The position numbers were made by a program, and so were the translations under genes. From Chitinophagaceae bacterium (GTDB taxonomy: Bacteria; Bacteroidota; Bacteroidia; Chitinophagales; Chitinophagaceae), in assembly GCA_947372105.1 (NCBI GenBank), contig CANBSH010000016.1, positions 1 through 44,643 of the forward strand: a stretch of DNA of 44,643 bases, given 5' to 3'. Below, piece after piece: positions 1 to 44,643 of this stretch. The notes under the pieces are model-generated. The model saw nothing but the letters and a program-made list of their open reading frames with translations, was not told where the DNA came from and made no database searches. Every line of letters starts with the position of its first letter. The stretch's first letter is position 1.

Positions 1-9
1 TTTTTTCAT
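1..9 (-). CDS. Start of a gene running off the left edge (partial)
   Basis: On the minus strand the last nine bases read ATG AAA AAA, a typical start of an exported or small protein (Met-Lys-Lys). A perfect TAATTTTG box lies about 55 bases upstream on the same strand. Only three codons are visible, so the product cannot be named and the call itself is tentative. Confidence 0.3.
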
Positions 10-62
10 AGTTTTTAGTAGTTGGAGAGATGGTGCAATGAATTGTATTCCAAATCTTAGTA

Positions 63-70
63 CAAAATTA
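63..70 (-). promoter_or_regulatory. Bacteroidota -7 promoter box (TAATTTTG), minus strand
   Basis: The minus strand reads TAATTTTG, a perfect match to the Bacteroidota -7 consensus TAnnTTTG. A TTTTTTGG stretch (complement of 86-93) lies 16 bases upstream, a little short of the usual 19-21 base spacing of the -33 element. It would drive the gene leaving the window at the left. Confidence 0.35.
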
Positions 71-225
71 AGGACTAATGTAGTTCCAAAAAACTAACAG
101 TCATTCTTTTTGCAGTCCAAATCAATCCCAAAAAGGGTTTTTTGGCAAATTATAAGGCTAAACACCCTCCATTTCTATATTTATTTAATACTTTTACACC
201 TCATTCCTCAAACAGGATTTTATAA

Positions 226-339
226 ATGAAACAGGTAACCACTTTTACTTTTACATCTAGTGCTTTTTTAGCACCTGTACCTGTTTTGAACAGCCCTATT
301 AGGTTGCCCCTTGCGGCTAGATGCCGACGTGGATTCTGA
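226..339 (+). CDS. Candidate arginine-operon leader peptide, 37 aa
   Basis: A short reading frame (ATG at 226, TGA at 337, then TAG in tandem) precedes the first arginine gene in the same frame. The peptide is Thr/Phe-rich at first, then has APVPVL, and ends PIRLPLAARCRRGF. It holds four Arg codons (AGG, AGA, CGA, CGT) at residues 26, 32, 34 and 35, three of them within the last six residues. The stop codon lies in the left arm of an 8-bp hairpin (336-343 with 364-371). An Arg-rich reading frame ending inside a hairpin ahead of an arginine operon is the layout of an attenuation leader. That role is inferred; no characterised homologue is known to me. It could also be a chance frame. Confidence 0.5.
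   Translation: MKQVTTFTFTSSAFLAPVPVLNSPIRLPLAARCRRGF
229..286 (+). promoter_or_regulatory. Inverted repeat over the start of the leader peptide
   Basis: AAACAGGTA (229-237), directly after the leader ATG, is perfectly complementary to TACCTGTTT (278-286), a 9-bp stem. Its loop contains a second small stem, GTGCT/AGCAC around 260-274. In RNA this could sequester the leader start region, and translating ribosomes would open it. The pairing is seen directly; the function is inferred. Confidence 0.4.
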
Positions 340-371
340 TAGGACGAGCAATTGGCACTTGCCCCTATCAG
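336..371 (+). promoter_or_regulatory. Hairpin at the end of the leader peptide (attenuator-like)
   Basis: CTGATAGG (336-343) and CCTATCAG (364-371) form a perfect 8-bp stem. An inner stem, GCAA (348-351) with TTGC (359-362), closes a 7-base loop. The left arm includes the tandem leader stops TGA TAG. CCTAT at 295-299 could alternatively pair with ATAGG (339-343), which is the competing pairing expected of an attenuator. No U-run follows, so it does not look like a standard intrinsic terminator. It may act on translation of the next gene, or it may be something else. Confidence 0.45.
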
Positions 372-438
372 TGGAAAAAGCCCCGAAATAGTCTTAATTG
401 AAGCCAAAACTGTTCATTCATTTAAACCGTTTACATCA

Positions 439-1047
439 TTGGAACAAAACATTATAGTTCGTATAGCCCATAGTGGCGACACTTCCTATGCAAGCGCCAT
501 TACCGACGAGATGGCATCCTCCGCAAAAGCGCGTGGCACTGGTATTGCCAAAAGAAGTCCCGAATATGTGGCTCAAAAAATTGAAGAAGGCAAAGCGGTA
601 ATTGCACATACCGAATTTGGCGAGTGGGTTGGATTTTGTTATATCGAAGCATGGCAACATGGTCAATTTGTAGCGAATAGTGGATTGATTGTAGCACCTT
701 CATTTAGAAAAAGTGGGATTGCTAAAAAAATCAAACAAACTATTTTTCAATTATCCCGTGAAAAATATCCCGATGCGAAATTATTTGGATTAACTACGGG
801 GTTGGCGGTCATGAAAATTAATAGTGAATTAGGATACGAGCCTGTTACCTATAGTGAATTAACAGATGACGAAGAATTTTGGGCTGGATGTAAAAGTTGC
901 GTGAACTATGATATATTAATGAGTAAGGATCGTAAAAATTGTATGTGTACTGCCATGTTGTATGAACCTAAAGCAACACAAGAAGATGTGCCAACATCAA
1001 GTCGTGATAAACAAAATAAATTTTTCAATTGGTTTAGAAAAAAATAA
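439..1047 (+). CDS. GNAT acetyltransferase, candidate N-acylglutamate synthase of the arginine operon
   Basis: This is a GNAT-fold acetyltransferase of about 202 residues and the first enzyme gene of the arginine operon. The acetyl-CoA-binding segment is visible as LIVAPSFRKSGIAKKIK. A conserved-looking C-terminal region carries CKSC and, 13 residues on, CMC, which could bind metal. Relatives in the same operon position are common in Bacteroidota, and their recalled N-termini match the segment NIIVRIAHSGD here. On that basis I start at TTG 439. A TTG at 352 gives a 231-residue alternative. No ATG is available in frame before residue 25. The window has no argA or argJ, so this enzyme is the best candidate for making N-acyl-glutamate. 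argG follows after 4 bases. Confidence 0.8.
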   Translation: MEQNIIVRIAHSGDTSYASAITDEMASSAKARGTGIAKRSPEYVAQKIEEGKAVIAHTEFGEWVGFCYIEAWQHGQFVANSGLIVAPSFRKSGIAKKIKQTIFQLSREKYPDAKLFGLTTGLAVMKINSELGYEPVTYSELTDDEEFWAGCKSCVNYDILMSKDRKNCMCTAMLYEPKATQEDVPTSSRDKQNKFFNWFRKK

Positions 1048-1051
1048 AAGT

Positions 1052-2251
1052 ATGGAAAAAGTAGTATTAGGGTTTAGTGGTGGTTTGGATACCACATTTT
1101 GTGTCAAATATTTATCTGAAGATAAAGGATTAGAAGTGCATAGCGTGATCGTGAATACAGGCGGGTTTACGGAAGAAGAATTAAAAAAAGTAGAAGCACA
1201 TGCTTATGCTTTAGGAGTGAAGTCTCACACTACAGTCAATGCAGTCAAAGGATATTACGATGATATTATCAAATACTTAATTTATGGCAATGTTTTAAAA
1301 AATAACACCTATCCATTAAGTGTGAGTGCCGAACGTTTAAGTCAGGCATTGCACATTGCAGCACATGTTAAAAAAATGGATGCCAAATTAGTTGCCCATG
1401 GAAGTACAGGTGCAGGAAATGATCAAGTACGTTTTGATATGATTTTTCAAATCATGATTCCAGGAGTTGAAATTTTAACACCTATTCGTGATTTACAATT
1501 AAGCAGAGAAGCGGAAATAGAATATTTAAAAGGAAAAGGAGTTGCTATGAATTTTGAAAAAGCAGCTTACTCTATCAATAAAGGACTTTGGGGAACTAGT
1601 GTAGGAGGAAAAGAAACCTTACAGTCTAAAGGAATGTTACCAGAATCGGCATGGCCTACTCCTATGAGTAAAGAAGGGCAAGAGGAGGAATTGGTGATTG
1701 GTTTTGAAAAAGGAGAAATAAAAATGGTGAATCAAAAATCATTTACACATCCAACAGAAGCGATTCAATATATTCAATCTATCGTAGGCCCTTATGGCAT
1801 TGGTCGCGATATACATGTGGGCGATACTATTATTGGCATCAAAGGCCGTGTAGGTTTTGAAGCTGCGGCACCCATGGTAATTTTAAAAGCGCATCATGCT
1901 TTAGAAAAACATGTGTTAACTAAATGGCAATTATCATGGAAGGATCAATTGGCGCAATTTTATGGCAACTGGTTACATGAAGGACAAATTTTAGATCCAG
2001 TGATGAGAGATATTGAAGCATTTTTAACACATTCGCAAGAACAAGTAACAGGGCAAGTATTTGTTCAATTAAATCCATATCGTTTTCAAATTATTGGCAT
2101 TGAATCACCGAATGATTTAATGAGTTCCAAATTTGGAAAGTATGGCGAAATGAATACAGGTTGGACAGGAAATGATGTGAGAGGCTTTACCAAAATATTT
2201 GGTAATCAAACGAGCATATTTCATCAAATTAAAGCGGCCAATAAAAAATAA
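1052..2251 (+). CDS. argG: Argininosuccinate synthase
   Basis: The 399-residue protein joins citrulline and aspartate, using ATP, to give argininosuccinate, the seventh step of arginine synthesis in the cytosol. The N-terminus has the ATP pyrophosphatase P-loop, GFSGGLDTT, at residues 7-15. STGAGNDQVRFD and the C-terminal half are also typical of the family, and the length is normal (about 400). The frame is open upstream to 962, but that part overlaps the acetyltransferase gene. The ATG at 1052 puts the P-loop at its usual distance from the start and leaves a 4-base gap. argC follows 14 bases downstream. Confidence 0.96.
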   Translation: MEKVVLGFSGGLDTTFCVKYLSEDKGLEVHSVIVNTGGFTEEELKKVEAHAYALGVKSHTTVNAVKGYYDDIIKYLIYGNVLKNNTYPLSVSAERLSQALHIAAHVKKMDAKLVAHGSTGAGNDQVRFDMIFQIMIPGVEILTPIRDLQLSREAEIEYLKGKGVAMNFEKAAYSINKGLWGTSVGGKETLQSKGMLPESAWPTPMSKEGQEEELVIGFEKGEIKMVNQKSFTHPTEAIQYIQSIVGPYGIGRDIHVGDTIIGIKGRVGFEAAAPMVILKAHHALEKHVLTKWQLSWKDQLAQFYGNWLHEGQILDPVMRDIEAFLTHSQEQVTGQVFVQLNPYRFQIIGIESPNDLMSSKFGKYGEMNTGWTGNDVRGFTKIFGNQTSIFHQIKAANKK

Positions 2252-2265
2252 TTTAAACAACTATT

Positions 2266-3249
2266 ATGTCACATCAAATTAAAGTAGGTATTGTGGGCGG
2301 CGCTGGCTACACTGGCGGTGAACTCATCAGACTTTTATTGCATCATGAAAAAGTGCAAATTGCTTTTGTACATAGTACGAGTCATGCAGGCGCTTTAGTG
2401 AGTAGTGTTCATGCGGATTTATTGGGAGATACCCATCTTGCATTTGCATCTGAACTAAATGCCGATATCGATGTTTTGTTTTTATGTGTAGGTCATGGAG
2501 ATGCTAAAAAGTTTTTAGAAACAAACACAATTGCATCTTCTACTAAAATAATTGACCTTTCTCAAGATTTCAGATTGACTTCGCAAAATAAAATAGGAGA
2601 CAGAACTTTTGTATATGGTTTACCTGAATTACAAAAAGCAGCTATTCAATCTGCCCAAAATATTGCTAATCCAGGATGTTTTGCTACAGCGATTCAATTA
2701 GGTTTATTACCATTGGCTGACAAAGGAATGGTAGCAGATGTATACACAACAGGTATCACAGGATCTACAGGTGCGGGACAAGGATTAAGTGCAACGAGCC
2801 ATTTTAGCTGGAGAGCAAATAATATCCAAGCTTATAAAACATTGCAACATCAGCATTTACATGAGATTCATCAAAGTTTGCATCAATTGCAGGGCGATGA
2901 AAAAGCACAAGTTCATTTTGTGCCATGGAGAGGAGATTTTACCAGAGGTATATTTGTCACTTCGGTTTTAGATACCAAAGAATCACTTGAGTCATTATAT
3001 CATTTATATACTTCTTTTTTTGCATCACATCCCTTTGTACATGTTTCTAAATCACCTATTGATTTAAAACAAGTTGTGAATACCAATAAATGTTTTATAC
3101 AGCTAGAGCAACAAGGAAATAAAATTGCTATTCATTCTGTCATAGATAATTTATTGAAAGGAGCGGTGGGGCAAGCGGTCCAAAATATGAATTTATTGTT
3201 TGAGTTTCCTGAAACAGCCGGCCTTCAATTAAAAGCAAGTCAATTTTAA
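2266..3249 (+). CDS. argC: N-acetyl-gamma-glutamyl-phosphate reductase
   Basis: This NADPH-dependent reductase turns N-acyl-glutamyl phosphate into the semialdehyde. The Rossmann motif GIVGGAGYTGGEL lies at residues 8-20, and the catalytic cysteine is Cys138 in NPGCFATA. At 327 residues it has the length of the type 1 enzymes. It is the third structural gene of the operon, with argD 10 bases downstream. Nothing is unusual in the sequence. Confidence 0.96.
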   Translation: MSHQIKVGIVGGAGYTGGELIRLLLHHEKVQIAFVHSTSHAGALVSSVHADLLGDTHLAFASELNADIDVLFLCVGHGDAKKFLETNTIASSTKIIDLSQDFRLTSQNKIGDRTFVYGLPELQKAAIQSAQNIANPGCFATAIQLGLLPLADKGMVADVYTTGITGSTGAGQGLSATSHFSWRANNIQAYKTLQHQHLHEIHQSLHQLQGDEKAQVHFVPWRGDFTRGIFVTSVLDTKESLESLYHLYTSFFASHPFVHVSKSPIDLKQVVNTNKCFIQLEQQGNKIAIHSVIDNLLKGAVGQAVQNMNLLFEFPETAGLQLKASQF

Positions 3250-3259
3250 AAATAATATT

Positions 3260-4411
3260 ATGTCTTTATTCAATGTATATCCTTTAAATCCAATTGCTAT
3301 TACTAAGGCTAGTGGTAGCCGAGTTTGGGATGAAAAAGGCCAAGAGTATTTAGATATGTATGGAGGTCATGCTGTCATTAGCATTGGTCATACAAATCCG
3401 CATTGGGTAAAACGTATCGAAGATCAATTGCATGCCATTGCTTTTTATTCTAATTCAGTGATACTTCCTATACAAACTCAATTGGCTGACTTATTGAACG
3501 AAGTGAGCGGAAAAAAAGACTATCAATTATTTTTATGTAATAGTGGAGCCGAAGCCAATGAGAATGCATTAAAACTTGCTTCTTTTCATACCGGTAGAAA
3601 AAAAATAGTAGCGTTTAAAAAATCTTTTCATGGGCGTACATCATTAGCCGTTGCCGCTACTGACAATCCCAGTATTGTAGCTCCCGTAAACGAAACAAAT
3701 AACATTATTTTTCTTCCATTGAATGATATCGCTGCTTTAGAAAATTGTTTTAAAGAGCAAGGTGATCAAATTGCAGGAGTGATAGTGGAGGGGATTCAAG
3801 GTGTTGCTGGAATTTACGAAGCGAGTGATGCTTTTTTACAAAGTATTCGTTCCTTGTGTGATACACATGGCGCTCTTTATATTGCGGACAGTGTTCAATG
3901 TGGTTATGCTAGATCAGGTCAATTTTTTGCACATGATCATGCAGGTGTACATGCAGATATTTATTCTATGGCAAAAGGTATGGGAAATGGGTTTCCTATA
4001 GGCGGCATATTAATTGCACCACATATACCTCCTAAGTTTGGAATGTTGGGAACCACTTTTGGAGGTAACCCCTTAGCATGTGCTGCTGCATTGGCGGTAT
4101 TAGAAGTGATACAACAAGAAAATTTAATTTCAGCTGCAGAAGAGAAAGGAAAATATTTAATGGAGGCATTGCAACAAACCAAAGGTGTTAAAGTAGTAAG
4201 AGGAAGAGGATTAATGATTGGTTTTGAAATGGAAGAAGCTTTTGCAGATATCAGAAAAGTGTTATTAAACGATTTTAAAGTATTTACGGGCGAAGCCAAA
4301 CCCAATGTCATTAGATTACTTCCATCCTTAGCGATCAGTATGGAGGATATTCAATTGTTCTTAGAAAGATTGAATCAAGCCATTCATCAAATTTCAAAAA
4401 CGCCTCTTTAA
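3260..4411 (+). CDS. argD: Acetylornithine (or succinylornithine) aminotransferase
   Basis: A class III PLP-dependent aminotransferase of 383 residues that converts the N-acyl-glutamate semialdehyde to N-acyl-ornithine. The PLP-phosphate region reads NSGAEANENALK (residues 94-105). Asp210 of ADSVQCGYARSG contacts the cofactor ring, and Lys239 in SMAKGMGNGFPIGG forms the Schiff base. The usual DEVQ is DSVQ here, which I believe is common in Bacteroidota. Whether the acyl group is acetyl or succinyl cannot be read from this protein. It lies between argC (10-base gap) and argF' (4-base gap). Confidence 0.95.
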   Translation: MSLFNVYPLNPIAITKASGSRVWDEKGQEYLDMYGGHAVISIGHTNPHWVKRIEDQLHAIAFYSNSVILPIQTQLADLLNEVSGKKDYQLFLCNSGAEANENALKLASFHTGRKKIVAFKKSFHGRTSLAVAATDNPSIVAPVNETNNIIFLPLNDIAALENCFKEQGDQIAGVIVEGIQGVAGIYEASDAFLQSIRSLCDTHGALYIADSVQCGYARSGQFFAHDHAGVHADIYSMAKGMGNGFPIGGILIAPHIPPKFGMLGTTFGGNPLACAAALAVLEVIQQENLISAAEEKGKYLMEALQQTKGVKVVRGRGLMIGFEMEEAFADIRKVLLNDFKVFTGEAKPNVIRLLPSLAISMEDIQLFLERLNQAIHQISKTPL

Positions 4412-4415
4412 TTTT

Positions 4416-5384
4416 ATGAAACAATTTATATCAGTTAAAGATGTCTCTCTTATAAATGAGTTAGTTGCTAAAGCGCTAGCTTATAAAAAACAACCTTTAC
4501 TTCATAAAAATTTAGGAGTGGGTAAACGTATTGGATTATTATTTCTAAATCCAAGTTTGAGAACGAGATTAAGTACACAAATTGCCGCCCAAAATTTAGG
4601 TATGGAGCCCATTGTATTTAACGTTGATAAAGAAGGGTGGGCTTTAGAATTCAATGAGCAAGCCATTATGAATGGAACCACAGTTGAACATATTAAAGAT
4701 GCAGCTCCTATTTTAGGACAGTACTTTGATATTTTATGCATCAGAACTTTTCCTGGATTAGTGAATCAATCAGAAGATTATAGCGAAAATATTATTCATC
4801 AGTTTATTAAGTATACAGGTATTCCAGTGATCAGTTTGGAATCAGCCACTTTACATCCTTTACAATCATTGACTGATATTATAACGATACAAGAAATAAT
4901 GACAGCGCAACCTTTGGTTACTAAAAAACCTAAAGTGGTTTTAACTTGGGCGCCTCATATTAAATCTATTCCGCAATGTGTGGCTAATAGTTTTAGCGAG
5001 TGGGTAAATGCATGGGGTGAAGCCGATTTTGTGATTACACATCCTGCAGGATATGAATTAGATGAAAAATTTACTAAAGGAGCCACTATAACGCAGGATC
5101 AAAATGAAGCACTAGCAGGAGCTGATTTTGTATATGTGAAAAATTGGAGTGCCTACCATGACTATGGAAAAGTTTTATCAACAGATGATTCTTGGATGCT
5201 CACGAATAAAAAATTAGCCACTAGTAATCATGCGAAAGTGATGCATTGTTTGCCTGTGCGTCGTAATGTTGAATTAAGTTCGGAAGTATTAGATAGCGCA
5301 AATAGCATTGTGACCCAACAAGCTTCCAATAGAGTGTGGGCAGCACAAGCAGTATTAAGTGAAATATTAAATGCATTGAAGTAA
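4416..5384 (+). CDS. argF': N-acylornithine carbamoyltransferase (ArgF' type)
   Basis: This 322-residue transcarbamylase belongs to the ArgF' group that carbamoylates N-succinyl- or N-acetyl-ornithine rather than free ornithine. The carbamoyl-phosphate motif is NPSLRTR (residues 45-51, in place of the STRTR of ordinary enzymes). HPLQSLTD and MHCLPVRRN are also present, and the whole protein resembles the Bacteroides fragilis succinylornithine enzyme. The residue known to decide acyl specificity (Pro90 in B. fragilis, Glu in the Xanthomonas acetylornithine enzyme) is Val90 here, within TTVEHIKDA, so the substrate is not settled. The product N-acylcitrulline needs the deacylase encoded at 6216. 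It is placed between argD and argB. Confidence 0.93.
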   Translation: MKQFISVKDVSLINELVAKALAYKKQPLLHKNLGVGKRIGLLFLNPSLRTRLSTQIAAQNLGMEPIVFNVDKEGWALEFNEQAIMNGTTVEHIKDAAPILGQYFDILCIRTFPGLVNQSEDYSENIIHQFIKYTGIPVISLESATLHPLQSLTDIITIQEIMTAQPLVTKKPKVVLTWAPHIKSIPQCVANSFSEWVNAWGEADFVITHPAGYELDEKFTKGATITQDQNEALAGADFVYVKNWSAYHDYGKVLSTDDSWMLTNKKLATSNHAKVMHCLPVRRNVELSSEVLDSANSIVTQQASNRVWAAQAVLSEILNALK

Positions 5385-5433
5385 GTAGAACAGGTTTGTA
5401 ATAAACATAAATAAATGGAACTAAAGAGTTGAT

Positions 5434-6216
5434 ATGGAAAAATTATATGTCATTAAAATAGGAGGAAATATAGTAGATGACCCTACTGTATTAACTGCCT
5501 GTCTCAAAGCCTTTGCTGCTTTAGAGGGACATGCTATTTTAGTACATGGAGGGGGTAAATTAGCGACACAATTAGCGAATCAATTAGGGGTCAAACAACA
5601 ATTGATTGAAGGCCGAAGAGTGACAGATGCAGAGACCCTCAAAATAGTAACAATGGTGTATGGGGGATTGATTAATAAAAGTATAGTCGCTCAATTACAA
5701 GCAGAGGGAGTGCCTGCGCTTGGAATTACTGGGGCTGACGCAAATTTAATAAAAGCACATAAAAGAGTACATCCCACTGTTGATTATGGTTTTGTAGGAG
5801 ATATAGATGAAGTAAATGAAAACGCATTTATTGATTTATTGCAAAAAGGAACAAAGTTGGTTATGGCACCATTAACACATGATGGGAAAGGACAAATTTT
5901 AAATACCAATGCGGATACCATTGCACAAAGTATTGCTACCGCTTTATCAAAACACTATGATGTACATTTGATCTATGGTTTTGAGAAAGAAGGAGTGCTG
6001 CTAAATGTTCAAGATCCTGCATCTGTGTTGGGGAAAATGAATTTTGAAAAATACCAACAACTAAAATCTCAAAACATCATTGTAGAAGGGATGCTTCCTA
6101 AATTGGACAATGCTTTTAAAGCATTAGAACAAGGGGTACATTCCGTCATCATTGGGAAAGGAGAAAAATTAAATGAATTAATACAGGGTACGGCAGGTAC
6201 CACTATTCAAATATAA
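5434..6216 (+). CDS. argB: N-acetylglutamate (N-acylglutamate) kinase
   Basis: An amino-acid kinase of 260 residues that phosphorylates N-acyl-glutamate with ATP, the second step of the pathway. Visible motifs are KIGGN at 8-12, the glycine-rich HGGGK at 38-42 and EGRRVTD at 59-65, all typical of ArgB. It lacks the long N-terminal helix of arginine-inhibited hexameric forms, so strong feedback inhibition is less likely (inference). The 49-base gap from argF' is the longest in the operon and contains a five-codon reading frame (5415-5432). The stop codon shares its last base with the start of the next gene. Confidence 0.95.
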   Translation: MEKLYVIKIGGNIVDDPTVLTACLKAFAALEGHAILVHGGGKLATQLANQLGVKQQLIEGRRVTDAETLKIVTMVYGGLINKSIVAQLQAEGVPALGITGADANLIKAHKRVHPTVDYGFVGDIDEVNENAFIDLLQKGTKLVMAPLTHDGKGQILNTNADTIAQSIATALSKHYDVHLIYGFEKEGVLLNVQDPASVLGKMNFEKYQQLKSQNIIVEGMLPKLDNAFKALEQGVHSVIIGKGEKLNELIQGTAGTTIQI

Positions 6217-7331
6217 TGTCAGATTTGCAAAACATATCACCTATTATAAGTCAACTTCAAAATGAAGCCATTGATTTATTGAAAACTTTAATTACGATTC
6301 CTTCGTTTAGTAAAGAGGAAGATCAAACTGCAGCATCCATTAAAAATTATTTGCTGCAAAAAAATATTCAAGTTCATCAAGATAAAAATAATATTTGGGC
6401 ATACAATTTGCATTTTAATGAAGCCTTGCCTACACTTTTGTTAAACTCCCATCACGATACCGTGAAACCCAATCAGGGATATACTTTTGAGCCCTTTAGT
6501 CCATTTGAACATCAAGGTAAAATATATGGATTAGGAAGTAATGACGCAGGAGCTAGTGTAGTGAGCTTATTAGCTACTTTTTTATATTTTTATGATCAGG
6601 CTTCTTTGCCTTACAATATGGTTTATGTGGCTTCCGCAGAAGAAGAAATTTCGGGGCAGCATGGTATTGAAATGGTTTTACCTCAATTAAAAAATGTTGC
6701 GTTTGGAATAGTAGGAGAACCTACTCAAATGGAAATGGCTATTGCCGAACGCGGATTATTAGTTTTAGATATAGTGACTACTGGAAAAGCGGGACATGCT
6801 GCTCGTAATGAAGGGGACAATGCCATTACTAAAATGTTACCCGTATTGCAATGGTTCAATGAGTATCAGTTTTCTAAAGTGTCCGATTTATTAGGTCCTG
6901 TAAAAATGACGGTATCTGTTATTGAAACCGACAATAAACATCATAATGTAGTACCTGCTTCTTGTAAAATTGTGGTGGACATTAGAGTGAATGAATTGTA
7001 CAGTTTCCAAGAAATTTTAGAAACCATTCAACAAAATATTCAAGCAATTCAACAAAATATTCAAGTAACAGTCACACCCAGGAGTACACGTTTAAAATCA
7101 TCTTCTATCGCATTGGATCATCCCATTGTAAAAGCTGGAATTGCTTTGGGTAAAGGGTATTATGGATCTCCCACTTCATCAGACAAAGCTTTGATGCCTT
7201 TCCCTGCATTAAAAATGGGTCCCGGAGATTCAGCACGCAGCCATACTGCAGATGAATATGTTTATATCAATGAAATAAAAGAAGGCATCGTAACTTACAT
7301 TCAATTATTAGAAAAACTATTTATAATATGA
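6216..7331 (+). CDS. M20-family deacylase (ArgE/DapE type)
   Basis: A zinc-dependent M20 amidohydrolase of 371 residues. By position and by the ArgF' chemistry it should remove the acyl group from N-acylcitrulline. Likely metal ligands and catalytic residues are His79 and Asp81 (HHD), Asp110 (GSNDAG), Glu142/Glu143 (ASAEEE) and Glu168 (GEPT), with a late His in SARSHTADE. The middle of the protein is the M20 dimerisation domain and contains a duplicated heptapeptide, IQQNIQA/IQQNIQV. The start overlaps the argB stop by one base and the end overlaps argH by four, so the three are translationally coupled. A DapE role cannot be excluded from sequence alone. Confidence 0.88.
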   Translation: MSDLQNISPIISQLQNEAIDLLKTLITIPSFSKEEDQTAASIKNYLLQKNIQVHQDKNNIWAYNLHFNEALPTLLLNSHHDTVKPNQGYTFEPFSPFEHQGKIYGLGSNDAGASVVSLLATFLYFYDQASLPYNMVYVASAEEEISGQHGIEMVLPQLKNVAFGIVGEPTQMEMAIAERGLLVLDIVTTGKAGHAARNEGDNAITKMLPVLQWFNEYQFSKVSDLLGPVKMTVSVIETDNKHHNVVPASCKIVVDIRVNELYSFQEILETIQQNIQAIQQNIQVTVTPRSTRLKSSSIALDHPIVKAGIALGKGYYGSPTSSDKALMPFPALKMGPGDSARSHTADEYVYINEIKEGIVTYIQLLEKLFII

Positions 7332-8662
7332 GCAAGCTTTGGCAAAAAAATGGAAAGGTAGCCGCTTCGGTAGAACAATTTACCATTGGCAACGATCCTA
7401 GCATGGATATGTATTTGGCTGCACATGATGTATTAGGTTCCATCGCCCATGCTACAATGTTATCTGAAGTGGGATTGTTAACTCCTTTGGAATTAGTCGC
7501 GATTAAAAAAGAATTAGTAGAAATATACAATAGCATTCAAAAAGGAAATTTTGAACTATCTCCTGGTGTAGAAGATATTCATTCACAAGTGGAAATGATG
7601 CTCACAGAAAAATTAGGAGACATTGGTAAAAAAATTCATAGTGCTCGAAGCAGAAATGACCAAGTTTTAGTAGATATCAAACTTTTTTTAAGAGCAGAAC
7701 TTATTAGCATTGCTAAAGAAGTGGATTCTTTTTTTAAAGTTCTTCAAGTAAAAAGTGAAGCGCATAAAAATGATTTATTACCTGGCTATACGCATTTGCA
7801 ATTAGCCATGCCATCTTCTTTTGGACTTTGGTTAGGAGCTTATGCAGAAAGTTTAGTGGATGATATGACTATTTTACAAGCCGCATTGCAAGTAGTCAAT
7901 AAAAATCCTTTGGGATCTGCTGCGGGTTATGGCTCTTCTTTTCCTATCAATCGTAAAAGAACCACTGAATTATTAGGTTTTGATACACTTAATTTTAATG
8001 TGGTATATGCTCAAATGGGAAGAGGCAAGGCGGAACGTATCACTGCCAATGCTTTGGCAAATATTGCAGATACATTAAGTAAGTTAAGCATGGATGCTTG
8101 TTTATTCATGAATCAAAATTTTGGATTCATTAGTTTCCCTGATGAATTAACAACAGGTTCCAGCATCATGCCGCATAAAAAAAATCCAGATGTTTTTGAA
8201 TTAATTCGTTCGTATTGTAATCGTATCAAGGCTTTGCCCAATGAAATAATGATGATGACCACCAATTTACCTTCTGGCTATCATCGTGATTTGCAATTAT
8301 TAAAGGAACATTTGTTTCCTGCTTTTACCGAATTACGTAATTGTTTATCCATGGCTACTTTGATGATTGAAAACATGAAAGTAACACCGCAAATATTAGA
8401 AGACCCTAAATATCAATTTTTATTTAGTGTGGAAGAGGTCAATAAATTAGTGAACGCGGGGGTGCCATTTAGAGATGCTTATAAAAAAGTAGGTAAGGCT
8501 ATCGAAGAGGGAAGCTATACTTATTCTACTCAAGTTTCTCATACTCATGAAGGAAGTATTGGCAATTTATGTACCAGTCAAATAGCAAGCCAAATGAAAT
8601 GGGTGATGGATAAAATGGAGCTTTCTAAAATTGAAAACACCATTCATCAGCTTTTAACATAG
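7328..8662 (+). CDS. argH: Argininosuccinate lyase
   Basis: The last arginine enzyme splits argininosuccinate into arginine and fumarate. It belongs to the fumarase/aspartase superfamily. SARSRND lies at residues 105-111, His156 is in GYTHLQLAMP, and the mobile signature loop GSSIMPHKKNP (277-287) carries the catalytic Ser279. The 444-residue length is close to the family norm. The start (ATGA) overlaps the stop of the deacylase gene. No clear terminator is seen in the 105 bases after the gene, which hold the promoter of the next one. Confidence 0.96.
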   Translation: MSKLWQKNGKVAASVEQFTIGNDPSMDMYLAAHDVLGSIAHATMLSEVGLLTPLELVAIKKELVEIYNSIQKGNFELSPGVEDIHSQVEMMLTEKLGDIGKKIHSARSRNDQVLVDIKLFLRAELISIAKEVDSFFKVLQVKSEAHKNDLLPGYTHLQLAMPSSFGLWLGAYAESLVDDMTILQAALQVVNKNPLGSAAGYGSSFPINRKRTTELLGFDTLNFNVVYAQMGRGKAERITANALANIADTLSKLSMDACLFMNQNFGFISFPDELTTGSSIMPHKKNPDVFELIRSYCNRIKALPNEIMMMTTNLPSGYHRDLQLLKEHLFPAFTELRNCLSMATLMIENMKVTPQILEDPKYQFLFSVEEVNKLVNAGVPFRDAYKKVGKAIEEGSYTYSTQVSHTHEGSIGNLCTSQIASQMKWVMDKMELSKIENTIHQLLT

Positions 8663-8701
8663 TATTTTTAGTATAAGCCCACTTTGAATCTGTTTCTAAC
8701 G

Positions 8702-8709
8702 TATTTTTG
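8702..8709 (+). promoter_or_regulatory. -7 promoter box (TATTTTTG) for the FKBP gene
   Basis: A perfect TAnnTTTG match 58 bases before the FKBP start codon. A TTTG lies 15 bases upstream, shorter than the usual 19-21, so the -33 part is doubtful. A weak CCTCT/AGAGG inverted repeat lies in the transcribed leader. Confidence 0.35.
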
Positions 8710-8767
8710 ACGTCCTCTCTGTAACAAAGCAGTATAGAGGATATTCTTTATTCAATTATAATTAAAC

Positions 8768-9535
8768 ATGAAAAAATTAGTATTCATTATTAGTTCCTTT
8801 TGTTTTTTAGTCATGGCTCAAGCGCAGACAACTAAGGCAGTGGCTCCTAAAACAGTAGCGACTCCCAAAACCGCAGTTCCTGTTCAACCATTTAAAGTGG
8901 CAAATGCTAAGGTGGCTGTTAATGCTGTAGGAAGTAGTCTTAAAAACACAAAGGATAGTGCTTCTTATGCACTAGGTTATCGTATAGCTCAAAGCTTAAA
9001 AGGACAAGGTTTGCAAGATGTGAATGTCGCTCTTTTTAATAAGGGTATGGCGGCAGGCGTATTAGCAAAACCAGAGATTCCAGATACTTTATTAGATATT
9101 TGCATTAAAAACTACCAAGATAAAATGAGTCAAAACAACATCCTACAAAATCGCGCTATAGGCGCTGAATTTTTAGCTAACAATGCTAAAAGACCAGGAG
9201 TGGTGAAATTAACAAGTGGCCTACAATATGAAGTATTAGTAGCGGGAACTGGTACACAAAAGCCCACATTAAACAACAAAGTAAAATGTCATTATCATGG
9301 CACTTTAATTGATGGCACTGTGTTTGATAGTTCTGTACAAAGAGGAGAGCCTATCAGTTTCCCTTTAAATGGAGTTATTAAAGGCTGGCAAGATGCTTTA
9401 CAATTAATGACAGTTGGAAGTAAATGGAAATTATTCATTCCTTCTGAATTAGCTTATGGGGAACGTTCTGCTGGACCCGTTATTGGACCAGGATCTACCC
9501 TTGTTTTTGAAGTAGAATTATTAGGAATTGATTAA
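8768..9535 (+). CDS. Secreted FKBP-type peptidyl-prolyl isomerase (Mip/FkpA type)
   Basis: The 255-residue protein begins with a signal peptide (about residues 1-20, ending AQAQ) and a linker rich in Ala, Thr, Pro and Val. The FKBP N-terminal dimerisation domain (about 60-130, DSASYALGYRIAQSL) and a full FKBP domain (about 155-255) follow. Pocket features of the family are visible: YHGTLIDGTVFDSS, GVIKGWQDAL and the final VFEVELLGI. It should assist folding in the periplasm or at the outer membrane. It has its own promoter box and a strong terminator, so it appears monocistronic. The exact cleavage site is uncertain. Confidence 0.93.
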   Translation: MKKLVFIISSFCFLVMAQAQTTKAVAPKTVATPKTAVPVQPFKVANAKVAVNAVGSSLKNTKDSASYALGYRIAQSLKGQGLQDVNVALFNKGMAAGVLAKPEIPDTLLDICIKNYQDKMSQNNILQNRAIGAEFLANNAKRPGVVKLTSGLQYEVLVAGTGTQKPTLNNKVKCHYHGTLIDGTVFDSSVQRGEPISFPLNGVIKGWQDALQLMTVGSKWKLFIPSELAYGERSAGPVIGPGSTLVFEVELLGID

Positions 9536-9572
9536 TTCCTTCCTTCTTTAAAAATTTGAACCTTATTTAGTT

Positions 9573-9600
9573 AAAACACCTCCATTTTGGAGGTGTTTTT
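9573..9600 (+). terminator. Intrinsic terminator after the FKBP gene
   Basis: A perfect 12-bp stem, AAAACACCTCCA (9573-9584) with TGGAGGTGTTTT (9588-9599), closes a TTT loop and ends in a T-run on the + strand. It sits 37 bases past the FKBP stop codon and before the next promoter box. Confidence 0.9.
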
Positions 9601-9615
9601 GTTGGCATTATGTGG

Positions 9616-9623
9616 TAATTTTG
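9616..9623 (+). promoter_or_regulatory. -7 promoter box (TAATTTTG) for the OXA-like gene
   Basis: A perfect TAnnTTTG match ending 24 bases before the ATG at 9648, just after the preceding terminator. No TTTG is found at the correct -33 spacing. Confidence 0.4.
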
Positions 9624-9647
9624 TGCATTCAAACTAATTGATTCAAT

Positions 9648-10391
9648 ATGAAAAAGCTTGTTTTTGTTTTCTGGCTTATGGGTATATTTTTTGCAGCTTG
9701 TTCTCCTAATAATGTAATATCGGATGCAGCTATTGGCAAATTGTTTGATAGTGCACAAATGAAGGGAAGCTTTGCGCTATTAGAAAACGGAACAGATGTT
9801 TTTACCATTCATAATTTATCAAGATATCGTGATTCAGCCTACGCACCTTTAGCTAGCTTTTATGAATTACCTGCATTGATTGCTTTAGATAAAGGCATAA
9901 TTAATCATAAAGATTCAAGTGCAGAAGCCGTTGATGGAGATGTATTTTATGATTCATTAATTTCAAAATTGGGGAGAACTGAAATTATTAAAACCATTGA
10001 TTCCTTGCATTATGGCAAAGGGATAGTGAGCGCCAATATGCATCAATTTTGGAAGGATCAGTCTTTGAAAATAACTGCTGATGAACAATTAGGATTGATT
10101 AAAAAATTGTACTTCCGTGAATTATTTTTTCAAAAAAAGTCTCAGGAAAAATATAAAAGCATGATTAAAAGAGAACAAAATGCTGCCTATCAATTAAGTT
10201 ATATTATAGGATCCGACACTACGCAAGCGCCTTACGCAACATGGATAGTGGGTTATGTGGAAGAGAATCAACATCCTTACTTTTTTGTTTTAAACACAGA
10301 TGCTCAAAGCGGGGAACAATTAAAAGAAAAAAATATCCAACTCTTAAAAAATATTTTACTTCAACAAGGATTTTTAAAAGGAACACGATAA
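9648..10391 (+). CDS. Lipoprotein with class D beta-lactamase fold, catalytic motifs degraded
   Basis: A 247-residue protein with a lipoprotein-type signal (FAAC, Cys18). The rest follows the OXA (class D) layout: GSFALLENGTDVFTIHN like the first strands, then LASFYELPALIALDKG at the SxxK site, YGK at the YGN site, a KITADEQLGLIKKLYF segment, and WIVGYVEENQHPYFFVLNTD like the last strands. The catalytic residues are not kept. SxxK reads SFYE, so the lysine is Glu73. No SxV is seen, YGN reads YGK and KTG reads IIG. I expect a non-hydrolytic protein, perhaps one that binds peptidoglycan or has a structural role. It is probably co-transcribed with ispG 40 bases downstream. The fold assignment comes from pattern reading and is fairly secure; the role is unknown. 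Confidence 0.75.
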   Translation: MKKLVFVFWLMGIFFAACSPNNVISDAAIGKLFDSAQMKGSFALLENGTDVFTIHNLSRYRDSAYAPLASFYELPALIALDKGIINHKDSSAEAVDGDVFYDSLISKLGRTEIIKTIDSLHYGKGIVSANMHQFWKDQSLKITADEQLGLIKKLYFRELFFQKKSQEKYKSMIKREQNAAYQLSYIIGSDTTQAPYATWIVGYVEENQHPYFFVLNTDAQSGEQLKEKNIQLLKNILLQQGFLKGTR

Positions 10392-10431
10392 GCTTTATTT
10401 ATCTTTCTTTAATTATCTTTACTAAGTCATT

Positions 10432-12447
10432 ATGCAATACTATTCTAATTCTTTAACATCCTATCAGCGATTACTTACACGTGAAGTGAAAGTGGGAGGT
10501 CTTATTATTGGTAATGGACATCCAGTAAGGGTGCAAACCATGACCACGACCGATACCATGGATACCGAAAAAACAATCCAACAAGTGATTCGTTGTATTG
10601 AAGCAGGAGCGGAATTAGTGCGTATCACAGCACCTAGTAAAAAAGAAGCCGAAAATTTAGCAAATATCAAAGCCGGTTTACTTGCAAAGGGATATGATGT
10701 GCCTTTAGTAGCAGATATTCATTTTACGCCTAATGCCGCCGAAATTGCGGCTACCATTGTGGCCAAAGTAAGAGTGAATCCAGGTAATTATGTTGACAAG
10801 AAAAAGTTTGAACAAATTGAATATACGGATGCTGAATATTTGGAAGAGATAGAACGTATTCGAGAGCGTTTCACACCCTTAGTGCTTATATGTAAGGAGC
10901 ATGGAACAGCTATGCGTATTGGAACTAACCATGGATCATTGAGTGATCGTATTATGAGTAGGTATGGTGATACTGCTAATGGTATGGTGGAAAGTGCCAT
11001 GGAGTTTTTACGTATTGCTCGTAGTTTGGATTATCACCAAATTATCTTGAGTATGAAGTCCAGTAATCCTCAAGTGATGGTGCAAGCTTACCGATTATTA
11101 ATACAACAAATGCAACATGAATTCAATGAATGTTATCCTTTGCATTTGGGGGTGACGGAAGCTGGAGATGGCGAAGATGGTCGTATTAAAAGTGCTGTAG
11201 GAATTGGAACTTTATTAGAAGATGGAATTGGAGATACCGTAAGAGTCAGTTTAACTGAAGATCCAGAATTTGAAATACCAGTATGTCGTGATTTAGTCAA
11301 AAGATATCCTGCCAATAGATTAAAAGGGGAATCACTGATTCCTTTGATAGATCAATTACCTTATAGCCCTTTTGAGTATCAACGAAGATTCACCAAAGAA
11401 GTCTCTCATATAGGAGGTAAAAATGTGCCAGTGGTGATTGCGGATTATAGTCATCAAACATTATTGAAGCCTTCCGATTTAGCTTCCATTGGATATCATT
11501 ACGATGAAGTCACTGACAAATGGAATATAGGGGATGCGGCTGCCGATTTCATTTATTTACCTAAAGAGACTTTGTCTTTTGAATTACCTGGTACTTTGCG
11601 AGTCATTACTAATCCTGAAACATGGGAGACCGTCAATGATCGTACTAAATATTTACCTCTGTTTGATTTTAGAAATTATATAGCGGCTCCGCGTAAAAGT
11701 GCTTTTGTGAATTTTGTATCAGTAGATTGTTTTGATACCAAAAATGGAATTAGAGAAGATCAATTATTGGAAATTGCCAAAGATAGTTCGGTGGTATTTT
11801 GTTTAAATAGTGCCATCGCACATGCCATGCCTGCTGTGAGAAGAATGGTGATACGTATGATGGAATTAAAAATAAAGAACCCTGTTATTCTAATGACACA
11901 AAGCGCATGGAACAGTGCCGATGAACATTTAATACATTTTGCTACCGAAACAGGGGCCTTGTTTTTGGATGGAATGGGCGATGGTATTGGATTAAGTGTC
12001 ACAGGGAAAGTATATCAAGCCTATCAAAATGCCGACTCCAATTCTAAAGTTTCTGGACGCAATTATTTTAACAACGCTACTATTGAGCAGTTTTTAAATA
12101 CAACAGCTTTTGGAATTTTACAAGCCACTCGAACTCGAATTTCAAAGACCGAATATATTTCTTGTCCAAGTTGTGGGCGCACTTTATTTGAATTGCAAGA
12201 GACCACTGCTAAAATTAGAGCAGTCACAAGTCATCTTAAAGGACTCAAAATAGCGATCATGGGTTGTATTGTAAACGGTCCTGGTGAAATGGCGGATGCT
12301 GATTTTGGTTATGTAGGAAGTGGAGTTGGGAAAATCACTTTATATAAAGGCAAAGAAATCATGAAGCGAAATATTGATAGTGATATTGCAGTGGATGAGT
12401 TAGTTCAATTATTAAAAGAGCATCAAGCTTGGGTAGATCCTAAGTAA
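10432..12447 (+). CDS. ispG: 4-hydroxy-3-methylbut-2-enyl diphosphate synthase, long form
   Basis: IspG (GcpE) carries out the penultimate step of the MEP isoprenoid pathway, reducing methylerythritol cyclodiphosphate to HMBPP with a [4Fe-4S] cluster. The N-terminal TIM barrel is seen in VQTMTTTDTMDTE and LVADIHFTP. The cluster cysteines are Cys578 and Cys581 (CPSCGRT) and Cys612 (GCIVNGPGE). At 671 residues it is the long form with a large extra domain between barrel and cluster domain (about residues 290-540), as in Bacteroidota, Chlamydiae and plants. Most Proteobacteria have about 370 residues. The acyltransferase gene follows after 20 bases. Confidence 0.95.
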   Translation: MQYYSNSLTSYQRLLTREVKVGGLIIGNGHPVRVQTMTTTDTMDTEKTIQQVIRCIEAGAELVRITAPSKKEAENLANIKAGLLAKGYDVPLVADIHFTPNAAEIAATIVAKVRVNPGNYVDKKKFEQIEYTDAEYLEEIERIRERFTPLVLICKEHGTAMRIGTNHGSLSDRIMSRYGDTANGMVESAMEFLRIARSLDYHQIILSMKSSNPQVMVQAYRLLIQQMQHEFNECYPLHLGVTEAGDGEDGRIKSAVGIGTLLEDGIGDTVRVSLTEDPEFEIPVCRDLVKRYPANRLKGESLIPLIDQLPYSPFEYQRRFTKEVSHIGGKNVPVVIADYSHQTLLKPSDLASIGYHYDEVTDKWNIGDAAADFIYLPKETLSFELPGTLRVITNPETWETVNDRTKYLPLFDFRNYIAAPRKSAFVNFVSVDCFDTKNGIREDQLLEIAKDSSVVFCLNSAIAHAMPAVRRMVIRMMELKIKNPVILMTQSAWNSADEHLIHFATETGALFLDGMGDGIGLSVTGKVYQAYQNADSNSKVSGRNYFNNATIEQFLNTTAFGILQATRTRISKTEYISCPSCGRTLFELQETTAKIRAVTSHLKGLKIAIMGCIVNGPGEMADADFGYVGSGVGKITLYKGKEIMKRNIDSDIAVDELVQLLKEHQAWVDPK

Positions 12448-12467
12448 TAAAATATAAATAGGCAGGA

Positions 12468-13358
12468 ATGTATAAATTAGTGTATGGGTTTTTTTATGTT
12501 TTGTCTTTATTACCTTGGAGACTGGTTTACATCATCAGTGACTTTGTGGCTTTTATTTTAGAATATGTTGTAAAGTATCGGAAGGAAGTTATTCAGAAAA
12601 ATTTAACTATTGCATTTCCTGAAAAATCAGATCAAGAGCGAAAAAAAATTGCGCATCAATTTTATAGTCATTTTACAGATTCTATTTTAGAAACTATCAA
12701 GCTGATTTCCTTATCGGATGAAAACTTTCAAAAAAGGTTTACTTCCAATGTGGAAGTGTTAAATGATTTATATGCAACTGGTCAAAATGTTCAAATCATG
12801 GCCGGTCATTTTTTTAACTGGGAATTCGCCAATTGGGGAGTTTCTAAATATGGCAAGTATCCATTCATCGCTGTGTATATGCCTCTGAGCAATCCTTATT
12901 TTAATAAGTTAGTATTATCTATGCGTCAACGTTATGGAAGCATCATGGTTCCTGCCACTAATTTTAGAGCTCATTTCCAAAAATATGCATCGAATGGTCA
13001 TTATGCAATGGCGCTGGCTGCAGATCAAAATCCTGGGAATCCTATATCAGCGTATTGGTTGCCTTTTTTTGGTAGGATGACTCCCTTTGTAAAGGGCCCA
13101 GAAAAAGGAGCAAAGCTCAACAATACAGCACAAGTTTTAGTTCATTTTTATCCTACTAAGAGAGGTCATTATCATATGCAATATGAAGTCATGACCACTA
13201 CTCCTAATAATTTCAAGGAGGGTGCATTAACTGCGTTATATGTTAAGACATTAGAGGAAAAGATTAAGCAAAATCCTGCAAACTATTTATGGAGCCACAA
13301 AAGATGGAAGTATGAATTTGATGCTGAGAAGTATGGCAAGTTGGTTGTGGAGTCTTAA
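12468..13358 (+). CDS. Lysophospholipid/lipid A acyltransferase (LpxL/HtrB family)
   Basis: A 296-residue inner-membrane acyltransferase of the lipid A (LpxL/HtrB/MsbB) family. A hydrophobic N-terminus (residues 3-34) anchors it. The HX4E catalytic motif is His114 to Glu119 (HFFNWE). ADQNPG and the final region ending SHKRWK are also family marks. It probably adds a secondary acyl chain to lipid A or a related lipid. It lies 20 bases after ispG and converges on the rhodanese gene, with 42 featureless bases between. The exact acyl donor and acceptor are not predictable. Confidence 0.87.
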   Translation: MYKLVYGFFYVLSLLPWRLVYIISDFVAFILEYVVKYRKEVIQKNLTIAFPEKSDQERKKIAHQFYSHFTDSILETIKLISLSDENFQKRFTSNVEVLNDLYATGQNVQIMAGHFFNWEFANWGVSKYGKYPFIAVYMPLSNPYFNKLVLSMRQRYGSIMVPATNFRAHFQKYASNGHYAMALAADQNPGNPISAYWLPFFGRMTPFVKGPEKGAKLNNTAQVLVHFYPTKRGHYHMQYEVMTTTPNNFKEGALTALYVKTLEEKIKQNPANYLWSHKRWKYEFDAEKYGKLVVES

Positions 13359-13400
13359 AGTAATATTGACTTTGCTATCATCTAATGAGTATCTATATTC

Positions 13401-14072
13401 TTATAATATTTCTGCCTCGTCATCACTAGGCTTGCTTTTAGTAACTTCTATCTTGAACTTATCTTTCAAAAAAGTGACTGCTTCCCATCCATCCTGAACG
13501 ATTCGAATATTATGAATCCCCTCTTTTTTTAAAATACTAGCTGCTAAAGTATTGGTATCTCCATTATCACTAATAATATAAATATTAAAGTGTTCATCTA
13601 ATTCAGAAAAACTTCCTGGGTCAACAAATTCCAATAATGGAATGTGAACCGAATCTTTGATATGTCCTTTGTTGTAATTTTCTTCCGATCTTATGTCTAG
13701 CACCATTAAAAATTCATCAAAAGGGATATCCATAGCGAGTTCATCCACTTCTACTTCAATGACTAAATCACGAGCTAAATTAGCTGCAGACCAAGTGGGG
13801 TAGCCACCTTCTAAGTATCCTTTGATATGAGAGAAACCTAGTTTTTCAAAATAAGCAATAGCAATTTTTTCATGGTCATCATCTCCCACAAATAATAAAG
13901 GTTGATCAAATTTGAACAAGCCCAATGCAGCAGCTTCTTGAATGATGCTAGGTTTGAAATGGATGGATCCTGTAATATAGCCTTCTAAAAATGTAAGTTC
14001 ATCACGAGTATCAATGATAAGGACATTGTCTTCTTGAATGATATGTTGAAATTCGGCTAAAGATAAAACCAT
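13401..14072 (-). CDS. Double rhodanese-domain protein without any cysteine
   Basis: The 223-residue protein has two rhodanese-like domains. The first (about residues 1-105) shows VLIIDTRDELTFLEGYITGSIH and a tail GYLEGGYPTW. The second (about 110-210) shows VLDIRSEENYNKGHIKDSVHIP and VQDGWEAV. Where active rhodaneses have a catalytic Cys, the loops read FVGDDDHEK and ISDNGDTNT, and there is no cysteine anywhere in the chain. It cannot carry a persulfide, so it is a pseudo-rhodanese that may bind or sense something. The gene begins one base after the stop of the ArsR-type regulator, so the two form an operon. The C-terminus is acidic. Confidence 0.85.
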   Translation of the reverse strand: MVLSLAEFQHIIQEDNVLIIDTRDELTFLEGYITGSIHFKPSIIQEAAALGLFKFDQPLLFVGDDDHEKIAIAYFEKLGFSHIKGYLEGGYPTWSAANLARDLVIEVEVDELAMDIPFDEFLMVLDIRSEENYNKGHIKDSVHIPLLEFVDPGSFSELDEHFNIYIISDNGDTNTLAASILKKEGIHNIRIVQDGWEAVTFLKDKFKIEVTKSKPSDDEAEIL

Positions 14073-14073
14073 A

Positions 14074-14409
14074 CTATCCCACTAAGGTTTCTACAAATTG
14101 ATTTACTTGATCAATGCGACTGTAGTCCACATTATAGAAAATAAATTTTCCTTCGCGAATAGTAACCACAATACCTGCTCTTCTTAAGATGGCTAAATGT
14201 TGTGATGCCACTGATTGTTCTAATCTCAGTTTGACATAAATTTCAGTGACAGTCATTTTTTGATGTTCGTCAATCAGCTTCACTATTTGTTGACGTAATT
14301 TGTGATTCAAAGCTCTTAAAATCATTGCAGCTTTTTTAGCATGCAATAAATCTACCTTTAATGGACTTGGTCCGTTGGCTAAAGTTAGGGTGGGTAATGA
14401 TTGGTTCAT
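14074..14409 (-). CDS. ArsR-family winged-helix transcriptional regulator
   Basis: A 111-residue small winged-helix protein. The recognition region reads MTVTEIYVKLRLEQSVASQHLAILRRAGIV (about residues 52-81) and is followed by the wing, VTIREGKFIFYNV. It lacks cysteine altogether, so it cannot use thiolate metal sites or the dithiol persulfide switch of BigR/SqrR relatives. It is probably an autoregulator of the operon with the rhodanese-like gene directly downstream. A perfect -7 box lies 43 bases upstream, and an AT-rich palindrome farther up could be an operator. Confidence 0.88.
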   Translation of the reverse strand: MNQSLPTLTLANGPSPLKVDLLHAKKAAMILRALNHKLRQQIVKLIDEHQKMTVTEIYVKLRLEQSVASQHLAILRRAGIVVTIREGKFIFYNVDYSRIDQVNQFVETLVG

Positions 14410-14452
14410 AACAATAAAAGTAAAGGGGGTTTATAAACTAAAATTGCAAAAT

Positions 14453-14460
14453 CAAAGTTA
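14453..14460 (-). promoter_or_regulatory. -7 promoter box (TAACTTTG) for the ArsR/rhodanese pair
   Basis: The minus strand has TAACTTTG, a perfect TAnnTTTG match, 43 bases before the regulator's ATG. No -33 TTTG is found at the right distance. Confidence 0.4.
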
Positions 14461-14489
14461 TGACTTTATTCTAACTTGTTTGTTTTTTT

Positions 14490-14501
14490 AATATATATAT
14501 T
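14490..14501. promoter_or_regulatory. AT palindrome upstream of the ArsR gene, possible operator
   Basis: AATATATATATT is a perfect 12-base palindrome about 30 bases upstream of the -7 box. The larger region, 14410-14598, is very AT-rich and has no gene. ArsR-family operators are AT-rich inverted repeats, but such palindromes also arise by chance in AT-rich DNA. Confidence 0.2.
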
Positions 14502-14598
14502 GTTGATTATTATATAAGTTAAAGTATAAAAGTTGAAACAATCTTCTTTGACTGTTTATCGACGCCAAAGTTTAAATTTTTTCTCAATTTGTACCTAA

Positions 14599-15276
14599 TT
14601 ATTTGACAAGCGGTTTGAAGTAGTATTCTTTTAGGTATCTAGGGCTCACATAAGCCAAGTCTTCAAATTGGTTTTTTTCCCATTTCACCATCGCTAGGGC
14701 TAATAAATCATGCATAGAATAATGCTCTTCTAGGAATTGAATTTTTTCATCTTCTAGGATGGTTTTGGTTTTAGTAATTCCAGAGCCAATACAAACTACT
14801 TTGCCTTTTGATAATAGCGATTTTAGTAAATCTTCGTTAATCTCAAATGCTTGCTCTGCCTGTATTTCATTCAATGATGTATCGTATACCCCTCCAAAAA
14901 CTTCCATCCTTTTTGCATCTAACATGGAAAATATTTGAACAGCATCTTGATCTAAAGTTTGTAAAGCCCTATGAGCCAATAATTGAAGGGTAGATAATCC
15001 AATAAGTGGCTTTTGTAAGGCGTAGGCAAGTCCTTTGGCACTGGCAAGTCCCACTCTTAAGCCTGTATAGCTGCCCGGTCCAAGTGTTACTACAACGGCA
15101 TCCAATTCACTTACAGTCATGGAAAGGGATATAAGTAATTCTTTCACAGCTACTTGTACAAATTCGGCATGGGTAGTAGAGACTTTATTTTCTTTGAATC
15201 CTAAAATTTCCTGGTCCTTGCTAATACCTACGAGAGCATTAGGTCCAGCAGTGTCTATATATAGTAAGGTTGCCAA
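14599..15276 (-). CDS. tsaB: tRNA threonylcarbamoyladenosine biosynthesis protein TsaB
   Basis: A 225-residue ASKHA-fold protein, partner of TsaD and TsaE in making t6A at position 37 of ANN-decoding tRNAs. The N-terminus LYIDTAGPNALVGI, the stretch TLGPGSYTGLRVGLASAKGLAYAL (about residues 64-87) and the downstream GLSTLQLLA are typical of TsaB. The length is usual. It is transcribed away from ridA with 78 bases between, and a perfect -7 box lies 20 bases upstream of its start. Confidence 0.93.
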   Translation of the reverse strand: MATLLYIDTAGPNALVGISKDQEILGFKENKVSTTHAEFVQVAVKELLISLSMTVSELDAVVVTLGPGSYTGLRVGLASAKGLAYALQKPLIGLSTLQLLAHRALQTLDQDAVQIFSMLDAKRMEVFGGVYDTSLNEIQAEQAFEINEDLLKSLLSKGKVVCIGSGITKTKTILEDEKIQFLEEHYSMHDLLALAMVKWEKNQFEDLAYVSPRYLKEYYFKPLVK

Positions 15277-15296
15277 AGTAGCTGTATTTTGTTTTG

Positions 15297-15304
15297 CAAA
15301 AATA
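15297..15304 (-). promoter_or_regulatory. -7 promoter box (TATTTTTG) for tsaB
   Basis: A perfect TAnnTTTG match on the minus strand, 20 bases before the tsaB start codon, in the divergent tsaB/ridA gap. No -33 element is recognised. Confidence 0.4.
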
Positions 15305-15354
15305 GGCGGTGAATTGATAGAAAAATAAGAAATTGCAAGTCTTAATTAAAATAT

Positions 15355-15741
15355 ATGTCAAAACAGATCATTCAGTCCAACAAAGTTCCTACTCCTATTG
15401 GCCCTTATAGTCAAGCTGTGATTGCCAATGGCTTTTTATTTGCTAGTGGCCAAGTAGCTTTTAACCCTGCAACCGGTGAATTAGTGCTATCTGATATTCA
15501 GGCAGAAACACGCCAAGTAATGGAAAATATCAAAGCCATTCTAGAAGAAGCTTCTATCCATTTTGGTCATGTAGTGAAGACTTCTATATTTTTAAGCGAT
15601 ATGCAATTATTCGCTCAAGTGAATGAAGTATATGCTAGTTATTTTGCAGCAGATTTTCCTGCTCGCGAAACTGTAGCAGTGAAAACTTTACCTCGTAATG
15701 TTAATGTTGAAATTAGTGTGACTGCTGTAATTGCTTTATAA
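15355..15741 (+). CDS. ridA: RidA family enamine/imine deaminase
   Basis: A 128-residue RidA (YjgF/YER057c/UK114) protein that hydrolyses reactive 2-aminoacrylate and other enamines released by PLP enzymes. The key residues are present: Tyr18 in PIGPYSQAV, Arg104 in ARETVAV and Glu119 in VEISVTAV. The length matches the family. It is transcribed on its own from the tsaB divergent gap, and its stop codon is one base from the convergent epimerase stop. Confidence 0.95.
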   Translation: MSKQIIQSNKVPTPIGPYSQAVIANGFLFASGQVAFNPATGELVLSDIQAETRQVMENIKAILEEASIHFGHVVKTSIFLSDMQLFAQVNEVYASYFAADFPARETVAVKTLPRNVNVEISVTAVIAL

Positions 15742-15742
15742 A

Positions 15743-16681
15743 TTATTTCAAAGTAATTTGATATTGCGTTTCTAATAAAATTGTTTCTTGGGGCTTCAAT
15801 ATTTGAAGCCCTATTTTATTATTAAAAGCATTAGGTGCCCCACTTAAATTTTCAATAGCAATACTCTTGCGATGAGGGGGAGTATATATTTGCAAATAAG
15901 GGTAGGCGGCTGAAGGTTGAATAGTGAGCAGGTATTTTTTGCTTTCCAAGTAACAAGTATGAACATTAGTTTCTAATTCAAATCCATCGTCTAATTGCAA
16001 TTCTTTTAAATATTGTCCTTTTTCAAATCTTGTTTCTTTTAATAAATTTCCGGTGGGTAATAAATCTGCATCATATTCCAATTTACCTTTACAAGAAAAG
16101 CGAAGCGTACAATCATCAATACTTTTGCCTAATTGAAAATAGGGATGCCATCCATCAACGATAGGGATAGTTTGCGCGCTCAGGTTTTTGATATTCGTTT
16201 TTACTTGAATTTTATTTTCTTTTTGCAAGACCCAAGTAATTTCTATTTGAAAATGGAAGGGATAGCCTGGATCAGTTCCTTCATAGGTATGCATTAAAGT
16301 AACTGAAGCACTTTTTTCATCTATGTAATTATTCATCACAGAATAATTGGCATCGTAGATCAATCCATGTATTGCATGCTTTCCCAAATAAAATTTTTCA
16401 ATGGTGTAAGCTTGATTTAAATAGGAGTACTTTCCTTCATGCAAACGACAAACAAAGGGAGTCATTTTAGCGCTTTTAAATCCATTAGATTCAAAATGGC
16501 TCCAGCTGTCTTGTAAATTATTGCCATCAATAAATTCATTTAATTCCTGGTTTTTTTGCCAGGTCCAACTATTCAATAATGCCCCTTTTGTAGATATTTG
16601 AATGGCAATATTTCCTTCATTGTCACTTAGTTGGACAAGTTCCGAACTACCTTGGTGAAGAATTTCTAAGGAAAAAGACAT
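15743..16681 (-). CDS. Aldose 1-epimerase family protein
   Basis: A 312-residue galactose-mutarotase-fold protein. Likely catalytic residues are His105 (AIHGLIYD), His179 (DGWHPYF) and the base Glu277 (AIENLSGAPNAFNN). No signal peptide is seen, so it acts in the cytosol, probably interconverting anomers of free hexoses. The exact sugar is not readable, and YeaD-like hexose-phosphate epimerases share the fold. It converges with ridA (one base between) and diverges from the PliI-like gene. Confidence 0.87.
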   Translation of the reverse strand: MSFSLEILHQGSSELVQLSDNEGNIAIQISTKGALLNSWTWQKNQELNEFIDGNNLQDSWSHFESNGFKSAKMTPFVCRLHEGKYSYLNQAYTIEKFYLGKHAIHGLIYDANYSVMNNYIDEKSASVTLMHTYEGTDPGYPFHFQIEITWVLQKENKIQVKTNIKNLSAQTIPIVDGWHPYFQLGKSIDDCTLRFSCKGKLEYDADLLPTGNLLKETRFEKGQYLKELQLDDGFELETNVHTCYLESKKYLLTIQPSAAYPYLQIYTPPHRKSIAIENLSGAPNAFNNKIGLQILKPQETILLETQYQITLK

Positions 16682-16719
16682 AGTTGCTTTGTTTAAATGG
16701 GAAATTAAAACTATTCTAT

Positions 16720-16727
16720 TAACTTTG
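16720..16727 (+). promoter_or_regulatory. -7 promoter box (TAACTTTG) for the PliI-like gene
   Basis: A perfect TAnnTTTG match ending 20 bases before the ATG at 16748. The nearest TTTG upstream is 28 bases away, too far for a regular -33 element. Confidence 0.4.
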
Positions 16728-16747
16728 GATAGTAAAGAAAAAAAAGT

Positions 16748-17332
16748 ATGAAAAATTGTTTGCTCATTGGCTTAATCTTTTCGTTTCAATGTGTTTTAGG
16801 ACAAGTTTTTCCTAAGTATGATAGTACATTAAAAATTGGTAAAACCGGCTATCGTATTAATTGTTTGAATAAATCTAACGACCGCAACATACTTAATATT
16901 AGACCTATTGGTTTTAAAGCCGAAGTGCGAGAAGCCTCCCTAGAAATTAAGGCAAGAGTATTATCTGCAGAAATTGATGACTTAAATAATGATGGATTTC
17001 CTGAAGTAGTCATCTTTATTCAGGAGCCAAATGGCAAAAAAAGTTTGTTTTGCGTAAGCTCCAAGGAAAATGAAAGATTAGAACCTATTTATTTCCCCGA
17101 TATCACAGATGATATGGTTTTAAGTAAAGGATACCGAGGACAAGATGATTTTAAATTAGTAGAAGGTATTTTATTTAGAAAGTTCCCCATCTATGATGCT
17201 GATACAGCCATAAAAACTCCAACTAAGAAAGTAAGACAAATATTTTATCGTGTTGTTGCAGGGGAACAAGGGACTTGGAAATTTAAAGCATTCAAAAATT
17301 TTGAAATGAATGCTGAAGATTCTAAACAATAG
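16748..17332 (+). CDS. Secreted PliI-like (I-type lysozyme inhibitor family) protein
   Basis: A 194-residue exported protein with a signal peptide ending near residue 18 (VLGQ). The middle has DLNNDGFPEVVIF (78-90), a calcium-loop-like stretch. The end has GYRGQDDFKLVEGILFRKFPIYDAD followed by RQIFYRVV, a pattern I recall from proteins annotated as PliI family, inhibitors of invertebrate-type lysozyme in the periplasm. Inhibition of a lysozyme has not been shown for such distant members, so the call is at the family level. It is monocistronic and converges on the porZ operon across 175 bases. Confidence 0.65.
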   Translation: MKNCLLIGLIFSFQCVLGQVFPKYDSTLKIGKTGYRINCLNKSNDRNILNIRPIGFKAEVREASLEIKARVLSAEIDDLNNDGFPEVVIFIQEPNGKKSLFCVSSKENERLEPIYFPDITDDMVLSKGYRGQDDFKLVEGILFRKFPIYDADTAIKTPTKKVRQIFYRVVAGEQGTWKFKAFKNFEMNAEDSKQ

Positions 17333-17507
17333 GTTTCAAAATAAGATTTCAATAATGAGTTATTTACAATGAGTTATGAATAATGAATCATTGATGATCT
17401 TATGAATAAGCCCTTTCTATTTAGTGTGATGTCATGTGTTTATAATGTCATGCAATTATTGTCTGATGCTACATTTCATTTTTATAATTTAGTTTTTCTA
17501 ATTCTTA
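17333..17507. other. Convergent intergenic region with short repeats
   Basis: This AT-rich gap of 175 bases lies between two convergent genes. It holds a 10-base direct repeat AATGAGTTAT (17354-17363 and 17368-17377) and the near palindrome AATGAATCATT. I see no reading frame, RNA gene or clear terminator stem. Confidence 0.4.
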
Positions 17508-19772
17508 TTACTGTCCTCCCGAACTAATAATAATTTTTCCCACAGATTTTTCATATCCTTCTTCGTCCCTTGCAAAAACTAAATAAATTCCAGTAGCGAC
17601 TTTATTTCCTTCGTAAGTTTTTCCATTCCATATGGCTTGTCCACCTAAGGCCCTGGTTTGGTATACTAATTTCCCATCCAATGTTGTAATTTTTATAATG
17701 GCATTATTAACAAACCCTTTCATTGCAATGGGTCCTTCATAATGAGGCGCTATAGGATTGGGAAAAATAGTAATGGAATAGCTAGTCGCAATTGTTTCGC
17801 TAGCGCTACTTCGATAGCTAACTAGTTGATTATTGGTGTTTATGAAAACTTCGCCGCTCAATGGTTCTATATTAATTTGTATGATGGAGTCATTCGGCAG
17901 GGGGCTATTATTTTTTGAAAATCTTTGTAGTATTTGTGTTCCATCTTCACTTAATAACCAACAACCATTATTTGTCCCCACCCATTTTTGATTTGCTCCA
18001 TCAACTGCAATCGTATTGACAATCTCTTTTTGAAAAAGAAGTCCTGCAAATCCATTGCTATTTTTTATTTGGGGTAAGTAGGCTTTACAATTATTGAGTT
18101 CGCTACAATCAAATAGTCCTATCCCATTATTGGTGCCCACCCACATGGTTCCTTTTTTATCTTCTACGATACTCGTAACTGCACTACTAGGTAAATTGTT
18201 GTTTAAAGTGCTTAGTTGATTCCATGTATTGTTGATGGAATTGTATACTATAATTCCTTGGTTATTGGGTGCAATGATCCAAATTTGACCTTGTTGGTTC
18301 ACTACTATTTTTTGCGCACCACTCAATGATATATTGGTAGGGGGTTGTATATTTTTCCAAATATTATCTTTTTTTTGAAGCAAACCCTGTTGATCCACTA
18401 ATACCCATAAAACCCCTTCTTTATCAAATTGCAAATCGGTATAAGGTCCCTTCATATTTAAAGGGGTTAGTGATTCTGCCGCAGATGCCTCATAATTGGT
18501 ATGCCATATTCCATTTTGAAAGGTGAACCAATAAGTTTTATCTAAGGGATCTATGGCGCTATAATTAAGGGTGGGTATCAAAGCTCCTTTATTCATTGAA
18601 AAACTGCTCCAACCTTTATCACTATATTGAGTCCACCCCATACCAGCATTGTTGCCATTGCCATAGGCGGCTATGATAACAGATGCCTGAGAGGATATTT
18701 CCCCTTTGATGTTAAAAACAGGGCCCCTTAAGGAAACCCATTGTGAAGAAGCCGTTTGCGCGCTATTATTTTTTAAATAAAGTCCACGCAAACTATCTGC
18801 AATCCATATATTATTTCCGTCCCAACAAAAATCCTTTGGGTTACTAAGTGTATTACTATCAATAATGGTGGCGGTTGATTTATCGCTGTTCAGTTGCAAT
18901 AAAGCACCTTTTGCTCCCCACCTGCAAGCCATAAAAACACCTTCCTTACTTGCTTTGCATACATTGATGACACCAAGACTCATATTGAAAGTGGCTGTTG
19001 TAGAAGGGTAAGTATAAATGTTGGCAGCATTATACACCCAAACCTGGTTGTTGTACTGTGTGATTTTTTGTATCCCTAAATTATTATAACTAGCTATATT
19101 TTGCCAAGCATTCGTGATCCAATTATTTTTTAGGGGGCAGGTCCAAATTCCATTTTCAGTGACTGCAATCAAGTCGGTAGCCGTGCAGGAAACTTGGTAA
19201 GTAATTGTATTTTGACGATTGTTATTCGGAAACCAAGTGTCTTTAATTTCATGCTTTGTTAAATCAATGACTACTATTCCAAAATTGGTAGAAACAAAAG
19301 CCCAATTATGTAAAATGAAAATGTCATTGATTTTTTTATTACCATATAAGGAAGAAAGAAGTAGGTCGTTGATACTAAACACTTGATCTCCTTGTACGAT
19401 ATCAATATTGCTATTTTGATAAGCGATGATTATTTGTGATTGTTCACTATCCCAAGCAGTAAAAGCAATACCCATATCGTGCAAGCCGTTGGACTTACCT
19501 ATTAAATCAATTTCATTTTTGCTGTCCACCAGGGCAATTTGGTAGGGGGTAGCGGCTATCAACCATTTTGCACTTGTGTTGTTTGTTCTTGTGCCTATTG
19601 TTGCTCCAATTGTTGAACCTATTGTTGACCCTGCCCCTGTAGCTATTGCAACTTGCTGAACCGATTGATTGTTGTAATGTTCTCTCCAGCTGCCAATTCC
19701 TCCTAATTTATTTTGACACCATACGCTACTGCATAAAGTGATTCCAATAATAATGGAGAAAAATTTGAACAT
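17508..19772 (-). CDS. porZ: PorZ-like type IX secretion system surface protein
   Basis: A 754-residue exported protein with a signal peptide (about 1-19). Repeated beta-propeller blades of the two-component-regulator propeller type follow, such as LIAATPYQIALVDSKNEIDL, INDIFILHNWAFVSTNFGIVVIDL and GTMWVGTNNGIGLFD. The C-terminal T9SS sorting domain (about 670-754) shows IFPNP, GQAIWNGKTYEGNKVATGIYLVF and a KIII end. This arrangement matches PorZ, the surface component that works with the PorU sortase and supplies anionic lipopolysaccharide to cargo. Residues about 48-60 contain a GSTI-type tetrapeptide repeat. It is the second gene of an operon, 11 bases after the GH3 fusion gene. Confidence 0.82.
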   Translation of the reverse strand: MFKFFSIIIGITLCSSVWCQNKLGGIGSWREHYNNQSVQQVAIATGAGSTIGSTIGATIGTRTNNTSAKWLIAATPYQIALVDSKNEIDLIGKSNGLHDMGIAFTAWDSEQSQIIIAYQNSNIDIVQGDQVFSINDLLLSSLYGNKKINDIFILHNWAFVSTNFGIVVIDLTKHEIKDTWFPNNNRQNTITYQVSCTATDLIAVTENGIWTCPLKNNWITNAWQNIASYNNLGIQKITQYNNQVWVYNAANIYTYPSTTATFNMSLGVINVCKASKEGVFMACRWGAKGALLQLNSDKSTATIIDSNTLSNPKDFCWDGNNIWIADSLRGLYLKNNSAQTASSQWVSLRGPVFNIKGEISSQASVIIAAYGNGNNAGMGWTQYSDKGWSSFSMNKGALIPTLNYSAIDPLDKTYWFTFQNGIWHTNYEASAAESLTPLNMKGPYTDLQFDKEGVLWVLVDQQGLLQKKDNIWKNIQPPTNISLSGAQKIVVNQQGQIWIIAPNNQGIIVYNSINNTWNQLSTLNNNLPSSAVTSIVEDKKGTMWVGTNNGIGLFDCSELNNCKAYLPQIKNSNGFAGLLFQKEIVNTIAVDGANQKWVGTNNGCWLLSEDGTQILQRFSKNNSPLPNDSIIQINIEPLSGEVFINTNNQLVSYRSSASETIATSYSITIFPNPIAPHYEGPIAMKGFVNNAIIKITTLDGKLVYQTRALGGQAIWNGKTYEGNKVATGIYLVFARDEEGYEKSVGKIIISSGGQ
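19594..19629 (-). repeat. Three 12-base tandem repeats within porZ
   Basis: Units CCTATTGTTGCT, CCAATTGTTGAA and CCTATTGTTGAC (as read on the + strand) lie head to tail. On the coding strand they give GSTI GSTI GATI just after the mature N-terminus. The repeat number could vary without a frameshift. Confidence 0.8.
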
Positions 19773-19783
19773 AATATTTTATT

Positions 19784-22675
19784 TTAACGCATTGCGCTAT
19801 AGATCGCCTCCTGAATATTAGGACGTAAGTTTAATTCGCTAAAAGCTTTATTGTTGCGAGTGGGATACACTCTATTAGATAAAAAGATATAAAGCAATTG
19901 ATGTTCTGGATCGGCCCACACACAAGTCCCTGTAAATCCCGTGTGACCAAAAGTAGAAAGTGAAACACTAGCACTAGGATAGGGATCTTTCAAACTTGCA
20001 TTATTTTTTTCAGGCTTATCAAATCCTAAACCTCTTCTACTATTTTCCGTATTATAAGAAGTAAAATTTTCTACAGTGGCAGGTTGAAAATATCTTTTCC
20101 CTTCCCATTCTCCTTTGTTCAGTAACATTAAATACAATTTAGCTAAATCGGTTGCATTGCTGTATAATCCAGCATGCCCGGCAATTCCACCCATTACCGA
20201 AGCACCTTCGTCATGTACCGATCCCTGAATTAATTCATTGCGATAATAATCATCCACTTCGGTAGCTGCAATATTTTCGAGGCTTGTTTTTTCTAGGGGT
20301 AAAAATCCAGTAGTGCCCATTTTTAAAGGATTGTAAAATTGTTGGGTCGTGTATTCGTTTAAATTCATCCCTGAAACTTGTTCAACAATTTGACCTAAAA
20401 AAATAAAATCATTATCACTATATACATACTTGCCAGGAGTTGTCACAGTGCTTTTTAATATTTTTTGTTGAATCGTATCCTTCCAGCTATCTAATAAATA
20501 TTTACTGGGGGTAATCATTTTGTGATGAAGCTGATCAGGTACGGTAGTCACCAAATTGGGTAAATAACCACCCTCTTTTTTCAATAGCGATTCATAAAAT
20601 TTAATATATGGATACAAGCCTGCTTGATGTAATAACAAATCGCGTAATGTAATATTAGCTTTTGTATTTCCTCTTACCCAAGGCAAATAATCACCAATCG
20701 TTTTATTGATATCTACTTTTCCCTCTTCCATCAACCTCATAATGGACACGGTAGTTGCGCTTACTTTAGTGACTGATGCTAAATCGTAACTAGTAGCTAG
20801 GGTAACTGGTGCAGAATTTTCTCCTGCAATTTTTCCGTAAGCCTTATTAAAAACAATCTCATTATTTTTGGCGACTAATACTTGACATCCGGGGATCGCT
20901 TTTTTTTTAATCGCATCTTCTACTAATGAATCAATCACGCCTAATTTTTGAACATCAATGCCTAATTCATTCTTCAAGCTTGGAGCATTCGAATAGATAG
21001 GACTATACTCAATTGTATAATGCGTGCCTTCTTCCAATCCTTCGCTTACTGTGACTGGTAAATTTCCCGTGGCTTGCATTTGCCCCATCAACCATTTCAT
21101 AGCAGCTTGTTGTGTAAACGCGTTGTCCTCGTAGGCGAATAAAATATTTGATATTTTATTGAAATCGGCCACTGCATAGGGGTTTCCAAATATAAGATGT
21201 ACCCAATTGCTTGGATGCGAATCGTTTAAAAATTGAATTACCGCTGGAGCTATTTCAAAATGATTTGCTGGACGTCTGTTGTAATTATGCAATCCAATAA
21301 TAACTTGATCATAGTCACTTAAGCTAGTATTAAGAGCAGTAACTTCAGAACTTATATTACCATTTACAAGTAACACGGTTACGCCAAATTGTTTTAATTG
21401 TTGCGTGAATGTATTATCCTTAGTTTGATTTAAAGCAACGTATACAATTTTTTTATTTTTATTTAAAATGGGGTGGGTTTTATTGCCTCTTACAAAGGTG
21501 AGAGATTGTTCTGCCATGTTTTGCTTAATAGCAGCTACGGATTGGTTTAAATCAGCGGTGAGGTTGGTTGTATCAATAGGAGTCCAGATGGACAGGCCGT
21601 ATTTGTATTTAGCCGCTAAAACTTTTTTTACACGATCTTTAATATCTTTTCTTTTTAATCTTCCTTCTCTTATTGCCGATCTTATTTTTTTTATGGTTTG
21701 TTCTACATCTCCCGGTAAACAAAGCATATCATTGCCCGCAATGAGGGCTTGTACATTTGCTTCTCCTTGTGGAAAGTATTTACTAATAGCTTTCATTTCT
21801 AAAGCATCAGTGACACTAATTCCTTTAAATCCCAATTCCTTACGCAGTAAATCATTTACGGCTTTAGGAGATAGTGAAGTTGCAAAATTGAGAGTTGGAT
21901 CAATGGCTGGAACCGATAAGTGCGCTACCATGATGGAAGCAATACCCGCATCTATTAAGGCTCTGAAAGGCACTAACTCTAAGGAATCTAATTGTGCACG
22001 ATTTTTATTAATGATTGGAATATCTAAATGTGAATCTACATTTACATCTCCATGACCAGGAAAATGTTTAGCCGTTGCCATCACTCCATTATCTTGCAAT
22101 CCTTTCATGTAGGCAATGGAATACTCGGTTACCGTTTTTTTATTTTGTCCAAAACTACGATCGTTAATTACGGGATTCGCTGGATTATTATTGATGTCTG
22201 CATCTGGTGCATAATCCACTTGAATACCTAGTCTTTTACATTGTGCTGCAATAGCCGCCCCCATTTGATAACTTAAATTGCTAGAAGGTATGGCCCCAAT
22301 CGAAAGTTGACGAGGAAACATTTCAACACTATCTAAACGCATTCCTACACCCCATTCAGCATCCATAGTCACTAATAAAGGAGTTTTCGCGATCGATTGA
22401 TAATAATTGGTTTGCATCGCTTCTCTTACTGGACCTCCTTGAAAGAAACATAAACCTCCCACATCATATTTTTTTATTAGGCTTCCTAATGAATCTATTT
22501 TTTTTGCATCCCAATTACTATGCGCTCTGATGATCATTAATTGCGCAATTTTTTGATCCAACGAAAGTGCATTGTATTGCTTTCGGATCCATCTTTTTTC
22601 CGTTTTGGATTGAGCCTGGGTATTTTGAAATATCAAAATACTTAACAGTAAGAATAAGGTTGTTTTTTTGAACAT
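19784..22675 (-). CDS. GH3 beta-N-acetylglucosaminidase fused to a serine hydrolase (beta-lactamase/esterase fold)
   Basis: A 963-residue exported fusion. After a signal peptide (1-22) comes a glycoside hydrolase family 3 domain of the NagZ type (about 35-365). The NagZ motif is KHFPGHGDVNVDSHLD (203-218, likely acid/base His216), and Asp290 in VTDALEM is the likely nucleophile. A GH3 C-terminal domain (about 400-560) follows. The last part (about 575-963) is a class C beta-lactamase/esterase-type domain with SVTK (634-637), YSDN (752-755) and HTG (911-913), all intact. The pair suggests cell-wall or glycan turnover outside the inner membrane. Fusions of this kind occur in other Bacteroidota. 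It leads an operon with porZ. Confidence 0.92.
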   Translation of the reverse strand: MFKKTTLFLLLSILIFQNTQAQSKTEKRWIRKQYNALSLDQKIAQLMIIRAHSNWDAKKIDSLGSLIKKYDVGGLCFFQGGPVREAMQTNYYQSIAKTPLLVTMDAEWGVGMRLDSVEMFPRQLSIGAIPSSNLSYQMGAAIAAQCKRLGIQVDYAPDADINNNPANPVINDRSFGQNKKTVTEYSIAYMKGLQDNGVMATAKHFPGHGDVNVDSHLDIPIINKNRAQLDSLELVPFRALIDAGIASIMVAHLSVPAIDPTLNFATSLSPKAVNDLLRKELGFKGISVTDALEMKAISKYFPQGEANVQALIAGNDMLCLPGDVEQTIKKIRSAIREGRLKRKDIKDRVKKVLAAKYKYGLSIWTPIDTTNLTADLNQSVAAIKQNMAEQSLTFVRGNKTHPILNKNKKIVYVALNQTKDNTFTQQLKQFGVTVLLVNGNISSEVTALNTSLSDYDQVIIGLHNYNRRPANHFEIAPAVIQFLNDSHPSNWVHLIFGNPYAVADFNKISNILFAYEDNAFTQQAAMKWLMGQMQATGNLPVTVSEGLEEGTHYTIEYSPIYSNAPSLKNELGIDVQKLGVIDSLVEDAIKKKAIPGCQVLVAKNNEIVFNKAYGKIAGENSAPVTLATSYDLASVTKVSATTVSIMRLMEEGKVDINKTIGDYLPWVRGNTKANITLRDLLLHQAGLYPYIKFYESLLKKEGGYLPNLVTTVPDQLHHKMITPSKYLLDSWKDTIQQKILKSTVTTPGKYVYSDNDFIFLGQIVEQVSGMNLNEYTTQQFYNPLKMGTTGFLPLEKTSLENIAATEVDDYYRNELIQGSVHDEGASVMGGIAGHAGLYSNATDLAKLYLMLLNKGEWEGKRYFQPATVENFTSYNTENSRRGLGFDKPEKNNASLKDPYPSASVSLSTFGHTGFTGTCVWADPEHQLLYIFLSNRVYPTRNNKAFSELNLRPNIQEAIYSAMR

Positions 22676-22736
22676 AAGACTATAATTTAAAACCCGATGA
22701 ACAGGGGTGCTTTATCATTGCAATTTAAGGATAAAA

Positions 22737-22766
22737 AAAAGCTTACACTAGATTGTGTAAGCTTTT
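22737..22766 (-). terminator. Intrinsic terminator of the DUF5606 gene
   Basis: AAAAGCTTACAC (22737-22748) and GTGTAAGCTTTT (22755-22766) form a perfect 12-bp stem with a 6-base loop. On the minus strand a run of eight T follows, which fits termination of the DUF5606 transcript 65 bases past its stop codon. Confidence 0.85.
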
Positions 22767-22831
22767 ATATCTATTTTTTAGCTCATTTTTTGTATCACTT
22801 TTCGATAAGGTAGCCTGTGATCTTAAGATTT

Positions 22832-23254
22832 TTATGCCTCTTCAGTACCTTCCTCACCTTCTGTTTCTTCTTCAGGTAAAACAGGTTCTACTCCAGCTGC
22901 CTTTAATTGCCCAAACCATTTGATCATTTTCTTCATATCACTTGCATAAACGCGTTCAAAATCCATGCTAGGGAATACCTTTTTGAAATAGGCTTGTGTT
23001 GCTTTGGCATCCTTTTCGGCAGGTAGTTTTTCGCTGGATTTCCCCATGGCGATAAATACTTCAGCTAAAAACACGTTATCGTGGGTCGTAAACACTTCAA
23101 TGCTTTCTAAATGAGAGAATTGGTGTGCTCTTGAGCTAATAAATTGAGTGTTATTATTTTCAAGTGAACGGGCAATGGCGCCATCACTTTTACTAGTCAA
23201 TAATTCAAATAATCCTGACATTCCCGATACCGCAATCAATTTGTTGTATTCCAT
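22832..23254 (-). CDS. DUF5606 domain protein
   Basis: A 140-residue cytosolic protein. Its N-terminus (KLIAVSGMSGLFELL, then ISSRAHQFSHLESIEVF) is that of the DUF5606 family, which is widespread in Bacteroidota and has no known function. The middle, KKVFPSMDFERVYASDMKKMIKWF, is also conserved in my memory of the family. The C-terminus is a Glu/Pro-rich tail (EEETEGEEGTEEA). It has its own terminator and diverges from the aminotransferase gene with 93 bases between. No function can be assigned. Confidence 0.85.
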   Translation of the reverse strand: MEYNKLIAVSGMSGLFELLTSKSDGAIARSLENNNTQFISSRAHQFSHLESIEVFTTHDNVFLAEVFIAMGKSSEKLPAEKDAKATQAYFKKVFPSMDFERVYASDMKKMIKWFGQLKAAGVEPVLPEEETEGEEGTEEA

Positions 23255-23318
23255 ATAATAGTTGTGCTTTTTTACGGGCGCAAATTACTGAAAAACCCCC
23301 AATTTTCATTTTTTAAAC

Positions 23319-23326
23319 TACCTTTG
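23319..23326 (+). promoter_or_regulatory. -7 promoter box (TACCTTTG) for the aminotransferase-rpoN run
   Basis: A perfect TAnnTTTG match ending 21 bases before the ATG at 23348, in the divergent gap. No TTTG is found 19-21 bases upstream. Confidence 0.42.
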
Positions 23327-23347
23327 TTTATCTAAAAAATCAAGCAT

Positions 23348-24547
23348 ATGCCCGGTTTTGAATTATTTGATGACGCCGAAAAAAAAGAAGTGAATGAAGT
23401 CCTTGAAACAGGGATTTTAATGAGATATGGATTTGATGGTCCTAGAAAGGGAATTTGGAAATCTAAAGAGTTAGAACAGGCCATTTGCACCACATTTGGG
23501 ACTCAATTTGCTCAACTCACTTCCAGTGGCACGGCAGCTTTAACCACTGCTATGGCGGCTTTAGGTATTGGGGCAGAGGATGAAGTGATTATGCCGGCAT
23601 TTACTTTTGTGGCAAGTTTTGAAGCAGTCTTAAGTATGGGAGCTGTTCCAGTTTTAGTCGATATTGATGAAACTTTGACACTTTCACCCGAAGCAGTAAG
23701 AGCCGCCATTACGCCTAAAACTAAATGCATCATGCCGGTACATATGTGCGGCAGTATGGCCGATTTAGATGCCTTACAAGAAATTTGTAAAGAACACAAT
23801 TTAATCTTATTGGAAGACGCTTGCCAAAGTATTGGAGGCACTTATAAAGGAAAAGCCTTAGGTACTATTGGACATGCAGGAACTTTTTCTTTCGATTTTG
23901 TAAAAACAATGACTTGTGGGGAAGGCGGGGTAGTGATGACGAATAATGAAGAAGTATATATCAAGTCAGATGCTTTTACCGATCATGGGCATGATCATTT
24001 AGGAGTGGATCGTGGAGCAGATTTGCATCCATTTTTAGGATACAATTTTAGAATTAGTGAATTACATGCTGCGGTGGGTCTAGCACAAATTAGAAAGTTA
24101 GATCGTTTTTTAGCCATTCAAAGAAAAAACAATAGCATTTTAAGATCTTATATGGAGCAAGTGCCAGGTATTAGTTTTAGAGTGGTGCCTGATCCAACTG
24201 GAGATAGCGGTAGTTTTTTATCTTGGTTTTTACCTTCTGCAGAAGCGATGGAAAAAGCAATTGCTGCTATGAAAGAGGCAGGCATTATGCCTGGTAATTT
24301 TTATTGGTATGCTAATAATTGGCATTACATTAAAAAGTGGGATCATTTAAAAAATGCACATAGTTTATATCCTTTTAGTCAAGTACAACAAGCTGCATTG
24401 AAAAATTTAGCAAATACTTCTTTTGCAAAAAGTGATGCCATCATGAGCAGATGTATTTCAACGGCCATTAGTTTGGTTTGGACCGAGGAACAAGTACATC
24501 AAAAAGGTGCTACATTTTTAGAAGTATTAAAAAAGGCACTCTCCTAA
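23348..24547 (+). CDS. DegT/DnrJ/EryC1/StrS family PLP aminotransferase
   Basis: A 399-residue sugar-aminotransferase-type enzyme. PLP-phosphate contacts are likely at TSSGTAAL (58-65), Asp157 of LLEDACQS contacts the ring, and Lys186 in FSFDFVKTMTCGEGG forms the Schiff base. This family makes amino sugars for surface glycans, but no sugar-nucleotide genes are nearby, so the substrate is unknown. It leads a + strand run with rpoN 11 bases downstream. The ATG at 23348 gives a short N-terminus, as in close relatives. Confidence 0.9.
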   Translation: MPGFELFDDAEKKEVNEVLETGILMRYGFDGPRKGIWKSKELEQAICTTFGTQFAQLTSSGTAALTTAMAALGIGAEDEVIMPAFTFVASFEAVLSMGAVPVLVDIDETLTLSPEAVRAAITPKTKCIMPVHMCGSMADLDALQEICKEHNLILLEDACQSIGGTYKGKALGTIGHAGTFSFDFVKTMTCGEGGVVMTNNEEVYIKSDAFTDHGHDHLGVDRGADLHPFLGYNFRISELHAAVGLAQIRKLDRFLAIQRKNNSILRSYMEQVPGISFRVVPDPTGDSGSFLSWFLPSAEAMEKAIAAMKEAGIMPGNFYWYANNWHYIKKWDHLKNAHSLYPFSQVQQAALKNLANTSFAKSDAIMSRCISTAISLVWTEEQVHQKGATFLEVLKKALS

Positions 24548-24558
24548 AGTAGTTATCT

Positions 24559-26064
24559 ATGTCATTAGGACAGTCATTGCAACAAAGACAGCTACAACGC
24601 TTGTCGCCTCAACAAATACAATTGATGAAGTTGTTGCAAATTCCGTCTGCACAAATTGAACAAAGAGTAAAGGAAGAGTTGGAAGAAAATCCTGCTTTAG
24701 AAATGAATTCAGATTTATTAGACAATGATTCCTTGAACTCGGAGGATGCCAATGATGATTTGATTGGCAATTTAGATTCTGACGAAGAAGCGGTTCCGGT
24801 AGATGAATTTGAATTGAGCAATGAAGACTTGAATGAATACAATTATGACGAGGATGTGGCAGATTACAAAACGAAAGATGATTTTTATCCTGAACTAGAT
24901 AATGATACTGTCATTCCCATCAAGGCCGAAGTAAGTTTGCATGAAATGCTCATGGATCAATTGAGTATGTTGGCTTTGGAAGAAAAAGAATATATCATAG
25001 CAGAACAAATTATAGGTAGTTTAGACGATGATGGCTATTTAAGAAGAGCCTTACAATCTATTGCAGATGATTTGGCTTTTAAGCAAAGCATGTGGGTGGA
25101 AGAAAAAGAAATTGAAACATTATTACTAAAAATTCAACAATTTGATCCACCGGGGATAGCTGCAAGAAATTTGCAGGAATGTTTATTGTTGCAGTTGTTA
25201 AGAAAACAAGAAGAGCACAAATCTGCTGACCCTCTTCTTACATTAGCCATCAATGTAGTAGAAAAACATTTTGAAGAATTTACGAGAAAGCATTACGATA
25301 AGATTCAAAAGAGTGTACACTTGGATGACGCTCAGATGAAAGAAGTGCTTCATCAAATAATTAGTTTGAATCCCAAGCCTGGGGCCGAAACGGGTCATCA
25401 GAACGAAGCTGAAATGTATATTATTCCTGACTTTACAGTCGCTATTAATAATGGAGTCGTTGAGCTATCCTTAAATAGCCGTAATGCACCACCTCTTATT
25501 ATAAGTGATGATTATAAAATGATGCTCAAGGAATACGAGCATAGTAAGAAACAAGATAAATCACAAAAGGAGGCCATCTTTTTTATCAAACAAAAAATTG
25601 ATTCAGCTAAGTGGTTTATTGAAATGATTCAGCAAAGACAACAAACTTTGTTAATGACTATGAAAGCTATTATGGCGCATCAAGAAGCTTTTTTCACAAG
25701 TGGCGATACCACTCAATTACGTCCTATGATTTTAAAGGATATTGCAGCAGTAACCAGTTTGGATGTTTCTACAGTGAGTAGAGTAGCGAATAGTAAATAT
25801 GTACAAACCGAATTTGGTACTTATTTATTAAAATATTTTTTTAGTGAATCATTAACAACAGATTCTGGGGAAGAAGTGAGCACGAAGGAGGTGAAAGCGA
25901 TTTTATTGGAATTGATTGCACAAGAAAGCAAACAAAAGCCATTGAGTGATGATGAGTTGACCGAACAATTACAACAAAAAGGGTATAATATTGCACGAAG
26001 AACTGTAGCCAAGTATAGAGAACTATTAAACATACCGGTAGCAAGGCTACGCAAAGAACTTTAA
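24559..26064 (+). CDS. rpoN: RNA polymerase sigma-54 factor
   Basis: A 501-residue sigma-54. Region I at the N-terminus is Gln/Leu-rich (SLQQRQLQRLSPQQIQLMKLLQ) and contacts enhancer-binding ATPases. An acidic region II follows (about 50-100). The core-binding region is in the middle (FDPPGIAARNLQECLLLQLL). The helix-turn-helix region reads DIAAVTSLDVSTVSRVANSKYVQT, and the C-terminal RpoN box is ARRTVAKYRE (479-488), which reads the -24 element. No enhancer-binding protein is encoded in this window. Confidence 0.96.
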   Translation: MSLGQSLQQRQLQRLSPQQIQLMKLLQIPSAQIEQRVKEELEENPALEMNSDLLDNDSLNSEDANDDLIGNLDSDEEAVPVDEFELSNEDLNEYNYDEDVADYKTKDDFYPELDNDTVIPIKAEVSLHEMLMDQLSMLALEEKEYIIAEQIIGSLDDDGYLRRALQSIADDLAFKQSMWVEEKEIETLLLKIQQFDPPGIAARNLQECLLLQLLRKQEEHKSADPLLTLAINVVEKHFEEFTRKHYDKIQKSVHLDDAQMKEVLHQIISLNPKPGAETGHQNEAEMYIIPDFTVAINNGVVELSLNSRNAPPLIISDDYKMMLKEYEHSKKQDKSQKEAIFFIKQKIDSAKWFIEMIQQRQQTLLMTMKAIMAHQEAFFTSGDTTQLRPMILKDIAAVTSLDVSTVSRVANSKYVQTEFGTYLLKYFFSESLTTDSGEEVSTKEVKAILLELIAQESKQKPLSDDELTEQLQQKGYNIARRTVAKYRELLNIPVARLRKEL

Positions 26065-26074
26065 GTCCTTACTT

Positions 26075-26716
26075 ATGGAAAATAATACACCCCCAAAAGT
26101 TGTCAAGTATATAGGAAACTTTATTTCATATATTTTTCATCCCTTATTTATTCCCACTTATTTTTTACTTTATCTTATTCAAAATATTCCTTACGAATTT
26201 GCAGGCATCACCCCTTGGCAATTGCAATTAAGAGTTTTTAGTGTGTTTTGGTTAACTGCATTTTTCCCGGCGTTTTCTGTTTTTTTATTATGGAAATTAA
26301 AATTTAGCGATAGCATTTATTTAAGAACACAAAAAGAACGTATAATTCCCTATGTGATAACTATGTTTTTTTATTGGTGGATGTATTATTTGAGTCGCCA
26401 TTTTAATGATCAACCTCTTGCATTAAAATATTTTTATTTTGGAATATTCATTGCTAGCGCAATTGGGTTGGTTATTAATAATTTTATAAAAGTGAGTTTG
26501 CATGGAATAGGAGTAGGGGGCATGCTGATGGCGGTAATATTGGCAGGCATTATGTATCCTATTCAAAATATTTTTTGGGTGAGTATTGCAATAGTAATTA
26601 CTTCCTTAGTGATGAGTGCACGCATGATGGTAAGTAATCACACTAATAAAGAATTATGGATAGGATTAATGGTGGGTGCCGCTACCCAAACCATTGCCTA
26701 TTTATGGGTACTTTAA
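26075..26716 (+). CDS. Integral membrane protein, PAP2-like
   Basis: A 213-residue protein with about six hydrophobic segments. Pieces reminiscent of the lipid phosphate phosphatase (PAP2) motifs are present: LRTQKERIIPY (KxxxxxxRP-like), KVSLHGIG (PSGH-like) and SARMMVSNHTNKE (SRx5Hx3D-like, with Ala for Ser and Glu for Asp). If it is a phosphatase it would act on isoprenoid or lipid phosphates in the inner membrane, but the motifs are incomplete and it may be inactive. It sits 10 bases after rpoN and 45 before the exporter gene, in a likely shared transcript. Confidence 0.6.
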   Translation: MENNTPPKVVKYIGNFISYIFHPLFIPTYFLLYLIQNIPYEFAGITPWQLQLRVFSVFWLTAFFPAFSVFLLWKLKFSDSIYLRTQKERIIPYVITMFFYWWMYYLSRHFNDQPLALKYFYFGIFIASAIGLVINNFIKVSLHGIGVGGMLMAVILAGIMYPIQNIFWVSIAIVITSLVMSARMMVSNHTNKELWIGLMVGAATQTIAYLWVL

Positions 26717-26761
26717 AAATAATTATGCGATCTTAAAGCAAGGATCATTTAAACAAACAGT

Positions 26762-29137
26762 ATGTGGTATAAATTAGGACAAAACATATTAACGTATAAA
26801 GTAAGATATTTATGCTTTTTAATTTTGGCCACGATTGTAATGGGTTATTTTGCAGCGCAAGTAAAACTAAGCTATGAATTTACCAAAGCCATTCCTGAGG
26901 ATAACCCCAAGTTTGTTATTTATAAAAAATTTGTACATCAATTTGGAGTAGATGGGACCACTATTGTGATAGGTTTTCAAACTGAACAATTATATACGCC
27001 TACTGTTTTCAACCATTTGTTTGAATTACACCAGCAAATCAAACAAATACCAGGTGTAACGGATGTGTTAAGTATTCCTTATGCTTACACGCTAACAAAG
27101 GATACAGTCGCTTCTAAATTTATTGCCCAAAAAGTGTTTCATGCCCCTTATGCTTCAGATAGTGCATTGAGAAAGGATCAGCAATTATTTGAGCAATTGC
27201 CTTTTTATAAAAACTTATTATACAATCCTAGTACACATGCTTACATGATGGCGGTGAGTTTTATGCCAGATTCTATCAACAGTGCCTCTAGGTCTCATTT
27301 AATACATCAGCTGGAAGATCAATTAGATGCTTTTACTAAACATACACAACTCCCATTACATATTAGCGGGTTACCCTATATTAGAACCATTTTAGCAGAT
27401 CGAATAAAAAAAGAAATGCTATGGTTTTTAATTGGCTCTTTAGTTTTGTCTGCCATCACTTTATTATTATTTTTCAGATCTTTTTCTGCCATGTTAATGA
27501 GTTTAGCCGTGGTGGCGATGGGAGTGATTTGGAGTTTTGGTACGATGGTATTATTAGGGCAAAAAATAACTTTGCTCACTGCATTGATTCCTCCTTTAGT
27601 GGTTGTTATTGGCATTCCTAATTGTATTTATTTTTTAAATAAATATCATACCTCTTATAGTGAAACGCAGGATCGTGAAAAAGCGTTAGTGCAGATGGTT
27701 GGAAAAATGGGTATCGTGACTTTATTTTGCAATATTACTGCTGCCATTGGGTTTTTTGTATTCGCCTTTACAAAAAGTCCTTTACTCAAAGAATTTGGTT
27801 GGGTTTCTGGTGTGAATATTATGGCATTGTTTTTTATTAGTTTGTTTTTTATACCTCCCGTTTTAAGTTATTTACCTGTCCCTCAACCAAAGCATGTTAG
27901 ATACTTAGACAATAAATATTTGACGCAGTTATTGGTACGCATTGAAAAATGGACGTTCCATCATACCAAATGGGTTTTTGCTTGTACCATCATTTTGGTC
28001 GTTATGGCCTTAGCTGGAGTGGTTCAAATAAAGAAAGAGGCCTTTATTGTTGACGATTTACCTCAAAAGGATAAGTTGTACATGGATTTAAAATGGTTTG
28101 AACAAAATGGAGGTGGTGTGATGCCCATGGAAATCGTGATAGATACAAAGAAGAAAAATGGATTAACAAGAAGTATTAAGCCTTTAGAAAATATGGATGC
28201 ACTGCAAAATTTTTTAAGTGCACAACCAGAGTTAGGAAAACCATTAGGTTTATTAGAAGGGTTTAAGTTTGCCAAACAAGCTTTTTATGATGGAGATTCA
28301 AATGCTTATTCAGTTCCTTCTGGAACAGAAATGGCATTTATTGCACCTTATTTAGCTATTGGAAATAATAAAGCAAATGATAGTGCTACTAGTCAAGCTA
28401 AAAATAGTAGTCAAGCCAAAAATAGTAGTCAAGCGATCAATCAAGGCCCCGCACAATTATTAAATAAATTTATAGACAGCTCCAAACAAATGACTAGGGT
28501 GAGTGTGAATATGAAAGATATAGGAAGTGCTAAGTTGCCTGCTTTTATTCAGAAAATGGATAGTGCGACACAAAGCATTTTTGATACTAGTAAGTATAAG
28601 GTGGAGATCACAGGAAGTAGTGTTACCTTTTTAGAAGGAAGTAATTTTATCATTAAAGGTTTAGCGGAATCTATTTTCTGGGCATTTTTACTCATTGCTA
28701 TTTGCATGTTATTTTTATTCAGATCTTTCCCCATACTTATTTGCTCATTGATCCCGAATGTGGTGCCTTTATTAATTACAGCAGGTATTATGGGTTGGGT
28801 AGGGATTTCCTTGAAACCGTCCACTGTATTGGTATTCAGTGTGGCATTGGGTATTGCGATAGATGTTACTATTCGATTTTTAATTAACTATAAGCAGGAA
28901 TTAGTCAGGTTTGACAATAAAGTACATCCTACATTAATACAAACAATTCAACACACGGGTATTAGTATTATCTACACTAGCTTAGTATTGGTTGCAGGGT
29001 TTGTCATATTTTGTTTTAGTGATTTTGGAGGAACACAAGCATTAGGTTGGTTAACATCTCTCACCTTAGTGGTAAGTACTTTAACTAATTTAATTTTATT
29101 ACCTGCTTTAATTAAGACTTTTATTAAAGAAAAGTAA
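26762..29137 (+). CDS. RND/MMPL-type membrane exporter
   Basis: A 791-residue RND-superfamily permease of the two-halved MMPL/SSD type. One N-terminal membrane helix, a large periplasmic domain (about 40-215) and five or six helices (about 218-375) are followed by the same pattern in the second half (helix near 402, periplasmic 420-625, helices 630-785). It lacks the size of AcrB-type pumps (about 1040) and has no adjacent adaptor gene, so it may move lipids or hopanoid-like molecules (inference from relatives). A Ser/Gln/Asn/Lys-rich repeat lies in the second periplasmic domain (about 540-560). It is the last gene of the rpoN run. Confidence 0.85.
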   Translation: MWYKLGQNILTYKVRYLCFLILATIVMGYFAAQVKLSYEFTKAIPEDNPKFVIYKKFVHQFGVDGTTIVIGFQTEQLYTPTVFNHLFELHQQIKQIPGVTDVLSIPYAYTLTKDTVASKFIAQKVFHAPYASDSALRKDQQLFEQLPFYKNLLYNPSTHAYMMAVSFMPDSINSASRSHLIHQLEDQLDAFTKHTQLPLHISGLPYIRTILADRIKKEMLWFLIGSLVLSAITLLLFFRSFSAMLMSLAVVAMGVIWSFGTMVLLGQKITLLTALIPPLVVVIGIPNCIYFLNKYHTSYSETQDREKALVQMVGKMGIVTLFCNITAAIGFFVFAFTKSPLLKEFGWVSGVNIMALFFISLFFIPPVLSYLPVPQPKHVRYLDNKYLTQLLVRIEKWTFHHTKWVFACTIILVVMALAGVVQIKKEAFIVDDLPQKDKLYMDLKWFEQNGGGVMPMEIVIDTKKKNGLTRSIKPLENMDALQNFLSAQPELGKPLGLLEGFKFAKQAFYDGDSNAYSVPSGTEMAFIAPYLAIGNNKANDSATSQAKNSSQAKNSSQAINQGPAQLLNKFIDSSKQMTRVSVNMKDIGSAKLPAFIQKMDSATQSIFDTSKYKVEITGSSVTFLEGSNFIIKGLAESIFWAFLLIAICMLFLFRSFPILICSLIPNVVPLLITAGIMGWVGISLKPSTVLVFSVALGIAIDVTIRFLINYKQELVRFDNKVHPTLIQTIQHTGISIIYTSLVLVAGFVIFCFSDFGGTQALGWLTSLTLVVSTLTNLILLPALIKTFIKEK
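28391..28434 (+). repeat. 18-base tandem repeat in the exporter gene
   Basis: AGTCAAGCTAAAAATAGT (28391-28408) and AGTCAAGCCAAAAATAGT (28409-28426), differing in one base, are followed by a partial third copy AGTCAAGC. They encode SQAKNS units in a low-complexity stretch of the second periplasmic domain. Confidence 0.85.
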
Positions 29138-29180
29138 TGAAATAATGGGGATCAATTCTGAATCCAATCAAGTTAGGCTA

Positions 29181-29217
29181 AGATTATAAAAAATAATCTA
29201 ATCTAATCTAATCTAAT
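29181..29217. repeat. Pentanucleotide repeat (AATCT) next to a small hairpin
   Basis: AATCT occurs four times in a row (29195-29214) with a partial fifth copy. AGATTAT (29181-29187) and ATAATCT (29193-29199) form a 7-bp stem with an A5 loop that runs into the repeat. It lies between the convergent exporter and thioredoxin genes. Confidence 0.75.
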
Positions 29218-29272
29218 AGAGTACATGTGTATACCACACTCTGTATTAAATTCCATTCATCGGGAGGACTTA

Positions 29273-30415
29273 TTATTTCAACAAAGTAGACAAGGTATTT
29301 TGTAAAGCATCTCCTCTTAAATCGGTCGCTACAATTTTTCCCTCGGGGTCAAGTAAAACATTAAATGGAATGCCATCAATTTGATAGGCATTGACAGCAA
29401 CACTTTCCCATTTCTTCAAATCGCTTATCTGCAACCAATTTAGTTTGTCTGCTTTTATGGCTTCCATCCAATTGGCTTTATTATCATCAAGGGAAACGCC
29501 CAATATTGTGAAATTTTTATTTTTATATTTTTCATAAGCATTCACAACATTTGGATTTTCTGCTCTGCAAGGACCACACCAACTTGCCCAAAAATCAACT
29601 AATACATATTTCCCTTTTAAGCTACTTAAGGTTTGAATTTTACCAGATGCATCTTGCAATGCTATTTCAGGTGCCATTTGTCCCACTGCTATAGCTGTAT
29701 TGGGCGCATTGGCTTGTACTTGTCTGCTTAAAATATTCGCAAATAAAACTAATGGGTCTGCTTTTGTTTTTTCAGCTGCTGCTTTAGCTAAGGCTAACAC
29801 TTTGGCTCCTTCCATAGATCTCAATCCTAATCCTAATGTATAATATATTACTGCTGGGTGGTTGCTGGTAGTCACTTGATTCTCCACATAATCATTTAAA
29901 TCTTTCAACTTAGCTATTTTTTGCTTTTGCAGCCAAAATATGGTACTGTCTTTACCATTTTGTTTTTGCAAAACATCCAAACTATATAATGTCGCAAATA
30001 AGGAAGAATCTTTTTTTCGATACTCTTTTAAAAGATTAAAAATTTCGGTAGTGCTTTCCGATCCTTTGCTGGTGTAACTTAAATAATTTTCAGTATCAGC
30101 GTTTATCTGAATATTGTCGGCATCATTTATGAAAATAATTTCTACATTATTTTGATTCGATAGTTTGTAGATCCCTTCTTGTTTAGCAATAAATTCAAAT
30201 TTATATTTTCCATCTTTTCCTATAGTAACTGAATCCAATGTGATGATAGGTTTCCCGCCATAAGGAACTTCTTGAAGTAATAGTTTTTGATTTTCTGCAT
30301 GTTTAATAATCCCAGTCACCATATAGCTACTGCCATTTGAATTGCTTTTACAGCTATTAAAACTCACCAGTGCAATCAATGCTATCAAGGATAAAAATGT
30401 ACGAACAAGTTGCAT
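29273..30415 (-). CDS. TlpA-like thioredoxin lipoprotein (DUF4369 + thioredoxin)
   Basis: A 380-residue exported protein with a lipoprotein signal (FNSC, Cys22). An N-terminal DUF4369-type beta domain (about 32-120, VTGIIKHAENQKLLLQE) and a helical linker (about 120-240) precede a thioredoxin/AhpC-TSA domain (about 245-380). Its active site is WASWCGPC with Cys280 and Cys283, and a cis-Pro lies in IDGIPFNVLLD. It should reduce or exchange disulfides on the periplasmic face. This architecture is typical of Bacteroidota. A -7 box lies 21 bases upstream, so it can be expressed separately from gatB. Confidence 0.92.
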   Translation of the reverse strand: MQLVRTFLSLIALIALVSFNSCKSNSNGSSYMVTGIIKHAENQKLLLQEVPYGGKPIITLDSVTIGKDGKYKFEFIAKQEGIYKLSNQNNVEIIFINDADNIQINADTENYLSYTSKGSESTTEIFNLLKEYRKKDSSLFATLYSLDVLQKQNGKDSTIFWLQKQKIAKLKDLNDYVENQVTTSNHPAVIYYTLGLGLRSMEGAKVLALAKAAAEKTKADPLVLFANILSRQVQANAPNTAIAVGQMAPEIALQDASGKIQTLSSLKGKYVLVDFWASWCGPCRAENPNVVNAYEKYKNKNFTILGVSLDDNKANWMEAIKADKLNWLQISDLKKWESVAVNAYQIDGIPFNVLLDPEGKIVATDLRGDALQNTLSTLLK

Positions 30416-30436
30416 GATGTTTAATTTTTATTGTTT

Positions 30437-30444
30437 CAAAAATA
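30437..30444 (-). promoter_or_regulatory. -7 promoter box (TATTTTTG) for the thioredoxin lipoprotein
   Basis: A perfect TAnnTTTG match on the minus strand, 21 bases before the start codon, in the 61-base gap after gatB. Confidence 0.4.
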
Positions 30445-30476
30445 GGTGCCCTATCAATGTCCTAAAATTAGTATTA

Positions 30477-31919
30477 TTACTTTAATTTATGGGTTAATAA
30501 TTGAATGGTTATTTTGGGGTCTGCTTTACCCTTGCTTATTTTTTTAACCTCACCCATAAATAATCCTAAGAGTGCTTTTTTCCCTTGTTGATATGCTGCT
30601 ACTTGTTCTGGCATATTAGCTAATACTGCATCTATCCATGCGCTTATTTCATCCTCTGAATTATTTTGAAGCAAATTGTTTTCAGTGGCATATTGTAAAG
30701 GAGATTGTGGGGTGGTAATGATGCCAGGAAGCACTTTATTCGCAGCTACCGAAAAGCTCAATTGATTGGATGCTACCAAGTCTAATAATTCACTTAAATA
30801 GGGGAGTAGCGGTGTAAGATGTTGATAGGAAATGGAAGATTCTTTGATATATTCTCTTAAGGGACCTAGTATCCAATTGGCTGCAGCTTTATATTGATTA
30901 GTGTGTTGAATCCATTGAGCATAAAAGTCGGATTCGGATTTGTCTTCGGTAAGTTGTGCTGCGTCATATTCTGAAATGCCTAATTTTTCCTTCCATTCTT
31001 TTTTTAAGGAATGCGGCAAGGCTGGTAATGATTTTTGAATTTCTTTTATATAATCGTCATTTAATTTAAATGGCGCCAAGTCGGGATCAGGAAAATATCG
31101 GTAATCATTAGCATCCTCTTTGTCTCGGATAGAAAAGGTGGTATCATTATTGGCATCAAAGCTTCTAGTTTGTTGAATGATTTTTTCACCCTTCTCTGTG
31201 ATTTCGATCAATCTTTCAATTTCAACTTCAATTGCTTTTTTAATATTACGAATTGAATTCAAATTTTTAACTTCCACACGGGTGCCTAATTTAGTATCGC
31301 CTTTTAACCGAACCGAAATATTGGCATCGCATCTTAAGCTACCTTCTTCCATATTACCATCGCAAACTCCTATCCATCTTATTAGTTTTCTTATTTCAGT
31401 GACAAATTGAAAAGCATCTTCGGCTGAATGTATACAAGGCTCGGTCACTAATTCAATAAGGGGTGTTCCTGCGCGATTTAAATCAATAAAAGTGTGGGTA
31501 GGAGATAAATCATGTATACTTTTTCCTGCATCTTCCTCTAAATGAATTCTATTGAGTTGAACTAATTTTTCGCCTTCTGTGGTTTCAATTAAAATTTGAC
31601 CGCCCACACAAATGGGTGTCGTATGTTGTGATATTTGATAGCCCTTGGGTAAGTCGGGGTAGAAGTAATTTTTTCTCGCGAAATAATTTTCATTTTCAAT
31701 ACGAGATCCACAGGCCAATCCCATTTTAATGGCATATTCCACCGCCTTGGCGTTGGTTTTAGGTAAAGTTCCTGGATGACCTAAAGTGATGGGGCTAATC
31801 TGAGTATTGGGTTCCGCGCCAAATGCAGTCGCATCTCCACAAAATAATTTTGTATCGGTGGCCAATTGTGCATGAATTTCTAATCCTATGACAGCCTCGT
31901 ATTTCGTAGAATAAGTCAT
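30477..31919 (-). CDS. gatB: Aspartyl/glutamyl-tRNA(Asn/Gln) amidotransferase subunit B
   Basis: A 480-residue GatB that, with GatA and GatC, converts Glu-tRNA(Gln) or Asp-tRNA(Asn) to the amide form. The N-terminus is typical (YEAVIGLEIHAQL), as are GSLRCDANISVR, KNLNSIRNIKKAIEVE and RYFPDPDLAP. The C-terminal helical GatB/YqeY tail ends IQLLTHKL. The frame is open two codons further up to a TTG, but the ATG at 31919 fits the family start. gatA and gatC are not in the window, which is usual for Bacteroidota, where the genes are often scattered. Confidence 0.95.
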   Translation of the reverse strand: MTYSTKYEAVIGLEIHAQLATDTKLFCGDATAFGAEPNTQISPITLGHPGTLPKTNAKAVEYAIKMGLACGSRIENENYFARKNYFYPDLPKGYQISQHTTPICVGGQILIETTEGEKLVQLNRIHLEEDAGKSIHDLSPTHTFIDLNRAGTPLIELVTEPCIHSAEDAFQFVTEIRKLIRWIGVCDGNMEEGSLRCDANISVRLKGDTKLGTRVEVKNLNSIRNIKKAIEVEIERLIEITEKGEKIIQQTRSFDANNDTTFSIRDKEDANDYRYFPDPDLAPFKLNDDYIKEIQKSLPALPHSLKKEWKEKLGISEYDAAQLTEDKSESDFYAQWIQHTNQYKAAANWILGPLREYIKESSISYQHLTPLLPYLSELLDLVASNQLSFSVAANKVLPGIITTPQSPLQYATENNLLQNNSEDEISAWIDAVLANMPEQVAAYQQGKKALLGLFMGEVKKISKGKADPKITIQLLTHKLK

Positions 31920-31952
31920 GCGCAAAAGTACTGCATTTAAGCCTAAAACGAA

Positions 31953-31982
31953 AACCCCTTCACCTGAGTCAGGGAAGGGGTT
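31953..31982 (-). terminator. GC-rich hairpin between the plug-PDZ gene and gatB
   Basis: AACCCCTTC (31953-31961) and GAAGGGGTT (31974-31982) make a 9-bp stem. The 12-base loop contains a CCTGA/TCAGG pair. On the minus strand a T-rich stretch (TTTTCGTTTT) follows, which suits termination of the plug-PDZ transcript. The GC-rich sequence in an AT-rich genome could also be a dispersed palindromic repeat. Confidence 0.55.
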
Positions 31983-32054
31983 AGGGGCGTATTTAAACTT
32001 AAACTTATATTTTTATCAAAACGATATTTATAATATCATCCCTTCATCTCATTT

Positions 32055-33389
32055 TTACAAATCTGCAGTTTTCAATTTCTTAGGAAACTTTACTTCTATC
32101 ACATTCGCTTTACCATTACGATTGATGTTAAATTTAAAAGTGGATCCTTCTACATTATTGTTACCACTAATTATAGGTTTAATACCATCTACATCTTTCA
32201 CTTTTTTATCATTTACGCTAGTGATCACATCGTTTTTTTGCAAACCTGCTTTTTCAGCGGGAGAACCTTCTGTAACAGAAGTAATTTTTACTCCTTCACC
32301 TACTTCTAAATCTTCAATAGTGATGCCTAATTTAGGTTTTCTTACATATCTATCCATGATGCCGTTGAGTTCGGGCATATTAGGTAATTCGAAATTAAAT
32401 CCAGGACGTTTTTGATTTCCTCTGCCATTATTCATTTCAGGCTCCCCAAAATTAAAAAATTGTACCTGAGGAGGCCCTTGATTTTTATTCTTAGCTAAAG
32501 TAGCTACCACTGTCATCTTTTTATCATTTCTAATCAAATTAATGTTGACTTGTTCTTCTGGCTTATACTTTCCAATAGTTGCATATAAATCTTCTGGTCC
32601 TGTAATTTTCTCCTCCTTTACTTGAGTTATGATATCATCTACTTGAATACCAGCTTTTGCTGCAGGGCTTCCTTCATTCACATCCTTTACTTTTGCACCT
32701 TTTTCTGTAGACTCTGTAATGACTCCTAAAAATGCTTTATTTGCTGGAGGCATATCGGTTACTAATCCTTCAAAATCATCTTCGTCACCATCCTCATTGT
32801 CTTCATTGAGTTTAAAATTTTTATCTAATTTAAAACCTTCTACTTTTTTTGGAGCAGTAATCATTCTTTGAATTTTCACGCGTTTATTTCCGCTGCCATT
32901 AATGCGTGGATCATTTTCATCTACTTCCTCTCCATTAATCATCACATTATCACCATCAATCACAATATTCATTTCCTCTTCTTTATTGTTTTTGTCATTT
33001 TTATCATGTCCCAATTTTGCAGTGACTTTTACTGTTTTTGATTTTGCTGTATCTCCTATTATCTTACCATCCTGCTTAGCAAGTGATTTAGTCGTTATCA
33101 ACACCACGCCATTCGCTCCTTTTTTACCATATAGTTTAGTAGCGGATTCCCCTTTTAACACATCTATTTTTGCTATGTCATTGGGAGATACATCATTCAA
33201 ATTATGTAGACCCGTTTCTTTTCCATCAATAATGTATAAAGGAGCTTTTTCTTTTTTAATAAGGGTATCTGTAATTTTTATGACAGTTGCTTTTTTATTA
33301 TTTTCTTGACTTTGTGCAAATGCATTCACTGTCATTACACTTAATAACAAGAAACAAATTACATTGAAACTTTTGATTGTTGGATTCAT
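32055..33389 (-). CDS. Exported protein with SusC-type plug domain and two PDZ domains
   Basis: A 444-residue protein. A signal peptide (1-26, NAFAQ) is followed by a short TonB-receptor plug-like domain (about 48-102) with the SusC hallmarks PLYIIDGKE and YGKKGANGVVLITTK. An acidic linker follows. PDZ 1 (about 205-295) contains GSPAAKAGIQVDDIIT, and PDZ 2 (about 350-440) contains GSPAEKAGLQKNDVITS. There is no room for a beta-barrel and no protease domain. It is probably a periplasmic or outer-membrane-attached scaffold. A longer start at 33437 is possible, but a perfect -7 box overlaps that start and the signal peptide begins at the ATG at 33389. Confidence 0.82.
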   Translation of the reverse strand: MNPTIKSFNVICFLLLSVMTVNAFAQSQENNKKATVIKITDTLIKKEKAPLYIIDGKETGLHNLNDVSPNDIAKIDVLKGESATKLYGKKGANGVVLITTKSLAKQDGKIIGDTAKSKTVKVTAKLGHDKNDKNNKEEEMNIVIDGDNVMINGEEVDENDPRINGSGNKRVKIQRMITAPKKVEGFKLDKNFKLNEDNEDGDEDDFEGLVTDMPPANKAFLGVITESTEKGAKVKDVNEGSPAAKAGIQVDDIITQVKEEKITGPEDLYATIGKYKPEEQVNINLIRNDKKMTVVATLAKNKNQGPPQVQFFNFGEPEMNNGRGNQKRPGFNFELPNMPELNGIMDRYVRKPKLGITIEDLEVGEGVKITSVTEGSPAEKAGLQKNDVITSVNDKKVKDVDGIKPIISGNNNVEGSTFKFNINRNGKANVIEVKFPKKLKTADL

Positions 33390-33434
33390 TCTGTGCGTTT
33401 TAAAAAATAGGGGTATATGAAATATTTTAGAGGT

Positions 33435-33442
33435 CAAATGTA
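33435..33442 (-). promoter_or_regulatory. -7 promoter box (TACATTTG) for the plug-PDZ gene
   Basis: A perfect TAnnTTTG match on the minus strand, 45 bases before the ATG at 33389. It overlaps the longer alternative start and so supports the shorter one. Confidence 0.4.
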
Positions 33443-33550
33443 AGCTAAAATTTTTACTACGAAAAGATTCGCAAATGTTAAATTTTATGAAAATTATCTA
33501 TTTCTCAGGATGTCTTTGTGAATTCCTAGTAGAAAATATTTAAAAATGAA

Positions 33551-33578
33551 AAGGCCTCCCGATTCATTGAGAGGCCTT
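33551..33578 (-). terminator. Intrinsic terminator of alaS
   Basis: AAGGCCTC (33551-33558) and GAGGCCTT (33571-33578) form an 8-bp stem. On the minus strand it is followed by TTTTCATTTTT. It lies 25 bases past the alaS stop codon. Confidence 0.85.
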
Positions 33579-33602
33579 GGTAATCAATTATTTATAATTA
33601 AT

Positions 33603-36308
33603 TTACTTTAATAGACTTTTCACTGCCTCGATGACTTTATCTAATTGGCTTGCATCCTGACCGCCAGCACTTGCTAAAGTGGCTTGTCCACCACCCCCCC
33701 CTTTAATCAATGGGGCAATGGTCGTTTTGATTATTTGTGGAGCTTGCCAGTTTTTAGAGTTTACTAATTCCTGACTTATATATAATGCTACGGCAGCTTT
33801 TTCTTCAATATTATTCACTAATACTACTATTGCATTATTCTTTTCAGATCCTAATTGAAGTGCTAATTTTTTCAAATTATCTGCACTATTTAAATTCACC
33901 TGAGTCCCTAAAAAAGAGATTCCGTTCAATTCCATAAACTGAGTAGATAATGTTTCAGCAAATGTATTTACCCATAATGCTTCTTGGCTTTCTTGTTTTT
34001 TCTTTAATTCTTTTTGTTCGTTTTGTAATTGTGTTACTAATACATTTAACTGATCTATACTTAAGCTGTCATTCGCGTTCACCTTAGTGGCTTTACTTTC
34101 TACCGCTGCTGCAACTATGGTATTTGCTTTTTCTAATTGTTGAATTTGCTTAATTAATTTATCTTTTGCTTCTGCAACAAAGGTTTGTGCTGCTTCACCC
34201 ACCACGGCTTCAATTCTTCTCACACCTGCTGCCACTGAAGCTTCTGCTTTTAATAAAAATTGGGCGATCTCTCCTGTAGCACCCACATGGGTACCGCCAC
34301 ATAATTCAATAGAATATTGAGGATCCATTATAACGACTCTTACTTTGTCGCCATATTTTTCTCCAAACAGTGCCATTGCACCAAATTGAATGGCTTCCTC
34401 TTTATTCATTTCTTTAATGACTACTGGGATATTTTCTTTTATTTTTTCATTTACTATTTTTTCTACTGCACTTATTTCCTCAGGAGTCATTTTTGCAAAA
34501 TGTGAAAAGTCGAAACGTAATTGTTCCTGATTCACTAAACTTCCTTTTTGAGCAACGTGTTTTCCTAAAACTTGGCGTAATGCTGCGTGTAATAAGTGTG
34601 TTGCTGAATGATGTATAGTGGTATTATTTCGGGCAGTTAAATTAATATTTGCTTGAACCTTATTTGAAATAGTCTTTGGAAGGCTATCCGTAAAATGAAT
34701 AAATAAGTTATTCTCCTTTTTGGTATCAGTTACTTCAATGACTGTTCCATCTTCAAAAGTAAAAGTACCAATATCACCCACTTGTCCGCCACTTTCAGCA
34801 TAAAAAGGCGTTTCGGCTAATACCCATTGAAAGGATTCTTTTCCTTTGGCTTTGATGCTTCTGTATTTTATAATAGTGGTCTCGGCGGTGGTTTGGGTAT
34901 ATCCTGTAAATGTGTTTACCACATCAGGGCATACTTGAATCCAGTCGCTAGTATCTACTGCTGTTGCGGCTCTACTTCTATTTTTTTGTTGCAACATTTC
35001 GTTTTCAAATCCTGATTCATCTACTAATAATTCATTTTCACTTGCAATCAATCGAGTTAAGTCAACCGGAAATCCATAAGTGTCAAATAATTCAAAAGCC
35101 AATTTACCTTCAATCGTTTGACCTTTTTGATGCGTATGTATAATATCATCCATACGCTTTAATCCTTTTTCTAAAGTTCTTAAAAAACCTTCCTCTTCTT
35201 CTTTTACTACCTTACTCACAAAATCAAGTTGTGCAGTTAATTCTGGAAACACATTTTCAAATTGTTTCGCTAATAAAGGCATCAACTGATGCAATAAAGG
35301 TTGTTTATAATCTAAGTAAGAGTAATAATATCGTACCGCTCTTCTTAAAATTCTTCTAATAACATATCCTGCGCCTGTGTTAGCGGGTAATTGCCCATCT
35401 GCAATAGTGAAAGCAATCGCCCTAATGTGATCTGCTAATACTCTAAAGGCAATAGCTTGCTTACTGCCGCTAAAGTCATAAGTTTTTCCGGTGATATTTG
35501 CGACTGCACTAATTGTTCCAGTAAATACATCTGTATCGTAGTTGCTTTGTTTACCTTGAATCACACGAACTAATCTTTCAAACCCCATTCCTGTATCAAC
35601 ATGCCTATTGGGCAAGGGTTCTAGGCTACCATCTTTTTTTCTATTATATTGTATGAATACATTATTCCAAATTTCTATGACTTGAGGATGATCTTTGTTC
35701 ACTAAATCACGCCCAGGTATTTTTGCTATTTCTTCTTCCGAACGCATATCCACATGAATTTCACTGCAGGGTCCACAAGGACCGGTATCACCCATTTCCC
35801 AAAAATTATCTTTTTTATTTCCGTAGATAATTTTTTCTTGAGGCACCCATTTTTTCCATTCTTCTAAGGCGATACTAGAAGGAGGTAAATTTTCGGAAGG
35901 ATCCCCTTCAAAAACAGTAATATATAATTTGGCAGGATCAATGCCATATACTTTGGTTAATAATTCCCAACTCCATGCAATCGCTTCTGCTTTAAAATAA
36001 TTTCCAAAGCTCCAATTACCCAACATTTCAAACATGGTATGATGATAAGTGTCTACACCTACTTCTTCTAAGTCATTGTGTTTTCCACTCACACGCAAAC
36101 ATTTTTGAGTATCTGCAATACGAGGGTGGCTAGGAGGCTGATTCCCTAAAAAATAATCTTTAAACTGATTCATCCCCGCATTGGTAAATAATAAAGTGGG
36201 GTCGTTTTTTAATACGATAGGGGCAGACGGAACAATAGCGTGACCCTTAGATGCAAAAAAATCTAAAAATTGTTGTCTTATTTCGGAGCTCGTCATCATG
36301 TATCTCAT
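33603..36308 (-). CDS. alaS: Alanyl-tRNA synthetase
   Basis: A class II synthetase of about 900 residues. The catalytic domain at the N-terminus shows FTNAGMNQFKDYFLG, and GAGYVIRRILRRAVRY follows. The editing domain has its metal-site motifs HSATHLLH and CGGTHV. A coiled-coil segment (about 720-780) precedes the glycine-rich C-terminal domain, which ends near GGGGGQATLASAGG. Start candidates are ATG 36308, 36299 and 36296. The segment MTSSEIRQQFLDFF suggests that one of the two shorter starts may be the true one. It diverges from the M23 peptidase gene across 117 bases and has its own terminator. Confidence 0.96.
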   Translation of the reverse strand: MRYMMTSSEIRQQFLDFFASKGHAIVPSAPIVLKNDPTLLFTNAGMNQFKDYFLGNQPPSHPRIADTQKCLRVSGKHNDLEEVGVDTYHHTMFEMLGNWSFGNYFKAEAIAWSWELLTKVYGIDPAKLYITVFEGDPSENLPPSSIALEEWKKWVPQEKIIYGNKKDNFWEMGDTGPCGPCSEIHVDMRSEEEIAKIPGRDLVNKDHPQVIEIWNNVFIQYNRKKDGSLEPLPNRHVDTGMGFERLVRVIQGKQSNYDTDVFTGTISAVANITGKTYDFSGSKQAIAFRVLADHIRAIAFTIADGQLPANTGAGYVIRRILRRAVRYYYSYLDYKQPLLHQLMPLLAKQFENVFPELTAQLDFVSKVVKEEEEGFLRTLEKGLKRMDDIIHTHQKGQTIEGKLAFELFDTYGFPVDLTRLIASENELLVDESGFENEMLQQKNRSRAATAVDTSDWIQVCPDVVNTFTGYTQTTAETTIIKYRSIKAKGKESFQWVLAETPFYAESGGQVGDIGTFTFEDGTVIEVTDTKKENNLFIHFTDSLPKTISNKVQANINLTARNNTTIHHSATHLLHAALRQVLGKHVAQKGSLVNQEQLRFDFSHFAKMTPEEISAVEKIVNEKIKENIPVVIKEMNKEEAIQFGAMALFGEKYGDKVRVVIMDPQYSIELCGGTHVGATGEIAQFLLKAEASVAAGVRRIEAVVGEAAQTFVAEAKDKLIKQIQQLEKANTIVAAAVESKATKVNANDSLSIDQLNVLVTQLQNEQKELKKKQESQEALWVNTFAETLSTQFMELNGISFLGTQVNLNSADNLKKLALQLGSEKNNAIVVLVNNIEEKAAVALYISQELVNSKNWQAPQIIKTTIAPLIKGGGGGQATLASAGGQDASQLDKVIEAVKSLLK

Positions 36309-36336
36309 TTTTAATCAGTGTCCTAAATTAAAAAGC

Positions 36337-36344
36337 TATATTTG
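36337..36344 (+). promoter_or_regulatory. -7 promoter box (TATATTTG) for the M23 peptidase gene
   Basis: A perfect TAnnTTTG match 81 bases before the ATG at 36426, in the gap shared with alaS. It lies only 21 bases from the opposite box for alaS. Confidence 0.4.
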
Positions 36345-36365
36345 TAAAGCATTTTAAGTGGACCT

Positions 36366-36373
36366 CAAAGGTA
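36366..36373 (-). promoter_or_regulatory. -7 promoter box (TACCTTTG) for alaS
   Basis: A perfect TAnnTTTG match on the minus strand, 57 bases before the longest alaS start. No -33 element is found at the right spacing. Confidence 0.4.
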
Positions 36374-36425
36374 AGGAATTGGGGCTTTTTTATGGCCATT
36401 AAAGCCAAATAATCGGGTATTATAA

Positions 36426-37397
36426 ATGAAGAAAATTAAATACTACTTTAATACACATACCCTTCGTTTCGAGAAGGTGGATACACCCTTGAAAGTAAGG
36501 TTATTGCAGCTGTTTGGATTTATCGCTGCTTCCATTGTGACGGGGGTGGTGATTGTCGCTATATTATTTCAGTATATCGATTCTCCGAAGGAAAAATTAC
36601 TTCGTCAGCAAAATGAAAGTTACAAGGCCAATTACAGTCTTGTTCAACAAAGATTGAAACAACTAGAATTACAAATGACCGAGTTGGAGAGTAGGGATAA
36701 TGAAGTGTATCGTTCCATTTTTGAATCTAGTCCTATTCCCGATAGTGCTAGATTGAAAGATATGGACGCTTTAAAAGAAGCAAAACTGATTCAAAATTTA
36801 TCAAGTTCTGATTTGCTTCAAAACATGATAGATCAACTGAACAATTTAAGTGTTAGAACTTCTTTTCAAGATAAGTCCTTTTTGGAAATTACTTCCATGG
36901 TAAAAAATAAAGAGAAACTATTAAGAGCTATCCCTGCTATACAACCCGTTAGTAATAAAAATTTGAATAGGATTGGAGGAAGTTTTGGTTATCGAATAGA
37001 TCCTGTTTATAAAGATTTTCGCTTTCATCAAGGATTAGATTTTACGGCACCTTCAGGAACCCCTATTTATGCGACTGCCGATGGGGTGGTTCAAATTGCA
37101 GGATTTAGTACGGATGGATATGGCAATAAAGTGGTCATTAATCATGGCTTTGGATATCAAACTTTATATGGGCATATGTTTCGAGTGAAAGCCAAAGCAG
37201 GGCAGACTGTAAAAAGAGGGGAAGTGATTGGCTATATTGGAAACACAGGCAAGAGTACGGGACCCCATTGTCATTATGAAGTGATTAAACGTGGAATTAA
37301 AGTGGACCCTGTTTATTATTTTTATAATGATTTAACGCCTGCTCAATTTGATAGAATATTAAAAGCGGCAGCTGCGAACAAACAAAGTTTAGATTAA
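36426..37397 (+). CDS. M23-family metallopeptidase (membrane-anchored)
   Basis: A 323-residue LytM/M23 endopeptidase that cuts peptide cross-links in peptidoglycan. One N-terminal membrane helix (about 29-50) is followed by a coiled coil (55-95). The C-terminal M23 domain (about 183-300) has the zinc ligands His201 and Asp205 (HQGLD) and His283, with His281 also present (HCHYE). All are intact, so it should be active rather than an EnvC-like activator. It diverges from alaS, a pairing common in Bacteroidota. A small membrane protein gene starts 10 bases downstream. Confidence 0.92.
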   Translation: MKKIKYYFNTHTLRFEKVDTPLKVRLLQLFGFIAASIVTGVVIVAILFQYIDSPKEKLLRQQNESYKANYSLVQQRLKQLELQMTELESRDNEVYRSIFESSPIPDSARLKDMDALKEAKLIQNLSSSDLLQNMIDQLNNLSVRTSFQDKSFLEITSMVKNKEKLLRAIPAIQPVSNKNLNRIGGSFGYRIDPVYKDFRFHQGLDFTAPSGTPIYATADGVVQIAGFSTDGYGNKVVINHGFGYQTLYGHMFRVKAKAGQTVKRGEVIGYIGNTGKSTGPHCHYEVIKRGIKVDPVYYFYNDLTPAQFDRILKAAAANKQSLD

Positions 37398-37407
37398 CAT
37401 TTGTCAT

Positions 37408-37635
37408 ATGGATCCTGAAGTATTAGCTTTTTTAAATCGCATTTCTCGAAGCATAGGCATTGCTTTATTGATCATGGTATTAAATTCTACCATTGGCATT
37501 ATGTGGGGATACGCATATGTAGAAGATCATTGGAAATGGAGCAACACCTTTTTTTATATTTTCGCATCCATAAGTTTAGTGACTTTATTTTACACTCTAT
37601 ATAAAATCTGGGGGCCACATTTAAAAAAGGATTAA
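37408..37635 (+). CDS. Small two-helix membrane protein, 75 aa
   Basis: A 75-residue protein with two predicted membrane helices (about residues 13-36 and 45-65) and a charged end (HLKKD). It begins 10 bases after the M23 peptidase stop, in the same direction, and has codon use like its neighbours. A real gene co-transcribed with the peptidase is therefore likely. I recognise no family. An accessory role to the peptidase would be a guess from position only. Confidence 0.65.
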   Translation: MDPEVLAFLNRISRSIGIALLIMVLNSTIGIMWGYAYVEDHWKWSNTFFYIFASISLVTLFYTLYKIWGPHLKKD

Positions 37636-37646
37636 TCTGCAACGTG

Positions 37647-38090
37647 TTAACTGCTATGATCCGCAATAATATTCCATTTACCATTTATCTTTTTAAATAG
37701 CAAAGTATAAACACCGCTAGCATCTCCTACTTTGCGTGATAAATGCCATTTGCCAATCACAAAATAATGGTCAGTGGTGAGGGGTCTTACTTGAATAATT
37801 TCAAAAGACAGCTTTCCCATGTAGTTTACATCAGGATAATTTTTTTTATAATTGGCTAAGGTTTGCGCATAACCATAAGTGGGACCGCTGCTCCCAATAA
37901 AAACTAAGCTGTCATTTTTCCAATAGCCTTCCATAAAAGAAGTTAAATCACCGCTATTCCAATACTTTATTTGATTATTCAATACTGCTCGAATAGCTTG
38001 TTCGTCTTTGTTCTGCGCATTTCCAAATATTGAAATGGTGCATAAAGCAATCATCATAAAAAGGGGTAACCAACTTTTTTTCATAGTCAT
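37647..38090 (-). CDS. Secreted SnoaL/DUF4440-like protein
   Basis: A 147-residue exported protein with a signal peptide (about 1-25, ending GNAQ) and one NTF2-like domain. AIRAVLNNQIKYWNSGDLTSFMEGYW, a central FVIGKWHL strand and the closing YTLLFKKINGKWNIIADHSS are typical of DUF4440/SnoaL-like proteins. These form a cone-shaped pocket and have varied or unknown functions. The second Met (residue 3) is an equally good start. It converges on the small membrane protein gene with 11 bases between. Confidence 0.85.
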   Translation of the reverse strand: MTMKKSWLPLFMMIALCTISIFGNAQNKDEQAIRAVLNNQIKYWNSGDLTSFMEGYWKNDSLVFIGSSGPTYGYAQTLANYKKNYPDVNYMGKLSFEIIQVRPLTTDHYFVIGKWHLSRKVGDASGVYTLLFKKINGKWNIIADHSS

Positions 38091-38213
38091 GTTTTTTGTT
38101 TATAATCGAATTAAAAATAAAAGCGAAGCTATCTATATAATAAAGACATCCTGCCCATTTAAATCCTATTGAAAAGTTAAGATAAATATTTAAAATGAGC
38201 TTAATTTGCAGTC

Positions 38214-38816
38214 ATGAGTTATAAAGCACACTTAAAAAAAGACCCAAAGCTATCGTCCATATTAGATGAGGATACCCATATTTTAAAGCGTAGAAAGAAT
38301 ACCCCCATTAGATTAATGGCAAGCATAATTAGCCAGCAATTGAGTACTAAAGTGGCTAAGATTATTTTTGAAAGATTTTTGGCCTTATATCAAAAAAAAG
38401 AACCTAGCTGTCAGCAGGTGCTGGATACTCCGGATGAAACATTGAGGACTATTGGATTGAGTTACTCCAAAATTGGGTACGTCAAAAATGTAGCCCAATT
38501 TTTTATTGAACATGATTTGACCGACAAGCAATTATATCAAATGCCCCCAGAGGAAGTGATTGATTTGTTGGTGCAAATAAAAGGCGTTGGGAAATGGACA
38601 GTAGAAATGTTATTGATGTTTAGTTTGGGCCATGAAAATGTTTTTGCAGTAGATGACCTAGGAATTCAACAAGCAATGGTAAAGCTGTATCGTTTTAAAT
38701 ATACTACTAAGAAAGAATTGCAAACCAAAATGTTGGCAAAATCAAAATCATGGGAACCTTATAAAACCTATGCTTGCTTACACTTATGGAAGTGGAAGGA
38801 TGGGGGTGCTGTCTAA
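38214..38816 (+). CDS. AlkA-type DNA-3-methyladenine glycosylase
   Basis: A 200-residue HhH-GPD glycosylase that removes alkylated purines in base excision repair. The helix-hairpin-helix reads LLVQIKGVGKWTVEMLLMF (118-136), and the catalytic Asp is probably Asp148 in VFAVDDLGIQ. It has no four-cysteine iron-sulfur cluster, which separates it from the Nth/MutY enzymes. It is shorter than E. coli AlkA (282) because the N-terminal beta domain is missing, as in many bacterial homologues. It overlaps the end of ppc on the opposite strand by four bases. Confidence 0.9.
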   Translation: MSYKAHLKKDPKLSSILDEDTHILKRRKNTPIRLMASIISQQLSTKVAKIIFERFLALYQKKEPSCQQVLDTPDETLRTIGLSYSKIGYVKNVAQFFIEHDLTDKQLYQMPPEEVIDLLVQIKGVGKWTVEMLLMFSLGHENVFAVDDLGIQQAMVKLYRFKYTTKKELQTKMLAKSKSWEPYKTYACLHLWKWKDGGAV

Positions 38817-41404
38817 GCCGAATTTCGAGCGGCATTAATAATTCCAAACATAGTTCGAGTTAATAATTTCTCATATGAAATTTTTAAAGATTCCTCTATT
38901 TGTAGTTCTTGTAATTTACACAAAGCATATTGTTGTATCGTTAACAAAGGAAAAACAATGCGGTCTCTGAATAAAATAGAATGTTTCGCTAAAGTATCAT
39001 TTTCCATTAAACTTTTACTTTGAGTGAGTTCTAAATATAATTGAGTGGTTAAATTAAACTCCTCTTTAATGATGTTTCGCAGGGGACTAAATTCAGAATC
39101 TGTTTCAATATATTTAGTGATAGCAAAATTTGATTTCACCATACTCATCATACTATTATCAATTAGGGTTCTAAAAAAAGACACTTCTTTATATAAATTT
39201 TGTACTTCTTCCCATTGCCCTTTTTCTTTCAACACCTGTAATGCAGTGCCCACACCAAAATAACCCGGCACATTCTGTTTTAATTGACTCCAACTTCCTA
39301 CAAAAGGGATGGCACGTAAGTCGCTCAATGCTAAATCGCTTGTTTGCCCTCTTTTGGTAGGACGGCTAGCAATATTACTTTTGCCATAGTAGTTTAGCGG
39401 ACTAAATTTTTGTAAGTAGGGTAGAAATGAAGGATGTTGTTTTAATTGCTGATAAGTGACATAACTTATATGTCCCAATTCTTCCATCATAGCACGATGC
39501 TCTGGTGTAATGTTAGACTTAGTAGCGCCAAATATTTCATTACTCAATCCAGCACTCAATAATTGTTCTAAATTAAATTGTGCAGATTGGATGGTTCCAA
39601 AATTGGAAGTAATGGTTTGACCTTGCACCGTTAATTGAATTTCTTGATTTTCAATTTGATTGCCCATGGAAGCATAAAACTGATTTGTTTTTCCTCCCCC
39701 TCGAGAAGGAGGACCTCCTCTACCATCAAAAAATTTAACGATGATATTATTTTTTCTTGAAATAGCAGTTAACCTTTCTTTAGTGGTGTAGATACTCCAG
39801 TTAGCTTGTAAGTAACCGCCATCTTTAGTGCCATCACTAAACCCTAACATAATTGGTTGCTGATAGTCTCGTTGAACAAGATGTAGATGATAGGCATAAT
39901 TAGTGTAAAGTGTTTCCATAATTGCTTCTGCAGCAGCTAAATCATCAATAGTTTCAAATAGTGGAACTATATCAATACTAGGTAGACTATTATTCCATCC
40001 TGATAAAACAAATAAAGTATAAAGTTCTATGACATTGACTGCAGACTGGCAATTGCTAATTATGTATCGATGACAACTAGCTATTCCATTAATGGACTGA
40101 ATGGTTTGAATGGCTTCCAAACTTTCCATGGTGTCTTTAGCTATTCCCTCTGCTAAATCTGTTGATGAAATTTTGCCTACTATATTTTGTAAAGAATGGA
40201 TTTGATCGGATTCAGAAAGTGTTGCATAGTTTTCTGGTAAAATACCTACACCATTAGATGCTTTAAGTAGTTCATGAATACTCATTAATACAGAACGATG
40301 AATTCTACTATCTTGTCTAATATCTAAGGAGGCAAAATGAGTGCCAAATAATTGCACCTTATGTAATAAACTTTCCAACTTAGATAAATACAAAGAATAA
40401 TCTTCTTGAATTAATTTAGTTCGGATAGTGGTAAGACAATTTATAATTTCTTCCTTTGAGATGGGATGGGTGATATCGGGTCTAAAAACATTTTCATATA
40501 ATTTTGCTTCCAATTCATTGATTAAAACATCTACTCCTGTAAAAGTAATTTTACGTTTTAATTTTCTCACATCTCTATAATAACAAACTACAATACTACT
40601 TCTTAATGCACTGGCTACTTTTAACGTGGTAGCTGCATTGACAAATGGATTACCATCACGATCTCCGCCAGGCCAAAAACCTAATTCAATGAAAGGATTG
40701 TTTCCATCATATTGATCATTGAATACTTCTTTTACAATATTGGAATAGATATTGCCTACTGAATCATAAAAAACATTCTCCAAATACCACATTAAATTAG
40801 TGGCCTCATCGGCTGGGGTGGGTTGTTTTTTATTAAAGAAGGGTGTTAGTCCCAATTGTTGAATATATTGATTGATAGTATTAAAATCATTTTTACTAAT
40901 TGATTGTCCCATATCATGTATAATGCCTAATACATTGGCTGGATAAAATTGCGTTGGATGCGCTGTTAATACGATTCGTACTTTAAAGGATGCTAATTTT
41001 TCTTGCAAGGCTTGCGTTTGACCTAACAACTCTGCCTCTCTATACAGTGCCTTTAAACTTCCTTTTCCTTCTATATCATTCATGCTTGTAAATGCAGCAT
41101 CTTCGATAGCATCAAATAAAACCACTTGACGTTCCATATATTGAACGTATTTGAATAAGTGTTCTAATTTTTCTTTTTCGTTGTCGACGTAAGTATGTTG
41201 TTTGAAAAAATAATCTACTATTTCAACGGGCGTTTTTTCTTTACTAAAACCTTCCTCACAGGTTTGTAAAAGTAGGGGTAATAAGGCACCCACATTGGCA
41301 ATACCCGAATAGGGTAGTGCCGCGAATAAGCTATTGTAGATGATGTATTTATCTGATACGTTTTTTCGAAACTGACCAGAATAAAAATTAGAATTAGTTG
41401 ACAT
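38813..41404 (-). CDS. ppc: Phosphoenolpyruvate carboxylase
   Basis: An 863-residue enzyme that carboxylates PEP to oxaloacetate to refill the TCA cycle. The catalytic histidine motif TAHPTQFYPANVLG (about 150), FWPGGDRDGNPF (about 245), LGFSDGTKDGGYLQANWSIY and FFDGRGGPPSRGGGK are all present. An upstream GTG at 41428 could add eight residues; the ATG at 41404 is the natural start. The window shows no regulator nearby. It converges on the glycosylase gene and follows the MBL-fold gene by 66 bases. Confidence 0.95.
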   Translation of the reverse strand: MSTNSNFYSGQFRKNVSDKYIIYNSLFAALPYSGIANVGALLPLLLQTCEEGFSKEKTPVEIVDYFFKQHTYVDNEKEKLEHLFKYVQYMERQVVLFDAIEDAAFTSMNDIEGKGSLKALYREAELLGQTQALQEKLASFKVRIVLTAHPTQFYPANVLGIIHDMGQSISKNDFNTINQYIQQLGLTPFFNKKQPTPADEATNLMWYLENVFYDSVGNIYSNIVKEVFNDQYDGNNPFIELGFWPGGDRDGNPFVNAATTLKVASALRSSIVVCYYRDVRKLKRKITFTGVDVLINELEAKLYENVFRPDITHPISKEEIINCLTTIRTKLIQEDYSLYLSKLESLLHKVQLFGTHFASLDIRQDSRIHRSVLMSIHELLKASNGVGILPENYATLSESDQIHSLQNIVGKISSTDLAEGIAKDTMESLEAIQTIQSINGIASCHRYIISNCQSAVNVIELYTLFVLSGWNNSLPSIDIVPLFETIDDLAAAEAIMETLYTNYAYHLHLVQRDYQQPIMLGFSDGTKDGGYLQANWSIYTTKERLTAISRKNNIIVKFFDGRGGPPSRGGGKTNQFYASMGNQIENQEIQLTVQGQTITSNFGTIQSAQFNLEQLLSAGLSNEIFGATKSNITPEHRAMMEELGHISYVTYQQLKQHPSFLPYLQKFSPLNYYGKSNIASRPTKRGQTSDLALSDLRAIPFVGSWSQLKQNVPGYFGVGTALQVLKEKGQWEEVQNLYKEVSFFRTLIDNSMMSMVKSNFAITKYIETDSEFSPLRNIIKEEFNLTTQLYLELTQSKSLMENDTLAKHSILFRDRIVFPLLTIQQYALCKLQELQIEESLKISYEKLLTRTMFGIINAARNSA

Positions 41405-41470
41405 GATAGAGTACCCTAAAGGTAACACAAAAAAATGCAGATTCTCTGAAACCCACGCTAGTATTGATTC

Positions 41471-42232
41471 CTAATGAATGTTCGTTGGTTGTTGATAGGT
41501 AGGCATTTTAAGATCATGGTAAAAGGCAAATTTCCAACCTTCTTGTTGACCTTGTTCCCACCACTTTTGTCTCCATTGCATAGCCGTTTTGCCATCTACA
41601 TCATACTTGGCAACAAACCTGGATTTCATTTGTTGTAATTGAGGTGCCACATCTCCCCCAAAAAATATTATTTCTCCTTGTTCTTTGATCCATGCGGCTT
41701 GATGATATAGGCTATGGCCCGCTGTTAATTGATAATGAATCAAATTTTCAATGACTCCTTCATCCTCAGTAAGCCAACTCACTTTGCTAAATTCGTCTAA
41801 GATGGCAACTTGTTCTAGAATATAAGACGCGTTTGAATTACTTAAGGCCAATTCATATTCCCTTCTTTGTATAAAATGTGTAGCATAGGGAAAGCTTATA
41901 AACCGATCACCATGTGTAGGATGAATATAACTAAGTCCTCCTGCATGATCCTTATGCAAATGGCTCATAAAAACTTTAGTTACAGAAGTGGGATCAATAC
42001 CCAATGCCATCAAATTTTCATGTATTTGTAATACACCATTTGAATTAAAGTACCCCAGTCCAGTATCTAGTAAGATGATATCTTTTTCGGTGATGACTAC
42101 AAAAGGTTGAATTTCTACTAATAAACTTCCTTTCGTTTTTTCAGCCAAATTTTCGGCAGAGGCATTAAAGGGCACAAAAATTTTCGTATGATCAATGGTA
42201 AAACTCCCTTCAGATAATGGATGAATGCGCAT
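41471..42232 (-). CDS. MBL-fold metallohydrolase
   Basis: A 253-residue metallo-beta-lactamase-fold hydrolase with the binuclear metal motif HLHKDHAGG (His91, His93, Asp95, His96), a later His in TAGHSLYH and the bridging Asp in FFGGDVAP. No signal peptide is seen, so it is cytosolic. The substrate is unknown; lactonases and many housekeeping hydrolases share the fold. It begins 14 bases after the rodA stop and may be the last gene of the mrdA-rodA transcript. Confidence 0.87.
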   Translation of the reverse strand: MRIHPLSEGSFTIDHTKIFVPFNASAENLAEKTKGSLLVEIQPFVVITEKDIILLDTGLGYFNSNGVLQIHENLMALGIDPTSVTKVFMSHLHKDHAGGLSYIHPTHGDRFISFPYATHFIQRREYELALSNSNASYILEQVAILDEFSKVSWLTEDEGVIENLIHYQLTAGHSLYHQAAWIKEQGEIIFFGGDVAPQLQQMKSRFVAKYDVDGKTAMQWRQKWWEQGQQEGWKFAFYHDLKMPTYQQPTNIH

Positions 42233-42246
42233 GATGAAAAATTAAT

Positions 42247-43593
42247 TTAGCGAAGTACCATTTGTCTGTCGGCATCTAACCTAAGTAAAATAAAAATTAA
42301 TACAGTGAAAGTGAGTAAGGAAGAGCCTCCATAGCTTATTAATGGTAAGGGAATACCTACTACTGGGAAAAGTCCAATGGTCATACTAATGTTGACTGCA
42401 ATATGGAAAAAGAAAATACCTACCACGCTATAGGCGTAAACACGTGAGAAAGTACTTCTTTGTCTTTCAGCAATTCGAATGAGTCTAAATAGAAAAAATA
42501 AATACAGTCCTAAAAAGATAAAAGTTCCCACAAAACCAAAAGCCTCACCCAATGAAGTAAATATAAAATCGGTATGTTGTTCGGGTACATATTTTCCTCT
42601 TGTTTGTGTTCCTTTTAAAAATCCTCTCCCCCAAAAACCTCCCGATCCAATGGCTATTTTACTTTGTTTTACGTTGTAGTCATCTGGTTTTTTTCCGCCT
42701 TTTTTGCTGCCCGTTTTATTGGCTGATTTCACGTTTTTACTACAGTCGTATTCCTTTCCCATCATACTAAAAATGCGTGTGCTTTGATAGCACTCCAATA
42801 CATTATTGAATATATAGGGAACCGCATATCGAATAGTACCAAAACAAATAGCCCAGATAGAAATAATAATCAGAATTGTATTTCGATTGCGTCTGAATCG
42901 TTTTATTAAATTTAAAATAAAAAGCCCTGCGATAACCGTTAATATAGTAGATAGTAAAAAAGGTTCTATTAATAAGGTTGCAATGACTAAAATTGCAAAG
43001 GAAAGAAGTGCTACTAATATTACTGGAGGTAGGCCCTCACGATACATTGCAAAAATAAACGCACTATACACCAAGGCTAAACCTAATTCATGTTGCATGA
43101 TAGACAATACTGCAGGGAGTCCAATCATTACTCCAGCTATAATATAGGATTTGATTTTAGTGAAATCGGTACTAGGATTGGATATGAATTTTGCTAATAC
43201 TAAGGCTGTAAATATTTTACATAATTCTGCAGGCTGTAAATTAAAACCTCCAGCAATGGGAATCCAACTTTTAGATCCATTAATATTTTTTCCTAAAACA
43301 AAAGTGGCAAGCATTAATAAGATGCCCCCTCCGTATAAGATATTCGCTAATGCTGTAAATACCTTGCTATCCATGAGTAAAATAAATATACCAATGAAGG
43401 CACAGAAACATGCAAAATATATTTGTTTACTATAATTCGTTTTTGCTGTTAAAAAAGAGTTACTCCAATTTAAACTTGGATTATATTCCACCATAAAAAT
43501 GCACAACACGCCTATGGCTACCATGACTAAATAAAGTATGATAACAGCAATATCAGTTCCTTTGGAAAAATTATTGTTTTGGTTGTTGGACAT
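42247..43593 (-). CDS. rodA: Rod-shape-determining peptidoglycan glycosyltransferase RodA
   Basis: A 448-residue SEDS-family membrane protein with about ten helices that polymerises glycan strands during elongation together with PBP2. Typical stretches are GGFNLQPAELCKIF, MQHELGLALVYSAF, and the C-terminal VVGIPLPLISYGGSS. It is longer than E. coli RodA (370) through an insertion with a Lys/Gly-rich loop, SANKTGSKKGGKKPDD (about residues 295-310). Its start overlaps the end of mrdA by 23 bases, as expected for a coupled pair. Confidence 0.94.
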   Translation of the reverse strand: MSNNQNNNFSKGTDIAVIILYLVMVAIGVLCIFMVEYNPSLNWSNSFLTAKTNYSKQIYFACFCAFIGIFILLMDSKVFTALANILYGGGILLMLATFVLGKNINGSKSWIPIAGGFNLQPAELCKIFTALVLAKFISNPSTDFTKIKSYIIAGVMIGLPAVLSIMQHELGLALVYSAFIFAMYREGLPPVILVALLSFAILVIATLLIEPFLLSTILTVIAGLFILNLIKRFRRNRNTILIIISIWAICFGTIRYAVPYIFNNVLECYQSTRIFSMMGKEYDCSKNVKSANKTGSKKGGKKPDDYNVKQSKIAIGSGGFWGRGFLKGTQTRGKYVPEQHTDFIFTSLGEAFGFVGTFIFLGLYLFFLFRLIRIAERQRSTFSRVYAYSVVGIFFFHIAVNISMTIGLFPVVGIPLPLISYGGSSLLTFTVLIFILLRLDADRQMVLR

Positions 43594-44643
43594 TTTTCTT
43601 TTTAATTGCTTTTTTTACTTTTATATTCTTTTTCACCACTAAATTTTTAGACTTTTTCTTTTTCTCCACCGGGTTTAACGCACTATCTTTTTTAATTGCT
43701 GGGCGAGGAATTGGAATAGGGGCGGTGGGACTATCTTTTTGAATTGCTGCGGTATCTATTTTAGGAGTCACTTTACTTACAGGAGTAATTTCAGATAACA
43801 TTTCCATATCCCACACATCCGAAAGCTCATCATTGCTATATTCCAATGGCGTTAATAAATCATTTCTATTATTACGAACATACCAAGCTTTAATAGCAGC
43901 TGGCATTAAATCTACTTGTGATAGATTATCCGCTTTTAGCTGACTTTCTTTGGTTAAGGTATCGTTGATGTATTTTTCCATCATCAATCCTGCAATGGGT
44001 CCTGCCCAAGTGGCACCAAATCCAGCATTCTCCACCACCACAGCAACAGCGATTTTAGGGTCATCCTTAGGAGCAAAACAAACAAATAATGAGTGGTTTT
44101 TACCATGTGGATTTTGTGCGGTTCCTGTTTTGGCGCAATATTCAACTCCAGGCACTTTAATAAATGCTGCCGTACCAATTATTGTTACATCATGCATACC
44201 ATCTTTCACGATGTCAAAATATTGTTTAGATATTTTTGTGACAGCATTTTTGATTCTAAATTTTTCTAATAATGCTTTGTCTTCTTCATCTTCATTTTCA
44301 ATGCTGTCCACAAAATGGGGGGTGTAATAATATCCTTCATTAGCAATAAATGCCATCGCATTGGCTAATTGCAAAGGTGTCGCTGTCATTCTATCCTGTC
44401 CAATACCTAAGGTTAACATGTAACAACTATTCCAATATTTTGGATTGCCAAAATCACGATTGTATTGTGCTGTATCAGGAATACTTGCTTTATTTTCACT
44501 GGGTAAATCAATTCCTAATTTTTTACCAAGACCAAAGGAATTCACATATTCTTTCCATTTTAAATATCCTGTTTTTGCATTATGATATTCAGGATTATCT
44601 ATCGCTAATCTAAATACTTGTAAAAAGTAAGAGTTGCAAGAAT
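43571..44643 (-). CDS. mrdA: Penicillin-binding protein 2 (partial, 5' end outside window)
   Basis: The C-terminal 357 codons or so of the elongation transpeptidase PBP2. The frame continues through the right edge, where SCNSYF, the SxN motif, is visible. The KTG motif is in CAKTGTAQNPHGKNHSLF. The catalytic SxxK lies outside the window. The last 60 residues are an unusual Lys/Pro-rich tail (PIPIPRPAIKKDS, then Lys repeats) with no counterpart in E. coli PBP2. An apparent start at 44545 is only an internal Val codon. It overlaps rodA by 23 bases. Confidence 0.93.
   Translation of the reverse strand, partial: SCNSYFLQVFRLAIDNPEYHNAKTGYLKWKEYVNSFGLGKKLGIDLPSENKASIPDTAQYNRDFGNPKYWNSCYMLTLGIGQDRMTATPLQLANAMAFIANEGYYYTPHFVDSIENEDEEDKALLEKFRIKNAVTKISKQYFDIVKDGMHDVTIIGTAAFIKVPGVEYCAKTGTAQNPHGKNHSLFVCFAPKDDPKIAVAVVVENAGFGATWAGPIAGLMMEKYINDTLTKESQLKADNLSQVDLMPAAIKAWYVRNNRNDLLTPLEYSNDELSDVWDMEMLSEITPVSKVTPKIDTAAIQKDSPTAPIPIPRPAIKKDSALNPVEKKKKSKNLVVKKNIKVKKAIKKKNVQQPKQ

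Follow-up and report, generated by a model that had tools for sequence, protein, structure and literature searches.

The classical leader-peptide attenuators are those of the trp, his and leu operons. Arginine is sensed in the Salmonella speF leader orf34, which controls ornithine decarboxylase and where, as far as the available part of that report goes, consecutive Arg codons (the 12th and 13th of 34 codons, part of the conserved HIRRT core; Pfam PF10940) act via ribosome pausing, the stop codon position matters, and Rho and mRNA structure are involved (PMC6386406). The partial account at hand of the Staphylococcus aureus rbfL uORF describes rare Arg codons which slow the ribosome when arginine is short; this uORF extends over the ribosome-binding site for a biofilm regulator, which it represses when arginine is limiting (PMC13009471). 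In Flavobacterium psychrophilum, leader-peptide attenuation has been suggested before amino-acid biosynthesis operons, and the accessible portion of the paper names pheA, hisG and others among the structured 5′ elements, arginine not being named there (PMC9723704), while sORFs in 5′ UTRs are reported for B. thetaiotaomicron in the part available of another study (PMC7366714). No arginine leader attenuator in Bacteroidota was found by title or beginning of abstract in the open-access literature searched. A first-pass annotation of the present locus had regarded arginine leaders of this type as not described for Bacteroidota; leader-peptide attenuation as such was already suggested in the F. psychrophilum paper, to judge from its accessible portion (PMC9723704).

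The window, i.e. the whole stretch of DNA that was analysed, comprises 44,643 nucleotides of a Chitinophagaceae bacterium (assembly GCA_947372105.1, contig CANBSH010000016.1). We read its positions ~200-439 as a ribosome-operated attenuator of the arginine operon, with a probability of roughly 0.87 and without any expression data. The short frame and the hairpin are real and almost certainly form a leader-peptide attenuator, and very probably the ribosome itself measures the arginine supply via the Arg codons of the leader. The features involved are the following.

189-196, + strand: loose -7-like promoter box TACTTTTA, resembling the Bacteroidota TANNTTTG; in 30/30 clade A loci, no transcript data
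226-339, + strand: leader ORF MKQVTTFTFTSSAFLAPVPVLNSPIRLPLAARCRRGF, with its UGA stop within the hairpin; kept in 30/30 relatives
229-238, + strand: P1 5′ strand AAACAGGTAA, pairing with 277-286
260-274, + strand: P2 hairpin GTGC...GCAC within P1; 97.5% of cells paired, outer pair exchanging GC/CG/AU
277-286, + strand: P1 3′ strand; 82.7% of P1 cells paired
295-302, + strand: CCTATTAG, 8-nt complement (one G-U) of the P3 left arm and possible competitor; not conserved
325-330, + strand: control codons CGA CGT, codons -4/-3 from the stop; Arg at -4 in 133/139 leaders (CGA in 119), at -3 in 108/139
336-343, + strand: P3a left arm CTGATAGG (CUGAUAGG), containing the leader UGA; 100% paired in 77 distinct sequences
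344-363, + strand: ACGA internal loop, P3b 348-351/359-362 and apical loop UUGGCAC 352-358; P3b with 84.8% of cells paired and compensatory changes
364-371, + strand: P3a right arm CCTATCAG (CCUAUCAG); 100% paired in 77 distinct sequences
403-407, + strand: GCCAA, candidate loop-loop partner of UUGGC 352-356; clade-linked co-occurrence
439-1047, + strand: GNAT acetyltransferase, first operon gene, TTG start (TTGGAAC in 30/30); Pfam PF13508/PF00583
1052-2251, + strand: argG, argininosuccinate synthase; Pfam PF00764 and PF20979

The leader frame starts with ATG and has 37 codons, with UGA at 337-339 and TAG immediately after it. Its four Arg codons (AGG 301-303, AGA 319-321, CGA 325-327 and CGT 328-330), its stop inside the left hairpin arm and the perfect 8-bp stem 336-343/364-371 without a U-run are all present as the first-pass annotation had claimed; its placing of Arg codons at 322-330 wrongly counted in codon 322-324, which encodes Cys. 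Against Pfam and NCBIfam, PF10940 included, the leader peptide gave no match at E 1, bearing in mind that short peptides can escape such profiles. The box at 189-196 is named after what we take to be the Bacteroidota -7 consensus (TANNTTTG-like); the motif is loose, and a box of this kind stands upstream of the leader in 91/139 loci against 49 expected in shuffles, with a -33-like element (TTG/TTT 17-24 nt further upstream) in only 7/30 clade A loci.

For the GNAT gene, the start at 352 given by the mechanical ORF list was rejected, since that frame contains stops in most relatives and the TTG at 439 is common to 30/30; with the latter start the gap between hairpin and GNAT is 67 nt. Aligned across the 139 loci, the first gene has a TTG or GTG start in about 128 and an ATG in about 10, and starts of the former kind would suit translational control. 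Leader and GNAT share a reading frame in the window. Programmed read-through of UGA-UAG into GNAT was discarded as a candidate, given that the relative frame of the two varies among relatives and that the UAG is lost where the stem is CTGACAGG. Downstream of argG, Pfam identifies a semialdehyde dehydrogenase, a class-III aminotransferase, an ornithine-type carbamoyltransferase, an amino-acid kinase, an M20 peptidase and a lyase, and we read the operon as GNAT-argG-argC-aminotransferase-carbamoyltransferase-argB-M20 peptidase-argH, the names being our own reading of the dehydrogenase, kinase and lyase as argC-, argB- and argH-like. Within the fetched stretches argG was present in 129 of the 139 loci with P3 and in all 66 without it; the stretches of the ten P3 loci where it was not seen hold just 454-1244 nt past the GNAT start.

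A search for GNAT in 101 genomes of the same genus found the gene in 90 (not in 11), and 30 fetched loci were examined first. All 30 carry a frame of 30-41 codons ending in RRGF, with the UGA inside an almost invariant P3; the TGA-TAG end and the nearly invariant stretch CGACGYGGNTTCTGATAGGACGAGCARTTGGCMNTTGCCCCTATCAGTGGAAAAA are found in each of them, the flanks and the middle of the peptide vary, and codon variation within RRGF (L016, L020, L026-L028) is synonymous. Other loci of the genus have different leader bodies with RRGC or RRGF ends. A frame without conservation would have refuted the first-pass annotation, and the frame was kept in all 30 relatives; of the conserved end that it had expected, PIRLPLAARxRRGF, only the RRG(F/C) or a PRPRR-like end is maintained and the PIRLPLAAR part is not.

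Beyond the genus, a first covariance model of the core matched 95 of 394 family genomes (26/101 genera) and none of the other 299, and a model rebuilt from the family matched 57/396 genomes in a draw from the order and 4/395 in a draw from the class, all of them of the same family. A hairpin pattern was found in 131/394 family genomes, with 0 for the reversed-pattern control; three of its matches (G346, G460 and G129) have no cognate leader and look like chance. The downstream gene was inspected for seven newly fetched pattern matches and for L145, not for every match. In a scan of public genomes at least 117 stretches matched, and the titles of the 80 matches listed are Chitinophagaceae, Chitinophagales/Chitinophagia, Sphingobacteriia or unclassified Bacteroidetes records, among them Sediminibacterium, Ferruginibacter, Terrimonas, Flavihumibacter, Flavisolibacter and Pinibacter; the record titles are our ground for calling the family of the matching genomes Chitinophagaceae. 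The window's own genome has one strong copy of the core. In one other genome (G418; L270, L271) the Arg leader occurs twice, with GNAT and an argG-like frame behind each copy. Left out of the 139 loci were one without a GNAT match (L066), one with no P3 in its short stretch (L161) and one repeat of genome G047 (L032).

In 93/93 family loci no stop interrupts the frame over 23 or more codons ahead of the hairpin. With the codons used for selecting the sequences left out, a clade of 32 leaders has a pN/pS of 0.32 in the reading frame and of 1.49 and 1.44 in the shifted ones, and the window's clade (codons 4-22) one of 0.65 against 0.96 and 0.88; when the motif codons used for picking are included the in-frame values are 0.29 and 0.55, respectively. 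The bias towards synonymous change, whose absence would likewise have spoken against the first-pass annotation, is thereby observed in both clades. Codon counts over the last 13 positions of 139 leaders, one per genome, place Arg at -4 and -3 as listed above and at -6 in 72/139. The Arg at -4 is CGA in 119 of 133 cases, and the third bases of the conserved Pro at -5 are evenly spread (19/19/18/18). Altogether CGA makes up 184 of the 392 leader Arg codons (47%) versus 57 of 1085 (5%) in the GNAT genes, and CGA, CGT and CGC together 354/392 versus 575/1085. A single inosine-containing tRNA-Arg decodes CGA, CGU and CGC, and the enrichment of these codons fits the sensing of one tRNA.

A second copy of the hairpin lies before proC in G234 (L145:1509-1600) and likewise in G297 and G381 (L265, L266), i.e. 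in 3/9 genomes of genus g46 in the pattern-search draw. The leaders of these copies end in PCPPPGC, PSPAPGC and PCPPPGC, with the UGA in the same CTGACAGG...CCTGTCAGTGAA stem as in the Arg leaders, and the three ORFs downstream match Pfam P5CR_dimer, the pyrroline-5-carboxylate reductase dimerisation domain (E 1e-31 to 3e-31). Since Pro codons take the place of Arg codons before proC, the ribosomes probably sense how far the tRNA for the pathway's own amino acid is charged. The proC copies have lost the ACGA internal loop, so that the stem, the stop and the cognate codons, which are all kept, appear to be the core. This natural re-aiming from Arg to Pro amounts to a built-in codon-swap experiment and suggests that sensing runs through the tRNA that decodes the last codons. 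The first-pass annotation had proposed an attenuator sensing Arg-tRNA charging, and its proposal is supported by this swap, by the CGA enrichment and by the missing ArgR described below.

The leader could instead be an arrest peptide of the type known from TnaC and SpeFL, in which the nascent peptide would stall on binding free arginine (or ornithine) inside the exit tunnel, the Arg codons being incidental. Residues beyond the Arg codons are indeed conserved (HTKQFAFH...GVYAVGFDVF), the pN/pS of 0.32 holds even without the motif, and the stop codon sits at a critical place. Nevertheless, the peptide bodies differ between clades while the CGA codons persist, the swap from Arg to Pro tracks the pathway, and the choice of CGA among Arg codons is not a property of the peptide, and we regard arrest as unlikely. 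The sensing of tRNA charging by the translating ribosome remains our preferred reading.

Folding of the window region as a single sequence is unremarkable (z -0.35 and -1.05), and for that reason the case for the hairpin rests on comparison. The P3 alignment holds 77 distinct sequences that were collected and aligned by a model or pattern of the same stem, a procedure which favours the percentage paired, though not the exchanges. In P3a one variable pair exchanges U-A, C-G and U-G and the other 7 of 8 pairs never vary, an invariance far beyond what base pairing alone demands. Covariation is seen in P3b too, apart from the innermost pair, unpaired in 44/77. The covariation score of P3 was reached by 0/500 shuffles and is destroyed when the partner is slid. 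An inverted repeat such as CTGAYAGG/CCTRTCAG is also a DNA dyad, and might therefore be an operator for a regulator protein. Against this, the variable P3a pair is U-G in 12 and C-A in 0 of the 139 loci, and the presence of U-G but never C-A argues, as far as sequence comparison can, for RNA and against a DNA operator; the two outer pairs of P3b deviate from Watson-Crick pairing only as G-U (3) and U-G (3), the dyad is locked to the reading frame and the stop of the leader, and ArgR was not found in the window's genome. We consider a DNA operator highly improbable, and take P3 to act as RNA.

Further pairings surround P3. In P1 of the window's clade, the codons that follow the leader ATG are paired with others from the middle of the leader; P1 and P2 together show 27 cells with double changes, whereas shuffles give 8.1 and slid controls 10 at most. 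The search for a conserved competitor of the P3 arms was negative, the full CCTATTAG complement being present in 7/30 clade A loci and 5/109 others. P3 loops with UUGGC are accompanied by a downstream GCCA in 34/35 loci versus 8/104 others, and ACC loops by a downstream UGGU in 53/64 versus 4/75, while for CTGGC loops a downstream GCCA occurs in only 3/18. An unsupervised measure of loop complementarity is weak (39 loops, mean 4.0 vs 3.73, with the observed value reached or exceeded in 9/500 partner shuffles). A contact of the P3 loop with downstream RNA is suggested by these alignments as a candidate only, the clade-wise contingency being strong but phylogenetically confounded. Separately, a conserved small hairpin GGAYUGGUNRUCC occurs ~25-50 nt past P3 and before GNAT in many of the loci L071-L154, and its UGGU is complementary to the ACCA of the P3 loop.

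Arg-rich leaders are not confined to loci with P3. Among 30 family genomes without a match to the core model, GNAT was found in 26, and an Arg-rich frame (two or more Arg among the last 6 codons, or three or more among the last 12) precedes it in 26/26 loci, versus 4 in the reverse complements and 4.1 expected in shuffles; these leaders end, for example, in RPVRRPRI or RVRR. In other families such a leader stands before GNAT-argG in 26/40 loci vs 9 in reverse complements and 5.6 in shuffles. The ArgR C-domain was found in 4/80 genomes, three of family f54 and a borderline case (G104) whose match lies exactly at the cut-off and contains an internal stop; in the three f54 genomes, where no leader was seen, 63-112 nt separate the end of the ArgR match from the GNAT match downstream. 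The window's genome (G000, 97.9% complete) gave no match to Arg_repressor_C, in a search whose controls in named genomes such as Bacteroides ihuae were positive. No Arg-rich frame was found in 14 of the 40 other-family loci, of which only three are in genomes with ArgR; several of these 14 loci lie in genomes without ArgR, and neither device explains them. The leaders suggest how arginine synthesis can be controlled in bacteria without ArgR, by a mechanism apparently common to many species of several families. Some family members without P3 (L177, L179-L189) have leaders of another type, which end in RR just before the stop; here an A-run following the ATG could form a helix with a G/U-run further into the leader, and this U-run might double as an intrinsic terminator within the coding frame.

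That Arg-ended leaders persist where P3 is absent also bears on whether P3/P1 could be a metabolite-binding riboswitch with the ORF as a bystander. The extreme conservation within the genus of P3 and its ACGA internal loop would be expected of such an element, and yet the covariance models of Rfam 15, riboswitches included, gave no match at gathering thresholds and none even at E 10, the leader frame is under coding selection, and the proC copies lose the ACGA loop while keeping stem, stop and cognate codons. A riboswitch is in our opinion very unlikely, and we return to the ribosome as the sensor.

How the position of the ribosome would be converted into expression can only be inferred. When charged Arg-tRNA (reading CGA/CGU/CGC) is short, the ribosome would wait on the Arg codons, and when it is plentiful the ribosome would reach the UGA and sit on the left arm of P3; P3, perhaps with the loop contact downstream, would form or not according to this position, and the expression of the operon would be set. 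Candidates for the output step are Rho-dependent termination or the translation of the first gene, Rho being equally possible. Between the hairpin and GNAT no intrinsic terminator of -3 kcal/mol or better was found in the window or in clade A, the best candidate in the 30 clade A loci reaching -0.9 kcal/mol, and 23/139 loci overall reach -3. Five loci of another subclade of the same genus (g1; L155, L158, L160, L162 and L164) carry a short hairpin, in most of them AACAC...GTGTT-like, and then, immediately ahead of GNAT, a T-run; this may be a true terminator, which the window does not have.

The polarity was approached by folding with a masked ribosome covering ~15 bases each way from the P site. 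The modelled probability of P3 is 0.82 when the RNA is free and 0.90, 0.76, 0.12 and 0.00 with codon -6, -4, -3 and the stop, respectively, in the A site. Because the modelled ribosome leaves P3 free at -6 and -4 and abolishes it at the stop, we slightly favour, by analogy with trp attenuation, that the formed P3 corresponds to the ON state. The opposite polarity, which was the reading of the first-pass annotation, is that P3 is OFF and that a ribosome at the last Arg codon blocks P3 and switches the operon ON; this is a real, if somewhat less probable, possibility, given the fall to 0.12 at codon -3, where Arg is present in 108/139. It sits less well with the ribosome at -4, the most conserved Arg, or at -6, which leaves P3 at 0.76 and 0.90, and in the model a blocked P3 made the GNAT start no more accessible: the value for that start remained at 0.53-0.54 under all ribosome masking, so that sequestration of the start codon is not supported by this model. 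As to the annotation's claim that a ribosome on the Arg codons decides P3, the modelled ribosome blocks the stem only at the last Arg codon or at the stop, and with a stall at the first CGA P3 is mostly formed.

We tentatively propose, short of even odds, a modular and terminator-less class of attenuators of this family in which the leader stop lies in a near-invariant hairpin, the ribosome position switches a contact between the P3 loop and a loop near the first gene, the last codons alone set the amino acid that is sensed (Arg, re-aimed to Pro), and Arg leaders stand in for ArgR. The device also offers a codon-programmable regulatory part for Bacteroidota.

In comparison with the described systems, the window leader differs from Salmonella orf34 in that it precedes arginine synthesis and has no Pfam or NCBIfam match, and resembles it in having consecutive Arg codons within the leader ORF, within the limits of the portion of that report available. 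With the rbfL uORF it has in common that the Arg codons of a short frame are rare ones. The available part of the rbfL paper describes no hairpin with an embedded stop, whereas the window leader has one (PMC13009471). The F. psychrophilum and B. thetaiotaomicron cases, also known here from partial sources, belong to the same phylum as the window. Unlike the trp, his and leu attenuators, the window's clade has no intrinsic terminator that could be found, has the stop inside the stem and P1/P2 over the leader start, and has arginine as the cognate amino acid. What it shares with those three operons is a short ORF in which codons for the amino acid made by the operon stand a few codons before the stop; that the position of the ribosome selects the RNA structure, as it does there, is for the window inferred from a folding model.
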